The position numbers and the translations under genes are program-made. The notes below the pieces were generated by a model that searched no databases, was not told the origin of the DNA, and saw only the letters and a program-made list of their open reading frames with translations. A stretch of DNA of 58,201 nt from Acidobacteria bacterium Ga0077534 (GTDB taxonomy: Bacteria; Acidobacteriota; Blastocatellia; Pyrinomonadales; Pyrinomonadaceae), in the NCBI GenBank assembly GCA_001464455.1, contig LNEI01000007.1, positions 1-58,201 of the forward strand. The letters are read 5' to 3'. Positions 1 to 58,201 of the stretch are shown here, in pieces (position 1 is the first letter of the stretch; each line of letters begins with the position of its first letter).

Positions 1-1
1 C

Positions 2-76
2 GAGATGTTCGAGCGGGAATTGCAAATGGTACAGGTGTTCATGCATAAGACGCTACATGAACTCTTGCGAAATTGA
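2..76 (+). CDS. C-terminal tail of an unidentified gene (partial, 5' end outside window)
   Basis: The frame beginning at base 2 is open to a TGA at 74-76 and encodes 24 residues of amphipathic helical character ending in 'LHELLRN'. It lies just before a strong hairpin at 152-174 that would serve convergent genes, which suits the end of a plus-strand gene. No family can be recognised from so short a piece. The overlapping longer reading frame starting at base 57 runs antisense through the next gene and is not favoured. Confidence 0.35.
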   Translation, partial: EMFERELQMVQVFMHKTLHELLRN

Positions 77-143
77 AATGCTATTCCGCACGAAATGGTC
101 AATAACGCACAAAATGACGCAAAGTGCGAGAAATAAATTTTGT

Positions 144-174
144 AAAAAAGCAACGCGGACGAGGTGTCCGCGTT
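144..174 (-). terminator. Rho-independent terminator
   Basis: A perfect 9-bp stem (152-160 AACGCGGAC with 166-174 GTCCGCGTT, 5-base loop) is followed on the minus strand by a run of six T. It sits 8 bases past the stop of the TlpA-like gene. The plus-strand side also has a short T stretch, so it may work in both directions. Confidence 0.75.
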
Positions 175-181
175 TTATCGT

Positions 182-688
182 TTACATTAACCGGTCGATG
201 GCTTTTGAGATAGGGACTGTGATGTCGAATTTGGGGTCGATGCCGCCGAAAGGGTCGCCGGACTGGCGGCCGCTTTTGTCGATGATGACAAAGGACGGAA
301 CCTGTTCAACGTTAAACTTCTTGAGCGTAGCCGCTCCGTCGGGATCGCGAAGCACGGTCGCCGTTAGCCGGTTTTCCGTAGCAAACTTCTGGATCTCCTC
401 ATTTGTGGCGAAGTTCTTCGATCCGGTCTTGGCCGAATCGGTCGCGACGAAATAGAACACAACGTTTTTGCCCGCGTATTTCTTCGACAGGGCGTTTGTA
501 TACTCCGCCTGTTTATCGGAGAGCGGCAGCCAGCTGGCGCCGATCGCGAGGACGACGACCTTGCCGGTCTGGCCCTCGACATTGACCCTCGCACCGTCGA
601 GCGAGGTCAGCGAGACCTGTGCTGAAGCCGCAACAGCGGCAGCGATGGTCAGGATCAAAATTGTGAAGACACTTTTAAGCGTTTTCAT
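182..688 (-). CDS. Exported thioredoxin-fold (TlpA/redoxin-like) protein lacking cysteines
   Basis: I prefer the ATG at 688 over a GTG at 706 because a clean signal peptide starts there (MKTLKS, hydrophobic core, cleavage after ASA-Q). The mature part reads like a TlpA/AhpC-TSA domain: a strand 'KVVVLAIGASW' followed by the site where family members carry WCxxC, a helix, a 'VATDS' strand, and a cis-proline region 'VPSFVIIDKSG'. The active-site CxxC is replaced by 'LPLS' and the protein has no cysteine at all, so it should not do thiol-disulfide exchange. It may be a periplasmic chaperone or partner protein. It stands alone, downstream of the pan operon on the same strand, with its own terminator. 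The fold is well supported; the role is unknown. Confidence 0.7.
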   Translation of the reverse strand: MKTLKSVFTILILTIAAAVAASAQVSLTSLDGARVNVEGQTGKVVVLAIGASWLPLSDKQAEYTNALSKKYAGKNVVFYFVATDSAKTGSKNFATNEEIQKFATENRLTATVLRDPDGAATLKKFNVEQVPSFVIIDKSGRQSGDPFGGIDPKFDITVPISKAIDRLM

Positions 689-747
689 ATATTTAGCCGG
701 GCACACTTTCGCCTCGACACTGGGTTAGATGCAAGTTTGATACCAAG

Positions 748-1602
748 CTACTGCTTGCGATTGAGGATAACGTTGTCGATCAGCCTGACGTCGCCAAAAT
801 ATGCCGCGATCACGATCAAGGCCTCGTTATCTCCAACTTTATCAATGGTTTGCATCGATTCGCGATCCACGATATGCACGTAATCCAGCCGAGCGAGCGG
901 TTCTGTCGCGATCGTGTCTCTGACGATCTGCGTCAGGTGTGACGCATTTCGTTCACCGCGTTTGAATTCAGTCTTAGCGGCACGAAGGGCGTTTATGATG
1001 ATCGCGGCTTTTTCACGTTCTTCAGCCGACAAGCGCTCGTTGCGCGACGACATGGCGAGGCCGGATTCTTCGCGAACCGTCGGAACAACTACTATTTCCG
1101 TCTCAAATCCAAGATCTGTTGTAAGTCTTTTGATCACAGCGACTTGCTGAGCGTCTTTCTGGCCAAAAAACGCGTGATCGGGGCGAACAGTGTTCAAAAG
1201 GATAGTTACGACTGTCGCCACGCCGCGAAAATGACCGGGCCGCGATTCGCCCTCGAGAACGTCGGTCACGCCCTGAACGTTTACGTAGGTCGAGAAGCCA
1301 TCGGGATAGATCTCGTGTTCCTCAGGTGCAAAAATGTAATCGACCTCGTATTCGGCGAGCAGCGAAACGTCGGTGGTCAGGTCGCGGGGATATTTTTCGA
1401 GATCGACGCTGCTATTGAACTGCGTCGGGTTCACAAAGATCGAGACGATCACCACGTCGCACATCTGCCGAGCTTCCTTGACCAGCGTCAAATGACCCTC
1501 ATGCAATGCTCCCATCGTAGGAACAAAACCGACAGTCTTCGACTCACGCCGCAATTTGCGGGAGATCGAGAACATTCGTTGGCGGCGGTTTATGATCTCC
1601 AT
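748..1602 (-). CDS. panC: Pantothenate synthetase PanC
   Basis: This enzyme condenses pantoate and beta-alanine with ATP to give pantothenate, the coenzyme A precursor, in the cytoplasm. The 284-residue length is typical. The nucleotidyl-transferase signature is present: 'PTMGALHEGHL' (H34, H37) near the N-terminus, 'FVNPTQF', 'FGQKDAQQ' and a 'MSSRNERLS' loop (the KMSKS-equivalent region). The start ATG overlaps the stop of panB by one base (TAATG), a strong sign of translational coupling. It is the last gene of the folK-panB-panC operon. Confidence 0.95.
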   Translation of the reverse strand: MEIINRRQRMFSISRKLRRESKTVGFVPTMGALHEGHLTLVKEARQMCDVVIVSIFVNPTQFNSSVDLEKYPRDLTTDVSLLAEYEVDYIFAPEEHEIYPDGFSTYVNVQGVTDVLEGESRPGHFRGVATVVTILLNTVRPDHAFFGQKDAQQVAVIKRLTTDLGFETEIVVVPTVREESGLAMSSRNERLSAEEREKAAIIINALRAAKTEFKRGERNASHLTQIVRDTIATEPLARLDYVHIVDRESMQTIDKVGDNEALIVIAAYFGDVRLIDNVILNRKQ

Positions 1603-2462
1603 TAGGATGCGCCCATTTCTTTTTTGGTCTCTTCCGTGAGCCCGTACGATTCCTCGACGCTAGGATATGCACCGGACTTCACGTCAGCGGTCCACGACTG
1701 GATCGCCTCGGTCATTACTTGTCGAAGATTAGCATATTGACGGACGAAGCGCGGCTGGCGGCCGAAGGTCATGCCGACGAGGTCATGAAGGACCAGTACC
1801 TGAATGTCGCACTCGGCTCCGGCTCCGATACCGATGGTCGATATACTGATCTCTTCCGTGATCATCGCGGCGACTTCGCGAGGGACTAGTTCCAGCACGA
1901 TGGCGAAGGCTCCGGCTTCTTCTAGGAGTTTCGCGTCCTCGATCAGACGTTTAGCCTGTTCCGCGGTGCGGCCCTGGACGCGGTATCCGCCCATTTTATA
2001 GACGCTTTGCGGCGTTAGGCCGATATGGGCGACTACCGGAATTTCTTCGTCAACGAGGCGTCGTACCAGGTCGACCCGGTTGCGGCCACCTTCTAACTTT
2101 ACTGCTTCAGCACCGCCGTATTTCATTAGGCGGAGAGCGTTCTTGACACTTTCGTTTTCGCTTATGTGATACGTGCCGAACGGCATGTCGCAGACGACCA
2201 TCGCCCGCTCGGTACCGCGCTTTACGGCGATGCAGGCAGATAAGATCTCGTCGATCGAAACCGGGATGGTGTTGCCGTAACCGTGGATAACGTTTCCGAT
2301 GCTGTCGCCGACGAGGATCATGTCGACGCCGGCTTCGTCGACGATCCGGGCGGTCGGATAATCGTAGGCAGTCAGGCAGATGAGCTTTTCGCCGCGTTCT
2401 TTTGCGGCACTGATCGCCGGAAGATAAACCTTACCTTCCTTGTCGGGCTGTAGATAGGCCAT
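1602..2462 (-). CDS. panB: 3-methyl-2-oxobutanoate hydroxymethyltransferase PanB
   Basis: PanB transfers a hydroxymethyl group from methylene-tetrahydrofolate to 2-oxoisovalerate, giving ketopantoate. It is the first committed step of pantothenate synthesis. The 286-residue TIM-barrel protein shows 'LTAYDYPTA', the metal-binding 'ILVGDSIGNV', 'CDMPFGTYH', 'VKLEGG', 'VVAHIGLTPQS' and 'VLVLHDLVG'. It lies 15 bases after folK and overlaps panC by one base. Putting a folate-making gene next to a folate-using enzyme is a sensible metabolic pairing. Confidence 0.95.
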   Translation of the reverse strand: MAYLQPDKEGKVYLPAISAAKERGEKLICLTAYDYPTARIVDEAGVDMILVGDSIGNVIHGYGNTIPVSIDEILSACIAVKRGTERAMVVCDMPFGTYHISENESVKNALRLMKYGGAEAVKLEGGRNRVDLVRRLVDEEIPVVAHIGLTPQSVYKMGGYRVQGRTAEQAKRLIEDAKLLEEAGAFAIVLELVPREVAAMITEEISISTIGIGAGAECDIQVLVLHDLVGMTFGRQPRFVRQYANLRQVMTEAIQSWTADVKSGAYPSVEESYGLTEETKKEMGAS

Positions 2463-2477
2463 AGAATTGGGTAAAGT

Positions 2478-3062
2478 CTAGCGTGTTTCCGCCATCCTGT
2501 CGATATTTACGCCACCATTCGGACGCCATCTCTTGACCTCGCTGGGGTCATCGAGGTTGGCAAGGATATCGATCACCTCGGTGTTTAGGCCCGGGACGAC
2601 GATATTTGGAGCTATCTTTGCAAGCGGTTTTAGTACGAAGCGACGCAGGTGAAGCCGCGGGTGAGGAAGGGTTAAAAATGCGCTGTCCATCTGGACGTCA
2701 CCGAAAAGCAGGATGTCGAGGTCGATGGTCCGTGGTTTTTTTAGAGATTTATCGGTGCGGCCGAGCAGGTATTCGATCCTCAAGAGCCGAGCCATCATTT
2801 GTGTCGGCGAGACGTTCTTGACGTGGATCTCCGCGACCATGTTGAGGAATCTTTTGTCGGTCTCGATTTCAACCGGCTCGGTCTCGTAGATGCCGGACAA
2901 CTTATGCACAACAAAACTAGCCTCCATCAGGCCGCGTACGGCCATCAGCAGGTTTCCGGCCCGGTTTCCGAGATTGGAGCCGAGCCCGACATAGGCGATT
3001 GTAATGTCGTTATCCAAAGGTTTTGCTACATAGTAGATAGAGCAATTTGCGGTCGAAGTCAA
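2478..3062 (-). CDS. folK: 2-amino-4-hydroxy-6-hydroxymethyldihydropteridine diphosphokinase (HPPK)
   Basis: HPPK transfers pyrophosphate from ATP to 6-hydroxymethyl-dihydropterin in folate biosynthesis. The protein has the hallmark start of the domain 'AYVGLGSNLGNR', then 'YETEPVE', and the catalytic stretch 'KPRTIDLDILLFGD' followed by 'LPHPRLHLRRFVL'. The 194-residue model carries about 23 extra residues before the domain (MTSTANCSIYY...), so a later start is possible, but no better-placed ATG is visible. It is the first gene of the folK-panB-panC operon. Confidence 0.92.
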   Translation of the reverse strand: MTSTANCSIYYVAKPLDNDITIAYVGLGSNLGNRAGNLLMAVRGLMEASFVVHKLSGIYETEPVEIETDKRFLNMVAEIHVKNVSPTQMMARLLRIEYLLGRTDKSLKKPRTIDLDILLFGDVQMDSAFLTLPHPRLHLRRFVLKPLAKIAPNIVVPGLNTEVIDILANLDDPSEVKRWRPNGGVNIDRMAETR

Positions 3063-3154
3063 CGACGCGGCTGGGCGATCGGATTCAAATGCCGATCATA
3101 AATGCGTACATTTACTTTTAGCGCGTTCGATGTTCCAATAGAAATGCTAGATTT

Positions 3155-4525
3155 TTGACACCAGTAACGTTTCTAACGCGTTCGGGCGGTTTGCGAGGCC
3201 GTCATTACACAAATCTCTCGCCGACACTGATGCCGCGAAGAAAATTTCGTCACACACAGCGTTTTGAACCGGCCAGCGAAACTGCTTTCCAAGAATACCT
3301 CGTTAATCAACCCACACAATCTACCACCAGAAGCGAGCTGTTGCGGCTGATCCGAGGCGGTGAAGACACCTATCTTGAACTCAAGGTCAAGCTTTCTAAT
3401 TCCGAACGGATCGCGCAGGGGATTGTCGCGTTGGCGAATACTGACGGCGGTACGATCATTTTTGGAGTGAACGATCAGCTTCGGATCGAGGGTGTCGCGA
3501 ATCCCGAATGGGTTCAGACCGAGATCGTCAGGATCTGCCGCGAAGAGATCTTCCCGCCGATCGTTCCGATGATCGATACCATTGCTTTTGACAGCGGGAA
3601 ACGGATAGTCGCGCTCGACATCGATGGGCGAAAACGGCCGTATCGGACGCGTGACGGGCGGTTTTATCTACGCTTTGGGGCCGAAAAGAGGGAAGTCTCG
3701 CGGGGCGAGCTTTCGTCCTGGCTTGATGAGATCAGGCCGCTGGGCTTTGAGAATATTCCGCTGCAGACAGTTACGGAGGAGGATTTTGATGATGCTCTCT
3801 TGTGGTCGTTTGCGAGCGGATTTGATGACAATGCTCCGAACCTGAATCTTTACAACACCAGCGATTTTCTACGGAAAGATCTGCTGCTGGCGGTCGGGAA
3901 TGCGGACGAATTTTTTCCGACGGTTGCAGCACTGCTGCTTTTTGGCAAGAACGACCGGGTAGCCGAGCTGCTGCCACGGTCTAACGTCACGGTCGCGAGA
4001 TTTTCCGGTGATAACGGTTCGGCCCAACTGATCGAGGCTATCGAGGTCAAGGGAAACCTGCTAACGCAGTTCGAGACGATAATGGCGTTTGTTCAGCGGT
4101 ACGTTGACATGGGAAAGGTGCGGCCAAAGCGGAAGCTCGAGCTCGTTACCGACTCGGTCGTTGCCGCACGCGGGAATTATCACTACTATTCCGTGGCGGA
4201 GGCAACGATCAATGCCCTGATGCACCGCGACCTGGCACTCCGGGATATAAGGACGCGAATAAACATCTACGATCACGCCATCGAGTTTATCAACCCGAGA
4301 CGAACAAACGGATTTTCGTCGCCGGCAGGAAGGGCAATACGCTACGGAATCACGCAGCGTCTAAATCCGCAGATCGCTGCTATCTTCACTCGCCGCGAAT
4401 ACGGCATAAACGCCCCACACGGCGGCCTGCCGATGGTCTTACGCCAGTCAAATCTCTATTCGGGCAGAAAACCCGAGATCTACATCGCGAACGACGAATT
4501 TAAGGTTAAGCTGTACTCGCTCTAA
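3155..4525 (+). CDS. AlbA_2/Schlafen-type putative transcriptional regulator with ATP-binding-like C-terminal region
   Basis: The core matches the AlbA_2 (divergent AAA_4) DNA-binding domain: 'EDTYLELKVKLSNSERIAQ' leads into 'IVALANTDGGTIIFGVND', and later 'RFYLRFGAEKREVSRGEL'. The C-terminal half contains 'ATINALMHRDLALRDIRTRI' and 'IEFINPRRTNG', typical of the ATPase-like part of 'RecG-related' regulators. The longest frame starts with TTG at 3155; the ATG at 3230 (MPRRKFRHTQ) is equally plausible and gives 431 residues. The family is usually annotated as a helix-turn-helix or ATP-binding regulator. No target is suggested by the context: it is monocistronic and convergent with the next gene. 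Confidence 0.82.
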   Translation: MTPVTFLTRSGGLRGRHYTNLSPTLMPRRKFRHTQRFEPASETAFQEYLVNQPTQSTTRSELLRLIRGGEDTYLELKVKLSNSERIAQGIVALANTDGGTIIFGVNDQLRIEGVANPEWVQTEIVRICREEIFPPIVPMIDTIAFDSGKRIVALDIDGRKRPYRTRDGRFYLRFGAEKREVSRGELSSWLDEIRPLGFENIPLQTVTEEDFDDALLWSFASGFDDNAPNLNLYNTSDFLRKDLLLAVGNADEFFPTVAALLLFGKNDRVAELLPRSNVTVARFSGDNGSAQLIEAIEVKGNLLTQFETIMAFVQRYVDMGKVRPKRKLELVTDSVVAARGNYHYYSVAEATINALMHRDLALRDIRTRINIYDHAIEFINPRRTNGFSSPAGRAIRYGITQRLNPQIAAIFTRREYGINAPHGGLPMVLRQSNLYSGRKPEIYIANDEFKVKLYSL

Positions 4526-4529
4526 CGAT

Positions 4530-7500
4530 CTATTTTCCCGTCGCTTGAGGTTTTGCCGCCCCGAGTTCGTAAAAAGAGATATTAGATCCGACGTTGTTGA
4601 CCACGTAGAGACGGTTCTTGTCTTTCCGCTTATCTATCGCCATGAAAGCCGGGTATTGAAGAGATGACTGGGCCGGTTGAGGCATTGGGTCTAGCCGTTG
4701 TCCGTCAGTGCCAAGGACAAGGACCTCGTTTCTGCGCGGGCTTGTTACGTAGAATCGTTTTCGCTCCGGATCAGCCTTGATATCTGGAAACTGCCAGGGA
4801 AAAGCATCCCATTCCGGAACGACCCAACGGGCTTGAAACGTTCCGTCGAGCGAAAATTTCTGTATTCGATTGTTCAGAGTGTCGACGACGTAGACCGAAT
4901 TGTCGAATATTTCGATCCCACCCGGCTCAGCGAACTCGCCATCTCCCGAACCGTTCTTACCCCAATAGGATGACAACTTGTCTGAGGCAGGATCGACCAC
5001 GGCGATACGTGAATTGCCCTGATCGACGACATACACCATACCGTTCGGACCGATCGCGACACCGCGAGGGCCGTAGAAAGTCGTTGTGGCGTCAGGCCAC
5101 TCAGCCTGATAGACGCCTTCGGGTGAGAACTTTAGAAGCTTGTGTTTAGCCGCATCAGTTACGAAGATATTGCCGGTTGCATCTACCGCGATACCGTTTG
5201 GCTCGCCGAACTCAAATCCGCGAAGTGTAGACTGAAATTCGCCTGATTCCGAAAAAACCTGGACTCTAGAGTTTCCGGTGTCCGCAATGTAAATTTGACC
5301 TGCCGGCCCAACAGCGATGCCACGTGGGGCTTTGAATTCTGCTGATCTCGCCCCGACACCACCGACAAAAGCAGTCGCCGGAAGCGGATTGTCGGGTGTT
5401 TTAGGTTTTTCGGATGGGGAACTGGTCTGGTCTCCGGGATCTCTAGGGATCCGATAGATCGATAGATCGCCATACCGTTTCTCAGTGTCGGCAAAGACTT
5501 TTTCGAAATTTTGCGAGTAAGTCTCTTCATTCAGATTGTTCACAAACCCGCCTTTGCGAACGCCATCATCAATCGCTACGTAGGAAATGTTGTTTTCTTT
5601 CAGAAGGGTTCTTAACATCGCCGGGTCACGTTCGGTAAACATCTGGCGATATTTGGCTTCACGGACCGGAGTATTGTATCCGGCGGCCCATGGGAACAGA
5701 GGGTTACCCATGAAAAGTTTGCGGCCCGCGAAAAGGATCGGATGCGATAGATGGCGATCGCTCAGAAAAATGTCTTTGGGGGAAGTATTCTCCATCACCC
5801 AGATGCTCAGTGGGTCGGCGTCCACCTTTAAGTTGACAAATGCATCGTTTTTTAGGGGGAACAGGTCAATAACCGATCCACCGGCAACAGCTAACGCGAG
5901 AACAACGCCCAAGGCCTTTCGCCAAATCGCTCCCTGTCCGATCCTGACGATCGCGTATGCCGTGAATGCGGAGGTCAATACGCTCCAGACGTTCAGCAAT
6001 TTGTGATTGTTGAAAACGTCGATGCTGAACTGGAACAGAAAGACCGCAAAAACGAGTCCTGTGAACGCTATAAGAAGACGCCGATGGAAGCCCGTTGACA
6101 GTATCAGAGCAACTAGCAGCAACAAGAATTTGATGCCAAAAAGCCATCCGGCATACTCAAGCACCGCCGAGATGGTCGGATTCGGAACGATGTAGCCGAA
6201 ATAGAATAGGGCCGGTTGGGGATCAATCTTATCGCCGGATTGCAGATAAAGTATCTGCGGCAGGGCAACTAACATTGCGGTTGCGAAAACTACGGCGGTG
6301 AACTTCCGTGCCGGCATCAGTACAAGCAATGCCACCAAAACGATAGCAGCGGACAGGAAAACGGCACTGTTCCAATACGGTAAGGCTCCGATCAATAACC
6401 CGCATAGCAACAGCCCGGGCAGTTCGGTCTTGAAGACCGCATCGGCCATCGTGGGAGCATGAAGTGGTTGTTCGACCGGCTCCTCAGCCTCATTCACAAC
6501 CTCTTGGACAAATTGATCGGGCGTTTCTTCTAACTCGAGTGGATCTAATTCGAGTGGATCTTCATCGACCTCCGTCGCGGACGGTTCCGGTGTCGGATCC
6601 GGCATCACGTTTGTTACTGTAGTTGCTTCGTATCGAGAGCGATAGATCTGAACCAGGAAGATGATCACTAATATCAGGATCGCAACTGCACTTATGAGGT
6701 GCCGCTGGTAGGCATAGACCGCTACAGTCAGCGATCCCCAGTCGTCTCCGCGATAGGCGTAGCCCTTAACAAAGTCGCGCAGCTGGGCGATGGCGGAAAA
6801 CGCAGAGGCAACGCTCGAATGGTTTGAGAGGTATGCCAGATACGAGAGAGAACTCGATGAAAGGAAAAAGAAAACCCCCGCGAGTCTGCCGACCCACCGA
6901 TTGCGGAAGAGCTCCTCAGCCAGGGTCATCAATAGAACGATAAGTGATAGGAAAGAAAGAATGCTGAGCACGTTGATGCTGCTCGCAAGATTGACGCCGA
7001 GGTACGAGATGTTTGCCGCCAGGAACCAGAACAAGAAGTGATAACGGATCGGCTCACCGGACAGGAACGGGTGCTCGGTCGGGTAGTTGTTGCCCAATGC
7101 AAAACTCTGCGACAGTGAAAGATTTGCACCGAAGTCGCTCCACGCCTTGACCGAGAAATTAAAAGATCCATCGGAATATTGGAGCGTCGAGTAAACCAAG
7201 AAGATCGAGAAAAGAAGGAAGAATCCGAGGAAGAAAAGGTCCGTCCGATCACTTCCCTCAGGTCTGGAGCGGTACCCGCCGTCACGGAGTTCGCCGGCAA
7301 TTACTTCGCCTAAATTGAATTGTATTTCGCCGCTATCCGCTTTTCGCCGAGACTTCCATGCCGCAAACAAGAAAACCGCGAGACAGCCGCCGAAAAAGAG
7401 CAGATTCGCCCAAAAAAGCGGAGAAGCCGTCGATGAGAAGATCATCGCCCCGCAGTAAAGCGTGACGGACGAAAAAACGGAGCCCACGAGAAATGCCACC

Positions 7501-7676
7501 GCCAACCGATGTGCTAGGGAGCTGAAAGGGACGAGACGCCGCGAAAGAGCATCCCCGATCAAGAAGATGATCACAATAAGAACGATACCAAGCATAAGCA
7601 CGATTCTAAATGAAGCCGGAATTTTCGGGAAGTCTGGTTTGCAATTATAAACAGCAAATAAGTTTACATTGTTCAC
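4530..7676 (-). CDS. Polytopic membrane GT-C-like (DUF2298/YYY-type) protein with C-terminal NHL beta-propeller
   Basis: The 1048-residue protein has about a dozen hydrophobic segments in its first 600 residues. An early extracytoplasmic loop contains an Asp motif ('AWSDFGANLSLSQSF') and 'YPTEHPFLSGEPIRYHF', as in GT-C glycosyltransferases and the archaeal/chloroflexal YYY family. Around residues 640-720 'SPKDIFLSDRHL', 'FAGRKLFMGNP' and 'YVAIDDGV' match the soluble domain of that family. Residues about 770-1040 form NHL repeats ('GIAVGPAGQIYIADTGNSR', and two or more further copies), a beta-propeller expected outside the membrane. An acidic Pro-rich insert with a duplicated 'DPLEL' separates two membrane blocks. 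Glycosyltransfer to a lipid-linked acceptor is inference. Confidence 0.75.
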   Translation of the reverse strand: MNNVNLFAVYNCKPDFPKIPASFRIVLMLGIVLIVIIFLIGDALSRRLVPFSSLAHRLAVAFLVGSVFSSVTLYCGAMIFSSTASPLFWANLLFFGGCLAVFLFAAWKSRRKADSGEIQFNLGEVIAGELRDGGYRSRPEGSDRTDLFFLGFFLLFSIFLVYSTLQYSDGSFNFSVKAWSDFGANLSLSQSFALGNNYPTEHPFLSGEPIRYHFLFWFLAANISYLGVNLASSINVLSILSFLSLIVLLMTLAEELFRNRWVGRLAGVFFFLSSSSLSYLAYLSNHSSVASAFSAIAQLRDFVKGYAYRGDDWGSLTVAVYAYQRHLISAVAILILVIIFLVQIYRSRYEATTVTNVMPDPTPEPSATEVDEDPLELDPLELEETPDQFVQEVVNEAEEPVEQPLHAPTMADAVFKTELPGLLLCGLLIGALPYWNSAVFLSAAIVLVALLVLMPARKFTAVVFATAMLVALPQILYLQSGDKIDPQPALFYFGYIVPNPTISAVLEYAGWLFGIKFLLLLVALILSTGFHRRLLIAFTGLVFAVFLFQFSIDVFNNHKLLNVWSVLTSAFTAYAIVRIGQGAIWRKALGVVLALAVAGGSVIDLFPLKNDAFVNLKVDADPLSIWVMENTSPKDIFLSDRHLSHPILFAGRKLFMGNPLFPWAAGYNTPVREAKYRQMFTERDPAMLRTLLKENNISYVAIDDGVRKGGFVNNLNEETYSQNFEKVFADTEKRYGDLSIYRIPRDPGDQTSSPSEKPKTPDNPLPATAFVGGVGARSAEFKAPRGIAVGPAGQIYIADTGNSRVQVFSESGEFQSTLRGFEFGEPNGIAVDATGNIFVTDAAKHKLLKFSPEGVYQAEWPDATTTFYGPRGVAIGPNGMVYVVDQGNSRIAVVDPASDKLSSYWGKNGSGDGEFAEPGGIEIFDNSVYVVDTLNNRIQKFSLDGTFQARWVVPEWDAFPWQFPDIKADPERKRFYVTSPRRNEVLVLGTDGQRLDPMPQPAQSSLQYPAFMAIDKRKDKNRLYVVNNVGSNISFYELGAAKPQATGK

Positions 7677-7748
7677 TGATAATCGCTACAATCTTGAGAA
7701 AGCCGAAAGCAAGCTTTTCAATCGCAAAGTTTCTCTCGCAAACCCTCT

Positions 7749-8531
7749 ATGCTTAACGAAACTCAGGAAGGCCCCGCCGTTTACGGCGCAACAGAGCGTC
7801 TTCAGGCAGATCATTACGACAAGATCGCGCAGGACTATGCATTGCATTACGGCGACCGATATAGTCAGGAATATCGTCGGCGGTTTATCAATGACCCGAT
7901 GTTCGAAGGGATCGAACTTAAAGGGGCTACGGTGTTGGAGGCGATGTGCGGCTCGGGCGAGACGACCGCCTATTTGTTGGAGCGAGGGGCGAGAGTCATA
8001 GGGATGGACGTCTCGCCGTCAGAGATCGAGAAATTCAAGGCCCGTTTCCCGGAAGCAGAAGGGCTGTGTTCCTCGATCTTTGCGACCGAACTCGAAGATG
8101 AGTCGATCGACTGCGTCGCGGTCGTTGGCGGGCTACACCACTTACATCCCCACCTCTCGGATGCTGTGCGTGAGATCCACCGGGTTCTGAAAAAAGGCGG
8201 AGCGTTTTGCTTTGCCGAACCCCACACGGGAACGATAGTCGATTCGATGCGTCGCGTGTGGTATCGCCACGATGACCTCTTTGCCGATAATGAAGAGGCT
8301 ATCGACATTGGGGCATTGAAGAAGGAATTTGGCTCGATGTTCGAAACTGTCCACGACCGTTACACAGGAAATCTGGGCTATCTTTTTGTTCTGAATTCGA
8401 TGGTCTTCCGCATTCCGCTGTCAGTCAAGAAGTTCTATTCGCCCCTTTTCCTCGGCATCGAAAACGTCGTCCAGAAAGTACAAGGACCAAAATTGTCTTG
8501 TATCGCGGTGTCGCAGTGGAGAAAGATCTGA
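7749..8531 (+). CDS. Class I SAM-dependent methyltransferase
   Basis: The 260-residue protein carries a Rossmann-type SAM-binding motif I 'VLEAMCGSGETTAYLL' (residues 63-78), the acidic ribose-binding end of strand 2 'RVIGMDVSPSEI', motif 'CVAVVGGLHHLHP' and 'EIHRVLKKGGAFCFAEPH', the usual Methyltransf_11 order. The substrate cannot be read from the sequence. It is divergent from the membrane glycosyltransferase-like gene with a short shared upstream region and is followed by an MFS exporter on the same strand, which would fit modification of a secreted or surface metabolite, but that is conjecture. Confidence 0.85.
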   Translation: MLNETQEGPAVYGATERLQADHYDKIAQDYALHYGDRYSQEYRRRFINDPMFEGIELKGATVLEAMCGSGETTAYLLERGARVIGMDVSPSEIEKFKARFPEAEGLCSSIFATELEDESIDCVAVVGGLHHLHPHLSDAVREIHRVLKKGGAFCFAEPHTGTIVDSMRRVWYRHDDLFADNEEAIDIGALKKEFGSMFETVHDRYTGNLGYLFVLNSMVFRIPLSVKKFYSPLFLGIENVVQKVQGPKLSCIAVSQWRKI

Positions 8532-8598
8532 CCTTTTTCCTTTCCGCTGACTTTCCGCTGACTTATTAACATTTTCAAACAGTAATTTGCATTAGGCT

Positions 8599-9873
8599 AT
8601 GTTGCTCGATATTTCCCCGCTCCGAACCTCGAGGGACTATCGGCTCTTGTTCTTTGGCCAGCTGATCTCGTTTTTTGGCTCGATGATGACTTTTATCGTC
8701 GTGCCGTGGCAGATGTATCAGTTGACCGGGTCGTCGGCGATGGTCGGATATATTTATCTGGCTGAGTTTGTGCCGATGGTCTGCCTCGCCTTTGTCGGCG
8801 GGGCACTGGCCGACTATTTCGATAAGAGAAAACTGTTAAGGATTTCCGAAATGGGTCAGGGGGCAGGTTCTTTGATCCTGCTCATCAACGCCTTATCGCC
8901 GCAGCCCCAGGTATGGATCCTTTTTGTATGCGTGGCACTTCACGCAGGCCTCGCGGCTGTTCAGCGTCCCGCTTTTGAAGCCTTTATCCAAAAGGTGGTC
9001 CCGCCGGAAATGATGACCGCGGTGATGGCTTTGAACTCGATCCGGTGGAGCCTTGGGGCGATAATTAGCCCGGCTATCGCGGGGATCATTGCGGTTTCTC
9101 TGGGGCCGGCTGCCGCTTACGCCATCGATCTCGTAACTTTTGCAGGAACGATCTATGCGGTCTACGCCATTTCGGCGGTTGCTCCGCCGGAGAATGCCGA
9201 AAAACCGAGTTTTCAGGGGATCAAGCGGGCCTGGAAGTACGCATTTTCACGAAAAGAGCTGCTCGGAACATACTTCGTGGATATTGCCGCGATGTTCTTT
9301 GCGATGCCTCAGGCTCTTTATCCCGCATTAGCTGTTTATTACGGTGCCCAATACGTCGGATTTTTCCCGGCTGCCATCGCCCTCGGGGCCTTGGTCGCAA
9401 GCCTCACTTCGGGATGGACGAGGAATATTCATCGCCACGGACTTTTCGTAACAGTTGCGGCGCTGCTATGGGGCGTTGCTATCATATTTTTCGGGCTTGT
9501 TGATTCGATAATTCCGGCGCTGTTTTTTCTGTTCGCCGCGGGATTCTTTGATATGGTTTCTGGTATCTTTCGCGGGGCGATCTGGAATCAGACGATACCC
9601 AATTACCTTCGCGGGCGTCTAGCGAGTATCGAAATGATGAGCTACCTGACCGGGCCGATGCTTGGTAGTGCGAAAATGGGGATCGTAGCTGAAGTTTTCA
9701 GCGTCAAGATAGCTCTCGTTTCCGGTGGCATATTGTGTGTCGCGTCGGTCGCCGGTGCCGCGTTGCTTTTGCCAAAATTCCTTACGTATGATGGCCGCGA
9801 TGGCGTGAAGCAGAAAGAGATAGAAGAGGCTGAAAGAGCCGAAATGTCACGACTGAGCGAAGCCGAGTTTTAG
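8599..9873 (+). CDS. MFS transporter (enterobactin-exporter EntS-like / MFS_3)
   Basis: This 424-residue inner-membrane protein has about twelve hydrophobic helices. It shows the N-terminal family pattern 'LRTSRDYRLLFFGQLIS' and the loop 2-3 MFS motif 'GGALADYFDKRKLL', then 'QRPAFEAFIQKVVP' and 'SIRWSLGAIISPAIAG', features of the DUF894/MFS_3 group that includes the siderophore exporter EntS. Substrate unknown. The C-terminal tail is long and charged. Two tandem copies of 'tttccgctgac' lie just upstream (about 8540-8561). Confidence 0.88.
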   Translation: MLLDISPLRTSRDYRLLFFGQLISFFGSMMTFIVVPWQMYQLTGSSAMVGYIYLAEFVPMVCLAFVGGALADYFDKRKLLRISEMGQGAGSLILLINALSPQPQVWILFVCVALHAGLAAVQRPAFEAFIQKVVPPEMMTAVMALNSIRWSLGAIISPAIAGIIAVSLGPAAAYAIDLVTFAGTIYAVYAISAVAPPENAEKPSFQGIKRAWKYAFSRKELLGTYFVDIAAMFFAMPQALYPALAVYYGAQYVGFFPAAIALGALVASLTSGWTRNIHRHGLFVTVAALLWGVAIIFFGLVDSIIPALFFLFAAGFFDMVSGIFRGAIWNQTIPNYLRGRLASIEMMSYLTGPMLGSAKMGIVAEVFSVKIALVSGGILCVASVAGAALLLPKFLTYDGRDGVKQKEIEEAERAEMSRLSEAEF

Positions 9874-9905
9874 CGAGTTAAAGGGGAATAGTTTATTCTC
9901 GTTTT

Positions 9906-10211
9906 ATGCCAATTCTACGAAAACGTGAGATCGAAAATCTCGAACAATTAAGCGGCGAGGAACTAGAGGCTTTTCTCGACTTGCTTCCCGCCGCCCAGCA
10001 TACGATCAGTGAACTTATTGATTTTGTCGAGGACGAGCTTTATGATGCCGAATGCAACCATAGCCTGCAGTTTTCGATGCGTTATATGATGGAAAATCGG
10101 CTCGATTTTGGCAAAATAACCTCGTGGCTCAACAACAACGGCGGTTACTGTGACTGCAAGGTCCTCGCCGAGATCGCCCCGATATGGCGGGCTAAATTTG
10201 GAGACGATTAG
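9906..10211 (+). CDS. DUF2695-like small cysteine-containing protein
   Basis: A 101-residue cytoplasmic protein with no signal peptide. The C-terminal half 'ECNHSLQFSMRYM ... WLNNNGGYCDCKVLAEI' has the spacing of DUF2695 proteins (C-x-H followed by GGYCDCxVL). These residues look like a metal site (C51, H53, C80, C82 approximately). It ends two bases before the next start, so the two genes are probably co-transcribed. A TATTCT element at 9894-9899 ends six bases before the ATG, so the transcript may be leaderless. Function unknown. Confidence 0.7.
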   Translation: MPILRKREIENLEQLSGEELEAFLDLLPAAQHTISELIDFVEDELYDAECNHSLQFSMRYMMENRLDFGKITSWLNNNGGYCDCKVLAEIAPIWRAKFGDD

Positions 10212-10212
10212 T

Positions 10213-10743
10213 ATGAAGATGAAGTTATTTGTGGCCTTGGTCATCATATGTTGGACAGGTGCGGTGTACGGTCAGAGTCCGAAAACGATGAGTATCAAGG
10301 TATTCTTCTCCAACGAGAAATTGAATCCGAATATAGATGACTGCAACAAGGTGTTTCCCGTCACACGCACGATCCCGAAAACGTCGGCCGTTGCCAAAGC
10401 AGCACTCGAAGAGCTGTTCAAGGGCGTGACCAAGGACGAGGAAGCGAAAGGTTACGGAAGCATTCCCACGGCCGAGTCTAACGGCATCCTCAAGAGCCTA
10501 AACGTCAAAAACGGGGCTGCTTACGTGAACTTTACGAACCGTGTCCTCGAACAGATGGGTACCGCCACAACCAGCTGCGGCGGTGGACAGTACTTCGGAA
10601 TGATCGAGAAAACCCTCACTCAATTCCCAACGATCAAGAGGGTCTACTACGCCGTCGAAGGCAACACAAACGAGTTCTACGAATGGGTCCAGGTCGGAGA
10701 ATGTCCGCACGGACGGCATTGTCGTTCCACGAACTTCAAGTAG
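10213..10743 (+). CDS. Exported GerMN-domain protein
   Basis: The true start is the ATG at 10213, directly after the upstream stop. It begins a signal peptide (MKMKLFVALVIICW...VYGQ). The mature part reads as one GerMN domain: 'IKVFFSNEKLN', 'VFPVTRTIP', 'AKAALEELFKGVTKDEEAKGY', 'SIPTAESNGILKSLNVKNG' and 'AYVNFTNRV'. The domain is known from Bacillus GerM and many lipoproteins that bind cell-wall or ligand targets. No lipobox cysteine is visible. Four cysteines remain in the mature part. It ends six bases from the convergent uvrA stop. Confidence 0.82.
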   Translation: MKMKLFVALVIICWTGAVYGQSPKTMSIKVFFSNEKLNPNIDDCNKVFPVTRTIPKTSAVAKAALEELFKGVTKDEEAKGYGSIPTAESNGILKSLNVKNGAAYVNFTNRVLEQMGTATTSCGGGQYFGMIEKTLTQFPTIKRVYYAVEGNTNEFYEWVQVGECPHGRHCRSTNFK

Positions 10744-10748
10744 AGAAT

Positions 10749-13712
10749 CTACTTCAAATAAGTTTTCAAATATCTGCCCGTATGCGACGCCTCGCATACT
10801 GCAACCTCTTCCGGTGTTCCGGTTGCTACTATGTGGCCGCCGCCGACACCGCCTTCGGGGCCGAGGTCGATGATGTGGTCGGCGGTTTTGATGACGTCCA
10901 TGTTGTGCTCGATGACGAGGACGCTGCCGCCGTTGTCGATCAGTGCCCGGAATGCTGTCAGCAGCTTGTTAATGTCATCGAAATGCAGTCCGGTCGTTGG
11001 CTCATCGAAGATGAAGAGCGTCTGCGAGCTAGTCTTCTGAGCGAGATGCGAAGCGAGCTTAACGCGCTGAGCTTCGCCGCCCGAGAGCGTCGTCGCCGAC
11101 TGTCCGAGCCTAAGATACCCTAAGCCAACCGAATCCAGCACTTTCAATCGCGATACGATCTTGGAGACGTCCTTAAAAAAGAGTATCGCTTCGCGGATGG
11201 TCAACTGCAGGGCTTCGTGGATGTTCTTTCCCTTGTATTTTATGTCCAGGATCTCCTGCTTAAATCTCATTCCGCGACAGTCTTCGCACGTCAACTCAAC
11301 GTCGGCCAGGAACTGCATCTCGATCGTCACGGTGCCGCTGCCCTGACATATCTCGCAGCGACCGCCGGGGACGTTGAACGAGAAATGTGACGGGTTAAAG
11401 CCCTTGGTCTTTGCTCCGTTTGTTGTCGAAAAGACCTCGCGGATCGCGTCGTATGCTTTGATATATGTGACCGGGTTGGAGCGCGGAGTTCGGCCGATCG
11501 GTGATTGGTCGACGAGGATGATGTCGTCGATATTGTCGCCGCCCGTGATCTCCTTGAAAAAGCCGACCGGAGCGTTCCATTCGCCCCGCTGTTTCTTGAG
11601 ACCTGCGTAAAGTACGTCGTGGACGAGCGTTGACTTGCCCGAGCCGGAAACGCCGGTGATACAAGCGAGCATGTCCAGCGGGATCTCGACCGAGACGTTG
11701 TTCAAATTATGCTCACGGGCACCGATGATCTCGATCTTTCGCTTAGTTGCCTTGCGGCGTGACAGCGGAACCTTGATCTCGGCGTCGCCGCGTAAATACT
11801 TGGCGGTAAGCGAGGTTTCGCTTTTCAGAAGCTTTTTAAAGTTACCCTCGAAAACGATCTCGCCTCCGTGCTCGCCCGCGTTTGGGCCGATGTCGATGAT
11901 ATTATCGGCGGCACGCATGGTTTCCTCGTCGTGCTCAACGACGATCAGCGTGTTGCCGATGTCGCGGAGGTTTTCGAGGATCTTGATCAGCCGTGAATTA
12001 TCACGTGGATGCAGGCCGATGCTCGGTTCATCGAGGACGTATAGCGTGCCGACGAGCAGGGAACCGAGGTTGGTCGCTAGCTGGATTCGCTGAGCCTCGC
12101 CGCCGGAGAGAGTCGCCGCGAGACGGCCGAGCGTTAGGTAATCGAGACCGACCTCGACAAGGAATTTGAGCCTGCGGCGTATCTCGAGCAGTACCTTATC
12201 GGCGATCTTTGCACGTTCGGGTGTTAATTCGAGCTTCTCGAAAAACGTGAATGCATCTGCCACCGACATCTCAACGATCTCAGGCAGCGAGCGATTGCCG
12301 ATCTTTACGTCGCGAGCCTCTTGGCGGAGTCGCTGGCCGTCGCAAGCGGGGCATTTTGTGTAGCCGCGAAACTTTGCTAGAAAAACGCGGACGTGGAGTT
12401 TGTATTTTTTAGTTTCGAGAAACTGAAAAAAGCCCTTGATGCCTCGCCAGCCTTCGTCGCCGTAGATGATGCAGTTCTGCTGATAATCGGGAAGGTCGAC
12501 GTAAGGCGTATTGATTTCAATATTTGCCGATGCAGCGTATCGCAACAGCTCTTTTTGAAGCGACGCATAAGCGGGACGCGTAAACGGCTCGACCGCACCT
12601 TCCTTCAGAGATTTGAGCGGATTCGGGATAACGAGCCCATAATCGATGCCGATCGTGTTGCCAAAACCCTGACAGGTCTTACACGCACCTGCGGGGGAAT
12701 TGAAGCTGAAGAGGTGCGGTTCGGGTTCTTCGTATCGGGTGCCGTCGTATTTGCAGACAAAACCGTCAGAGAACTTGAGGAGACGAGGCGTTCTGTCGGT
12801 CGTGGGTGAGATTTTGGTGGGTGACGTCACTGCCCCACCCGCTACCGCAGGTGGTACCGACTCGGAGCCTGTGCCGCCTGATGCGACCTGGATCACCGCC
12901 GCATGGCCCTCGCGAAAGCAAATCTCGAGCGAATCGACCAAACGCTGTCTGATGTCCGCAGAAACCGCCAGCCGGTCAACGAGAGCAAAGGTGTTATCAA
13001 AATCGTCAAACGTGTAATCCTCAGGTTTTTGCAGCTCAACGATTTCGCCGTTGCGAAACAGCCGCGTGATGCCCTGCTGCATTAGGGACATGACCATCGC
13101 ACCGGTGCTAAGGGCTTTGTCCGTCGATTTCGTCTTCTTTGCCCGAGCCGCACGGACGGTTTCACGAGCCAGCTCGTCCTGGATCGGGAAAAGTACGTAA
13201 AATCTGGTCTTTTCCGGAAGTTCCGCGAGAATTTCGTCAGCGGCTGACTCCGGGGAGTCTTTCTTCACTTCGCGGCCGCATTTATGACAGATCGTGGTTC
13301 CTGCACGGGCGAAGAGGAGACGTAGGTAGTCGTATATCTCGGTCTGCGTGGCAACGGTCGAACGCGGATTTTTGGTCGAATTCTTTTGCCTGATCGCGAT
13401 CGCCGGTGAGATGCCGGTGATCTCGTCGACATCAGGTTTGTCCATCCGTTCGAGAAATTGCCGTGCGTATGCTGAGAGCGACTCGACATAACGCCGCTGG
13501 CCCTCTGCATAAAGCGTTTCAAAAGCAAACGAAGATTTCCCCGAACCCGACACGCCGGTCACGACCGTCAGCTTATTGATAGGAAGCGAGACCGAGATAT
13601 TTTTCAGGTTATGAACCCGGGCTCCGCGTACCTCGATCTTTTCCTCTTCCTTTTGTTTAGTACCTTGCATAGATGCCTTTCCGTCCGCTGTCGCAAACCT
13701 CGATTTTACCAT
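10749..13712 (-). CDS. uvrA: Excinuclease ABC subunit A UvrA
   Basis: UvrA is the damage-recognition ATPase of nucleotide excision repair. Two ABC ATPase modules are clear: Walker A 'GVSGSGKS' at residues 53-60 and again near 690, with 'LSGGEAQR' signatures and 'DEPSIGLHP' / 'DEPTTGLHF' Walker B regions. The zinc-binding 'CHKCG' and the C-terminal '[10 protein letters not shown] ... CEDCRGMRF' are present. The middle zinc finger keeps only one half: '[15 protein letters not shown]' lacks the second cysteine of the first pair, as in Bacteroidetes-type UvrA. At residues about 277-306 a Gly/Pro-rich insert ('[16 protein letters not shown]') interrupts the protein. The start may be M15 ([11 protein letters not shown]). 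Confidence 0.96.
12795..12880. repeat. In-frame repeat-like insertion inside uvrA
   Basis: The stretch encodes the Gly/Pro-rich insert at UvrA residues about 277-306, at a place where homologues have a short loop. It contains a small palindromic unit, CCACC-10 bases-GGTGG (12836-12855), typical of dispersed REP-like units. The peptide it encodes is low in complexity and has no counterpart in E. coli UvrA. Only one copy is seen in this window, so calling it a dispersed repeat is inference. Confidence 0.4.
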
Positions 13713-14051
13713 CCGAACCGCCTTCCATTCGAACTGGAACGGGTCTGCGTAGGGAATATGCTTATTTATGCTTACGCGACGCGGAGTCGAACCGTCGGTA
13801 AACCGTTGAGCACAAACCGGTTACTGAAATATCCTCCGTTTGTCCCATTTCCCACCACCTCAGCGCGCGCAACTTTCTGACACGTTTAGGCATCCGGTTG
13901 CGTATCTTTTCTCATGCAGAAAGTCATATTCATCATCATACTAAGTGTATCATAAAATGTTGCAAATATTATGTGTGAAACATCGTGTTCAGCGAAGGTT
14001 GCAAAGCGTGTAAGCCGGACGCAGAGCGATTGCCTTGCCTGTTCCGGAAGG
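13713..14051. other. Intergenic region upstream of uvrA, no gene recognised
   Basis: About 340 bases between the uvrA start and the terminator of the next minus-strand gene. It should hold the uvrA promoter and any LexA/damage control site, but I could not identify a convincing one. It contains an AT-rich core (about 13915-13980), a hairpin CGACG/CGTCG near 13793-13815, and short overlapping reading frames with no family resemblance. A 'GGTTCGACTCC' tRNA-like T-arm on the minus strand has no cloverleaf around it. Confidence 0.5.
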
Positions 14052-14081
14052 AAAGAAAAGGGAACGCGGAAGCATTCCCTT
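14052..14081 (-). terminator. Probable Rho-independent terminator
   Basis: A 7-bp stem (14058-14064 AAGGGAA with 14075-14081 TTCCCTT, 10-base loop) is followed on the minus strand by TTCTTTCC. It sits about 30 bases past the stop of the metal-binding exported protein gene. Confidence 0.5.
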
Positions 14082-14112
14082 AAAACGGTCACTCAGATAG
14101 ATTACTTCACTG

Positions 14113-14913
14113 CTAAAGGCTGCAAGAGCTTTTCGCCGCTTTTCCGGCAAGCGGGGAAACAAATAGAACGTTGGCCAGCGGAGCGTCCATCAGTTGGGTG
14201 GCCGGATGAGGAGGTTCCGCTCTGACAAGGAAAACATCCCATGCCCAGCGCCCCAACTGAGCCCCTCTTTTGTCTTTAACCTTTGCTCGATATTTGAACT
14301 GGTTGCCGTGCTCATCGGTTCGCCTGGAGGTCTTGAAGCCCAGATCGATCGACTTCAATCCGACTTGCTTGAGAGTTTTTAACTCATTTGCCTCGGACAA
14401 ACCGTTTTGATTCAGATCCTGCCAAAGCCGCAGCGAATCAAAGACTGCATCGTCCTTTGTGATCTCACCGTCAGCGTTTCCACCGCTGGCAACGGTATCG
14501 AAAACCCCGAGGGCGGCAAATCCATTGGTTTCAACAGTCGTGGGGCGAGGCTGAGAAGTATAGTTACCGAAAAGCTCTGTTCCGTTATCGACTATCCCAT
14601 TGCCGTTTCGGTCGAGAGCAAGCCACGCGTCGTCCGTTCCGACAGCGGTCCAACTTAAACGCTCACTGATGCCGTCCGAATTTATGTCGAAATTGACGCC
14701 ATTAGCCGCGTTCGTTAGTTCGAACCCGTCACCGTTTACATCGACGATTATCGGAGAAGATGGCCAACCAGTTACCACCATCCGCACAGCAACCAGTAGT
14801 TCCCCATCCGCACCACCGCCAAACACCATCACATTGCGGCCCCATCCCATGCTCCGCCTGACACACGGACTCTTCGTCGTCGATACAGTTCGAGTCCACG
14901 CAGGGCATTTCAC
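14113..14913 (-). CDS. C-terminal part of a frame-disrupted exported protein (EF-hand/VCBS-like domain)
   Basis: The native protein sequence here begins at about 'SPIIVDVNGDGFELT' (near 14757) and continues with 'GVNFDINSDG', 'WLALDRNGNGIVDNGTELF', 'GEITKDDAVFDSLRLWQDLNQNGLS' and 'GRWAWDVFLV'. The repeated DxNxDG loops look like calcium-binding EF-hand/dockerin-like sites, a domain often found at the end of secreted acidobacterial proteins. The residues before that (MKCPAWTRTV...) are the out-of-frame shadow of the upstream half, so the listed start at 14913 is not the true one. This frame and the one starting at 15553 overlap and look like a single gene broken by a one-base shift at about 14755-14790. 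Confidence 0.7.
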   Translation of the reverse strand: MKCPAWTRTVSTTKSPCVRRSMGWGRNVMVFGGGADGELLVAVRMVVTGWPSSPIIVDVNGDGFELTNAANGVNFDINSDGISERLSWTAVGTDDAWLALDRNGNGIVDNGTELFGNYTSQPRPTTVETNGFAALGVFDTVASGGNADGEITKDDAVFDSLRLWQDLNQNGLSEANELKTLKQVGLKSIDLGFKTSRRTDEHGNQFKYRAKVKDKRGAQLGRWAWDVFLVRAEPPHPATQLMDAPLANVLFVSPLAGKAAKSSCSL

Positions 14914-15553
14914 ACAACTCCGTCGCTCCGGGATTTATGGCGGCGATGGTATCATCACAATCTCCGTCACATGCCCCGTCGCCGCAATTGGCATAACATT
15001 TAGTGTACCCGTCTTCGTCCTCATCCCGACAATCCGGCGTTGGAGAAGGCGTCGGAGTTGGAGTGGGTGTCGGCGTTGTTTCTTCTTCGCAATTATCTCC
15101 TATTTCTGCAACTATGCCATCGCCGAAGGGCCTCTCATCCTCTCCACATCCATTGCAATAATGTCTGGCAATCTGACGGGAAGTGTTTCCGGTGTAGTAG
15201 CAACTATTGGATGGGGAGACATTGGCACGAGCTTCTTGTGCATTGACGCTCCAAGATCCGAAACCGTTTGTGTTTACATCCCAACCGAAATCGTATTTTG
15301 GATTACAGGCTGTTGGCGGCGTTGCCCCGTTCCATTGACCGCTCGACTGTAGGTAGACTCCGGAACGAGTGTAGCCATCGGTCCACCAAATCGTAAAATA
15401 TCTCGTGAAGGAATATGTTTGCCCCGGATCTTGATTAGCAGGGGTATATTGGTATGAGTCTGCCTGAGCAGTGTCACCGCAAACTGCCCAAACAAGACCC
15501 GCCCCAAACAAAACTAATAATATTGCAAGAGGTAAGTAAGCGGGGGATTTCAT
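14729..15553 (-). CDS. N-terminal part of the same frame-disrupted exported protein (MopE-like metal-binding motif)
   Basis: It starts with a signal peptide (MKSPAYLPLAILLVLFGAGLVWA). A unique domain of about 130 residues with paired cysteines follows, then a Thr-Pro linker (TPTPTPTPTPSPTP). Next comes a putative metal-binding motif 'CRDEDEDGYTKCYANCGDG ... DCDDTIAAINPGATELC', the pattern seen in MopE-type and other 'DCDD...PGA.E.C' surface proteins. After 'GCCADGGNW' the frame runs into nonsense and stops, while the sensible continuation lies in the other frame. The ATG overlaps the stop of the upstream gene by four bases (ATGA), so the two are one operon. With the frame restored the protein would be about 480 residues. 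Confidence 0.72.
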   Translation of the reverse strand: MKSPAYLPLAILLVLFGAGLVWAVCGDTAQADSYQYTPANQDPGQTYSFTRYFTIWWTDGYTRSGVYLQSSGQWNGATPPTACNPKYDFGWDVNTNGFGSWSVNAQEARANVSPSNSCYYTGNTSRQIARHYCNGCGEDERPFGDGIVAEIGDNCEEETTPTPTPTPTPSPTPDCRDEDEDGYTKCYANCGDGACDGDCDDTIAAINPGATELCEMPCVDSNCIDDEESVCQAEHGMGPQCDGVWRWCGWGTTGCCADGGNWLAIFSDNRRCKR

Positions 15554-16050
15554 TCTGGATCAACCCTCCTGCCTTTATTCTTAAGGGTTTGCTCAACAAG
15601 TTTTTTTAGTTCTTTTACCGCCTCCGGCTCCCCGACGGAACTACCGTCGCTGTAAATCACCGCATTAATACGCAATGGCATTCCAGTCTTAAAATTCCCA
15701 ATAGGAACTTCGATCGCAAACTCCGCGTTCGGTTTAGCTAGTGGACCAGTTTCATCGGATAAGCTAACTCGGCTAAACGCATCCGCATGTTTTTCGTTGC
15801 CCGACTCAGCCGTAAAGGCAATTATCTCCTTGTCAGCATTGTTCTTTAAGAGAATTATGGCATTTGCCTCCGAACGGTTACGTTCTCGATCCTTAAATTG
15901 AGTATCCAAAACCTGAATTTGATCTGAGGTGGAGATTACGGAGGGCATGCGGAAGGACTCCTTCTGAGTTTGTCCGAGTACCATCGTCCCGATGCTAACA
16001 CCCAGAACACCGAACCCAAATACACTTAAAGTGATTATCTTTTTTTTCAT
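15550..16050 (-). CDS. Small exported protein of unknown function
   Basis: The start at 16050 is chosen because AAGGAA lies just upstream and a signal peptide begins there (MKKKIITLSVFGFGVLGVSIGTMVLGQ). The frame stays open for 91 more codons upstream, but those come from a 17-bp tandem repeat and have no protein character. The 166-residue product has a mature part with a beta-rich central region ('EANAIILLKNNADKEIIAFT', 'FAIEVPIGNFKTGMPLRINAVIYSDG') and a lysine-rich helical tail. I do not recognise a family. It is translationally coupled to the downstream metal-binding exported protein. The nine-copy repeat in its upstream region suggests unusual regulation. Confidence 0.72.
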   Translation of the reverse strand: MKKKIITLSVFGFGVLGVSIGTMVLGQTQKESFRMPSVISTSDQIQVLDTQFKDRERNRSEANAIILLKNNADKEIIAFTAESGNEKHADAFSRVSLSDETGPLAKPNAEFAIEVPIGNFKTGMPLRINAVIYSDGSSVGEPEAVKELKKLVEQTLKNKGRRVDPE

Positions 16051-16139
16051 TTCTTTCCTTGGAACTCTCGCGGGAGAGCGGGAATGTCTTGCGACAGAAA
16101 GGCTGTTCGTCTTAGGAGGCAAAACAACCGGGAATGTTG

Positions 16140-16286
16140 TTCGTGACGAATTGTTGTTCGTGACGAATTGTTGTTCGTGACGAATTGTTGTTCGTGACGA
16201 ATCGTTGTTCGTGACGAATTGTTGTTCGTGACGAATTGTTGTTCGTGACGAATTGTTATTCGTGACGAATTGTTGTTCGTGACGAA
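16140..16286. repeat. Nine-copy 17-bp tandem repeat of a palindromic unit
   Basis: The unit TTCGTGACGAATTGTTG is repeated at an exact 17-bp period; the core TTCGT-G-ACGAA begins at 16140, 16157, 16174, 16191, 16208, 16225, 16242, 16259 and 16276. Only two single-base variants occur outside the core (16203 and 16258). Each core is a perfect inverted repeat around one central base. The array begins 90 bases upstream of the start codon of the small exported protein and covers its probable leader or promoter. Confidence 0.95.
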
Positions 16287-16359
16287 TTGTTCTGCTTATA
16301 TACCAAATTGCGGTGATTGTCAATGCATGAACTCGGAATGTTGGAAGGGGAAATGGGTT

Positions 16360-16460
16360 CCGTCATGCAATTTTGCAATTCGTCGTTTTCTTTTGATTCC
16401 GCCTTCGTCGAGATTGTCCGTAATCAGCAAGGATCAGCGAAATGCAAGATTGCATGACGG
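16360..16460. repeat. 101-bp element with 21-bp inverted ends
   Basis: The left arm (16360-16380, starting CCGTCATGCAATTTTGC) and the right arm (16440-16460, ending GATTGCATGACGG) are reverse complements with two mismatches out of 21, separated by 59 bases. The similarity extends weakly outward. It sits in the gap between the 17-bp array and the MBL hydrolase gene. It could be a long hairpin, an attachment site of a lost element or a miniature transposon. No target duplication is obvious. Confidence 0.55.
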
Positions 16461-16492
16461 CCACTTTCCTCCGAAGCCGAGAGGCCCTTCTG

Positions 16493-17590
16493 CTACTGTT
16501 CGAAGAAAAGTGATCCGTTTAGGTCAAGAGTGGCCAGTTGGTTCGTGATCCCGGCGGCATCGGTCTGGAGCTTTAGCTCACGGAGCGGTGAGCTCGGGGG
16601 TTCGTCGGAGAGGTCGAAGGTGCCGTAGTGCATCGGGACGAGCTTTCGGGCACCGATGTCTTTGAAGGCTTTGACCACGTCGGCGGGGTTGTTGTGATTG
16701 GGTTCCATGAACCATCGCGGTTCGTAGGCACCGATGCCGATGAGGAAGTAGTCGATCTCGGGGAAAGCCTCGCCGGTCTCGCGGTAGTGGCGGCCGTAGC
16801 CGCTGTCGCCGCCGAAATAGATGCTCGTTTCACCGCTGCGGATAACGTAACCGCCCCAGAGACGGTGGTTTGTGTCAAACAAACCCCGCCGCGACCAGTG
16901 GCGAACCGGAAGAAAGAAGAGCTCGACCGGCGACTGGCCGAGCTCGAAACGCTGGAACCAGGCGGCGGTTCGGACGTCGTTGGTCGGCGTGATAAACGAC
17001 CTGAGCAGATCTTCGCTTCGCATTCCGGCGAGGAACTTTGCGTTTGGAAACTTTGCCGCGATCTCGCGAAGCGTTGGCTCGTCCATGTGGTCGCGGTGGT
17101 CGTGCGAGAGCAGCACGTAGTCGAGCTTTCGGATCTGCGGGAGCGGTGACGGGACGTCGGCGAGCCGCTTTATCAGCGGCGGCGAGCCAAAGATCGGGTC
17201 GGTCAGGATCGCGACACCATTCAGCCGAATGTAGAACGTCGCGTGGCCGAGCCAGATCATGCCATCGCGTTCGCTTGCCAAAAACTCCGCAGGATCGGCG
17301 ACATTCGGCCGCCATGTGTCGCGGGCTTTTTCCTCTTCAAATGGGTTCGAACCGAATTGCCATTGCAGAAAGCGGCTGGTCTTCATGACCATCGGAAACT
17401 CGTCGTTCATAAACCGCCCCCGCTGATCGACCGGAGTGCCGGGCCAATCTGCCTTGATCGTCTGTAGTTCGGGCTGTGATACGCGACTCGTGAGTATCGT
17501 CTCGTCGATCTCCGTCCAAAACCCCGCCCCGACCAAAACGAGCAGAAGCAAGCCGACGAGGATACCGATGCGTTTGAACCACTTTCTCAT
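16493..17590 (-). CDS. Membrane-anchored metallo-beta-lactamase-fold hydrolase (UlaG/NAPE-PLD-like)
   Basis: The ATG at 17590 (MRKWFKRIGILVGLLLLVLVGAG) is chosen because a membrane anchor starts there; the reading frame extends 23 codons further without protein character. The MBL metal site is complete: 'WLGHATFYI', 'LTDPIFG', 'LLSHDHRDHMD' (HxHxDH), 'PVRHWSRRG', 'YFGGDSGYG' and 'MHYGTFDLSDEP'. The arrangement with the 'W.P.......FNNP'-like N-terminal region resembles N-acyl-phosphatidylethanolamine phospholipase D and UlaG-type proteins. Substrate unknown, possibly a phosphodiester lipid. Divergent from the DUF1223 gene. Confidence 0.87.
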   Translation of the reverse strand: MRKWFKRIGILVGLLLLVLVGAGFWTEIDETILTSRVSQPELQTIKADWPGTPVDQRGRFMNDEFPMVMKTSRFLQWQFGSNPFEEEKARDTWRPNVADPAEFLASERDGMIWLGHATFYIRLNGVAILTDPIFGSPPLIKRLADVPSPLPQIRKLDYVLLSHDHRDHMDEPTLREIAAKFPNAKFLAGMRSEDLLRSFITPTNDVRTAAWFQRFELGQSPVELFFLPVRHWSRRGLFDTNHRLWGGYVIRSGETSIYFGGDSGYGRHYRETGEAFPEIDYFLIGIGAYEPRWFMEPNHNNPADVVKAFKDIGARKLVPMHYGTFDLSDEPPSSPLRELKLQTDAAGITNQLATLDLNGSLFFEQ

Positions 17591-17646
17591 ACAAATGATT
17601 CTATCATCGCCCTCTCGACCCTGATACAGCCGGTTTTCGGAATAAG

Positions 17647-18453
17647 ATGCAGTTCGCAAAGCATTATCAGGTCATGAGATTACCTCTTTTCATAGCAACA
17701 ATGCTTACACTTGCGACATCGATAGCGTTCCTGATCACGGGACAGAGCGAAAAGACGGAAGCAGTCGCCAAACCCTCCGAAACAGGAACCAAACGCCCGG
17801 TTCTGGTCGAGTTATTCACCTCAGAAGGCTGTTCGAGCTGCCCGCCGGCCGATCGGCTGCTGACGGAAATGTCGAAGGGGAAATTTGCCGACGCTGACAC
17901 GATCACGCTCGCTTACCACGTCGATTACTGGGATCGCCTCGGTTGGAAGGATCGCTTTTCTTCAGCAGAATACTCACAGCGGCAGGAAACGTATGCATCG
18001 AAATTTGGTCTACGCTCGATCTACACGCCACAGATGGTCGTCAACGGGACGGCTGAATTTGTAGGGAATAATCGGTCGAAGGGGATCGAAGTAATCGGAG
18101 AGGCCGGGAATGATGTAGGCGGCGGCGTCGACCTGAGCTCGAACGGGGGGAAATTGACGGCCAATATTCGTGATCTGCCCGGTCACGGTGGTGCTACGAT
18201 TTACCTCGCCGTCGCGGAAAGCGGGCTGTTTACAAAAGTTGGCAGAGGGGAAAATGCCGGCTCGACCCTCGAGCACACGTCGGTCGTCAGGCATTTGAGC
18301 GTCGTCGGAAAGATCAAGGGATCTGAAAAGCAAGCGAGATTTGAGATCGAACTGCCTAGCAATTCGGAGTGGAAGCAACACAACCTAAGGTACGTCGTAT
18401 TCGCGCAAGAGGATTCCACCCTGCGAATCCTAGCGGTCAATGCTCTTCCGTAG
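17647..18453 (+). CDS. DUF1223 exported thioredoxin-like protein
   Basis: It has an N-terminal membrane or signal segment (start at 17647, or ATG at 17674 giving MRLPLFIATML). The DUF1223 signature follows: 'VLVELFTSEGCSSCPPADRLL' with C62 and C65 as a CxxC, 'ITLAYHVDYWDRLGWKDRF', 'YTPQMVVNGTAEFVG' and 'YLAVAESGL'. The family adopts a thioredoxin-like fold and is periplasmic, with no established substrate. In this window it contrasts with two other thioredoxin-fold proteins whose CxxC is lost or incomplete. It ends seven bases from the convergent small gene. Confidence 0.88.
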   Translation: MQFAKHYQVMRLPLFIATMLTLATSIAFLITGQSEKTEAVAKPSETGTKRPVLVELFTSEGCSSCPPADRLLTEMSKGKFADADTITLAYHVDYWDRLGWKDRFSSAEYSQRQETYASKFGLRSIYTPQMVVNGTAEFVGNNRSKGIEVIGEAGNDVGGGVDLSSNGGKLTANIRDLPGHGGATIYLAVAESGLFTKVGRGENAGSTLEHTSVVRHLSVVGKIKGSEKQARFEIELPSNSEWKQHNLRYVVFAQEDSTLRILAVNALP

Positions 18454-18459
18454 CGGTGG

Positions 18460-18732
18460 CTACCAGCGTGGGTCGTAGCCGCAGAAATTGTCTCGCCAGG
18501 TGTCGTCGGTTTCGTAAGGTAGGACTGGGATCGAGCCTTCGATCGTTAGTTCGACGTTGTGGTTACGCCAGAGACGGTAGGTTCGGCCCGAGGGGGAGCA
18601 GACGGTGAGCGTTACACGTTCTTCGGATATGCGGGAAACGGCGGCGAAGCGCCAGTCGGTTTTTGAACGGACGATCAGGCGTGAGCCGACGGCGAGTTTG
18701 TCGAGGGTTAATTGAGTTTCGGAAGTTTCCAC
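18460..18732 (-). CDS. Small conserved-looking hypothetical protein
   Basis: This 90-residue cytoplasmic protein has a compact beta-rich appearance ('LDKLAVGSRLIVRSKTDWRFAAVSRISEERVTLTV' is given here only by position, residues 10-44) and an aromatic C-terminus (DDTWRDNFCGYDPRW). The pattern suggests a small SH3-like or Tudor-like barrel. It overlaps the end of the L,D-transpeptidase gene by 25 bases on the same strand, which suggests co-transcription. No family recognised. Confidence 0.55.
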   Translation of the reverse strand: METSETQLTLDKLAVGSRLIVRSKTDWRFAAVSRISEERVTLTVCSPSGRTYRLWRNHNVELTIEGSIPVLPYETDDTWRDNFCGYDPRW

Positions 18733-19472
18733 GCCTTTTGACGAGAATCGTAGACTTTTTTTGGCATCTGCACAAGGTACGGAGTTTTGGCGGGCGAGAG
18801 CCAGACGACGACGCGTTCCATATTACGGCTTTCCATCGCTGTGCAGCCCGCCGTCGGCGTTTCAGCGTCCTTCCAAACATGCAAAAAAATACACGAACCG
18901 CGGCCTTTCTCGACCGGAAAGGTGTTGTACGCAACGAAAACACCCAGTTCGTATTCCGGCATGATCGACGCCATCTTTTCGGAGCTTTTCCAGTCAAAAT
19001 TGCCCACTTGCATCCGATTTACAATTCGGTTGTAAAAGCTCGATTTTGAATCGTCGACACATTCCGTGTATTCGTCGAGTTTGGTATATGGCATCCTTAC
19101 TCCGCTCGGTTTTGAACCTGTCCCGAAGGCGGAAGTGAGCGGGAAAAGACCCGCCGGGGCGTTGCCGTCGCCTTCCTGCTTGATCTTCGCCATATCGATA
19201 TCGCCGTTGAGAAGTTCGGCCCACGCCAACCCGCTGCGGCCGACAACTATCGGAAAGCTTTCACCATTCCGTTTCCACTCGCTTTTGGTGTTTTTTCGTT
19301 CGAAAAGCGTAGCGGTTCCGGTGGTTTTGTCCCAGTCGTCGGTTATGACAACGACGGTCTGGAGAGACTTGTTGAAGGATGGTTTGACGAGCGTGGTACC
19401 AGACATCTTGACCTGGGCAGTGATCGCGACGCTCAGGCAGAGGATGGTTATGAGGTATGATGCGACTTTCAT
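18708..19472 (-). CDS. Exported YkuD-type L,D-transpeptidase family protein
   Basis: A signal peptide (MKVASYLITILCLSVAITAQ) is followed by a domain with the L,D-transpeptidase signature: 'PIVVGRSGLAW' at the start, then 'GRGSCIFLHVW' and 'TPTAGCTAM', placing the catalytic histidine at 198 and cysteine at 210. This variant (COG3786-like) is found in periplasmic enzymes that act on peptidoglycan or lipoprotein crosslinks. The start ATG overlaps the stop of the PIN toxin gene by four bases, so it may be read through from the toxin-antitoxin transcript. Confidence 0.85.
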   Translation of the reverse strand: MKVASYLITILCLSVAITAQVKMSGTTLVKPSFNKSLQTVVVITDDWDKTTGTATLFERKNTKSEWKRNGESFPIVVGRSGLAWAELLNGDIDMAKIKQEGDGNAPAGLFPLTSAFGTGSKPSGVRMPYTKLDEYTECVDDSKSSFYNRIVNRMQVGNFDWKSSEKMASIMPEYELGVFVAYNTFPVEKGRGSCIFLHVWKDAETPTAGCTAMESRNMERVVVWLSPAKTPYLVQMPKKVYDSRQKAWKLPKLN

Positions 19473-19855
19473 TTAGAGATTTGCGTGGCACCATCCAGCT
19501 TCGCTAGTTGACGGTCGAAGGTGCCAAGAGGAGTGTGTCCGGCCCGCCGCGCAGTTTGTAGAATCAGGCAATCCGAGAAGCTTAAGGATGAATTGTTGCG
19601 AAAGTGCGTCAGAGCTTCCTTTACGAGGTCCGCATCCTCGACTACGATCGTATCGTGCTCGAGTAGTTTTTCAACCGTCGAAATTAAAGCTCTATGATCG
19701 CGTCGATAAGCGGATTTCAGAACCCAAATAGTTTCTGCTAGCACAAGCTTCGATACCCATGCCCCCGCGGCGACGAACATTTTTGCGGCCGCTACCTGAT
19801 CGAGATCGTCTTTAACGATCAAGCGAACAACTACGTTCGTATCAATCGCGACCAT
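19469..19855 (-). CDS. vapC: PIN-domain type II toxin (VapC-like ribonuclease)
   Basis: VapC toxins are Mg-dependent RNases that cut tRNA or rRNA and are held in check by a cognate antitoxin. The 128-residue PIN domain shows the acidic metal site: D5 in 'AIDTNVVVRL', the glutamate in 'LAETIWVL', the aspartate in 'LSFSDCLIL' and the aspartate in 'LGTFDRQLAKL'. It overlaps the antitoxin gene by 14 bases, the usual arrangement, with the antitoxin first. All catalytic acids appear intact, so it should be active. Confidence 0.9.
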   Translation of the reverse strand: MVAIDTNVVVRLIVKDDLDQVAAAKMFVAAGAWVSKLVLAETIWVLKSAYRRDHRALISTVEKLLEHDTIVVEDADLVKEALTHFRNNSSLSFSDCLILQTARRAGHTPLGTFDRQLAKLDGATQISK

Positions 19856-20120
19856 AGCGTTCTCTCATCAAATCGGCGATGCTTTCTTTTAATTCTTCGA
19901 GCGTTTTGGGTTCGGGCGGTTCGTCGAAAATATCCCGATGAATGTCGTCAAAACTGTAACGCTTAGCACGACTTACGGTGATCTTCTCACCTTCGTCCTT
20001 CCACTCAATTATCGAGCCGGGACCGATACCCAGACGTCGGCGAACCTCAGCTGGAACTGAGATCTGACCTTGAGAAGTGAGTTTTGATTGAACGGTTTTC
20101 ACGCGTTGATAATAATCCAT
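19842..20120 (-). CDS. AbrB/MazE-type (VapB-like) antitoxin
   Basis: The N-terminus is a swapped-hairpin AbrB DNA-binding domain: 'SKLTSQGQISVPAEVRRRLGIGPGSIIEWKDEGEKI'-type pattern (residues 12-48). It is followed by an acidic, proline-rich tail (FDEPPEPKTLEELKESIADLM) that would bind the PIN toxin. The gene starts inside an 18-bp perfect palindrome, a likely operator for autorepression by the toxin-antitoxin complex. Confidence 0.9.
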   Translation of the reverse strand: MDYYQRVKTVQSKLTSQGQISVPAEVRRRLGIGPGSIIEWKDEGEKITVSRAKRYSFDDIHRDIFDEPPEPKTLEELKESIADLMRERYGRD

Positions 20121-20134
20121 TACCCGGGTAATGG
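20117..20134 (-). promoter_or_regulatory. Palindromic operator candidate of the toxin-antitoxin operon
   Basis: CCATTACCCGGGTAATGG is a perfect 18-bp palindrome that includes the antitoxin start codon (CAT at 20118-20120). AbrB-type antitoxins bind such palindromes to repress their own operon; binding here would block both promoter clearance and translation initiation. Confidence 0.65.
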
Positions 20135-20166
20135 CAAGGATTTATTTTGCCTGGAGCCGGATTAGT

Positions 20167-20958
20167 TCAATCCAGAAACAGCGTGTCTTGCTTTGCCTTG
20201 ATCCCGCGGTTCGCGTAGAGCCTAACGCCGACGGCCATCATTACGAGCGAGATCGCGATCCATAGGACTACCCAGAGAACGGCCGGGATTCCCGTTGCGG
20301 CGGCCATGTTGGCGGCGTCGGACGAGGCTTCAGTCGAAGTGGTGATGACGAACAGGGTCTTCAGGCTAAAGAAGGCGTTCAGCAGACACTGTACGGCGAG
20401 GAACGCGAGCGAGAAATTGACCCATTTGTCGGTAGCGAACTTAGCGATCGCAAAAAGTCCCGCGGTCAGGACCGCTCCGGAGAGTACCGTGAAAACAACG
20501 CTAAAGAACGTGACGTTTTGGAGGAAATTTAAGAAAGGAGCGATGAAGCCGAAAACGACCGTCATCACGGCGATCAAACCAGAACACAGGTATAATGCAA
20601 GTCGCGATTTGAAGCCAAAACGCATCCAGACGAGCAAAAGGGTACCGAAAAGCGTCGTTCCCATGTACCCCGCACTTGAAACAAAAAGCGATGCGATGCC
20701 CGATGTTTGCGACCAAACCATCCCGCTGCCGTCCGGTGAAACGGTCAGGCTCATTACCGAACCGCCTGTGATCAGCGTGGCCAGAGCATGAGCGCTTTCG
20801 TGGATAAATGTGCCGAAAAGCTGGATCGGGTAAACCACATAGCCGATCAACGGAACATACCAGCCGACTACCCAAAGTCCAATGCTGACAGCGGTTGCGA
20901 TCAGCAACAATTTTACCTGTGGTTTGGCGTCAGCGGCGAGCGTGTAATTGATCGGCAT
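20167..20958 (-). CDS. M50-like (M50B) membrane metalloprotease
   Basis: The 263-residue polytopic protein has seven or so hydrophobic segments. It carries HExxH in the second segment ('LFGTFIHESAHALATLITGG', H53/E54/H57), as in the peptidase M50B-like family. A loop 'SLTVSPDGSGMVW' follows. The second half is a series of membrane helices without an obvious NxxPxxxLDG motif, so proteolysis within the membrane is likely but not certain. Monocistronic, between the toxin-antitoxin pair and moaC. Confidence 0.82.
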   Translation of the reverse strand: MPINYTLAADAKPQVKLLLIATAVSIGLWVVGWYVPLIGYVVYPIQLFGTFIHESAHALATLITGGSVMSLTVSPDGSGMVWSQTSGIASLFVSSAGYMGTTLFGTLLLVWMRFGFKSRLALYLCSGLIAVMTVVFGFIAPFLNFLQNVTFFSVVFTVLSGAVLTAGLFAIAKFATDKWVNFSLAFLAVQCLLNAFFSLKTLFVITTSTEASSDAANMAAATGIPAVLWVVLWIAISLVMMAVGVRLYANRGIKAKQDTLFLD

Positions 20959-21055
20959 AAAAAACTCCTTCGACCCAGCTAAATGTGAATACGCTTATTC
21001 TATCTCAAAGTTCGAATCAATGTCCCGATAATTTTAGCCGTTAGCCGTTAGCGAC

Positions 21056-21529
21056 TTAGCTGTTAGCGGCTTCAAAATCGGATTTACCGCCTGTCTTCGA
21101 CATCAATTTAATATCAGCGATCACGATGTCCTTCTGCACCGCTTTGCACATGTCGTAGATCGTCAGGGCGGCGACTGAGACGGCGGTTAAGGCTTCCATT
21201 TCGATGCCGGTTTGGGCGGTGGTGATGGCCTCAGCTTCCAGATAAACGCCGAAATCGCTGAATTCTGCGGTTACATTTACCTTGGCTAGATTTATCTGAT
21301 GACAGAGTGGGATCAGGTCCGAGGTCTTTTTGGCCGCCATTATTCCGGCTATCCGGGCGATCTCGAGCGGGTCGCCTTTTGGGGATCTGTGGGTTTGGAG
21401 AGTTTCGAGAGTTTCGCGTGACAGGAGCACTTTACCCGACGCGACGGCTCGCCGCGTTGTTACGTCTTTGGCCGAAACATCGACCATTTTGATCTTCCCT
21501 GATTCGTCGAAATGCGATAGTTCTGACAT
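21056..21529 (-). CDS. moaC: Cyclic pyranopterin monophosphate synthase MoaC
   Basis: MoaC forms cyclic pyranopterin monophosphate in molybdenum cofactor synthesis. The 157-residue protein shows 'MVDVSAKDVTTRRAVASG', 'KKTSDLIPLCHQI' and 'EMEALTAVSVAALTIYDMCKA', the family's active-site blocks including the essential lysine-rich 'AVQKDIVI' region. It starts three bases after the moeA stop. No moaA, moaD, moaE or mogA is present in the window. Confidence 0.96.
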   Translation of the reverse strand: MSELSHFDESGKIKMVDVSAKDVTTRRAVASGKVLLSRETLETLQTHRSPKGDPLEIARIAGIMAAKKTSDLIPLCHQINLAKVNVTAEFSDFGVYLEAEAITTAQTGIEMEALTAVSVAALTIYDMCKAVQKDIVIADIKLMSKTGGKSDFEAANS

Positions 21530-21532
21530 AGG

Positions 21533-22726
21533 TTAAAGATAAACGATCTTGGCGGCTTCTCCCGCCAAGAGATTTGTTCCTCGCGGTACGACGACGAGGG
21601 CTTCGGCTTTCGCAAAGCCCACAAAGTCGGACGAACCCGAGAATCGGAGGGGCTCGGCGACGAGCCTACCATCATTTGTTGTCGAAAGCCTTGCCGGCAG
21701 ATAGACATCCCTTTCCTTTGTTCCTTTTGCGGCGATCAAGAGCGACGCGAAGCCCTTGTCTGCGTTGCTATTTGACGCGTTTTGAAGGAGAAGTATCGCT
21801 TTCCGAACGAACAGATGGAAGGTTACCGCCGCCGATACCGGATTTCCCGGCAGCCCGAAGATCAGTGTTTTGCCAAGTCGGGCAAAAACTGCGGGTTTCC
21901 CCGGTTTGAGCCGCACTTTATCGAAAAAGATCTCGGCTCCGATCTGCTCTAGAGCTGTTTTCGTGTGGTCATATTTCCCGACCGAAACACCGCCGGTGAG
22001 GATCACGATATCTGAAGACTGGGCGGCTTTTGCAATTTGCGACCGTAGATCTGATATCTCGTCGCGGACGTTCGGCAGGATGATCGGCGTAGCTCCAAAC
22101 TTTCGGCAGAGCACGTCGAGCATTACAGAATTCGAGTTCCTGATCTGATCGCGACGCGGCTTTTTGTCGATCTCGACTATCTCGCTGCCCGTGCCGATGA
22201 TCGCGACACGGGGCGATCGGGCGACTTTGACGCGGGCGTAGCCGAAGGCCGCAAGGGAAGCGATCATGTTGTCTGTGATCATCTCGCCCGCCTGGACAAC
22301 GACCTTGCCCTTTTTGATCTCACTTCCTTTTTTAACGATGTACCGGCCCTTCTCGGTCGGTTCGAAGATGCGGACGCTGTCATCGATCTCTTGAGCAACT
22401 TCTATTTTCTGGATCGCGTCGGCTCCAGCGGGGACCGGGGCACCAGTCATGATCCTGACCGCTTCGCCGCGTTTAAGCACCTTGTGCCACCCTCGGCCGG
22501 CGGCTGATTCGCCGACGATCTTTAGGTCTACGGGACATTCGATTGTGTCTGCCGCAACGACGGCGTACCCGTCCATTTGAGACCGGTCGAACGGCGGCAG
22601 GTCGCTGTCAGAAACGATATTTTCGGCCAGAACGCGACGTACAGAGTCGGCGAGCCGGATGCGTTCGCCGGCGAGCGGTTTTACGTTCTGCTCGATGATT
22701 TTTATCGCTTTGGCGACAGGGATCAT
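21533..22726 (-). CDS. moeA: Molybdopterin molybdotransferase MoeA
   Basis: MoeA inserts molybdate into adenylylated molybdopterin. The 397-residue protein has 'PPFDRSQMDGYAV', 'IMTGAPVPAGADAI', 'IIGTGSEIVEID', 'ILTGGVSVGKYDHTK' and 'IFGLPGNPVSA', matching the domains I-IV order. It is the first gene of the two-gene moeA-moaC operon. A molybdoenzyme must exist elsewhere in the genome, since none is in this window. Confidence 0.95.
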   Translation of the reverse strand: MIPVAKAIKIIEQNVKPLAGERIRLADSVRRVLAENIVSDSDLPPFDRSQMDGYAVVAADTIECPVDLKIVGESAAGRGWHKVLKRGEAVRIMTGAPVPAGADAIQKIEVAQEIDDSVRIFEPTEKGRYIVKKGSEIKKGKVVVQAGEMITDNMIASLAAFGYARVKVARSPRVAIIGTGSEIVEIDKKPRRDQIRNSNSVMLDVLCRKFGATPIILPNVRDEISDLRSQIAKAAQSSDIVILTGGVSVGKYDHTKTALEQIGAEIFFDKVRLKPGKPAVFARLGKTLIFGLPGNPVSAAVTFHLFVRKAILLLQNASNSNADKGFASLLIAAKGTKERDVYLPARLSTTNDGRLVAEPLRFSGSSDFVGFAKAEALVVVPRGTNLLAGEAAKIVYL

Positions 22727-22779
22727 GGCATTTATGCCTTTCGAAAAAAGTCAAAAGTTAGAGGTGAAAGGTGAAGACT

Positions 22780-24126
22780 CTACTTGATCAAATAAAATTC
22801 TGTTTGCCGCGGACGGATGAATTTATAGCCTTTTTCAGTCATTACGGCGTCGTCCTCGGCCATGATCGTTACCTTTTGACCGCCCCATTCGGCGACGGGG
22901 GTTGACGTGTTTAGTTCGATCGACATGTACGAGCCCGGCAGGATCTTATTGCCGCCGCCGCCGATGTTGCCACGGAAATCTATCGACGGCCCGAGCCCGT
23001 GGCCATGCGTGCCGATCGGGTGCGAATAGATCATCGCTTCGATGTTCTGCCGTTTCATTTCGGACATCGTTTGATCGTAAACGTCGGTTCCGGTCATGCC
23101 TGCCCTTGCGACGAAGAACACGGCGTCTTGCAGCTTATTTGTATTTTTGAGTGCCGCTTTTAGGCCTGCGGGAGCGTCGCTTTCGCTGGGTTTGAGGACA
23201 TAGGCGTGTTTCTGCCAGTCAGTTGAGAGGCCCATGTAATTAAGGCCGAAATCGACATGGAGCAGGTCGCCTTTTTGAATCACATCTGCCTCTTTCGCGG
23301 TACTGAGGAAGGCTCCAGTCGTGCCGGTTTCGGTTCGTTGGCGCTGGATGCGGAGGTCGGGTTGGAACCAGATCGAAAGGCCTAACTTATTGACCTGCTC
23401 GATCATCCACCAACGAACATCCCCGACCGTTGTAACGCCGGGTTTGATTACCTCGCTTGAGAATGCCCTGCGGGTGATGACGTCGGTCGCCAGGACGGCT
23501 TTTTCGTACTCGACCATTTCTTCTGGAAGCCGCGTGTCAAAGAACTCCGTGAGAAGATTGGCCGCTGAAACGAATTTCTTTTCGTTATCGGCGCCGAGAG
23601 ATTCGGCTAGAAACTTATAGGAATCGTGCGAAAGGCCGCTCTGCTGGCCGCGCGATCCGCCGATGTTTAGTGCGATGGTCTTCGGATTCCTTTGATCGAC
23701 CAGTTTTTTGAGTTCTTCTCCAAACTTGTCGCGGGCGGGCATGATAAAACGGTAATGATTCCTCAGGCGTTCCTCGTCATACCGGACCATCGCGATGCGT
23801 TCGATCCGTTGGCCTTGATCGATGAAAATGAATAGGTCGCGGCGGCCGACCATCGGGATCGGCGGCGTGATGTGCTCGGTGACCGGGTCGCTGTTGAATT
23901 CCTCGTTCGCGACGATCCACATTTCGATGCCGTGTCGCTTCATCATCGGCAGCAGCAGGGTTCCGAGACGTTTCATCAGCCACTGTTCGCGAACGTCCAT
24001 CTGCTGCCGCTGGTCGAGCAGTTTCGGCATAGCGGGGATCGGCTCGCCGGATCGATTTTGACTGAATGCGACCGGAGCAAGAAAGGTGAACGCCAGCAAC
24101 GAAAGAACGATTTTTCTGACCGCCAT
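22780..24126 (-). CDS. Exported M24-family metallopeptidase (Xaa-Pro aminopeptidase-like)
   Basis: A signal peptide (MAVRKIVLSLLAFTFLAPVAFSQ) precedes an N-terminal creatinase-like domain (residues 40-200) and a pita-bread M24 domain. The dinuclear metal ligands are visible: D in 'LLHVDFGLNY', D in 'LSTDWQKHAY', H in 'IGTHGHGLG', E in 'YMSIELNTS' and E in 'TIMAEDDAVM'. The reaction would be removal of N-terminal residues next to proline, in the periplasm. It lies upstream of moeA on the same strand with a gap of 53 bases, and is divergent from the acyl-CoA dehydrogenase. Confidence 0.88.
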   Translation of the reverse strand: MAVRKIVLSLLAFTFLAPVAFSQNRSGEPIPAMPKLLDQRQQMDVREQWLMKRLGTLLLPMMKRHGIEMWIVANEEFNSDPVTEHITPPIPMVGRRDLFIFIDQGQRIERIAMVRYDEERLRNHYRFIMPARDKFGEELKKLVDQRNPKTIALNIGGSRGQQSGLSHDSYKFLAESLGADNEKKFVSAANLLTEFFDTRLPEEMVEYEKAVLATDVITRRAFSSEVIKPGVTTVGDVRWWMIEQVNKLGLSIWFQPDLRIQRQRTETGTTGAFLSTAKEADVIQKGDLLHVDFGLNYMGLSTDWQKHAYVLKPSESDAPAGLKAALKNTNKLQDAVFFVARAGMTGTDVYDQTMSEMKRQNIEAMIYSHPIGTHGHGLGPSIDFRGNIGGGGNKILPGSYMSIELNTSTPVAEWGGQKVTIMAEDDAVMTEKGYKFIRPRQTEFYLIK

Positions 24127-24232
24127 AATCTTGGGGCGAATTTCGCAGAAATATCCGCGAAATGATAGACTCCTAATTTGATTTACGAGCAGATTTTAGC
24201 ATAACGAAAACTTAGCGAGGACTTTTAACGAC

Positions 24233-25447
24233 GTGATCGAACTGGAACTGACCGAAGAACACATTGCGCTGCAGAAAACCGTTCGCGAATTTTGTGCGGG
24301 CGAAGTTGCACCCTACATCAAAGAATGGGACGAAAAAGCTCATTTCGAACGCAGCGTTTTTGACAAGATGGCCGATCTCGGCCTGATGGGCGTCTGCATT
24401 CCCGAGCAATATGGCGGGGCGGGATTTGATTACATCTCGCTCGGGCTTGTCTGTGAGGAGCTCGAGGCGTGTGATACGTTTTTGCGGGTTGCGATGTCTG
24501 TACATGTGGGACTCAATAGTCTCAGCATTTTCTCGTGGGGAACCGAGGAGCAGAAGCAGAAATATCTCGTTCCGCAGGCAAAGGGCGAAAAGCTCGCGAC
24601 TTTTGGTTTGACTGAGCCAAATGCAGGCAGCGATGTCGTTGGAATGCGTTCATACGCGAAACGTGACGGCGACGACTGGATCCTTAATGGTGAAAAGATG
24701 TGGATCAGCCTCGGCGACGTCGCCGATCATTTCCTCTTCTTTTGTTGGACCGATCAGGAGAAACAAAAGAATCGTGACCATAGCGGCATCTCGTGCTTCA
24801 TCGTCGAGCGAACGATGGCGGGTTTTTCGTCGGGCACGTTGCACGGAAAACTAGGTATTAAGGCTGGAAATACAGGTTATTTCTCGCTGCAGGACGTCCG
24901 CGTTCCGGCTGCGAACATGCTTGGGAAAGAAGGCGAAGGGTTTAAGATCGCGATGTTTTCGCTTGAGAATGGACGTTACACGGTCGCGAGCGGAGCGACT
25001 GGCGTCATCCGTGCATGCCGCGATGCTTCGGTTGCCTATGCCAACACCCGTGAGGTCCAGGGCCAGCCGATCGCGAATTTTCAGCTTGTAAAGCAAAAGA
25101 TCGCCAACATGGAAGCGGACTACGAAATGTCGCACCTTCTTTGGCTGAAATGCGGATACCTCAAGAATGAGGGTAAACCGTCAGCAAAGGCCGCGAGCAT
25201 GGCGAAATGGCAGGCGACGACCCGCAGCGAAACTGCGGCGTCAATGGCGATCGAGATCCACGGAGCAAACGGTTACACTAATGATTATCCGGTCGAGCGT
25301 TACCTGCGAAACTGCAAAGCGGCTGTGATCTACGAAGGAACCCGCGATATTCATACGCTGATGCAGGCTGATTGGGCGCTTGGGTTGAAAAAAGAAAAGG
25401 CGGCCCGCGTCATCCTTCCGCCGTACGCGGCGGCCGCGGCGGCATAA
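24233..25447 (+). CDS. Acyl-CoA dehydrogenase
   Basis: This FAD enzyme introduces a 2,3-double bond in acyl-CoA. The 404-residue protein begins with GTG and has an N-terminal helical domain ('LTEEHIALQKTVREFCAGEVAPY'), the signature 'FGLTEPNAGSDVVGMRS', 'WILNGEKMWIS', 'ERYLRNCKAAVIYEGTRDIH' with the catalytic glutamate near residue 367, and 'IQ...H' type FAD contacts. It resembles the short/medium-chain class. The C-terminus is alanine-rich. A clear terminator follows, so it is monocistronic. Confidence 0.94.
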   Translation: MIELELTEEHIALQKTVREFCAGEVAPYIKEWDEKAHFERSVFDKMADLGLMGVCIPEQYGGAGFDYISLGLVCEELEACDTFLRVAMSVHVGLNSLSIFSWGTEEQKQKYLVPQAKGEKLATFGLTEPNAGSDVVGMRSYAKRDGDDWILNGEKMWISLGDVADHFLFFCWTDQEKQKNRDHSGISCFIVERTMAGFSSGTLHGKLGIKAGNTGYFSLQDVRVPAANMLGKEGEGFKIAMFSLENGRYTVASGATGVIRACRDASVAYANTREVQGQPIANFQLVKQKIANMEADYEMSHLLWLKCGYLKNEGKPSAKAASMAKWQATTRSETAASMAIEIHGANGYTNDYPVERYLRNCKAAVIYEGTRDIHTLMQADWALGLKKEKAARVILPPYAAAAAA

Positions 25448-25457
25448 TCGGTTATAC

Positions 25458-25496
25458 AAAGCGGTTTGGTGTGTTTTATGCAGCCAAACCGCTTTT
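25458..25496 (+). terminator. Rho-independent terminator of the acyl-CoA dehydrogenase gene
   Basis: An 11-bp stem (25459-25469 AAGCGGTTTGG with 25484-25494 CCAAACCGCTT, loop of 14 bases) is followed by a T-rich tract, ten bases after the stop codon. Confidence 0.8.
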
Positions 25497-25564
25497 CTGA
25501 TTTAAAGAATTTTTTATTGAGTTTCTAACAAAGGAACCGGTCGATATGATCGGGTGCAGGCCGT

Positions 25565-26626
25565 TTGCGAAAGTATATAAAGTTCATCCTTCTCTTCCTT
25601 TTTGCAGTCTTCCTTCTATGGTTTTTTGGAAGGAATTTGGACTGGCAAGAGGTAAATGCGAGTTTGCGAAAGGCGAATCCTTACTATCTGGGGCTGGCAT
25701 TCGTAGGTATTTGTTTAGGATATCTGCTTCGCGCCATTAGGTGGAAGGTCTTGCTTGCCCCGATCACGGATGTCAGCCTGCGTGAGTTGTTCGCAACGAC
25801 CACGGTTGGCTATTCTGCGGTTCTTTTCTTAGGGCGAGCCGGAGAGTTGGTACGGCCGATGTGGCTGCCGATGCGTGACCGGCGTGTCAGGCCGAGTGCC
25901 GCCCTGGCGACGATATTTGTCGAACGCGTATTCGACATGGCTTCGCTGATCTCATTTTTCTCGATCAGCCTGATTTGGTTTCGCATTCCGCCGGGCCGCG
26001 AGGCGGAAATGGCATCCATTCAATGGGCAGGAAATCTACTTTTTGCCGGGGTTATTGTCGGGATAATCGGCCTGATCGTCTATCACCGGTTTTCGCAGGT
26101 ATTTATTGACTGGATGTCGCGGCTAACCGACAGGCGTTTTATTCCGGGGCGCATTCGCGATATGATCCTCAGCCTGATGCTGCAGTTTGCGACCGCTTTG
26201 AACATCCTGCGAAGCCCGAAAGAGATTCTTTTGGCTAGTTTTTGGACAATAACCTTGTGGGTGGCTATCGCGGTTCCAACCTGGCTAGTGATCTTGGCGT
26301 TCGGACTGGAGATGCGATTCGTTGACTCGATCTTTGTCATGGGGGTCGCATCGCTCGGGACATTGATCCCCACACCCGGCGGTGCAGCGGGAGCGTTTCA
26401 TGCAGCTACAGCCGGGAGTTTGATACTACTTAGTATCGAAAGGGAACAGGCCGCCGCAATCTCGATCGTGATGCACCTGATATATTTCGTACCCGCGGTG
26501 TTTTTCGGGTTATATTATTTTCTCCATGGTGATATAAGTATTGAGCGATTTCGCAGCTTGCTTTCGAGCGAAAATGCCGAAAAGGAGATCAAGTCCGATT
26601 CGCCGGATTTTGAAAGAGCAGGATGA
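25565..26626 (+). CDS. Lysylphosphatidylglycerol synthase/flippase-like (UPF0104) membrane protein
   Basis: The 353-residue polytopic protein has about eight hydrophobic helices. It carries family motifs of the LPG_synthase_TM domain: 'NPYYLGLAFVGICLGYLLRAIRWKVLL', 'GYSAVLFLGRAGELVRPMWLP' (the G-R-x-G-E-x-x-R-P pattern), 'TIFVERVFDMASL' and 'IPTPGGAAGAFHAAT'. The start codon is TTG at 25565. Relatives include the MprF flippase domain and archaeal/bacterial lipid-modifying proteins, so lipid translocation is likely but the substrate is unknown. It is followed by a purine/pyrimidine hairpin. Confidence 0.82.
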   Translation: MRKYIKFILLFLFAVFLLWFFGRNLDWQEVNASLRKANPYYLGLAFVGICLGYLLRAIRWKVLLAPITDVSLRELFATTTVGYSAVLFLGRAGELVRPMWLPMRDRRVRPSAALATIFVERVFDMASLISFFSISLIWFRIPPGREAEMASIQWAGNLLFAGVIVGIIGLIVYHRFSQVFIDWMSRLTDRRFIPGRIRDMILSLMLQFATALNILRSPKEILLASFWTITLWVAIAVPTWLVILAFGLEMRFVDSIFVMGVASLGTLIPTPGGAAGAFHAATAGSLILLSIEREQAAAISIVMHLIYFVPAVFFGLYYFLHGDISIERFRSLLSSENAEKEIKSDSPDFERAG

Positions 26627-26646
26627 GAGTGGGAAAGCGGAAAAGT

Positions 26647-26715
26647 GGAAAAGTGAAAATGCTTGATCCTTCTGGTGCACAGCGTCGTGCTTTTCGCTTT
26701 TCCCCTTTTTCCCTT
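26647..26715 (+). terminator. Possible terminator hairpin before nrdR
   Basis: A purine-rich arm (26647-26659) pairs with a pyrimidine-rich arm (26691-26703) over 13 positions with one G-T wobble, followed by long T/C tracts. It could terminate the flippase-like gene or sit in the nrdR leader. Confidence 0.4.
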
Positions 26716-26741
26716 TTTCCTTTTTAACCTTTTAACTTTCT

Positions 26742-27233
26742 ATGCGCTGTCCATTTTGTTCACATATTGAGGATAAGGTCGTGGATTCGCGGGAATCGAA
26801 AGACGGGGATTCGATCCGTCGTCGGCGCGAATGTCTGGACTGCGGCCGGCGGTTTACTTCGTACGAACGTATCGACGAGATCCCGTATATGGTCGTCAAG
26901 AAAGACGGCAAACGCGAGGGTTTTGATCGGAACAAGGTCCTCGCCGGCCTTTTTCGAGCCTGCGAAAAACGGCCAATTTCCACAGGGCAGCTTGAAGAGA
27001 TCGTCGATGAGGTCGAAAAGAATGTCCAGGATTCTCTCGACCGTGAACTCGCAACTAACGAGGTCGGCAAGATCATAATGCGGCGCCTAAAGGTGCTCGA
27101 TAAGGTCGCTTACGTCCGCTTTGCATCGGTTTATCTGGAGTTCGCCGATGTCTCCGAATTCATGAGCGAGCTGAAACAACTTGTCGGAAACCGAACTCCA
27201 GCCGCCGACACAAAGAAAAAGAAAAAGAAGTAA
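26742..27233 (+). CDS. nrdR: Transcriptional repressor NrdR
   Basis: NrdR represses ribonucleotide reductase genes in response to dATP/ATP. The zinc ribbon is complete (C3, C6, C31, C34 in 'MRCPFCSH ... RRECLDCGRRFTSYE'). The ATP-cone domain follows ('VVKKDGKREGFDRNKVLAGLFRACEKRPI', residues about 50-80). The 163-residue length includes a poly-lysine tail at the C-terminus (TKKKKKK). No ribonucleotide reductase gene is nearby, so its targets lie elsewhere. Confidence 0.96.
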   Translation: MRCPFCSHIEDKVVDSRESKDGDSIRRRRECLDCGRRFTSYERIDEIPYMVVKKDGKREGFDRNKVLAGLFRACEKRPISTGQLEEIVDEVEKNVQDSLDRELATNEVGKIIMRRLKVLDKVAYVRFASVYLEFADVSEFMSELKQLVGNRTPAADTKKKKKK

Positions 27234-27397
27234 ACTGCCTATTATCAATCAGTTACAGTCATGGTCTTCGCAAGAAAAGAGGTTGATTCTCGGCGGCCTT
27301 ACCTGCTAACATTAAGCCAATCTTTTAAACTAACGGCAGGTCGCCCTTAGGCAACTGTCTTTCTCGTCCCACGGTCAAGTAATCAGGGAGGATACTA

Positions 27398-28315
27398 ATG
27401 AGGAAAGTAGTTTTGGGTCTGCTGGCGGTTTGTGTTTCTGCGTCGATCGCTAGTGGTCAGACGAAAAGTGCAGGGAATTCGGAGATCAAGGAAGCAAAAC
27501 GAGCCGCTTTGGAAGAGATCCGGATCTTGAAGCGCGCTAATAGTGCTGTCGACCTGCTCGCACCAGCGCCGTCAGCCGCGCTTTTTGATCAGGATTCTTT
27601 TGGAAAGTCCGTGGTATTTCTGGGAAGCCTTTATGCTGGCACGGTCGTAGTGGATGACTTTACTGGTCTAGGGCCCCTCAATTCTAACGGCTGCCCGACA
27701 GACCCGCCATTTAACTTTGCACCAGATGACCATTGCGTTCAAAAGACAACGGGTAGTCCCGTTCCTCTTCCGGTTCCGTCGCCGATGCCGCCAGGAGCGG
27801 CCTTTATAACCATTTTCGACCCAGCATGGGAAGTTACGATCCCAGGAAACACTGTTAAGAACGTGGTTTATCCCATGCTTAACAATAACGTTAATATCTT
27901 CCGCAACGGCGGAAACTTCGCTGCCCCAGCGGGGTCCACGCAAGACAACTACGTTTATGTGCCGGTCGTTACAGTTGTCAGCGATGCACTCAATGATCCG
28001 CAGGCAATTGTGAACGGAGTGCCGCTAAATGGCGAATTCACAACGTCAATGACCGGTTCGAAGTCAGAATCGCGCGGTTATCCAGCCGGGCCGTACCCGG
28101 TAACGGTGCCATTCCAAAGCGAGTCGCACAGCTACGCTTCAATTGCAGGTCGCGGCATCTCGCGTGACTTCTGGCGTGCAGTCGGCCTGCCTGAGTCAGT
28201 TATCAATAATATTTACAAGAAGCCAATGACCCTGAAATTCGGGATCAGATTCCGGATGGGTAATAGGCCAGACAGTGGCGCAATGTTCTACACCTTCCGA
28301 TTGCTCGGACAATAG
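27398..28315 (+). CDS. Exported protein of unknown function
   Basis: A good ribosome-binding site (AGGGAGGA) and a signal peptide (MRKVVLGLLAVCVSASIASGQ) support the start. The 305-residue product has a helical, charged N-terminal stretch, a Pro/Gly-rich middle ('GSPVPLPVPSPMPPGA') with two cysteines, and a beta-rich C-terminal part ('LKFGIRFRMG', 'SGAMFYTFRLLG'). I do not recognise a family. It is monocistronic with a strong terminator, which suggests a well-expressed secreted protein. Confidence 0.75.
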   Translation: MRKVVLGLLAVCVSASIASGQTKSAGNSEIKEAKRAALEEIRILKRANSAVDLLAPAPSAALFDQDSFGKSVVFLGSLYAGTVVVDDFTGLGPLNSNGCPTDPPFNFAPDDHCVQKTTGSPVPLPVPSPMPPGAAFITIFDPAWEVTIPGNTVKNVVYPMLNNNVNIFRNGGNFAAPAGSTQDNYVYVPVVTVVSDALNDPQAIVNGVPLNGEFTTSMTGSKSESRGYPAGPYPVTVPFQSESHSYASIAGRGISRDFWRAVGLPESVINNIYKKPMTLKFGIRFRMGNRPDSGAMFYTFRLLGQ

Positions 28316-28337
28316 CGTCCGCCTTTTCGTTAGACTG

Positions 28338-28376
28338 AAAAACGCCGCCGAACCAACCGGTCCGGCGGCGTTTTGT
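28338..28376 (+). terminator. Rho-independent terminator
   Basis: A 10-bp GC-rich stem (28341-28350 AACGCCGCCG with 28363-28372 CGGCGGCGTT, 12-base loop) is followed by TTTTGTATTT, 25 bases after the stop of the exported protein gene and before lon. Confidence 0.88.
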
Positions 28377-28435
28377 ATTTCTCGGAGGACGGCACTCGTT
28401 GCCCTTTGGGTCGGATTCTCCTAACATAAAGGGTT

Positions 28436-30865
28436 ATGGTTGAAATCGAAGAATTCCCGGTGCCACTGGCAGAATCTGAAGCGATCGAGCCGATGATGCA
28501 GATACCGGCCGAACTCCCCGTCCTGCCGCTACGCGACATTGTTATTTATCCGTTCATGATCGTCCCTTTGTTTGTCTCGCGCGATCGTTCGATCCGCGCT
28601 GTCGAACAGGCGTTGAGTCAGGACCGCATGATCCTGCTTGTTTCGCAAAAAGATGTAAATAAAGAAGACCCCGAGCAAGAAGATCTTTATTCGGTCGGCA
28701 CGGTCGCGATCATCATGCGGATGCTTAAGCTGCCCGACGGCCGCATACGCATACTGATTCAGGGGCTTTCACGCTGCCGTGTGGATTCGGTGAGCGGGAA
28801 AGGCGAATACGTGAGGGCAAGCGTTACGCCGATCGTAGAACCGTTGGCGCCGGAAAATTCGCTTGAGGTCGAGGCCCTCGTTCGTAATGTCCGAGGTTCG
28901 ATGGAGCGTGCGGCGTCGCTTGGTAAGAACATATCGCCGGAAGTTCTCGCGATCATTGCCAATCTTGACGACGCTGGCCGCCTTGCCGATCTCGCGGCAT
29001 CAAATCTCGAACTCCGTGTCGAAGACGGGCAGAGCGTTCTTGATGTCGAGGACCCGACGCCGCGCCTCCGCCGAGTTAATGAACTACTCAGCAAAGAGAT
29101 CGATGTTCTGACCGTTCAGCAAGAGATAAATACGCAGGCCCGCGGCGAGATCGATCGTTCGCAGCGTGAATATTTTCTGAGGCAGCAGTTAAAAGCTATA
29201 CAGGCAGAACTCGGCGAGGGCAACGAGCTTTACGAGGAGATCGAGCAATATCGCGACAAGATACTGAAGGCGAAAATGCCTGAGAATGCTGAAGAGGAAG
29301 CCTTGCGGCAGCTTAAGAAGCTCGAGCGGATGCATCCTGACACGGCAGAGACCGCGACACTCCGAAACTGGCTCGATATAATGTCCGATCTTCCGTGGTC
29401 GAAGTCGTCGAAGGACAATCTCAATCTTAAAAAAGCCGAGCGGATACTAGACGAAGACCATTATGGACTCGAGCGGGTCAAAGAACGCATCGTGGAAGCT
29501 CTCGCGGTGAGAAAACTTCGAGAAAAACCAAAGGGGTCGATACTTTGTCTCGTCGGCCCTCCGGGAGTTGGTAAGACCTCGCTCGGCCGCTCGGTCGCTC
29601 GTGCTTTGAAGCGGAAATTTGTGCGATTGTCGCTGGGCGGCTTGCATGACGAAGCGGAGATCCGAGGACATCGCCGTACGTATGTCGGTGCAATGCCGGG
29701 CAGGATCATTCAGGGCATTCAGCAAGCTGAGACGAATAATCCGCTGATCATGCTCGATGAGATAGATAAGGTAGGGGCTGATTTTCGCGGCGACCCGAGT
29801 TCCGCTCTGCTTGAGGTGCTCGATCCGGAACAGAATGCAACCTTTCGCGACAACTATCTGGGTGTGACGTTCGATCTGTCGAACGTCATGTTCATGACGA
29901 CGGCGAACGTACTCGACACGGTCCAACCCGCTCTTCGAGACCGTATGGAGATCATTTCGCTTTCGGGATACACCGAGGAAGAAAAGGTCGAGATAGCAAA
30001 ACGGCATTTGATCCCCAAGCAGATCGAAGAAAATGGACTCGAAAAAGAGGACATAAAGTTTGATCGAAAGGCGATCGTTAAGATCATTTCGGAATATACG
30101 CAGGAAGCCGGATTGCGTCAGCTTGAGCGTGAGATCGGTAAGGTCTGCCGAAAGGTCGCACGCCGCAAAGCTGAGTTTGAGAGCGAATTCAAACCGGTAA
30201 AGATCGCCGCTGAAAACGTCAAAGAATATCTCCGCGTTTCTCGCATCTTCAACGAAGGTGCCCTTAAAAAGGACGAGATAGGTACCGTGACCGGCTTAGC
30301 CTGGACGGCGGTCGGAGGCGATATTTTGTTTATCGAAGCTCTGAAGACGAAGGGCAAGGGCAAACTGCAGCTCACCGGACAGCTCGGTGATGTAATGCAG
30401 GAATCGGCTCAGGCAGCATTTTCCTATGCGAAAGCTCGTGCGAAGGAGCTCGGCATCGATGAAGAGGTTTTAGAAAATTTCGACATTCATATCCATTTGC
30501 CGGAAGGTGCTATACCGAAGGATGGCCCCAGTGCGGGCATAACGATGGCAACCGCTTTGGTTTCGGTACTTTCCCAGCGTCCCGTTCGCAAGGACGTAGC
30601 GATGACGGGCGAGATCACTTTGCGCGGCAACGTGCTGCCGGTCGGCGGCGTCAAAGAAAAACTGCTTGCGGCCCGCCGTGCGAAGATCAAGACCGTGATC
30701 CTTCCGGCCCCGAACGAGCGCGATCTAGAAGATCTTCCGCAGGAAGTTCGGGACGATTTGACGTTTATATTTGTGGAGAATGTGCGGGAAGTTTTCGACA
30801 TCGCACTGCGTGAAAGCCGAACAGGAGCGGAAAAGGGCAAGGTTTCAAAGGCCGCGAGCCGCTAG
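28436..30865 (+). CDS. lon: ATP-dependent Lon protease
   Basis: Lon degrades misfolded and regulatory proteins in the cytoplasm. The 809-residue LonA has an N-terminal substrate domain (about 22-215, '[21 protein letters not shown]'), a AAA+ module with Walker A 'GPPGVGKTS' near 373-381 and Walker B 'LIMLDEIDK' near 436, and a protease domain with the Ser in '[10 protein letters not shown]' (about 699) and the Lys in '[12 protein letters not shown]' (about 741). A possible promoter TTGCCC-17-TAACAT (28399-28427) lies eight bases from the ATG. No heat-shock operator was recognised. Confidence 0.97.
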
Positions 30866-31055
30866 AAAAACACGAAAGTCCTTATATCATATGGGGTTGT
30901 TCGGATTTGGTTTAAGTGGTAATATCAAGGTTTGAGGTTATAATGCTCGTCTGCGGCTGAGCGAATTGCAACTTTTTATAAATTGCCGCGTTAGAAATAA
31001 TGTTCGATAAACCGCTTATCCACGGTTTTCGAAAACAAAATCGATCTGATCTTGA

Positions 31056-32858
31056 ATGAAAATAAGCAATATTAAGTATCTAAGCTGTACCCTGATCCTG
31101 TTTGTGGCAGCGTCTGCCAGTTTTGCGCAGACGACCAGCACCCGTTCAAGCAACGAAACTCTTACTCGTGATGCGATCCTTGCTCAGGAGGCGGTTAACG
31201 AAGTTCTTTTGAAATCCGGAACGTCATTCCGAGAAGGGCTGCTCGCTTACGAGGATAAAAAACTGTCAGACGCCGCTGGTAAATTTAATAAAGCGGTCGA
31301 GGTGTTTCTGTTTTCGACGCTCAACATCCAACGCGAACCGCGTCTACAGAACTGCTACAACCAACTCGTTGAGACGATCTACCGGATTGAGTTTCCGACG
31401 GATAATCAACTGCCGCAGGTACGCAACCTTTCGGCGACCTGTGGCTGGAATATCGACGGAGCATTTGCCGATAAGATCACGACGATCGCTCGCAATTCGC
31501 TGATCCGGTCCGTGGCTCCTCCAGCTACAGCTGTTGCCGGAAGCACAATGGGCCCGGTCGTGCCGAGTGAAGTCCAAGTTGGCTTCAATACTCAGCAATT
31601 TGAACCGTCGCCGCTTGATGAGCTTTCTAAGCTGCAGCTAACCGAGGAAGAGCAGCAGGTCGAGGGTAATCCGGTCGCTGAGGCACAGTATCAGTACATC
31701 CAGTACGCCGTTGCTAACAAATCGCTTGGATTTTCTTTCCAAGTGCATCCGATGATCCAGCAGTACATCAACCACTATCGTGGCCGTGGACGCGGTACGA
31801 TGGAAACGGGTTTGTACCGCTCGGGGATGTTCATGAGAATGGCCCGCAGGATCTTTAAGGAAGAGGGAATTCCGGAGAATGTCGCATGGCTCGGTCAGGT
31901 CGAAAGTGCCTGGAAACCTAGTGCTCTTTCGCATATGGCCGCGTCGGGTCTGTGGCAGTTTATTCCCGGCACGGGAGCACGTTTTGGCCTCGCTCGAAAC
32001 GCCTGGGTCGATGAGCGAAATAGCTTCGAAGAAGCAACGCGAGCTTCCGCTCGGTACCTGAAGTTCCTATTTAATCGCTACGGCAATTGGGAACTCGCGA
32101 TGGGAGCCTATAATTGCGGGGAGGGCAACGTCGACCGAGCTATCCGCCGTGCCGGAGTTGCGAATTTCTGGGCTGCTTATCCGTATTTGCCGCAGGAAAC
32201 GCGTAACTACGTTCCAAACATTCTCGCAACGATCCTGATCGCTAACAATCCGGCGCAGTATGGCTTCGGCCACGTACGTCCGGCCGCACCGCTGACGTAT
32301 GATCGCGTGAAGGTTCCGGCTTCGACCAATCTCAATCTGCTTGCACAGGCTTCGGACACGACGGTGCAGTACATCCGTTATTTGAATCCGCATCTTCGCA
32401 CCAACTCGACGCCGCCGACGCCGTACATCATTAACGTTCCGGCTGGTAAGGCGAACGAGGTTGTTGCGGTTTTCCGCAGAATACCGGCGACCAAGGTCAA
32501 TACGACCAACCTCGCTAACTCTTCGGCCGGCGAGTCGTGGGTTAACATAGCAAATCGCACGGGTGTGACGGTCGCAGACCTGATGGCGGCAAATCCAGGC
32601 ATGCCCGAACCTCGAGGCAAGGTCGTGGTCCCTATCAGGGGGAATAACGTCCAGTCCACGAGCTATTCACGACCTACCAACGCTGCTGTCCCTAATGCGA
32701 ACGCGGGTGTCAAGATCGTAAAAGCAAAGGCGGGTGATACGGTTCAAAAGATAGCCGAACGCAACAACGCAAATCCCACCGACGTCGCAAAGTTCAATGG
32801 CCTTTTGACAAACTCCGTTCTTGGTGCCGGCCGCGAGATCAAGATACCGTCGAAATAG
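31056..32858 (+). CDS. Exported lytic transglycosylase with LysM domains (MltD-like)
   Basis: A signal peptide (ends SFAQ) precedes a helical region. The SLT domain has the catalytic glutamate near 282 in 'NVAWLGQVESAWKPSALS', then 'ASGLWQFIPGTGARFGL', 'EATRASARYLKFLFNRYGNWELAMGAYNCG' and 'QETRNYVPNILATILIA'. The C-terminus carries a LysM region at about 488-530 ('IANRTGVTVADLMAANPG') and a second LysM at about 552-600 ('AGDTVQKIAERNNANPTDV'). It cleaves peptidoglycan glycan strands, making 1,6-anhydro ends. Its terminator ends just before the Rrf2 promoter. Confidence 0.93.
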   Translation: MKISNIKYLSCTLILFVAASASFAQTTSTRSSNETLTRDAILAQEAVNEVLLKSGTSFREGLLAYEDKKLSDAAGKFNKAVEVFLFSTLNIQREPRLQNCYNQLVETIYRIEFPTDNQLPQVRNLSATCGWNIDGAFADKITTIARNSLIRSVAPPATAVAGSTMGPVVPSEVQVGFNTQQFEPSPLDELSKLQLTEEEQQVEGNPVAEAQYQYIQYAVANKSLGFSFQVHPMIQQYINHYRGRGRGTMETGLYRSGMFMRMARRIFKEEGIPENVAWLGQVESAWKPSALSHMAASGLWQFIPGTGARFGLARNAWVDERNSFEEATRASARYLKFLFNRYGNWELAMGAYNCGEGNVDRAIRRAGVANFWAAYPYLPQETRNYVPNILATILIANNPAQYGFGHVRPAAPLTYDRVKVPASTNLNLLAQASDTTVQYIRYLNPHLRTNSTPPTPYIINVPAGKANEVVAVFRRIPATKVNTTNLANSSAGESWVNIANRTGVTVADLMAANPGMPEPRGKVVVPIRGNNVQSTSYSRPTNAAVPNANAGVKIVKAKAGDTVQKIAERNNANPTDVAKFNGLLTNSVLGAGREIKIPSK

Positions 32859-32887
32859 TAACCACTAAACAAAACGAAACGTACTCC

Positions 32888-32917
32888 AAAAGAGGTGCTG
32901 TTAAGCACCTCTTTTTT
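32888..32917 (+). terminator. Rho-independent terminator of the lytic transglycosylase gene
   Basis: A perfect 9-bp stem (32891-32899 AGAGGTGCT with 32904-32912 AGCACCTCT, loop GTTA) is preceded by A and followed by six T residues. Confidence 0.9.
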
Positions 32918-32939
32918 GTGATCTCGTGATCATTCAAGC

Positions 32940-32976
32940 TTGACATAGCGGCCATCTGTAACTATACTGGTTACAG
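32940..32976 (+). promoter_or_regulatory. Promoter and overlapping operator of the Rrf2 regulator gene
   Basis: A near-consensus promoter, TTGACA (32940-32945), 17-base spacer, TATACT (32963-32968), carries a perfect inverted repeat CTGTAAC-7-GTTACAG (32956-32976) whose spacer contains the -10 box. The ATG follows at 32979, so the transcript would be nearly leaderless. A repressor bound here would block RNA polymerase directly, which suits autoregulation by the Rrf2 protein. Confidence 0.8.
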
Positions 32977-32978
32977 TT

Positions 32979-33404
32979 ATGGCGGCTAATAGTCAATTTT
33001 CGATGGCAGTTCATATTTTGACGATGCTCGCGACAGCGGGTGACGAAAACGTCAAATCGGACTACATCGCAGGGAGCGTAAACACCAATCCGGTGGTGAT
33101 CCGACGCATCCTTAGTCAGTTGAATGCGGCTGGATTGGTCACATCACAGACCGGTGCTTTTGGCGGGACGCGGCTTGCGAAGCCGCCGTCTGAGATCACT
33201 TTGTGTTCGATATACAAGGCTGTTTCGTGCGGTGAAGTGTTTGCATTGCACGCAAAAGGTCCGAACATGGATTGCCCGGTCGGTAGGGGCATCGAGACGG
33301 TCTTATGTGATCTGCAAAAAGAGATCGAAAAGAGCGTCGGCGAGAAACTTGGGCAATACACACTGGCGACAGTGATCGAGAAAGTTTCGGTCGCGCATGT
33401 GTAA
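32979..33404 (+). CDS. Rrf2-family transcriptional regulator
   Basis: The 141-residue protein has the Rrf2 winged-helix layout: 'QFSMAVHILTMLAT', 'KSDYIAGSVNTNPVVIRRILSQLNAAGLVTSQTGAFGG', then 'LAKPPSEITLCSIYKAV'. It resembles the YwnA-type members. Cysteines lie at 76, 84, 99 and 110; this does not match the three-cysteine Fe-S ligand set of IscR/NsrR, so a thiol-switch sensor is more likely. CTGTAAC/GTTACAG repeats lie both on its own promoter and before the ten-gene redox operon downstream, which makes that operon its probable target. Confidence 0.9.
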   Translation: MAANSQFSMAVHILTMLATAGDENVKSDYIAGSVNTNPVVIRRILSQLNAAGLVTSQTGAFGGTRLAKPPSEITLCSIYKAVSCGEVFALHAKGPNMDCPVGRGIETVLCDLQKEIEKSVGEKLGQYTLATVIEKVSVAHV

Positions 33405-33410
33405 ATTTTT

Positions 33411-33451
33411 TTGACTGTAACTGTATCAACAATAGTTACAGATATGTTACA
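33411..33451 (+). promoter_or_regulatory. Probable operator/promoter of the redox operon
   Basis: The same half-sites as in the regulator's own promoter recur: CTGTAAC (33415-33421) and GTTACAG (33435-33441) with a 13-base spacer. A third half-site GTTACA (33446-33451) lies exactly 11 bp from the second. TTGACT at 33411-33416 with a weak TAGTTA at 33433-33438 could be the promoter. The site lies 15-55 bases upstream of the nitroreductase gene and its AGGGGAGA ribosome-binding site. Confidence 0.7.
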
Positions 33452-33465
33452 AACAAGGGGAGAAT

Positions 33466-34119
33466 ATGGGAAATAAATTGGTTCAAAATGACGTTTTACT
33501 AGAAGGCTTGAATTGGCGCTATGCAACTAAAGCCTATGATCCGACGAAGAAAGTTTCTGATGAGGATTGGGCAACGATCGAGGCGGCACTTACGCTTGCC
33601 CCTTCGAGCTTCGGTATTCAGCCTTATAAATTCTTTGTAATCACTGATCCGGAGACCCGCGAGAACCTGAAGGCGGCGGCCTACGGACAGTCGCCGATAT
33701 CCGACGCTTCGCACATAGTTGCGTTCGCGTATAAGAAGACGCTGACGGATGGCGATATAGAGCATTTTGTCGATCGAATTGCTGAGGTTCGAGGCGTTTC
33801 GAAAGATACGCTTGCGGATTACGGCAATGTGATGAAGGGGTCTGCGAAGCGCGCGGTTGACGGTGGCTACATCGAGACATGGAACTCGCGGCAGGCTTAC
33901 ATTCCACTTGGCTTCCTCCTTCAGACGGCGGCTCTGCTCGGGATCGACGCGACGCCGATGGAAGGATTTGATGCCGGCAAGGTCAACGAAGTGCTCGGCC
34001 TGACCGACTATTCGGTCGTTGTTCTGGCGGCGGTGGGTTACCGCGACGCGGAGAATGACTGGCTTGCTGCACTGCCAAAGGTTCGCGAACCGATCGAAAA
34101 CATTATCGTGCGGGTCTGA
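33466..34119 (+). CDS. Nitroreductase-family NAD(P)H-dependent oxidoreductase (NfsB-like)
   Basis: This FMN flavoenzyme class reduces nitro groups, quinones and other electrophiles. The 217-residue protein has 'LNWRYATKAYDP', 'LTLAPSSFGIQPYKFFVI', 'ASHIVAFAYKK', 'RQAYIPLGFLLQTAALLGIDATPMEGFD' and 'VVLAAVGYRDAENDW', the NfsB/YdgI-type blocks. It is the first gene of the Rrf2-associated redox operon, with a good AAGGGGAG ribosome-binding site. Members of this family are often the main target of thiol-sensing repressors. Confidence 0.9.
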   Translation: MGNKLVQNDVLLEGLNWRYATKAYDPTKKVSDEDWATIEAALTLAPSSFGIQPYKFFVITDPETRENLKAAAYGQSPISDASHIVAFAYKKTLTDGDIEHFVDRIAEVRGVSKDTLADYGNVMKGSAKRAVDGGYIETWNSRQAYIPLGFLLQTAALLGIDATPMEGFDAGKVNEVLGLTDYSVVVLAAVGYRDAENDWLAALPKVREPIENIIVRV

Positions 34120-34233
34120 AGGCCGCATTCATGGAGGGAAGCATGACAACATTTTTAGCAAACTTGACGCCGCGGGCGTTGGATATCTTCAAGCTTTTCG
34201 CAAGATTTATGGGCCTGTGATCAAGGGGGCGAA

Positions 34234-34848
34234 ATGAAAGAGTACTTGGAAAAGGCGATGACATTCGCCGAATACGAAAAATGTATCGATGATCTGTTGG
34301 CAGAAGGGAAGACGACAGGTCCTAATCAGTCGGAAGCGATGGTCGGCTACGGGCGGCTGAATCGTCAGCGCATGGAACGACTTGGGAAGACGGTCGAACT
34401 CGGCAATGAAGTGCGAGCTGCATTGCGATCGGCCGGTCGCAAAATGATCTGGCTGATCCTTACCGAGGGTTGGTGCGGGGATGCGGCCCAAAACATTCCC
34501 GTTATCGAAAAGATCGCGGTAGCAAGCGAGAATATCGAGACGCGGTATCTACTTCGTGATGAGAATCCTGAGCTTATCGATCAGTTTCTGACAAACGAAG
34601 CAAGAGCGATCCCTAAACTGATCGCGATCGACGCCGAGACGTTTGAGATTCTTGGGTCCTGGGGAGCTCGGCCGGAAAAAGCACAGGAATTATATGTCCG
34701 GCTTCGCGAGGAAGGAATTGCAAAACCGCAGATCATGGAAGAGCTTCAGCGTTGGTATAATGCGGATAGATCAAATTCGCTGCAGATAGAATTTTCCTCT
34801 CTGATCAAGAATTGGGGTCAGGCGAAGGTGAAGAACGCGGCGGTCTAA
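34234..34848 (+). CDS. Thioredoxin-family protein with a monothiol WCGDA site
   Basis: The 204-residue cytoplasmic protein resembles the Thioredoxin_9 family: a helical N-terminus ('QRMERLGKTVELGNEVRAAL'), then 'MIWLILTEGWCGDAAQNIPVIEKIA', 'TRYLLRDENPELIDQFL' and 'ARAIPKLIAIDAETFEILGSWG'. The second cysteine of the CxxC is replaced by alanine, so only one thiol remains in the motif, as in many of this family. Second gene of the redox operon. The 114 bases before it hold only a doubtful 29-codon frame (34131-34220). Confidence 0.83.
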   Translation: MKEYLEKAMTFAEYEKCIDDLLAEGKTTGPNQSEAMVGYGRLNRQRMERLGKTVELGNEVRAALRSAGRKMIWLILTEGWCGDAAQNIPVIEKIAVASENIETRYLLRDENPELIDQFLTNEARAIPKLIAIDAETFEILGSWGARPEKAQELYVRLREEGIAKPQIMEELQRWYNADRSNSLQIEFSSLIKNWGQAKVKNAAV

Positions 34849-34881
34849 ATACAAACTAACATTTCCGAGGAGACGAAAAAA

Positions 34882-35568
34882 ATGAGTAAGACATTTACAG
34901 TAGCGATCCTTTCAGCGGCCTTGTTTGCCGCGTCGTGCGCCGATCCGGCGGCGAATAAACCTAAGGCGACAACATCGCCGTCCTCAAATTCAAACGCGAA
35001 TGCCGCGGCAAATACCGCGACGGCCCCGGCAGCGTCGACTGATGTTTTTGCGGGATTTAAGGCAACGGGAACCGAACTTAGTTTTGGGCCGGAGACTTCG
35101 AAGATCGAATTTACCGGTTCGAAGGTCACGGGCAAACATGACGGCGGATTCAAATCGTTTAAGGGGGCTGTCGATCTCGTCGGCGATAAGGCTGAGACGA
35201 GCCGCGTGATCTTTGACGTAGACATGGCCTCCGTTTTCTCGGATGCTGACGGGCTGACGAAGCACCTTCAGACTGGCGACTTCTTTGAGGTTGAAAAGTA
35301 TCCGAAAGCTTCGTTTGCATCGACCAAGATCGCTCCGGAAGCAGGCAAGGCTGATACCTATACGGTTACGGGCGATCTAGAAATGCGTGGCGTAAAGAAA
35401 TCGATCACGTTCCCGGCAACGATCAAGATCGCTAACGGATCCGCTGATGTAAAGGCTGAATTCTCGATAAACCGTAAGGATTTTGGTATCGTTTACGCCG
35501 GCAAGGCTGACGACCTGATCCGCGACGATGTGGTTCTTCGGCTCGATATCAAAGCCGCGAAAAAATGA
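34882..35568 (+). CDS. YceI-family lipoprotein
   Basis: The start codon follows a GAGGAGA ribosome-binding site. The protein has a lipoprotein signal with lipobox 'LFAASC' (C19), a low-complexity Asn/Ala/Thr linker, and a YceI lipocalin-like domain ('TSKIEFTGSKVTGKHDGGFKSFKGAVDLVGD', 'VDMASVFSDADGLTKHLQTGDFFEVEKYPKASF', 'GDLEMRGVKKSITFPATI'; key pattern residues only). YceI proteins bind isoprenoid or amide lipids such as ubiquinone precursors. Its stop overlaps the next start by four bases. Confidence 0.9.
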   Translation: MSKTFTVAILSAALFAASCADPAANKPKATTSPSSNSNANAAANTATAPAASTDVFAGFKATGTELSFGPETSKIEFTGSKVTGKHDGGFKSFKGAVDLVGDKAETSRVIFDVDMASVFSDADGLTKHLQTGDFFEVEKYPKASFASTKIAPEAGKADTYTVTGDLEMRGVKKSITFPATIKIANGSADVKAEFSINRKDFGIVYAGKADDLIRDDVVLRLDIKAAKK

Positions 35569-36581
35569 TGAAAGCTTGGGTCATAAACGAATTCGGGATA
35601 GATAACCTCGCTTTCGAGGATCGTGAAAAGCCGCAAGCGGGGTCGGGAGACGTTGTTGTCCGGCTCCGCTCCGCATCGCTAAACTATCGCGATTTTATGG
35701 TCGTCACGGGCACGTACAATCCCCGAATGAAGGTTCCAGCGATTCCCGTCTCAGATGGTGCCGGTGAGATCGTCGAGGTTGGCTCGAATGTCGCGAAATG
35801 GAAGGTTGGCGACCGGGTCATGCCAATCTTTGCACAGCATTGGTTTGACGGAGAGACAAGCGAAGAGAAACGTCGAACTTCTTTAGGGGCTGGTTCGCAA
35901 TGGGATGGCGTGCTTCGCGAATATGCCGCTTTCCACGAAGAGTCACTCGTCAAGATCCCGGAGAGCCTTTCGTTCGAGGAGGCTTCCACGCTGCCCTGTG
36001 CGGGCGTCACTGCCTGGAACGCCTTGTCGGTTTCGGGGAATGTAAAAGCCGGGGAGACTGTGCTGACACTCGGGACGGGCGGAGTTTCGATCTTTGCTCT
36101 TCAGCTAGCAAAACTTTTCGGGGCTCGGGTAATTGCGACTACGAGCAGCGAAAGTAAGATGGCGAAACTAAAGGAACTGGGAGCTGACGAGACGATCAAC
36201 TACCGGGTTCGCGAAGATTGGGACAGTGCTGTTCTTGAGATTACAGAAAAGAAAGGGGTTGACCATGTGATAGAGGTAGGCGGCGGGGACACGCTTGGCC
36301 GCTCGCTCACGTCCGTACGTCTCGGCGGACACGTCGCGATGATCGGGGCATTGTCCGGACCAGCAGGATTTAACCCTATTTCCGTGTTTATGAAGGCTGT
36401 CAGGCTTCAGGGGATCTTCGTTGGCTCGCGAAAGATGCTTGAGGACCTGTGTAAGGCTGTCGAGGTAAACCGGATGAAGCCGGTTATTGATCGGGTTTTT
36501 GAGTTCGACGAAGCTCGCGAAGCTTTAAAATATATGCAGAGCGGTTCGCATTTTGGGAAGATCGTTTTGCGGATCAGCTAG
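35565..36581 (+). CDS. Zinc-independent NAD(P)-dependent alcohol dehydrogenase / quinone oxidoreductase
   Basis: This MDR-superfamily enzyme has an N-terminal GroES-like domain ('VVVRLRSASLNYRDFMVVTGTY', 'IPVSDGAGEIVEVGSNVAKWKVGDRV') and a Rossmann domain ('TLGTGGVSIFALQLAKLFGARVIATTSS', 'VDHVIEVGGGDTLGRSL'). The catalytic zinc cysteine/histidine set of alcohol dehydrogenases is absent ('LNYRD' replaces 'xCGTD'), which points to a quinone or enone reductase. Third oxidoreductase of the redox operon; starts inside the yceI-like stop (ATGATGA). Confidence 0.9.
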   Translation: MMKAWVINEFGIDNLAFEDREKPQAGSGDVVVRLRSASLNYRDFMVVTGTYNPRMKVPAIPVSDGAGEIVEVGSNVAKWKVGDRVMPIFAQHWFDGETSEEKRRTSLGAGSQWDGVLREYAAFHEESLVKIPESLSFEEASTLPCAGVTAWNALSVSGNVKAGETVLTLGTGGVSIFALQLAKLFGARVIATTSSESKMAKLKELGADETINYRVREDWDSAVLEITEKKGVDHVIEVGGGDTLGRSLTSVRLGGHVAMIGALSGPAGFNPISVFMKAVRLQGIFVGSRKMLEDLCKAVEVNRMKPVIDRVFEFDEAREALKYMQSGSHFGKIVLRIS

Positions 36582-36613
36582 TTTACGACAGGGGAAGAAC
36601 AAGGAGTAATAAA

Positions 36614-37684
36614 ATGGCGACATTATTTGACGGATTGACGATCGGAGACATCAAACTTAAGAACAGGATCATATTCGCGCCGATGACGCGCAGCAGGGCT
36701 AATGACGAAGGTGTGCAGCCGGATTTTGTGGCCGAGTACTACGAGCAACGTGTTTCGGGCGGGCTGTCGATCACCGAAGCGACGAACGTTTCACCGATGG
36801 CGAAAGGCTACGTACGCACCCCCGGCGTGTATACACCGCAACAGATCGAGTCATGGAAAAAGGTGACCGAAAGAGTTCATACAAAAGACGGCAAGATCTT
36901 TATGCAACTCTTTCATACCGGCCGCATTGCCTTGCCGGACTTTCTGCCGGGCAACACGTCCCCGGTCGCTCCGTCAGCGGTGAAAGCTGCGGGTGAGAAT
37001 TACACTGACGACGGGATGAAGGAGTTTGTCGAACCGCGTGAGTTGAGTGTGGACGAGATTGCGGTTATCGTGCAAGATTTCGCAACGGCGGCGAAAAATG
37101 CGATCGAGGCGGGCTTTGACGGCGTCGAGATCCACGGAGCCAATGGCTACCTGATACAGCAGTTTCTTTCAACTAACGTTAACAAACGTACTGACGGCTA
37201 TGGCGGATCGATCGAGAATAGAAGTAAGTTTTTGTTTGAAATTCTCGACGCAGTAACCGAAGCGATCGGAAGTGAGCGAACAGGTTTGCGGCTTTCGCCC
37301 GGCGGCGAGTTCAACGACATCAAGGAAGATGACGCTGAGGAGCTCTATAAGTATGTTATCGCTAAGCTGAACGATTACGGGCTCGCATACCTTCATATCG
37401 GAACGTTCGACCAAAACCGCGACTGGCATCCCGTTCTGAGTCCGCTTTATAGCGGAGTTTATTTTGCTGGTGTCGGCTTTGATAAGGATCGGGCAGAGAA
37501 GGTGTTGGCAGATGGCGGTGCCGATGCGATCGTCTTTGGCAAGCTTTTCCTCGCGAATCCTGACCTGCCGGAGCGGTTTCGCCAGAATGCACCGTTGAAT
37601 ACACCGGACGAATCTACGTTTTATACTCCGGGTGAAAAGGGGTATACAGATTATCCATTTCTCGAAATGGCCAAGGCGGTTTAG
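36614..37684 (+). CDS. Old Yellow Enzyme family alkene reductase (NemA-like)
   Basis: This FMN enzyme reduces activated C=C bonds in electrophilic compounds and can reduce nitrate esters. The 356-residue TIM barrel shows 'LKNRIIFAPMTRSRAN', 'QLFHTGRIALP', 'GFDGVEIHGANGYLIQQFLS' (catalytic HxxN and the nearby Tyr), 'RTDGYGGSIENR' and 'ADAIVFGKLFLANPDLPERF'. It lies 32 bases after the dehydrogenase, with an AAGGAG ribosome-binding site. In Gram-negative bacteria this gene is a classical target of an electrophile-sensing repressor (NemR), which supports the proposed role of the cluster. Confidence 0.94.
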   Translation: MATLFDGLTIGDIKLKNRIIFAPMTRSRANDEGVQPDFVAEYYEQRVSGGLSITEATNVSPMAKGYVRTPGVYTPQQIESWKKVTERVHTKDGKIFMQLFHTGRIALPDFLPGNTSPVAPSAVKAAGENYTDDGMKEFVEPRELSVDEIAVIVQDFATAAKNAIEAGFDGVEIHGANGYLIQQFLSTNVNKRTDGYGGSIENRSKFLFEILDAVTEAIGSERTGLRLSPGGEFNDIKEDDAEELYKYVIAKLNDYGLAYLHIGTFDQNRDWHPVLSPLYSGVYFAGVGFDKDRAEKVLADGGADAIVFGKLFLANPDLPERFRQNAPLNTPDESTFYTPGEKGYTDYPFLEMAKAV

Positions 37685-37703
37685 GGCTGGTATTCGATAG
37701 GAG

Positions 37704-38354
37704 ATGACCATGAAGATCGGAATAATTGGGGCGGGGAACATCGGGGCAAACGCCGCCCGGCTTTTTGTGAAAGCGGGACATCTGGTTACCATCAGCAATT
37801 CTCGTGGCGGTGATACGCTTAACGAATTGGTCGAGGAACTTGGCGACAATGCTCAAAGTGCGAATGTAGAAGCGGCAGTCGATTTCGGTGACGTGGTTTT
37901 TATATCGATACCGCTCGGGAAGTATCAGAGCCTTCCGACAAATGGCTTTAACGGCAAGATCGTTATCGATTCGAACAACTACTATCCTGATCGCGATGGG
38001 TTTATCGAGGAACTCGACAATGGTTCGACGACTTCAAGCGAACTGCTCGCGGCTCATCTACCGGGAGCCCGCGTAGTTAAAGGGTTTAATACCATCTGGT
38101 TTGAACATCTGAGGACTCTGGGCAACACCGATCTGCCTCTCGCGGATCGCCGGGCGATCTTTATCGCGGGGGACGACACCGAGGCTAAAGCTGTCGTGGC
38201 TGGATTGATCGAGGATATTGGATTTGCGGCGGTCGACACGGGATTCTTGAGCGAAGGCGGCCGTTCGCAACAGCCGGACTCGCTGATCTACAATAAGAAC
38301 TTAACCGCAGTAGAAGCGGCGGACCTGATCCGCTACGAGTCGCTTCAGGATTAA
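37704..38354 (+). CDS. NADPH-dependent F420 reductase-like NAD(P)-binding protein
   Basis: The 216-residue protein has an N-terminal dinucleotide-binding motif 'IGIIGAGNIGANAARLF', 'HLVTISNSRGGDTL', 'DVVFISIPLGKYQSLP' and a C-terminal part 'ARVVKGFNTIWFEHL', as in the F420-dependent NADP reductase family (COG2085). Most bacterial members act on other substrates, so F420 use should not be assumed. The start may be ATG 37704 or 37710. Member of the redox operon, 19 bases after the alkene reductase gene. Confidence 0.88.
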   Translation: MTMKIGIIGAGNIGANAARLFVKAGHLVTISNSRGGDTLNELVEELGDNAQSANVEAAVDFGDVVFISIPLGKYQSLPTNGFNGKIVIDSNNYYPDRDGFIEELDNGSTTSSELLAAHLPGARVVKGFNTIWFEHLRTLGNTDLPLADRRAIFIAGDDTEAKAVVAGLIEDIGFAAVDTGFLSEGGRSQQPDSLIYNKNLTAVEAADLIRYESLQD

Positions 38355-38420
38355 ATAGGTAAATTTTTGTTGTCGAAGCGTTTTTTTTTGAGAGCATTAT
38401 AAAATAAGGAGATATAAGGC

Positions 38421-38972
38421 ATGGCTAATAAACTTTATGAGATCCCGGTTCGCCGGATCGATGGTACGGAAACAACATTGGGTGAGTTTGAGGGCAAGAC
38501 ACTGCTGCTCATTAACGTTGCGTCAAAGTGTGGGTTAACGCCTCAGTACGCAGGAATGGAAAGTCTCTATAAGGAATATAAAGATAAAGGCTTTGAGGTG
38601 CTAGGTTTTCCTGCGAACAATTTCAAAGGGCAAGAGCCTGGAACGAACGAAGAGATCAAGGATTTTTGCGAGTCGAATTACGACGTGACCTTTCCGCTAT
38701 TCGAAAAGATATCGGTTATCGGCGAAGATCAACATCCGCTTTATAGCTATCTGACCAGCGAAAAGAGCGAAGCCGACATTGCTAACGGCGGTGAGTTTGA
38801 GGAGAAGCTTAGGGCATTTGGGCATACTCGGGAGAAAGCGGATGACCTTCTTTGGAACTTCGAGAAGTTTCTCATCGCGAAAGACGGAAGCGTAGCGGCG
38901 AGGATCGCCCCTGACGTGACCGCAGAAGACGAGCGAGTCGTTGCGGCTTTGGAAGCCGAACTCGCAAAGTAA
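38421..38972 (+). CDS. Glutathione peroxidase-family protein (Cys type)
   Basis: The 183-residue protein has the family blocks 'LLINVASKCGLTPQYAGMESLY' (peroxidatic C37), 'GFEVLGFPANNFKGQEPGTNEEIKDFC' (active-site Gln and a possible resolving Cys) and 'LLWNFEKFLI' (active-site Trp/Asn). The active residue is cysteine, not selenocysteine. Such enzymes are usually thioredoxin-dependent peroxidases, which fits the thioredoxin gene at the end of the operon. A T9 tract and AT-rich stretch upstream (38381-38405) may contain an internal promoter. Confidence 0.94.
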   Translation: MANKLYEIPVRRIDGTETTLGEFEGKTLLLINVASKCGLTPQYAGMESLYKEYKDKGFEVLGFPANNFKGQEPGTNEEIKDFCESNYDVTFPLFEKISVIGEDQHPLYSYLTSEKSEADIANGGEFEEKLRAFGHTREKADDLLWNFEKFLIAKDGSVAARIAPDVTAEDERVVAALEAELAK

Positions 38973-38975
38973 CAA

Positions 38976-39836
38976 ATGAACGAGAAAAAGGTTTGGTTTA
39001 TAACCGGGTGTTCGACCGGATTCGGGCGGGAACTTGCGAAACAGCTGCTCGAGGGCGGTTACCGGGTAGCGGTGACTGCCCGCGATGTAGACAAGGTGCG
39101 AGATCTGGTCGAGATAAACGAGGCAAATGGACTCGCTCTTACGCTCGACGTGACCGATAAGCAGCAGGTTGCCGAAGCAGCTGCGGCGGCGGAAGCTCAT
39201 TTTGGCCGGATCGACGTGCTCGTCAACAACGCGGGTTTCGGCTATTTTGGGGCAGTCGAGGAAAGTGATGAATCAGAAGTTCGAGCGATGTTCGAGACGA
39301 ATTTCTGGGGCCTCACTTCGATGACCCAGGCAGTTTTACCGAAAATGCGAGAGCGACGAAGCGGCGTGATAGTCAATATTTCGTCGATCGGCGGTTTGGT
39401 CGGCAATCCCGGCGTCGGGTTTTATAACGCGACGAAATTTGCTGTAAACGGCATTTCTGAGGCGTTGAAAAAGGAATTGGCTCCGCTTGGGATCAGCGTC
39501 ATCCTTGTTCAGCCGTCGGGCTTCCGAACGGATTGGGCGGGTCGTTCGGCAGTTGATACGGCTGTTCAGATCGAGGACTACGCAGAGACTGCTCGGGTCA
39601 ATCAGGAAACGATCCGCGGCAACAGCGGTAAGCAGCCAGGCGATCCGGTTCGGGCGGCTAGAGCGATCATCGACGCTGTTGAGTCCGACGATCCGCCGTT
39701 CAGTCTTCTGCTCGGAAGAGCGGCACTTCGCGGGGCCCGGGCAAAGATAGAGAGCCTTATCGAAGAGACAGAGAAATACGCGGCGATCTCGGAGGGAGCG
39801 GATTTTCCTGAGGCGGACGCCGCACAGGGCAAGTAA
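38976..39836 (+). CDS. Short-chain dehydrogenase/reductase (SDR)
   Basis: The classical SDR motifs are present: 'WFITGCSTGFGRELAKQL' (TGxxxGxG), 'VLVNNAGFGYFGAVEE' (NNAG), 'IVNISSIGGLVGNPG' and the catalytic 'YNATKFAVNG' (YxxxK). The 286-residue length and 'ILVQPSGFRTDWAGRS' match the 'classical oxidoreductase' SDR group. Substrate unknown, plausibly a reactive carbonyl. It starts three bases after the glutathione peroxidase stop. Confidence 0.92.
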   Translation: MNEKKVWFITGCSTGFGRELAKQLLEGGYRVAVTARDVDKVRDLVEINEANGLALTLDVTDKQQVAEAAAAAEAHFGRIDVLVNNAGFGYFGAVEESDESEVRAMFETNFWGLTSMTQAVLPKMRERRSGVIVNISSIGGLVGNPGVGFYNATKFAVNGISEALKKELAPLGISVILVQPSGFRTDWAGRSAVDTAVQIEDYAETARVNQETIRGNSGKQPGDPVRAARAIIDAVESDDPPFSLLLGRAALRGARAKIESLIEETEKYAAISEGADFPEADAAQGK

Positions 39837-39857
39837 GAAAAATACGGAGATAAAATT

Positions 39858-40283
39858 ATGGCAGGAAGAAAAGCAAAGGCTTCGTGGAAAGGAACGTTGA
39901 AGGAAGGCGAGGGCAGCATCGCTCTTGGCAGTGGTTTGTTCGAAGGGCCGTTTTCATTTGGTACCAGACTCGGTGATGAGCCGGGGACAAATCCGGAAGA
40001 GATGCTAAGCGCTTCGCTGGCCGGTTGTTATGCAATGGCCTTGAACGCGGCACTTGAGCGGGCCGGAACGCCGGCGAACATGGTGAAAACCGAGGCCAAT
40101 TCGCATCTTGGCAAGGACGACGCGGGGTTGGCGATCGTTGGCATCGATCTCGTTGTCCGTGCTGAAGTTCCAGGGCTCGATGCCGACGGATTTGCCGCTA
40201 TTGCTGAAAAAGTGAAGACCGAATGTCCGATCTCAAAGGCGCTGGCCGCGGTAAAGATAAACCTCGACGCAGAGCTCGCTTAG
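39858..40283 (+). CDS. OsmC/Ohr-family peroxidase
   Basis: OsmC-type proteins reduce organic hydroperoxides using two cysteines, with a lipoyl or other dithiol donor. The 141-residue protein carries both: C57 in 'LSASLAGCYAMALNAAL' and C123 in 'KTECPISKALA'. Other family blocks are 'GTNPEEMLSASLAGC' and 'AEVPGLDADGF'. It lies 21 bases after the SDR gene in the redox operon. Confidence 0.93.
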   Translation: MAGRKAKASWKGTLKEGEGSIALGSGLFEGPFSFGTRLGDEPGTNPEEMLSASLAGCYAMALNAALERAGTPANMVKTEANSHLGKDDAGLAIVGIDLVVRAEVPGLDADGFAAIAEKVKTECPISKALAAVKINLDAELA

Positions 40284-40314
40284 TTGGTGTTTGGTATATC
40301 GGCTAAGATATAAT
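40284..40314 (+). promoter_or_regulatory. Candidate internal promoter for the thioredoxin gene
   Basis: A perfect TATAAT (40309-40314) with TTGGTG (40284-40289) 19 bases upstream lies in the 57-base gap before the thioredoxin gene. It would allow thioredoxin to be made independently of the operon promoter. Confidence 0.45.
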
Positions 40315-40340
40315 TTCGAGAGTTTTTTAAGGAGAAGATA

Positions 40341-40667
40341 ATGGCACATTTTGCTGGTGAGATAACGGACTCGAATTTTGAGACGGATGTTTTGGGATCG
40401 GACAAACCGGTCCTGGTGGATTTTTGGGCCGAATGGTGCGGCCCGTGTCGTATGATAGCCCCCACGGTCGAGGCGGTAGCTGAGGAGTATCAGGGAAAAG
40501 CAGGTGTTTTCAAGATGAATGTCGATGAGAACATGAACGTCCCGCAGCAGTATGGTATTCGCGGCATTCCCACGTTGATCCTATTCAAGGGCGGTCAGGA
40601 GCAGGAACGTATCGTCGGAGCAGTAACGCGTGAGGCGATCACGCGGGTGATCGATAAGTACGTCTAG
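40341..40667 (+). CDS. trxA: Thioredoxin
   Basis: The canonical cytoplasmic thioredoxin of 108 residues has the active site 'FWAEWCGPCRMIAP' (C33, C36), 'NVDENMNVPQQYGIRGIPTLILF' with the cis-proline, and normal length. It probably supplies electrons to the glutathione peroxidase-like protein of the operon. Last gene before the terminator. Confidence 0.96.
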   Translation: MAHFAGEITDSNFETDVLGSDKPVLVDFWAEWCGPCRMIAPTVEAVAEEYQGKAGVFKMNVDENMNVPQQYGIRGIPTLILFKGGQEQERIVGAVTREAITRVIDKYV

Positions 40668-40691
40668 TAGGTAGCTTAAACACCTAAAACT

Positions 40692-40726
40692 AAAGCCGCT
40701 GTGACGACCAGTCATAGCGGCTTTTT
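40692..40726 (+). terminator. Rho-independent terminator of the redox operon
   Basis: Stem AAAGCCGCT (40692-40700) pairs with AGCGGCTTT (40716-40724), with an inner GTGAC/GTCAT helix, followed by TTTTTCTTG. Confidence 0.88.
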
Positions 40727-40753
40727 CTTGTGTCAACGGCGAGTTGGCTTCAC

Positions 40754-40789
40754 CAAATAAAACGACGGCCTATGAAATATCATAGGCCG
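40754..40789 (-). terminator. Rho-independent terminator of the lamin-tail/FG-GAP gene
   Basis: A perfect 10-bp stem (40766-40775 CGGCCTATGA with 40780-40789 TCATAGGCCG, loop AATA) is followed on the minus strand by TCGTTTTATTT. It lies 28 bases past the stop of the minus-strand gene. Confidence 0.85.
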
Positions 40790-40816
40790 CCGGCTATTGA
40801 GTTGAAAAACTAGTTA

Positions 40817-42952
40817 CTACTGATTGTGTGTGTCCTGACCGGTCAGAGCATCACCGAACAATCCCCAGAACTGGTACTGGACAGTTGAGTCGCTCGACCT
40901 GAGGATATGGAATATGCTCGTCTGGCCTGACGTGCTTCTCCAGATCGCATGGTCGGTCTTGCCATCACCGTCGTAGTCGCCCTGAACTTCAAGGTCAGGT
41001 CCGTTGCGGCCCCAAGCGAGTCGGCGAATGACCGTTGGGTTGGAACTAGGCAGGTTATACCAAGCAATCGCTGCGCCTTCAAAGCGGGTTACTGAAAGGT
41101 CAGTTGCCCCGTCGCCATCCCAGTCTCCAGGAACAAAAGTATCAGTCGGAAGACCGAAGCGGATCTGCGAATCATTGGCACTTGCCGAGTCGAAACCGCC
41201 GGTACCATAGTGAATGAAAGCAACACCTCTCGTACCAACCTGTCTGTAAACAAAGAAGTCGGCCTTGCCATCACCATTGTAGTCGCCGGGAACCGATGAG
41301 TCGCCACCGACGCCCCAATTGACCACGACCTGGACATCTTTAGTTACGCCGTAGCTGCCAAACCACCAGAACTGGCTCTGTCCGGCATCCGTGTCGGCCT
41401 TGCGGTAGATCGCCGGGTCATCCTTGCCGTCTCCGTCATAGTCGCCGATAACGAAAGGATTATCCGCCGGAATTCCAAAGCGGACCTGTCTGACAGTGTT
41501 CGTCGAGCTTTGAAGGATGAAGAATCGCGAGTTGTTCGTTTCAGAACGCCAGATCGCGATATCGTCTTTGCCATCGCCGTCGAAATCACCAGGCGTGATC
41601 GAGTCGGTCACGACACCGAAATCAATCTGACTTTCAGCACCGTTAGGTGCGTTGATCTGGTTGAACCAGCGGATCTGCGTTCCGCCTAGTCCCGCTGTGG
41701 GGCGGACGACTGAGAAATCAGTTCTGCCGTCGCCGTTAAAATCAAGCGGGGCGTCGTTGGTGCTCGAGCTTATCTGCCCGCGGATCTCGCCGCCGGTGTT
41801 GTTGCTCGTGTGAATGTTGAAGTACCAAAGGCCCGCACGAAGGTCAGCGACCTGCTGAGCCGTGACGTTGAACGTTGCGTCGATCACCGAACCACTAGTA
41901 ACACCCGTGGTCGGATTCAAGTTAAACAGCACACCGGCGTTCGCACCAACGGCAGCAGGGCCGTGGATGTGGCCCGAGACCGTGCCGCTCGAAAGGCCTT
42001 CCCAGTAAACCGAAGCAGTGATCTGCGTTTCGGTCGGGTTGAGGACAACGCGGCCAAAACCGCGGCCATTCGTCGTAACCGGCGGAACTTCCTGAGCACC
42101 GCTCAAACGAGTCGTAAACAACCGTTTTGGCAAAGCTCCCGGAAGCGGTCCCGGGGTCGGAGTCGCTGAAGGCGTCGGCGTTGCCGTCGGGGTTCCTGTC
42201 GGAGTCGCAGTTGGGGTAGGCGTTGGACCGCCCCCGCCGCAAAGAGCGGCTGTTGTTGCGGTATTTCTTGGAACCGGGGCAGTAACAACATCGAAGTCAT
42301 TATTATTATTGTCAGTCTCGGTGCACCCGCCCGTCTTGCGAACGTTTCCTTGGGTCGCAGTCAACGCGGCTCCGCCGTTGGTCGGAGCTCCACCCTCGGC
42401 ATTATTCGCAGTGCCCCACGACACTACGTCTACGATCGTAGGAGTCGGAAGGGTACAAGGCGTTGCTGTTCCACCGCAGGAGTTCTCCGTGAACGCGGCC
42501 GTAACCAGAGCTATCTTTCCATTCGTACCCGACATTGTTAAGTTGGTCGTGGTGGAGTCCGGCGTTACCGGCAAAGCGGCTCCCGCCGAGCCAGCAGCAC
42601 TAGTTTGTACGAGATAATATTGTCCGGGATTGATCGACACATCGGGCAAAGCGAAAATATTACCTGTGCTCGAGCCAAACTGCCCAGTTGCAGAGCCGTA
42701 CATCAGACGAAGACCATTGAGCGACTGAGCGGTAGAGGAGATATTCTTCAGCTCCACATAATCGTGAAGGTATGTACCCGTGCTGCCGCCGCCGCCGCCG
42801 TATGCCTGACTAATGACGATAGTCGTCGAAAGATCGGGGCGATCCGAAAAACCGTCTTCACGTTCCTGTGAGCTGCTCCGATCGACAAGTAAAGCAGTTC
42901 CGCAAAATAATGCGGCTGCGATAAAAATAACTAAAATTGTAGGTCGTTTCAT
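40817..42952 (-). CDS. Exported multidomain protein: lamin-tail, CHRD and FG-GAP/VCBS repeats
   Basis: The start at 42952 (MKRPTILVIFIAAALFCGTALLV) begins a signal peptide; the frame extends seven codons upstream. Domains in order: a lamin-tail (LTD) domain at about 45-225 ('VISQAYGGGGGSTGTYLHDYVELKN', then 'VDVVSWG'), a Thr-Pro linker, a CHRD domain at about 275-395 ('LSGAQEVPPVTTNGRG', 'GHIHGPA', 'GEIRGQI'), and five or six FG-GAP repeats to the end ('FNGDGRTDFSVVRP', 'GDFDGDGKDDIAIWR', 'GDYDGDGKDDPAIYR'). The FG-GAP part would form a calcium-binding beta-propeller. A surface or matrix role is likely; function unknown. Confidence 0.88.
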   Translation of the reverse strand: MKRPTILVIFIAAALFCGTALLVDRSSSQEREDGFSDRPDLSTTIVISQAYGGGGGSTGTYLHDYVELKNISSTAQSLNGLRLMYGSATGQFGSSTGNIFALPDVSINPGQYYLVQTSAAGSAGAALPVTPDSTTTNLTMSGTNGKIALVTAAFTENSCGGTATPCTLPTPTIVDVVSWGTANNAEGGAPTNGGAALTATQGNVRKTGGCTETDNNNNDFDVVTAPVPRNTATTAALCGGGGPTPTPTATPTGTPTATPTPSATPTPGPLPGALPKRLFTTRLSGAQEVPPVTTNGRGFGRVVLNPTETQITASVYWEGLSSGTVSGHIHGPAAVGANAGVLFNLNPTTGVTSGSVIDATFNVTAQQVADLRAGLWYFNIHTSNNTGGEIRGQISSSTNDAPLDFNGDGRTDFSVVRPTAGLGGTQIRWFNQINAPNGAESQIDFGVVTDSITPGDFDGDGKDDIAIWRSETNNSRFFILQSSTNTVRQVRFGIPADNPFVIGDYDGDGKDDPAIYRKADTDAGQSQFWWFGSYGVTKDVQVVVNWGVGGDSSVPGDYNGDGKADFFVYRQVGTRGVAFIHYGTGGFDSASANDSQIRFGLPTDTFVPGDWDGDGATDLSVTRFEGAAIAWYNLPSSNPTVIRRLAWGRNGPDLEVQGDYDGDGKTDHAIWRSTSGQTSIFHILRSSDSTVQYQFWGLFGDALTGQDTHNQ

Positions 42953-43178
42953 CAGATCAAATCCCCTCAACAAAATAATTTCAAGGTATGGCGTGCAGAT
43001 CTCGCACGATCAGTGACCAATGTTTCAAGTGCTAAACGCCAGGCTAACTTTTTTGAAAAGATAACTTTTCAAGAGGATACCACACATCTAAGTAAAAGCG
43101 ACACCAAAAACAGGTTTTGGCGCAGGTAGGGGCTAATTTTTTGTTACAATCTAAGTAAGAAAGTGAGGGCGAGTCTTG

Positions 43179-44288
43179 ATGCGGTTGAAAGAGTTTGTTT
43201 TACTGCTGGCCATTAGTTTTTTGATCTCGGCCGGTGCGGTTGGTCAGGACAAAAAGCCCGACGACGAGGTGATCAGGGTCGATACGCAATTGGTCGATGT
43301 GCCTTTTGCCGTCACAAACTCTGCCGGAGCTCCATTAAAAGGGCTAAAGGCGTCGAATTTCATTGTCTACGAGGACGGTAAAAAGCAGGAGATCGTTGAT
43401 TTTGCGACGACCACAGCTCCTTTCGAGGTAGCTCTTGTTTTAGACACCTCCGGATCGGCCCGTAATGATCTGCTGCTCATTCAGAGGGCCGCACGTGATT
43501 TTATCTCATCACTTCGGCCGGGCGACAGGGTTGCTGTGATCGCCTTCCGCACCGAGAGAACTAATAATCAAGCGTTCGCGACCAGCGAGATCCTTACTAA
43601 CTTAACTGATGACCGTACGAGACTTAGCCAGGCGATCGATAACGTTAAGACGAGCAACGGCACGCCTTATTACGACTCAATGCTGCAGGTTGCCGAGAAG
43701 GTCTTTGCCCAGCGGCCGGCCGGCGAGTTCCGAGGTCGACGTGCGATGGTGGCCCTGACGGATGGCGTGGATTCGAGTAGCGTGGCGGACTTTAAGCTGG
43801 TGAAGGAGAGCCTGAATCAGGTCGGCCTGGTCTCATTCTTTATTCAGGTAGATACGCAGGAGTTTTTTGAAGAAAGCCTTCTCGGCGATTGTCAGAGCGC
43901 CATTCGCTTTTCTTCGGCTCAGATCCGCCGGTATTATCAGACCATCAACTCAAAGGGCAAGAAGATGGAAAAGGCTGTAAATTTTTGCCAACTCGGAGAC
44001 TTTGAGCGATTGGCGATCAGCAAACGGCTTTACGATATTGCGGATGAAGAGATGAATGATCTCGCAAAAGGCTCGGGCGGGAAGGTTTTTCAGGTCGGTG
44101 ACCTGAGCGAAGCCCGCAGTGCTTTTAGGAGCGTTGCCGATGAGATCGGCACCAAGTATTCACTCGGATACTACCCGTCGAACGAGAAAAAGGACGGCAC
44201 CTATCGAACGATAAAGGTCGAGACGAAGGGCCTGCCAGCCGGAAGTGTCGTTCGTGCAAGAGAGGGGTATACGGCACCGCGTAATTAA
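43179..44288 (+). CDS. Exported VWFA-related-domain protein (acidobacterial type)
   Basis: The ATG at 43179 is preferred over the TTG one codon earlier. A signal peptide (ends AVGQ) is followed by 'VIRVDTQLVDVPFAVTNSAG' and 'LKASNFIVYEDGKKQEI', the entry region of TIGR03436-type proteins common in Acidobacteria, then a VWA domain with a MIDAS 'VALVLDTSGSARND' (DxSxS), 'GDRVAVIAF' and 'MVALTDGVDSSS'. The C-terminus 'YSLGYYPSNEKKDGTYRTIKV' is also typical. Cellular role unknown, possibly metal-dependent protein binding in the envelope. Confidence 0.92.
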   Translation: MRLKEFVLLLAISFLISAGAVGQDKKPDDEVIRVDTQLVDVPFAVTNSAGAPLKGLKASNFIVYEDGKKQEIVDFATTTAPFEVALVLDTSGSARNDLLLIQRAARDFISSLRPGDRVAVIAFRTERTNNQAFATSEILTNLTDDRTRLSQAIDNVKTSNGTPYYDSMLQVAEKVFAQRPAGEFRGRRAMVALTDGVDSSSVADFKLVKESLNQVGLVSFFIQVDTQEFFEESLLGDCQSAIRFSSAQIRRYYQTINSKGKKMEKAVNFCQLGDFERLAISKRLYDIADEEMNDLAKGSGGKVFQVGDLSEARSAFRSVADEIGTKYSLGYYPSNEKKDGTYRTIKVETKGLPAGSVVRAREGYTAPRN

Positions 44289-44298
44289 CGGACCAATA

Positions 44299-45474
44299 AT
44301 GAAAAAATTTAGACGAATTTGCTTGATGGTTTTGGACTCGGCGGGGATCGGCGAGATGCCTGATGCCGCCGAATGGGGCGATGCCGGATCTAATACACTC
44401 GGCCATATTTTGGAATCGAGGGCCGTCAATATACCATATCTCCGGGCAATGGGGCTCGGTAACATCACTCCTCTTAAAGGCCTTGCTCCGGTCGAGCATC
44501 CGACCGCGTCGTTTGGTAAATGCACATTAAAGTCGGACGGTAAGGACACGACAACAGGCCATTGGGAGATGGCCGGGATAATTCTGCGACAGGGATTTCC
44601 GAAGTTTCCCGAAGGGTTTCCGCCAAGGATAATCGACGAGTTCGTTGCGAAAGCGAAGGTTCCCGGCGTACTCGGGAATGTGCCGGCGAGCGGGACCGAG
44701 ATAATCAAGGAACTCGGCGAAGAACACATAAGAAGCGGTAAACCGATCGTTTACACATCGGCAGACAGCGTTTTTCAGATCGCTGCCCATGAAGAGATCG
44801 TGCCGATAGACCGGCTATACGAAATGTGCGAGATCGCGAGAAAGATACTTCATGGCGATGACGAGGTCGCCCGGGTCATTGCCCGTCCGTTTCTCGGAAG
44901 CAACGCCGAAGACTTTAAGCGAACGGAAAACCGCCATGATTACGCCGTTCCTCCGCCAAACGGCAATCTTCTTCCTGAGTTAAAAAGTGCGGGCTTTGAT
45001 GTGGTCTGTATCGGCAAGATCGCCTCGATCTATGACGGGCTAGGCGTTACGCAGGATCTGGTCGCAAAGAACAACGACCAGACCATGGATCAGACGATCA
45101 ATGCGTTGCGGTCTGAGTCGAGTGGGCTCATCTTTAGCAACCTCGTGGATTTCGACATGCTGTACGGCCATCGACGCGATACGGAAGGATATGCGAAAGC
45201 TCTCGAGCATTTCGATACTCGATTGCCAGAGATAATCGACGCTTTGAATGACGACGATCTGCTCATAATGACTGCCGACCACGGGAACGATCCGACTTAT
45301 CCAGGCTCAGACCATACTCGCGAGTACGTTCCGTTGATCGTGTTTGGCAAAACGGCAAAAAGCGGCGTTGACCTCGGCACGCGGCAGTCACTTTCCGACA
45401 TCGGGCAGACGACCGCCGAGAATTTCGGCCTGCGAATTGATGATGGTGTGAGTTTCCTGAACCAGATCGCCTGA
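44299..45474 (+). CDS. deoB: Phosphopentomutase DeoB
   Basis: DeoB interconverts ribose/deoxyribose 1- and 5-phosphates in nucleoside salvage. The start at 44299 (MKKFRRICLMVLDSAGIGEMPD) puts the metal-binding aspartate near the N-terminus and gives 391 residues, the usual size. The alkaline-phosphatase-superfamily sites are present: 'KDTTTGHWEMAG' (nucleophile Thr region), 'LVDFDMLYGHRRD' and 'TADHGNDPTYPGSDHTREYVPL'. Ends seven bases from the convergent esterase gene. Confidence 0.95.
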   Translation: MKKFRRICLMVLDSAGIGEMPDAAEWGDAGSNTLGHILESRAVNIPYLRAMGLGNITPLKGLAPVEHPTASFGKCTLKSDGKDTTTGHWEMAGIILRQGFPKFPEGFPPRIIDEFVAKAKVPGVLGNVPASGTEIIKELGEEHIRSGKPIVYTSADSVFQIAAHEEIVPIDRLYEMCEIARKILHGDDEVARVIARPFLGSNAEDFKRTENRHDYAVPPPNGNLLPELKSAGFDVVCIGKIASIYDGLGVTQDLVAKNNDQTMDQTINALRSESSGLIFSNLVDFDMLYGHRRDTEGYAKALEHFDTRLPEIIDALNDDDLLIMTADHGNDPTYPGSDHTREYVPLIVFGKTAKSGVDLGTRQSLSDIGQTTAENFGLRIDDGVSFLNQIA

Positions 45475-45481
45475 CCAGACC

Positions 45482-46618
45482 CTACTTCGAGACCCGGTCC
45501 AGATTTGCCTTGAATATAGCGGCTCGCTGCGCGTCATTTCGAGAAACAGCGATATCGTAAGCTTTCTGATAGCTCTCGCGAGCGGCCTTTTTATCGCCTG
45601 TCTTTTCGTACGCTTCGCCAAGGCTGTCGTAGGTATTTGCCGAGCGCGGATAGTTTGCGGCGTTCTTCTTAAAGGCTTCTATCGCCTCCGGTCCCCGCCC
45701 TGCGGTTAGAAGTTCGTATCCTGCCCGGTTCATAAGATCTTCAGGAACTACAATCGAGTATCCGTATCGCTCGGATAACTTCTTATAATGAGCTTCCATT
45801 TCCGCAACAGTTCCCGCAGGAGGCGGCTGCCAGCCGGCAAAAACTTTCCGCAGTCCAGCGTAGTAGGCTGGTAGGACGACGGAGCCGTGATTGTCGTTCG
45901 GGAATTGTTGAAATTCGTAGCTGAGTTTCTTTGGACTCGTCTTCTTTAGCAGTTCACGAAAGGAATCAAAGGCTTTTTGATAATCGGGTTCAGCGCCGAG
46001 GGCCGCAAAATACGTTCGATCCCAATCTCGCTTTTCGGCAAAAACAGACTGCCCTTTCTTTATCAGCAAGTCATTGTCCCAGTGCAAAACGGGACTCGCG
46101 GCAATGTAGGCATTGAACATGTTAGGCCGCTCGAGCATCGTGTAAGTGACGATCAGGCCCCCGAGGCTGTGTCCTGCGAATATCCGGTATGGTTGCGTTC
46201 GGTAATTTTGCTCAACCAGCGGCATAACTTCCTTTTCAAGGAAATCGAGGAACTTATCGCCCCCGCCAGTACCAGCACGCTGCGTCTTGCTTGGCGTCAT
46301 ATCACGGGTCCGATTGGTGTTTTGAATACCGACGATGATCATCTCCGGCATTTGTCCGCTCCACGCCTGCTGTTCGACAATGCCAGCGGTCATTGCATTC
46401 TGGGGCGGATGAGCGTCTAGCATGTAGAGTACCGGAAATCTTCCCTCGCCTCTTCTATGTTCCATCGGAACGCGAACAAGTATCGTTCGCTCCTCACCGA
46501 GGATCTGAGAATTTATTTTATGAGTATCATGAACGACGCTCGCGGTTTGCGGCGACTGGCCGTGCAGTAGGTGGGAGAAACAAATAGAAATGACGGATAA
46601 AAAGAGAAATTTCTTCAT
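45482..46618 (-). CDS. Exported esterase-D-like alpha/beta hydrolase with C-terminal TPRs
   Basis: A signal peptide (ends LLHGQ) is followed by an esterase (COG2819/enterochelin esterase-like) domain: 'RTILVRVPMEH', 'FPVLYMLDAHP', 'IIVGIQNTNRTRDMTPS', nucleophile elbow 'FAGHSLGGLIV' near residue 153, and 'DNHGSVVLPAYYAGL' for the catalytic histidine. The last 70 residues contain two TPR units ('AIEAFKKNAANYPRSANTYDSLGEAYEKTGD'-type). Likely periplasmic ester hydrolysis; substrate unknown. Confidence 0.86.
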   Translation of the reverse strand: MKKFLFLSVISICFSHLLHGQSPQTASVVHDTHKINSQILGEERTILVRVPMEHRRGEGRFPVLYMLDAHPPQNAMTAGIVEQQAWSGQMPEMIIVGIQNTNRTRDMTPSKTQRAGTGGGDKFLDFLEKEVMPLVEQNYRTQPYRIFAGHSLGGLIVTYTMLERPNMFNAYIAASPVLHWDNDLLIKKGQSVFAEKRDWDRTYFAALGAEPDYQKAFDSFRELLKKTSPKKLSYEFQQFPNDNHGSVVLPAYYAGLRKVFAGWQPPPAGTVAEMEAHYKKLSERYGYSIVVPEDLMNRAGYELLTAGRGPEAIEAFKKNAANYPRSANTYDSLGEAYEKTGDKKAARESYQKAYDIAVSRNDAQRAAIFKANLDRVSK

Positions 46619-46691
46619 ATTTATGTTCTGGTGAGGCGATCTAGAACGTATAGATTCCTGACTCGAGATTTCCGTTGCAACGGGGCAACCC

Positions 46692-46730
46692 GCAAAAAAA
46701 GAAAAAGCAGGCTGTGTGTTGAAGCCTGCT
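46692..46730 (-). terminator. Rho-independent terminator
   Basis: Stem AGCAGGCT (46706-46713) with AGCCTGCT (46723-46730) is followed on the minus strand by TTTTTCTTTTTTT. It serves the minus-strand gene ending at 46763. Confidence 0.85.
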
Positions 46731-46762
46731 CTCTGAAAAATATTCTATTTTGCGGAAAACTC

Positions 46763-47113
46763 TTATTCTGTGAATTCGAGTTCGAGATCTTCTTCACAAA
46801 AATCAAACTTCACTGGCTTCGATTCTGATTTGTCGGCGTAGACGGCCTTAACCCATTGTTTACAGGGCTCTGAATCTGTGGATTTGCTCCAGACCAGTTC
46901 CGCCGATTTACCGGCGGCGATGCCCGCACCAATGTCAAAGAATCCCCATTTCTTACCGTCTACCGAGACCATCAGCTTTTTGATTGATGAATCCGTCCGA
47001 TTGAACACTTTGAATGAGAACTCACTGTCTTGAGCACTAGCAGCAGTGAATTCAGCGAAAACGATCATCAGGGCAAACATAGATGTCCTGACTATATTGC
47101 TTGTTAGCTTCAT
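46763..47113 (-). CDS. Small exported protein of unknown function
   Basis: The 116-residue protein has a signal peptide (MKLTSNIVRTSMFALMIVFAEFTAASAQ). It has one compact beta-rich domain: 'FSFKVFNRTDSSIKKLMVSVDGKKWGFFD', 'SAELVWSKSTDSEPCKQWVKAVYADKSE' (positions 33-61 and 71-98; motifs summarised), with two cysteines that could form a disulfide and an acidic tail (EEDLELEFTE). No family recognised. Monocistronic with its own terminator. Confidence 0.72.
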   Translation of the reverse strand: MKLTSNIVRTSMFALMIVFAEFTAASAQDSEFSFKVFNRTDSSIKKLMVSVDGKKWGFFDIGAGIAAGKSAELVWSKSTDSEPCKQWVKAVYADKSESKPVKFDFCEEDLELEFTE

Positions 47114-47275
47114 AATTTCCTCGAGCGTCGTAAGTCTTTTAGGATGAGAACGGAGAGAGTCTAGCGGGTAGACGTGTGGATTGCAATAGGAAATTGTATT
47201 ATCTTGAGTAAGTCAAAAAAAAACTATCCGATTGTTGCCTTGGCCCGATTCGGTCGGGTGTTTTCGTGAAATACT

Positions 47276-49027
47276 ATGTTTGATCTGATCCGCCGGTGCT
47301 CATGTTTCTTGCTGATTGTCTTAATTGCTTTACCCGTTACATTTGCCCAAACACCAGATGTCCTGGTTACTCACAATGAACCGCCCTCACGAATACGCGG
47401 AATAATCGAAAAGTTCAGTGAAGACCGTGGGATACTGACCAGGTTTTACTCGGCTCCGACTTCGCCGAACCGGGCTGCACGATTCAAGCAGCTATATCGG
47501 GACCAGATCCAGTCTCTAGAACGCTTGAACTATGATTCGCTAAACCATGACGAGCAAGTAGATTACGTGCTTTTCGTGAATCACCTGAACCATGAGATCA
47601 GGGAACTCGAACGTGGTGAGGTCCAGATGGCAGAAATGGCGTCGCTGATGCCGTTCGCGCGCGCTATCAGTGACCTCGAAGATACGCGTCGTAAGCTGGA
47701 ATTTGCCGATCCGGCGAAGTCCGCGGCATTGCTGAATGAACTCGCTAAACAGGTTTTAGCGACCCAGCGGTCACTTGAAGTTCCAAACGCCGCGAAGCCG
47801 AAACGCACAGTTGCGAACCGTGCCGCCCGTACCGTCGACGGCCTTCGCCGAACGCTGCGATCATGGTACACCTTCTACAACGCCCACGACCCAACGTTTA
47901 CATGGTGGTGCGAATCGCCATACAAATCGGTCGATGACGCACTCGGCAAATACGCTACGTTTATCACCGAGAAACTTGTTGGGATCCGGGCCGACGACCG
48001 GACCACGATCATTGGCGACCCAATAGGCCGCGATGCTCTGATCGAAGAACTGAAATTTGAAATGATCCCGTACACGCCGGAAGAATTGGTCGAGATCGCG
48101 AATAAGGAGTTCGAGTGGTGCGTGGCCGAGTTCAAGAAGGCGTCGAGAGAGATGGGCTTTGGCGACGATTACATGAAAGCCATTGAGGCGGTAAAACAGA
48201 AATATGTTGAACCGGGCAAGCAGCCCGAGCTGATCAAAAAGCAGGCGTACGAAGCGATCGAGTACATGGAAAAGAACGACCTTCTCACCGTTCCGAAGCT
48301 CGCTCGTGACGGTTGGCGAATGGAGATGATGACCCCGGAACGCCAGCTCGTCGCTCCGTTTTTTCTCGGCGGCGAGACGATACTTGTTTCGTACCCGACC
48401 GATGGCATGACCCACGAGCAGAAAATGATGTCGATGCGAGGCAACAACCCGCATTTTGCCCGAGCCGTCACGCACCACGAACTCATTCCCGGGCATCATC
48501 TGCAGGGATTTATGACCCGTCGATATCGTCCCTATAGAGAGATGTTTCGCACGCCGTTCTGGGGCGAAGGCTGGGCTTTGTATTGGGAGTTTATCCTCTG
48601 GGACCGCGGTTTTACCGCTACGCCGGAAGACAAGATCGGTGCCTTGTTTTGGCGTTCGCATCGAGCGGCCCGCATTCTATTTTCGCTCAATTTCCATCTC
48701 GAAAAATGGACGCCGCAAGAGTGTGTGGATCTGCTCGTCGACAAGGTCGGCCACGAACGCGACAATGCCCTCGCCGAGGTGCGGCGTTCGTTCTCAGGCG
48801 ATTACGGGCCGTTGTACCAGATGGCATACATGATGGGCGGATTGCAATTCTATCAGCTTCACAAGGATCTCGTCGGAACCCGGAAAATGACCGACCGGCA
48901 GTTTCACGACGCTATTTTGAAAGAGGGCTCGATCCCGGTTGAGATGGTAAGGGCCATTCTGACGAAACAAAAACTTAGCAAAGACCATCGACCGAGCTGG
49001 CGGTACTATCCGGGACTTAAGAACTAA
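47276..49027 (+). CDS. Exported DUF885 metallopeptidase-like protein
   Basis: The signal peptide (ends TFAQ) is followed by a 560-residue all-helical domain of the DUF885 family, whose fold and HExxH motif relate it to M32/M2-type carboxypeptidases. The motif is intact near residue 400 ('AVTHHELIPGHHLQGF'), followed by 'FWGEGWALYWEFIL' supplying the downstream glutamate. It lies 27 bases before an M28 peptidase gene, so the two probably form a peptide-degrading pair in the periplasm. Confidence 0.9.
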   Translation: MFDLIRRCSCFLLIVLIALPVTFAQTPDVLVTHNEPPSRIRGIIEKFSEDRGILTRFYSAPTSPNRAARFKQLYRDQIQSLERLNYDSLNHDEQVDYVLFVNHLNHEIRELERGEVQMAEMASLMPFARAISDLEDTRRKLEFADPAKSAALLNELAKQVLATQRSLEVPNAAKPKRTVANRAARTVDGLRRTLRSWYTFYNAHDPTFTWWCESPYKSVDDALGKYATFITEKLVGIRADDRTTIIGDPIGRDALIEELKFEMIPYTPEELVEIANKEFEWCVAEFKKASREMGFGDDYMKAIEAVKQKYVEPGKQPELIKKQAYEAIEYMEKNDLLTVPKLARDGWRMEMMTPERQLVAPFFLGGETILVSYPTDGMTHEQKMMSMRGNNPHFARAVTHHELIPGHHLQGFMTRRYRPYREMFRTPFWGEGWALYWEFILWDRGFTATPEDKIGALFWRSHRAARILFSLNFHLEKWTPQECVDLLVDKVGHERDNALAEVRRSFSGDYGPLYQMAYMMGGLQFYQLHKDLVGTRKMTDRQFHDAILKEGSIPVEMVRAILTKQKLSKDHRPSWRYYPGLKN

Positions 49028-49054
49028 TCCCACTATTCTGCGTAGAAAGACACA

Positions 49055-50446
49055 ATGAAAAATTTAATCAAACGATCGACACTGATCGCCGCAATTCTCG
49101 TTGGCTCAACTCTGATGGGCCTTGCCCAGTCAGCTGCCAAAGCTCCCGTTGACGAACGGAATGTCCGAGCGGCAATGCACTTCCTCGCGAGTGATGCGAT
49201 GCAAGGCCGTGGAAGTGGAACTATCTTTGAGCGGATAACCGCCGAATATGTTGGCTCGCAATTCATGCAGTTCGGGCTCGAACCTGCGGGAGAGCCGGGC
49301 TGGGATGGGAAACCGACGTTCGTTCAGACCGTTACGATCGAACGAAAGACCTTTGAGGCTGATCCGGCCCTAAAGATCGGGCAAACCGCATTCGTTCACG
49401 GTAAAGAGATCCTTGTTGTCCGGACGAATAATGCTGCTATACAAGGAAAGCTGCAGAAGCTGGCCGCGGGGGAGAAGCCCGAGTCAGGAGCGATAGTTCT
49501 CTTCAAGAACCCACCTGCTTCCGGAAATATGAATCAGGCTGCCCAGCCGTTTTTCGCGGCGGGAGCTTCGATGGTCATTATCGAGGAAACAGCACAATAT
49601 CGCAGCGGTTGGGCAAGTATTGGTTCACGAAAACCGGCCTTTAACGCATCAAGCGCAAAGCCATCAGCTTTGATCGTGGCAAGCAAGGAATCGGGTGCTG
49701 CGATCTCTGCATTGGCCGACGGGACCGCGATCGAATTTGGCGGAAACGTAAGCACGCAGGCAAACTACACCTGGAACGCGATCGGCAAACTAACCGGGAG
49801 CGACAAGACGGCGAGTGCCGAAGTGATCGTGTTGAGCTCGCACCTCGATCACATCGGCGTGAATGAGAACGCCCCAGGCCCTGACAAGATCAATAACGGC
49901 GCCGACGATGATGCTTCCGGCACGGTCGCGGTGATGGAGATCGCCCGTGCACTTGCGGCCGGTAAGCGTCCAAAGAGGACGATCTATTTTGTCTGTTTCG
50001 GCAGCGAAGAGCGTGGCGGGCTTGGATCTAAATATTTTGCCGAGAATATGCCGTTTCCGCAGGATAAGTTTGTCGCGAACCTGCAATTCGAGATGATCGG
50101 CCGCCCCGATCCAAAGGTCAAGCCAGAAGAACTGTGGCTCACCGGCTACGAACGATCAAATCTCGGCCCGGAATTAGCGAAACGTGGTGCAAAGCTGGTT
50201 CAGGACCCGCACCCGACGCAGAATTTCTTTCAGCGGTCAGACAACTACGGTTTCGCGATCCGCGGCATCATTGCCCATACAGTTTCAAGCTTTGGCCTCC
50301 ATACGGACTACCATCGGGTTACTGATGAGGTAAAGACGATCGATTTTCCGCACATGACCAAGTCGATCAACTCGATGGTGGAGCCGATAATTTGGCTTGC
50401 GAATTCCAATTTCGTCCCGGCCTGGAACGAGGGCAAAAAGCCATAG
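49055..50446 (+). CDS. Exported M28-family aminopeptidase
   Basis: The signal peptide (ends LMGLAQ) is followed by a PA-like inserted domain (about 120-240) and an M28 zinc peptidase domain. Zinc ligands: H in 'LSSHLDHIGVNE' (about 263), D in 'NNGADDDASGTV' (about 285), the catalytic E and ligand E in 'CFGSEERGGLGSKYF' (about 318), D/H near 'FGLHTDYHRVTDEV'. It hydrolyses N-terminal residues of peptides. Co-directional with and close to the DUF885 gene. Confidence 0.92.
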   Translation: MKNLIKRSTLIAAILVGSTLMGLAQSAAKAPVDERNVRAAMHFLASDAMQGRGSGTIFERITAEYVGSQFMQFGLEPAGEPGWDGKPTFVQTVTIERKTFEADPALKIGQTAFVHGKEILVVRTNNAAIQGKLQKLAAGEKPESGAIVLFKNPPASGNMNQAAQPFFAAGASMVIIEETAQYRSGWASIGSRKPAFNASSAKPSALIVASKESGAAISALADGTAIEFGGNVSTQANYTWNAIGKLTGSDKTASAEVIVLSSHLDHIGVNENAPGPDKINNGADDDASGTVAVMEIARALAAGKRPKRTIYFVCFGSEERGGLGSKYFAENMPFPQDKFVANLQFEMIGRPDPKVKPEELWLTGYERSNLGPELAKRGAKLVQDPHPTQNFFQRSDNYGFAIRGIIAHTVSSFGLHTDYHRVTDEVKTIDFPHMTKSINSMVEPIIWLANSNFVPAWNEGKKP

Positions 50447-50449
50447 CGG

Positions 50450-51253
50450 CTAAAATTGGTCGAGAATGAACTTTTCCCATTGAGGCCGGGTCATCGACTC
50501 GGCCTTTATTAACTTGAATTTGAACGTCTTCCACTCCGGATTATCTGGCAGATCGATCTCGATGTCTTCGATCCAGCCGCGTTTGCGGTTTGTCCAAATG
50601 AAGCCGCCGCGATCCTGAAGGCCCGCTCCATTTATCGAGTATTTCCTCGTGCTTGTTCCGTTTCGGCGTTCGTTCGCGACGAATTTCACAGTTACAGAGC
50701 CTTTGTACTCAGCCAGCGGTTTCGAATCCGAGAAGGTGGGGTCGGCGATACCAACGACAAAGCTTCCCGCCAGGTTTCGAAGGTGCGGAAATGAAAAATT
50801 TAAAGATCCCAGGTCGAAATTGTAAACGTGGACCGGGAAATGCGGTAGCGAGAAAGTCTCAGGTTTCGGTCGCATTACTGGGATCGATACCTCAGAAAGC
50901 CGCTTTGCCCGGTCAAAGGTGATGGTTGCGAACAGTGGCCGTTCTGTCTTTGAATTTATCCGGTACGAGAAAAGACCAGCGGCGGAAAACGACGTCCAGT
51001 CCATTTTAGCAACGACAAGCGCCGCAGGAAAAGCTTTTGGATGAAACTTGAATGCCTCCATCGTCGAGTCATCGGCAAAATACTGAGAGACGTATTCTGG
51101 CGAACTTCCGTCGATGTTCGACTTGACGTAGTGGAGGGTCATCCCCGAAAGTGATCGGTTCTTCGCGAAGCGGAACTTCGCTACATCATCGATACCGAAT
51201 ACAGCCGATGAGAATAAAAGGGTTGCAAGGATTGACGTGACAAAGGGTCTCAT
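50450..51253 (-). CDS. Exported protein of unknown function
   Basis: The ATG at 51253 (MRPFVTSILATLLFSSAVFG) starts a good signal peptide; the frame runs four codons further upstream. The 267-residue product is beta-rich with no cysteines in the mature part and repeated 'SxP....FPVHVYNFDLGSLNFSFPHLR'-type strands. It ends in a charged helix 'TRPQWEKFILDQF'. I do not recognise the family; a lipid- or polymer-binding beta-barrel is one possibility. It ends three bases from the convergent M28 gene. Confidence 0.72.
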   Translation of the reverse strand: MRPFVTSILATLLFSSAVFGIDDVAKFRFAKNRSLSGMTLHYVKSNIDGSSPEYVSQYFADDSTMEAFKFHPKAFPAALVVAKMDWTSFSAAGLFSYRINSKTERPLFATITFDRAKRLSEVSIPVMRPKPETFSLPHFPVHVYNFDLGSLNFSFPHLRNLAGSFVVGIADPTFSDSKPLAEYKGSVTVKFVANERRNGTSTRKYSINGAGLQDRGGFIWTNRKRGWIEDIEIDLPDNPEWKTFKFKLIKAESMTRPQWEKFILDQF

Positions 51254-51309
51254 AGAAATTGTCAACGAGCATTGTTAGAACAATGTTCCGGAATGGCTGA
51301 AAAAAGTGA

Positions 51310-51717
51310 CTAACGCCCCGCAAATTTATATCCGAGCAGAGAGGCCGGGATAAACGTGATCAGGCTCAAGGCGATAAACCACATCGGTTGTCCCGGTATG
51401 AAAGCGAAAAAGTTGACGAGGCCTCCGAGAAATAGCAGCGCTCCTACGAGAACAGCGAGTCCGGGCCCCGGGCTTTCGCGTCGGCTCATATTGCGAACAA
51501 GAAAGCCGCCCGCGAACGACCCGAGGAAATACCCGATGAGCACGATCACATAGGCAGTCATCGGTAATCCATCGAGAAAAGCTCGCATCTTCACTGGATC
51601 GTTCATGACCTCCGCCGAAGGCGGCATGGTAAAGAATGAGTTCAACATTTGAGTGATCAGAATCACCGCTATCGCGGCGATCATTGAGACCACAACAGCC
51701 AAAGTTTTTCGTCCCAT
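51310..51717 (-). CDS. Four-helix integral membrane protein of unknown function
   Basis: The 135-residue protein has four predicted membrane helices: 'TLAVVVSMIAAIAVILITQML', 'AYVIVLIGYFLGSFAGGFLV', 'GLAVLVGALLFLGGLVNFFAF' and 'MWFIALSLITFIPASLLGY' (residues about 5-25, 55-75, 86-106, 111-130). The layout resembles small uncharacterised inner-membrane proteins found widely in this phylum. A GGAGGAG ribosome-binding site is visible upstream (near 51727). Function unknown. Confidence 0.78.
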   Translation of the reverse strand: MGRKTLAVVVSMIAAIAVILITQMLNSFFTMPPSAEVMNDPVKMRAFLDGLPMTAYVIVLIGYFLGSFAGGFLVRNMSRRESPGPGLAVLVGALLFLGGLVNFFAFIPGQPMWFIALSLITFIPASLLGYKFAGR

Positions 51718-51815
51718 AGCAGATACTCCTCCCCGGATGAGAACTATTTTTAGTGAATTCCCACTTTGTATACCCGTTTCCGTTTGATGTCAAGCTTTCT
51801 CATGTTCACGTGGCT

Positions 51816-51845
51816 TTGGTTTTGAATGGATAAAACAGCTAGAAT
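51816..51845 (+). promoter_or_regulatory. Candidate promoter of the kinase gene, possibly leaderless
   Basis: TTGGTT (51816-51821), an 18-base spacer and TAGAAT (51840-51845) end nine bases before the GTG start. Transcription would begin within a few bases of the start codon, and no Shine-Dalgarno sequence is visible. Confidence 0.4.
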
Positions 51846-51854
51846 CAGAAAATT

Positions 51855-54800
51855 GTGAGCCCTGAACGCTGGCGAGAGATCGAGGCGATTTTTAACGAGG
51901 CATTGGAACTCGGGGCTGACGAGCGCGAGGAATTTGTTTCGAATGCAGCCGAAGAGGACGCCGACCTGGCGAGGGAAGTAAGGAAGCTACTCGCGCAGTA
52001 CGAAGATGCGAGCGATTTTATCGAGCAGCCGCTATACGACAGCGCGAGAACAGGCTTTCTTACGAATTTGCTCGATGACAGCGATGACGACCCGATGGTC
52101 GGCAAAGTGCTGGGCAACTACCGTATCGAACGTGAGATAGGGCGCGGCGGCATGGGGGCGGTTTATGAGGCTGTGCGGGCGGACGGGGAATTTCGCTTGC
52201 GCGTCGCACTAAAAGTCGTCAAACGCGGTGTCGATACCGACTTTGTGCTTCGGCGTTTTCGAAACGAGCGACAGATCCTCGCGGCCCTGGATCATCCCTT
52301 CATTACTCGGCTGATCGATGGCGGCACGACGGACGACGGACGCCCGTATTTTGTGATGGAGTTCATCGACGGGCTTCCCCTCTATCGCTACTGCGATCGC
52401 GAGCGGCTGTCGATCTTCGACCGATTGACCTTGTTCTGCCACGTTTGCGAGGCAGTCGAGTATGCGCATCAGAAGCTAGTCATCCACCGCGATCTCAAAC
52501 CCTCAAATATCTTTATAACCAATGACGGTTCCCCGCGTTTGCTCGATTTTGGCATCGCAAAATTGCTCGATCCGGACTTAGCGATCGACACGCTGCAGCC
52601 GACCGCGACCGCTCTCCGAATGATGACCGTCGACTATGCGAGTCCTGAGCAGGTTCGGGGTGAGAGGGTCACGTATGCGACCGATGTTTATAGTCTTGGG
52701 GTCATACTGTTTGAGCTGCTCACCGGGCACCGGCCTTATCGCCTTAATAGCCGCTCGCCGCACGAGGTTGCCCGGGCGATCTGTGATGATGATCCGGTTA
52801 TGCCGAGCGGAGCGGCGAAGGATCCGAAAGTTCCTGCGGTGCTTGTAAATCGCGTCGCGTCGACCCTTATCAGCGATGCGAACGCCTACACGCCCGAAGA
52901 CCGAAGTGACGATCTGCGGGGTGACCTGGACAACATAATTCTAAAGGCACTGGCGAAGATGCCCGACGACCGTTACCGCTCGGTCAAGGCGTTTCGCGAG
53001 GATATTGAGCGTTATCTTCGTGATGAGCCAGTTTTGGTCGACGAGCCGGTCGTCAAACCTAAGTCCGTACGAATGCCGATGTCTGACTCTCGCCTGCTGG
53101 CGGTCTTGCCGCTTACGTTGCTCAGTCCGACGGGGACTGGCAACACGGACGAGACCTATCTGACGGTCGGGCTTGCTGACGCGATAATAACGAGACTCAC
53201 GAGCGTCAAACAGCTCACGGTCAGGCCGACCAGCTCGATCACTCGTTATGATGATCATCAACTAAACCCGTTTCGTGCGGGCCGGGAACTCGGGGTTGAT
53301 TTTGTGCTGGATGGGCGCATCCGGCGATTTGGCGAACGGTTGCGTATCTCGCTGCAGCTTCTCGACATTAATAATGTCACGGCGATCTGGGCCGGGCAGT
53401 TTGATGAACATCTGACGGATGTTCTCGAACTCGAAGATGCAATTTCCGAACAGGTTGCCGTGGCCCTGATCCCGAAGCTCACCGGGGAAGAGCGTGATCA
53501 GCTCGCAAAACGCGGGACCAACGTCGCGGCTGCGTATGAAGCATATTTGCGAGGCCGTTTCTACTGGAATCAGTTCACGTCCCAATCCCTGCCTAAAGCT
53601 CTCGAAGCATATGAATCGGCGATCGAGCTCGATCCGGAATATGCCCTGGCCCATGCCGCGATCGCGGAATTCTATGTGTGGGCGGGCATCTACGGGCTGA
53701 TACCTACGAAGATCGCGGCTGAGAATGCCGACGCTTCGATACGAAAAGCCCTGACGATCGACAGGGATCTCGCCGAGGCGCACGCCGCTCATGGGCTGCT
53801 ACTGAATAATCACTTCCTTTTTGAGCAATCCGAGCAGAGTTTTTTGCGTTCGATCGCGATCAATCCCCAGTACGCACTTGCCCGTGAGTGGTATGGTGCG
53901 TTGCTGGTAGGTACGGGGCGTTTCGAACAGGGCCTCGAAGAGATGCTTCTCGCCGAGCGGCTCGACCCGATGTCGCTCCGCACTAAGATCCTTGTGGTTT
54001 GGTATCACTACCAGATGGGCCTCTTTGAAGAAGCGCTTCGCAAGGCGGAAGAGATCGTGGAGATGGATAGGAATTATCCGCAAGGGCACCTGCAGCGGGG
54101 AAATCTGCTGAGTATTCTTGGCCGCCATGACGAAGCGCTAGAGTCGATCGCACTCGCGGACGGGATGATGAAGGACTCGGCCCTCGTCCAATACACCTAT
54201 TGTTTTGCGTATCATCGGGCTGGCCGGGTTGAAGACGCGCTGCGGTTGGCCGATGAGATGGAACTTCGTTCGACAACGGAATTCGTCAAGCCCTATTTCC
54301 TTGCCATGGCAAATCTTGCCGCGGGGCGGCTGGAGCGGGCGTTCGAGCTGCTGGAAACTGCTGTCGAAGAGCGCGAAGCGTGGCTCGCGTGGATGGGAAC
54401 CGACCCGAAACTAAAGATCCTGCATGACGATCCACGATTCAAACGACTTCTTAGAGCGACCAGGCGAGAGATCGTCGACGGGCGCGTTCGTGCGATCGAC
54501 GCGAAGCCTTTTGAACGCCGTATCTCCGAGGCAGATACGGCAAAGATGTATGATTCGCCGGAGACCAGCTCAAATTTTGTTTTCCTCCGCCGGAATCGAT
54601 GGTTGCTTGGTGTCGGGGCGGCGGCTGTATTGCTGATCGCCGGTGCGTATTTCACGGGATTTTTGTCGGTCTCGATCACGTCGCAGCCGCCGATCGTCCA
54701 GCGGTCGGGCGAAACCCGGCGGTCGGTTGCCGTTTTGCCGTTTAAGAATGAAACGGCCGATCCGGAGAATGACTTTTTGTGCGACGGGCTTAGCGATACG

Positions 54801-56078
54801 TTGATCGCGCGGCTTGCGTACTCCTCGGACATTCAGGTAATGCCGCGTTCTGCGTCCTTCGCGTACAGATCCAGCAGCCTGACGCCCCGGCAAGCCGGCG
54901 GCGAGCTAAAAGCGGATGTCGTTCTGACCGGAAAACTCGCAAAGAAGGATGGCCAGAATGAGATAACGGTCGAAGCGATCGATGTCGTGACGGGTACGCG
55001 GGTCTGGGGCTTTGGGTATCGCGGGACGGATGCCGAACTGGTGTTCCTTCAGAACAAGATGTCCGATGATGTAAGCGAAAAGCTCGGGCTCGGGAACACG
55101 CGACAGGTTGCGGCTAAGACTTTCACGCAGAATCCCGAGGCATTCGAGCATTATTTGAAGGGAGAATATCACCGGCAGAAGGGAACGCCGGAAGATACGC
55201 GAAAGTCGATCGAATTCTACAAAAAGGCTTTGGAGTTCGACCCGAATTACGCCCTCGCCTTTCAGGGGCTGGCCCTTGCTTATCGGATGGCGCCGGCTTA
55301 TGGGACGTATTCGCCGCAGGATTCGTACCCGATGGCGAAAGAAGCGGCCCTGAAGGCTCTCGCTATCGATCCGCAGCTTGGTTCGGCGCACATTCCGCTT
55401 GCGTCGATCAAGTTCGTCTACGACTGGGATTTCGCCGGGGCCGAGGCTGAGTACAAAAGGGCGATACAGCTTCTGCCGAGCAACGCCGAAAGTCATTATT
55501 CGTATGGGAATTTCCTCGTCGCGATGGGGCGTCACGACGAGGCTCTGAATGAACTGCGTATCGCGCAGCAGTTTGACCCGCTCTCGCTGACGATCTCGTC
55601 CAATATTGCCTGGGCGCTTTATGTTGCCGGGCGTTTTGACGAGGCGGAGGCTCAGGCAAAGCTGGTTTTGAGCCGCGACCCGAACTACGCTCGGGGTTAT
55701 CAGGTGCTCGGCGAGGTCTATCAGGAGCAAGGGAAGTTCAATGAATCGATCGCTCACTTCCAAAAGGCGAAGCAGATATCGGACGACACCATCAGCGAGA
55801 TGGCGCTCGGGCATGTTTACGCCACCGCGGGCCGCCGGGCCGAGGCCGAGAAGATCGCGGCTGAGCTCGAACGTAAAGTGATGAGAAAAGAGATCTCGCC
55901 CTTCCTCCCCGCCGTCGTCTACGCCGGCCTCGACGACAAAGACAAGGCTTTCTACTGGCTGGAACGCGCCTATCAGGAACGCTCGAACTGGCTTTCCCTA
56001 ATAAAAGCCGGCCGCCGCCTAAAAAACCTCCGCCCCGACCCAAGATTCGACGACCTGCTAAAGCGCGTCGGGTTTTGA
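51855..56078 (+). CDS. Membrane Ser/Thr protein kinase with two TolB-like/TPR modules
   Basis: The 1407-residue protein starts with GTG. A helical leader (1-85) precedes a complete Hanks-type kinase: glycine loop 'IGRGGMGAVYEA', 'VALKVVK' (K120), 'VIHRDLKPSNIF' (about 209-220), 'RLLDFGIAKLL' and 'DYASPEQVRGE'. Then come a TolB-N-terminal-like (FlgO/adenylate-cyclase associated) domain at about 413-555, TPRs to about 870, a membrane helix at about 916-935, a second TolB-like domain ('RRSVAVLPFKNETADPENDFLCDGLSD', 956-1085) and more TPRs to the end. The membrane helix would put the kinase inside and the second TPR module outside the cytoplasm. It is probably a signalling hub; its substrate is unknown. 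Confidence 0.93.
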   Translation: MSPERWREIEAIFNEALELGADEREEFVSNAAEEDADLAREVRKLLAQYEDASDFIEQPLYDSARTGFLTNLLDDSDDDPMVGKVLGNYRIEREIGRGGMGAVYEAVRADGEFRLRVALKVVKRGVDTDFVLRRFRNERQILAALDHPFITRLIDGGTTDDGRPYFVMEFIDGLPLYRYCDRERLSIFDRLTLFCHVCEAVEYAHQKLVIHRDLKPSNIFITNDGSPRLLDFGIAKLLDPDLAIDTLQPTATALRMMTVDYASPEQVRGERVTYATDVYSLGVILFELLTGHRPYRLNSRSPHEVARAICDDDPVMPSGAAKDPKVPAVLVNRVASTLISDANAYTPEDRSDDLRGDLDNIILKALAKMPDDRYRSVKAFREDIERYLRDEPVLVDEPVVKPKSVRMPMSDSRLLAVLPLTLLSPTGTGNTDETYLTVGLADAIITRLTSVKQLTVRPTSSITRYDDHQLNPFRAGRELGVDFVLDGRIRRFGERLRISLQLLDINNVTAIWAGQFDEHLTDVLELEDAISEQVAVALIPKLTGEERDQLAKRGTNVAAAYEAYLRGRFYWNQFTSQSLPKALEAYESAIELDPEYALAHAAIAEFYVWAGIYGLIPTKIAAENADASIRKALTIDRDLAEAHAAHGLLLNNHFLFEQSEQSFLRSIAINPQYALAREWYGALLVGTGRFEQGLEEMLLAERLDPMSLRTKILVVWYHYQMGLFEEALRKAEEIVEMDRNYPQGHLQRGNLLSILGRHDEALESIALADGMMKDSALVQYTYCFAYHRAGRVEDALRLADEMELRSTTEFVKPYFLAMANLAAGRLERAFELLETAVEEREAWLAWMGTDPKLKILHDDPRFKRLLRATRREIVDGRVRAIDAKPFERRISEADTAKMYDSPETSSNFVFLRRNRWLLGVGAAAVLLIAGAYFTGFLSVSITSQPPIVQRSGETRRSVAVLPFKNETADPENDFLCDGLSDTLIARLAYSSDIQVMPRSASFAYRSSSLTPRQAGGELKADVVLTGKLAKKDGQNEITVEAIDVVTGTRVWGFGYRGTDAELVFLQNKMSDDVSEKLGLGNTRQVAAKTFTQNPEAFEHYLKGEYHRQKGTPEDTRKSIEFYKKALEFDPNYALAFQGLALAYRMAPAYGTYSPQDSYPMAKEAALKALAIDPQLGSAHIPLASIKFVYDWDFAGAEAEYKRAIQLLPSNAESHYSYGNFLVAMGRHDEALNELRIAQQFDPLSLTISSNIAWALYVAGRFDEAEAQAKLVLSRDPNYARGYQVLGEVYQEQGKFNESIAHFQKAKQISDDTISEMALGHVYATAGRRAEAEKIAAELERKVMRKEISPFLPAVVYAGLDDKDKAFYWLERAYQERSNWLSLIKAGRRLKNLRPDPRFDDLLKRVGF

Positions 56079-56085
56079 GACCGAA

Positions 56086-56562
56086 AGCCCGCGTTAGCGG
56101 GCTAAAAGCATAGAGCCTATTGAGCCCGCGTAGCGGGTGACAAGCATAGAGCCACGGGTGTAAGCCCGTGGAACGGATCGCGTAGCGATCAAATGAATTT
56201 AGCCGTGGGTGACAACCCACGGAAAACGGATCCCCCAAAATCCCCCGCGTCGCGTCAGCGACCGCATGATCTCCTCAGGATCGCGTAGCGATGCCGCGAA
56301 TTTAGCCGTGGTGTTTCAACCCACGGAAAACGGATCCCCCAAATTCCCCGCGTCGCGTCAGCGACTTCGACGATCAAAGGTCAAAGACCAAAAATCAAAG
56401 CCCCAGGATCAAACGGAAATTGTCCACTCGGACGTTTTCGTGGTAACGTTCCATCATTTCAAGGACTAGAGTTTTTGAGCCCGCGTAGCGGGTGAAAAGC
56501 ATAAAGCCACGGGTGTGAGCCCGTGGAACGGTAATAAAATAAATATAAGCCCGCGTAGCGGG
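56086..56562. repeat. Cluster of palindromic dispersed repeats (REP-like)
   Basis: Two unit families are interleaved. An 87-bp unit occurs at 56176-56262 and 56279-56365; it contains GATCGCGTAGCGATC, CCGTGGGtgacaaCCCACGG and GTCGCGTCAGCGAC palindromes. A 55-bp unit occurs at 56122-56176 and 56477-56531; it contains CCCGCGTAGCGGG and CCACGGGtgtaagCCCGTGG. Partial copies lie at 56086-56103 and 56548-56562. No protein is encoded here. The first palindrome, directly after the kinase stop, may act as its terminator. Confidence 0.85.
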
Positions 56563-56640
56563 CGATAGCGATATACCAAGATCGTACACGAGGTTGATAT
56601 ATCACATCGTTTCTTCGACCTGTTCTTCTAATTACCTTTT

Positions 56641-57549
56641 ATGAACAACGACGATAAGTCACGGAGTATCTTTAACCAATTGGATTCTCCAGTTTGGAAA
56701 GACCGAGCTGAACTCGGATCAAAGGCAGTTCTCGCGATCGTCGCAGTTGCCTATATTGTCGGGTTACTTATCTTAAATTTTCATGTCAGACAGTATGGTG
56801 TGAGTTATCTCAACTTCCTTCAACTGGAATATGCGTTAGCTGGGTTTCTTTGGCTTTTTCTGATCGTTGCAAATTATATGTTAGCAATGTTCGTCTGGCA
56901 TTGGACGAAGTGGCTTTCGCAAATCGAGATTTTAAACGTGAAGAAAAGGTGGATACGAATTCTTCTAAAACTCCTAGTTGCAAGCGTCTTCCTTACGCTA
57001 GTTTACGTGTCGTTCAGTACTTTTATCATTTCTCATCTGAGCGAGAATTCGATTCCAGTATTCAGCTGGGCCTCCTTTAAAGCCACTGGCCTGATGCTTC
57101 TGAATATGTTCGGAACCGTTGCACTCGTTGTTTCCTTGAAGCGGAATGTTAAAAACATTCGACTCATGAATTCGGATGATAAATCTGTTAGACAACTTCT
57201 CTGGGAGGACCGGTATTTCATATTCCCGGCGATCGTCGGGCTGACCATCATGATTTCCCTATATTCGACCGTCCTATACCCTAAGCTATCACCGTCGATT
57301 GGCGGCGGCCGTGGATTTAGGGCAGAAATTATAATCAAGAAGGACGCGAAGGAAATGTTTCGTGCACTCGGATTCGTCGTTAAAGAGGACAACGTAAATC
57401 TGGGGAAGCAACATATTATTCTGGAGACCTCAGAGTTTTTCCTAATTAAACCGCCACTAGAAGACGGTGGACAGATTAAGGCCATCCGCGTTCGCAAAGA
57501 TGTTATCGATGCGGTCCAGTATCTTTTGGACAAAAACGAAGACAAATGA
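56641..57549 (+). CDS. Polytopic membrane protein of unknown function
   Basis: The 302-residue protein has five predicted membrane helices (about 29-47, 63-85, 107-133, 149-167, 193-215) and a soluble C-terminal domain of about 85 residues with 'GGGRGFRAEIIIKKDAKEMF' character. The base composition looks lower in GC than the neighbours, and it sits between two blocks of repeats, both signs that would fit recent acquisition. No conserved family motif recognised. No clear ribosome-binding site (upstream sequence is TTACCTTTT). Confidence 0.72.
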   Translation: MNNDDKSRSIFNQLDSPVWKDRAELGSKAVLAIVAVAYIVGLLILNFHVRQYGVSYLNFLQLEYALAGFLWLFLIVANYMLAMFVWHWTKWLSQIEILNVKKRWIRILLKLLVASVFLTLVYVSFSTFIISHLSENSIPVFSWASFKATGLMLLNMFGTVALVVSLKRNVKNIRLMNSDDKSVRQLLWEDRYFIFPAIVGLTIMISLYSTVLYPKLSPSIGGGRGFRAEIIIKKDAKEMFRALGFVVKEDNVNLGKQHIILETSEFFLIKPPLEDGGQIKAIRVRKDVIDAVQYLLDKNEDK

Positions 57550-58079
57550 CCGTGGGGTTGTAAGCTTGCGTCGCATACCTAAAGAAACGCGATTCGCCCT
57601 GCTGCTCGAGCCGTCGAAAAAACCGCTTGCATTTGTCATAAAAATCATTTTATGATTCCGACGCTAATTGGAGAGTACCGTTGGTTGTTGGCGTTCTTTG
57701 TGGGGCGGGTGACAGTTGCGGTGGGGCTTTCGGGCCCTTTGCCCATTCCAATTAGCAGGAAGCGGAGACGCTTCTAGCGGGCACTGCATCGGTTTATCTT
57801 TCTCCCGAAAAATTCTTACAATTTACGACCTTATTTGATCGACGACACGCGGGTTGGCGGGTTTTTTGCGTATGCGTGTGGGGTTTGGGGCGCTTGTTTG
57901 TTGGGTGGGGTTGGGTTTGGGGTGGGGATTTTTGAAAGATTGGCGTAAGAAAACGGCCGTTTTTGACAAATATATGTGAACACGGGGGAAATCGTCGGGT
58001 TTTTGGCGGTTTTTGTGGTCTTTGAAATGTAAATGTTGCAGCGGATGGGCTTAGGGCTTAAGGTTTTGGGCTTGGGGCT
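57550..58079. other. Intergenic region without a recognised gene
   Basis: About 530 bases in which only short frames are open. It has a T-rich part (57785-57840) and a strikingly G/T-rich plus strand at 57868-57935 with several GGGG/GGG runs. No promoter or RNA gene was recognised. Confidence 0.5.
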
Positions 58080-58201
58080 GTGGAGCGAGGCCTCCAGCCC
58101 GTGGAGGGAGTGCTCCAGCCCGTGGAGCGAGGGCTCCAGCCCGTGGAGCGAGGGCTCCAGCCCGTGGAGGGAGTGCTCCAGCCCGTGGAGGGAGTGCTCC
58201 A
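58080..58201. repeat. 21-bp tandem repeat running off the window end
   Basis: The unit GTGGAGCGAGGGCTCCAGCCC is repeated from 58080, 58101, 58122, 58143, 58164 and 58185 (last copy cut by the window end), with variants GCGAGGG/GGGAGTG/GCGAGGC in the middle. Each unit contains inverted GGAG/CTCC and CTCCA-gcccg-TGGAG elements. The period is a multiple of three, so the array is open in several frames, but there is no gene-like context. Confidence 0.92.

Follow-up and report, generated by a model that had tools for sequence, protein, structure and literature searches.

The described repressors closest to the one considered here are SifR of Streptococcus pneumoniae and YwnA of Bacillus subtilis, which belong to the Rrf2 family. 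SifR recognises the operator TGTAA-N9-TTACA and is released from DNA when a quinone adds to its sole conserved cysteine, and HypR of Staphylococcus aureus has the same operator core (PMC9218516). Roadblock repressors form another group with features relevant to this locus. Natural examples exist (PMC10310618), and with LacI constructs, PurR, CcpA and CodY it is an operator located downstream of the promoter that blocks elongation (PMC4132739, PMC10310618). In E. coli, the RNA polymerase stalled at LacI roadblocks is removed largely by Mfd (PMC4132739), and EcoRI-E111Q stalls RNA polymerase 12–13 nt upstream of its own site (PMC3913778). The terminators of Pol I (Reb1, Nsi1, TTF1) have a T-rich stretch about 15 bp ahead of the bound protein; Pol I stops 15 bp before Reb1, and the T-rich stretch aids its backtracking (PMC12366685).

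In the window, i.e. the whole stretch of 58,201 nucleotides analysed here, an Rrf2 regulator gene of 141 codons for amino acids (32979..33404, forward strand; Pfam PF02082, 110.5 bits) with cysteines at positions 76, 84, 99 and 110 of its product is followed by ten larger genes reaching up to 40667, among which oxidoreductases and thiol proteins predominate. The first large gene of the operon encodes a nitroreductase (33466..34119; PF00881, 76.7 bits). The remainder of the operon (34234..40667, all on the forward strand) comprises the genes for a thioredoxin-like protein (from 34234), YceI (from 34882), a quinone-reductase-like ADH (from 35565), an OYE/NemA-like protein (from 36614), an F420-oxidoreductase-like protein (from 37704), GPx (from 38421), SDR (from 38976), OsmC (from 39858) and, as the last gene, a thioredoxin (from 40341). 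Past this gene, a terminator-like hairpin with a 14-pair stem followed by T's is located at 40692..40724 of the same strand. From the common strand and the close spacing, we infer that the regulator-linked genes up to 40667 form a single transcript. A 25-aa ORF, MTTFLANLTPRALDIFKLFARFMGL (34143..34220, forward strand), is a possible conserved operon microprotein. Its look-alikes of the same length, in L010, L011, L012, L014 and L015, occupy the equivalent position or lie shortly downstream of the second operator described below. In a named search with at least 591 relatives, of which the 80 best were kept, the top matches of the regulator come from Pyrinomonadaceae and other Acidobacteriota. 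One more Rrf2 gene is present in the same genome (L008, G000:C18).

For comparison we used a family set of 70 loci. They come from 69 genomes within the order, our own genome included, and are high scorers among 119 genomes; the set leaves out eight matches of comparable score (G008, G016, G018, G085, G095, G096, G101 and G109). Structure comparison revealed YwnA (1xd7) and BC1842 (1ylf) as the closest solved structures. In the AlphaFold model of the regulator (pLDDT 86.7) a helix spans residues 100–124, and Cys99 therefore sits at the helix start. This residue is conserved in all 70 family loci and in 29 of 29 alignment rows, while Cys110 occurs in 49, Cys84 in 46 and Cys76 in 11 of the 70, and C84 and C110 occur jointly in 39. 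In addition, 32 further loci have a cysteine at the Cys99 position, found by motif search in 26 and by eye in the other six. The motif itself, HAKGPNMDC, deviates from HxxPNPxC in having M for the second P and one extra residue between H and P.

The Rrf2 fold and family, the conserved cysteine at the helix start and the TGTAA-N9-TTACA sequence, which is perfect in operator 1 and has one change in operator 2 as a putative binding site, are all found here. Judged by its sequence, the regulator is thus a predicted quinone-sensing (monothiol) Rrf2 protein of the SifR/YwnA class. It shares with SifR and YwnA the family, the invariant cysteine at the helix after the connector, the operator and the quinone-related targets (PMC9218516). 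It differs from them in possessing three additional cysteines, of which C84 and C110 are common in the family, and in the range of its putative targets, which include nitroreductase, OYE, OsmC, thioredoxins and bshA. The resemblance to HypR consists of the operator core (PMC9218516) and a weak model match (NCBIfam NF041852, 61.2 bits), which is below the cut-off of 180 bits; furthermore, the regulator has no cysteine before residue 76 and therefore no partner like HypR Cys33, so that the Cys33/Cys99 pair has no equivalent here. The dithiol motif C-X7-C, conserved in the connector of SaiR, does not place the regulator with SaiR either: the window has C76-X7-C84, and C76 is kept in just the 11 of 70 loci mentioned above. 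The preliminary description had concluded that the four cysteines do not fit the Fe-S set of IscR/NsrR and that thiols may be sensed in a new way. The former holds, as the IscR and NsrR models fail (26.3 vs 207.55 and 22.1 vs 182 bits) and only one cysteine is invariant. Thiol sensing is indeed the likely mode, but it is not new, since the SifR operator and a quinone sensor with one cysteine in the same motif have been published (PMC9218516).

The promoter of the regulator gene, P1 (32940..32968, forward strand), consists of TTGACA (32940–32945), 17 bases and TATACT (32963–32968), corresponding to 11 of 12 consensus bases. Operator 1, CTGTAACTATACTGGTTACAG (32956..32976, forward strand), covers the -10 box and matches YTGTAAC-N7-GTTACAR, with the arms CTGTAAC and GTTACAG around TATACTG. 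As proposed earlier, the first inverted repeat overlies this promoter, and ten bases read from the sequence separate the -10 box from the ATG at 32979. The arrangement is general for the family: operator 1 has 0 or 1 mismatch in 69 of 70 loci and two in the remaining one, and in 70/70 loci the best sigma-70 promoter begins 14 to 17 bases upstream of the operator (median 0 of 40 shuffles as good). Since operator 1 begins 20 to 23 bases upstream of the ATG in 56 of the 70 loci (and 24 bases in one more, with a longer leader in 13), the regulator mRNA from P1 is probably leaderless or has a very short leader.

The second inverted repeat, upstream of the nitroreductase gene, was also confirmed. 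Operator 2, CTGTATCAACAATAGTTACAG (33421..33441, forward strand), has the arms CTGTATC and GTTACAG around AACAATA, and the sequences support a putative Rrf2-type operator common to the regulator’s own promoter and to the redox operon. Both repeats announced as CTGTAAC/GTTACAG are thus real, but the left arm of the second is CTGTATC. The spacing of 13 ascribed to it was a misreading: operator 2 has a spacing of 7 with a single mismatch in the left arm. The outer CTGTAAC (33415–33421) shares one base with operator 2, and TGTAA is retained there in just 2 of 45 loci, the window included; a spacing of 13 was rejected as a second operator geometry. The idea that two arm spacings tune affinity falls with it, since both spacings are 7 and operator 2 differs by a recurrent single-base defect.

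For counting operator 2, L073 was excluded as it contains too little sequence, leaving 69 loci. In 45 of them operator 2 is present downstream of the regulator gene, with one or two mismatches each and in no case as a perfect match (0/45); these 45 loci are related, not independent, and the counts carry this kinship. In 42 of the 45 loci, it is the left arm's fifth base that deviates (TGTATC in 25, TGTAGC in 14, TGTACC in two, and TGTAGT in one that carries a second change), while the remaining three are altered elsewhere. Five loci near the window’s family (L199–L202 and L210) lack the operator. The N7 pattern with up to three mismatches has three matches in the window (0, 1 and 3 mismatches) against a shuffle mean of 0.84; as 5 of 100 shuffles reach three matches, the window alone is not decisive. 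The third half-site reported at a phase of 11 was corroborated by the family: GTTACAA (33446..33452, forward strand) starts 11 bases past the start of the right arm GTTACAG (33435), and 12 of 45 loci have GTTA there, compared with at most two at any other offset tried. The full GTTACA is present there in three of the 45.

Operator 2 is accompanied by a run of T’s. In the window, TTTTTTT of the coding strand (33406..33412) covers positions -15 to -9 relative to operator 2, and in 41 of 45 loci position -9 is the exact end of the longest T-run within 26 bases upstream of the operator. TTT occupies positions -11 to -9 in 42/45 loci at operator 2 vs 2/70 at operator 1, and runs of at least five T’s occur in 30/45 loci with operator 2 vs 0/24 without it (Fisher p about 1e-8, kinship ignored). 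The distance of the run is constant to the operator, not to the stop codon. No mirror A-run was found on the far side of operator 2 in the 45 loci; the T-run therefore tracks the direction of transcription and not the palindrome. The pattern TTTT-N9-TGTANC-N7-GTTACA was detected at 36 places in 33 of the 119 genomes of the order, vs 2 places for the control.

To cover other lineages, we compiled 54 loci from a named collection and from a search across the phylum to which the Anaerolineae bin L208 belongs; the sample comprised L198–L236, drawn from the 80 best relatives mentioned above, 20 search loci and L243, from which duplicates and loci with a short downstream part were removed. By a relaxed pattern, 26 of the 54 have an operator no more than 150 bases past the regulator gene. 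A run of at least four T’s ends at -9 in 15 of these 26, lies elsewhere within 24 bases in six and is lacking in five; by a stricter pattern, 13 of 23 operators have the T-run at -9. The 15 loci, among them Gemmata, Corallococcus, Archangium, two Anaerolineae bins, Kurthia and a deltaproteobacterial bin, include 11 from outside Acidobacteriota (according to titles and search group) and four from Acidobacteriota, and their distance from stop codon to operator ranges from 16 to 98. For the promoter side, we took the best operator match no more than 200 bases from the start in the 32 further loci that were also inspected for the Cys99 position: 20 have 0 or 1 mismatch, six have two, four have three and two have four, while the reversed control gave at least three mismatches in all 32.

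The order of Kurthia was represented by 30 loci out of 69 genomes with a match, one of which is the Kurthia locus of the previous set. Operator 2 is present in 30/30, in 29 of them with 0 or 1 mismatch. Four loci have a run of at least four T’s that ends at -9, ten have it at -10, two at -11 and one further off; in 13 there is none within 24 bases (own count). By our own reading of the folds, a hairpin lies upstream of operator 2 in 29 of 30 loci, and the stretch before the operator folds better than its shuffled versions, of which a median of 1 in 100 is as good (five or fewer in 22 of 30 loci). A -10-like TA...T is found in the spacer in 17 of 30, with a median -10 score of 6.92 and a median score of the opposite -35 of -1.05. 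Because the T-run is at -9 in only 4/30 and a -10-like box is present in 17/30, the site may be a promoter in this order, and these sequences can fairly be read as a putative terminator with a second promoter behind it. The order of Kurthia thus indicates that the element before operator 2 can resemble a termination signal. In a sample of Kurthia’s phylum, the pattern search gave a weak signal of 12 places in 9 of 398 genomes, with 2 places for the control. In four of these nine genomes (L238, L251, L252 and L253), the module follows an Rrf2 gene that is read towards it; L243 is operator 1 seen from the opposite strand, and L244, L245 and L247–L250 hold no Rrf2 gene.

The preliminary description suggested scanning the genome for more sites. 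Perfect matches to YTGTAAC-N7-GTTACAR number 54 across 41 genomes of the genus, vs 4 for the reversed-pattern control (summed rows), and 37 of the 41 genomes contain one. This enrichment did not extend to looser matches: with up to two mismatches, our own genome gives 15 matches vs 34 for the control, and therefore only near-perfect sites are meaningful. Further operators were found upstream of trxA at the operon end in eight mapped loci (L108, L111, L113, L116–L119 and L121), in six of which TTGACA is flush with the left arm; when two similar sites are counted in, exact TTGACA is flush with the left arm in 7/10, and the right arm forms part of the -10 box. Between the window’s operon and trxA there is no operator within three mismatches. 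The matches in L114 and L126 fall inside a coding frame, L120 has another one, and a site on C26 of our own genome, with one mismatch, was set aside as possibly due to chance.

An unlinked SDR operon has a pair of operators in three of the four genomes with upstream sequence, including our own; such sequence is lacking for one SDR locus. The upstream operators are preceded by TTGACA in 3/3 and carry the promoter, and at the downstream operators, 76–80 bases further, TTTT ends at -9 in 3/3. In one relative (L153, G076:C9), the SDR gene has no operator pair (best 3 mismatches) and adjoins a second Rrf2 gene, which is 36% identical. Upstream of bshA, the bacillithiol synthase gene (TIGR03999, 494.3 bits), an operator with 0 or 1 mismatch occurs in 6 of 22 loci (upstream sequence is lacking for two), including our own genome, where TTGTAACAGAAACTGTTACGA is located 60 bases upstream of the start in L131 (G000:C16:89860-90999). 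The bshA operator would link the regulator to bacillithiol synthesis.

What operator 2 does behind the regulator gene can be explained in several ways. The usual layout of a regulator with its target would have operator 2 cover a second, weak promoter (with a T-rich -35, a poor -10 or another sigma factor), which drives the operon separately from the regulator and is blocked at initiation in the manner of SifR and HypR. The T-run is close to the register that the -35 box has at operator 1, -10-like boxes occur in 17 of the 30 loci of the Kurthia order, and L063, which has operator 2 and no T-run, shows TTGTAA-17-TATCAT (2 of 40 shuffles as good). However, the opposite -35 is poor in the Kurthia order, and in the window’s family a median of 23 in 40 shuffles score as well as the best sigma-70 promoter at operator 2 (45 loci), the top -10 score of the spacer, 0.91, is below those of shuffled spacers (1.33) and of operator 1 (6.49), and TA...T at +7 occurs in 1/45. 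Moreover, the other operators of the regulon keep clear boxes, as described above for the trxA/operon-end sites and the upstream SDR operators. We found no support for operator 2 as a sigma-70 promoter site in the window’s family and consider the second promoter as a whole unlikely. In L025, which has no operator 2, the start of the next gene overlaps the regulator stop (own reading), and P1 must therefore be able to drive the operon there. By consensus scoring, operator 2 has the properties of a roadblock site, being placed in a presumably transcribed region without a promoter of its own.

The T-run might also be no more than the tail end of the regulator gene’s own intrinsic terminator, its position beside the operator being incidental. 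The hairpins and the better-than-shuffled folding in the Kurthia order agree with this, but in the window’s family a hairpin of at least five pairs stands beside the T-run in 1 of 42 loci, there is no excess folding upstream of operator 2 (median 43 of 100 shuffles as good; 7 of 45 loci with five or fewer), and it is the operator, rather than the stop codon, from which the run stays at a fixed distance. In the window itself, no hairpin is listed directly before 33406, and a 10-pair stem ends about 11 bases upstream of the T-run. An intrinsic terminator at the T-run was rejected for the window’s family, and we regard this explanation as highly improbable. Hardly better are the prospects of the T-run being an architectural element which, by a bend or an extra contact, raises the affinity of the repressor for asymmetric operators and leaves RNA polymerase unaffected. 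A/T tracts bend DNA, and a helper of this kind would suit an operator that is never a perfect match in the family. Yet the run is one-sided, upstream in terms of transcription, and it is found before operators in which both arms are perfect as well (L208, L220, L235 and SDR_B of L005); we consider this role improbable.

The T-run together with an operator that lacks a promoter suggests that the bound repressor may halt RNA polymerase there. We favour an elongation gate at operator 2 since the T-run lies where the RNA 3' end of a polymerase stopped by the repressor would be expected, and roadblock repressors are known. A stall 12–13 bases short of the operator, the distance found with EcoRI-E111Q (PMC3913778), would land inside the T-run. 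In our opinion, the chances are about even that the locus is an autoregulated redox operon in which a repressor of the SifR/YwnA class would set two locks, one on initiation and the other as a stop at operator 2. The reduced repressor on operator 1 would cover the -10 box of the sole recognisable promoter and block initiation. On operator 2 it would stall RNA polymerase within the T-run, where the weak RNA–DNA hybrid may favour backtracking and release, so that the basal transcripts renewing the repressor would end ahead of the detoxification genes. Quinones or other electrophiles would modify Cys99 and free both operators simultaneously. What we infer from this arrangement is that the repressor binds and represses, which chemicals it senses, and that transcription ends at operator 2.

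We propose more tentatively, and somewhat short of an even chance, that T7-N8-operator is a repressor-gated terminator located behind monothiol Rrf2 regulators in several phyla. Here the repressor would replace the hairpin, and its release would open the promoter and disable the terminator, making the module an inducible bacterial counterpart of the Pol I terminators. The latter are eukaryotic and require a hairpin: a T-rich stretch with a roadblock and without an RNA hairpin gave no RNA release (PMC12366685), whereas 41 of 42 family loci here have no hairpin of at least five pairs beside the T-run. It also counts against the gated stop that the T-run sits near the register expected for a -35 box, and operator 2 should be weaker as a roadblock because it is always mismatched in the family. 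Roadblock repression is already known. The available portions of the papers on roadblock repressors (PMC4132739, PMC10310618) make no mention of a T-run at a constant distance, the main text of the SifR paper contains neither the word roadblock nor the word terminator (PMC9218516), and we found no description of a stop module composed of a T-run and an operator in the open-licence literature.

If the gated terminator is real, a single transcript would be governed at initiation and at elongation by one small repressor, with the T-run as a readable sequence signature for such operators. Whether a DNA-bound protein and a U-tract may end bacterial transcription without a hairpin would then become a testable question, as would the reason why many relatives retain a promoterless operator directly after the regulator gene.
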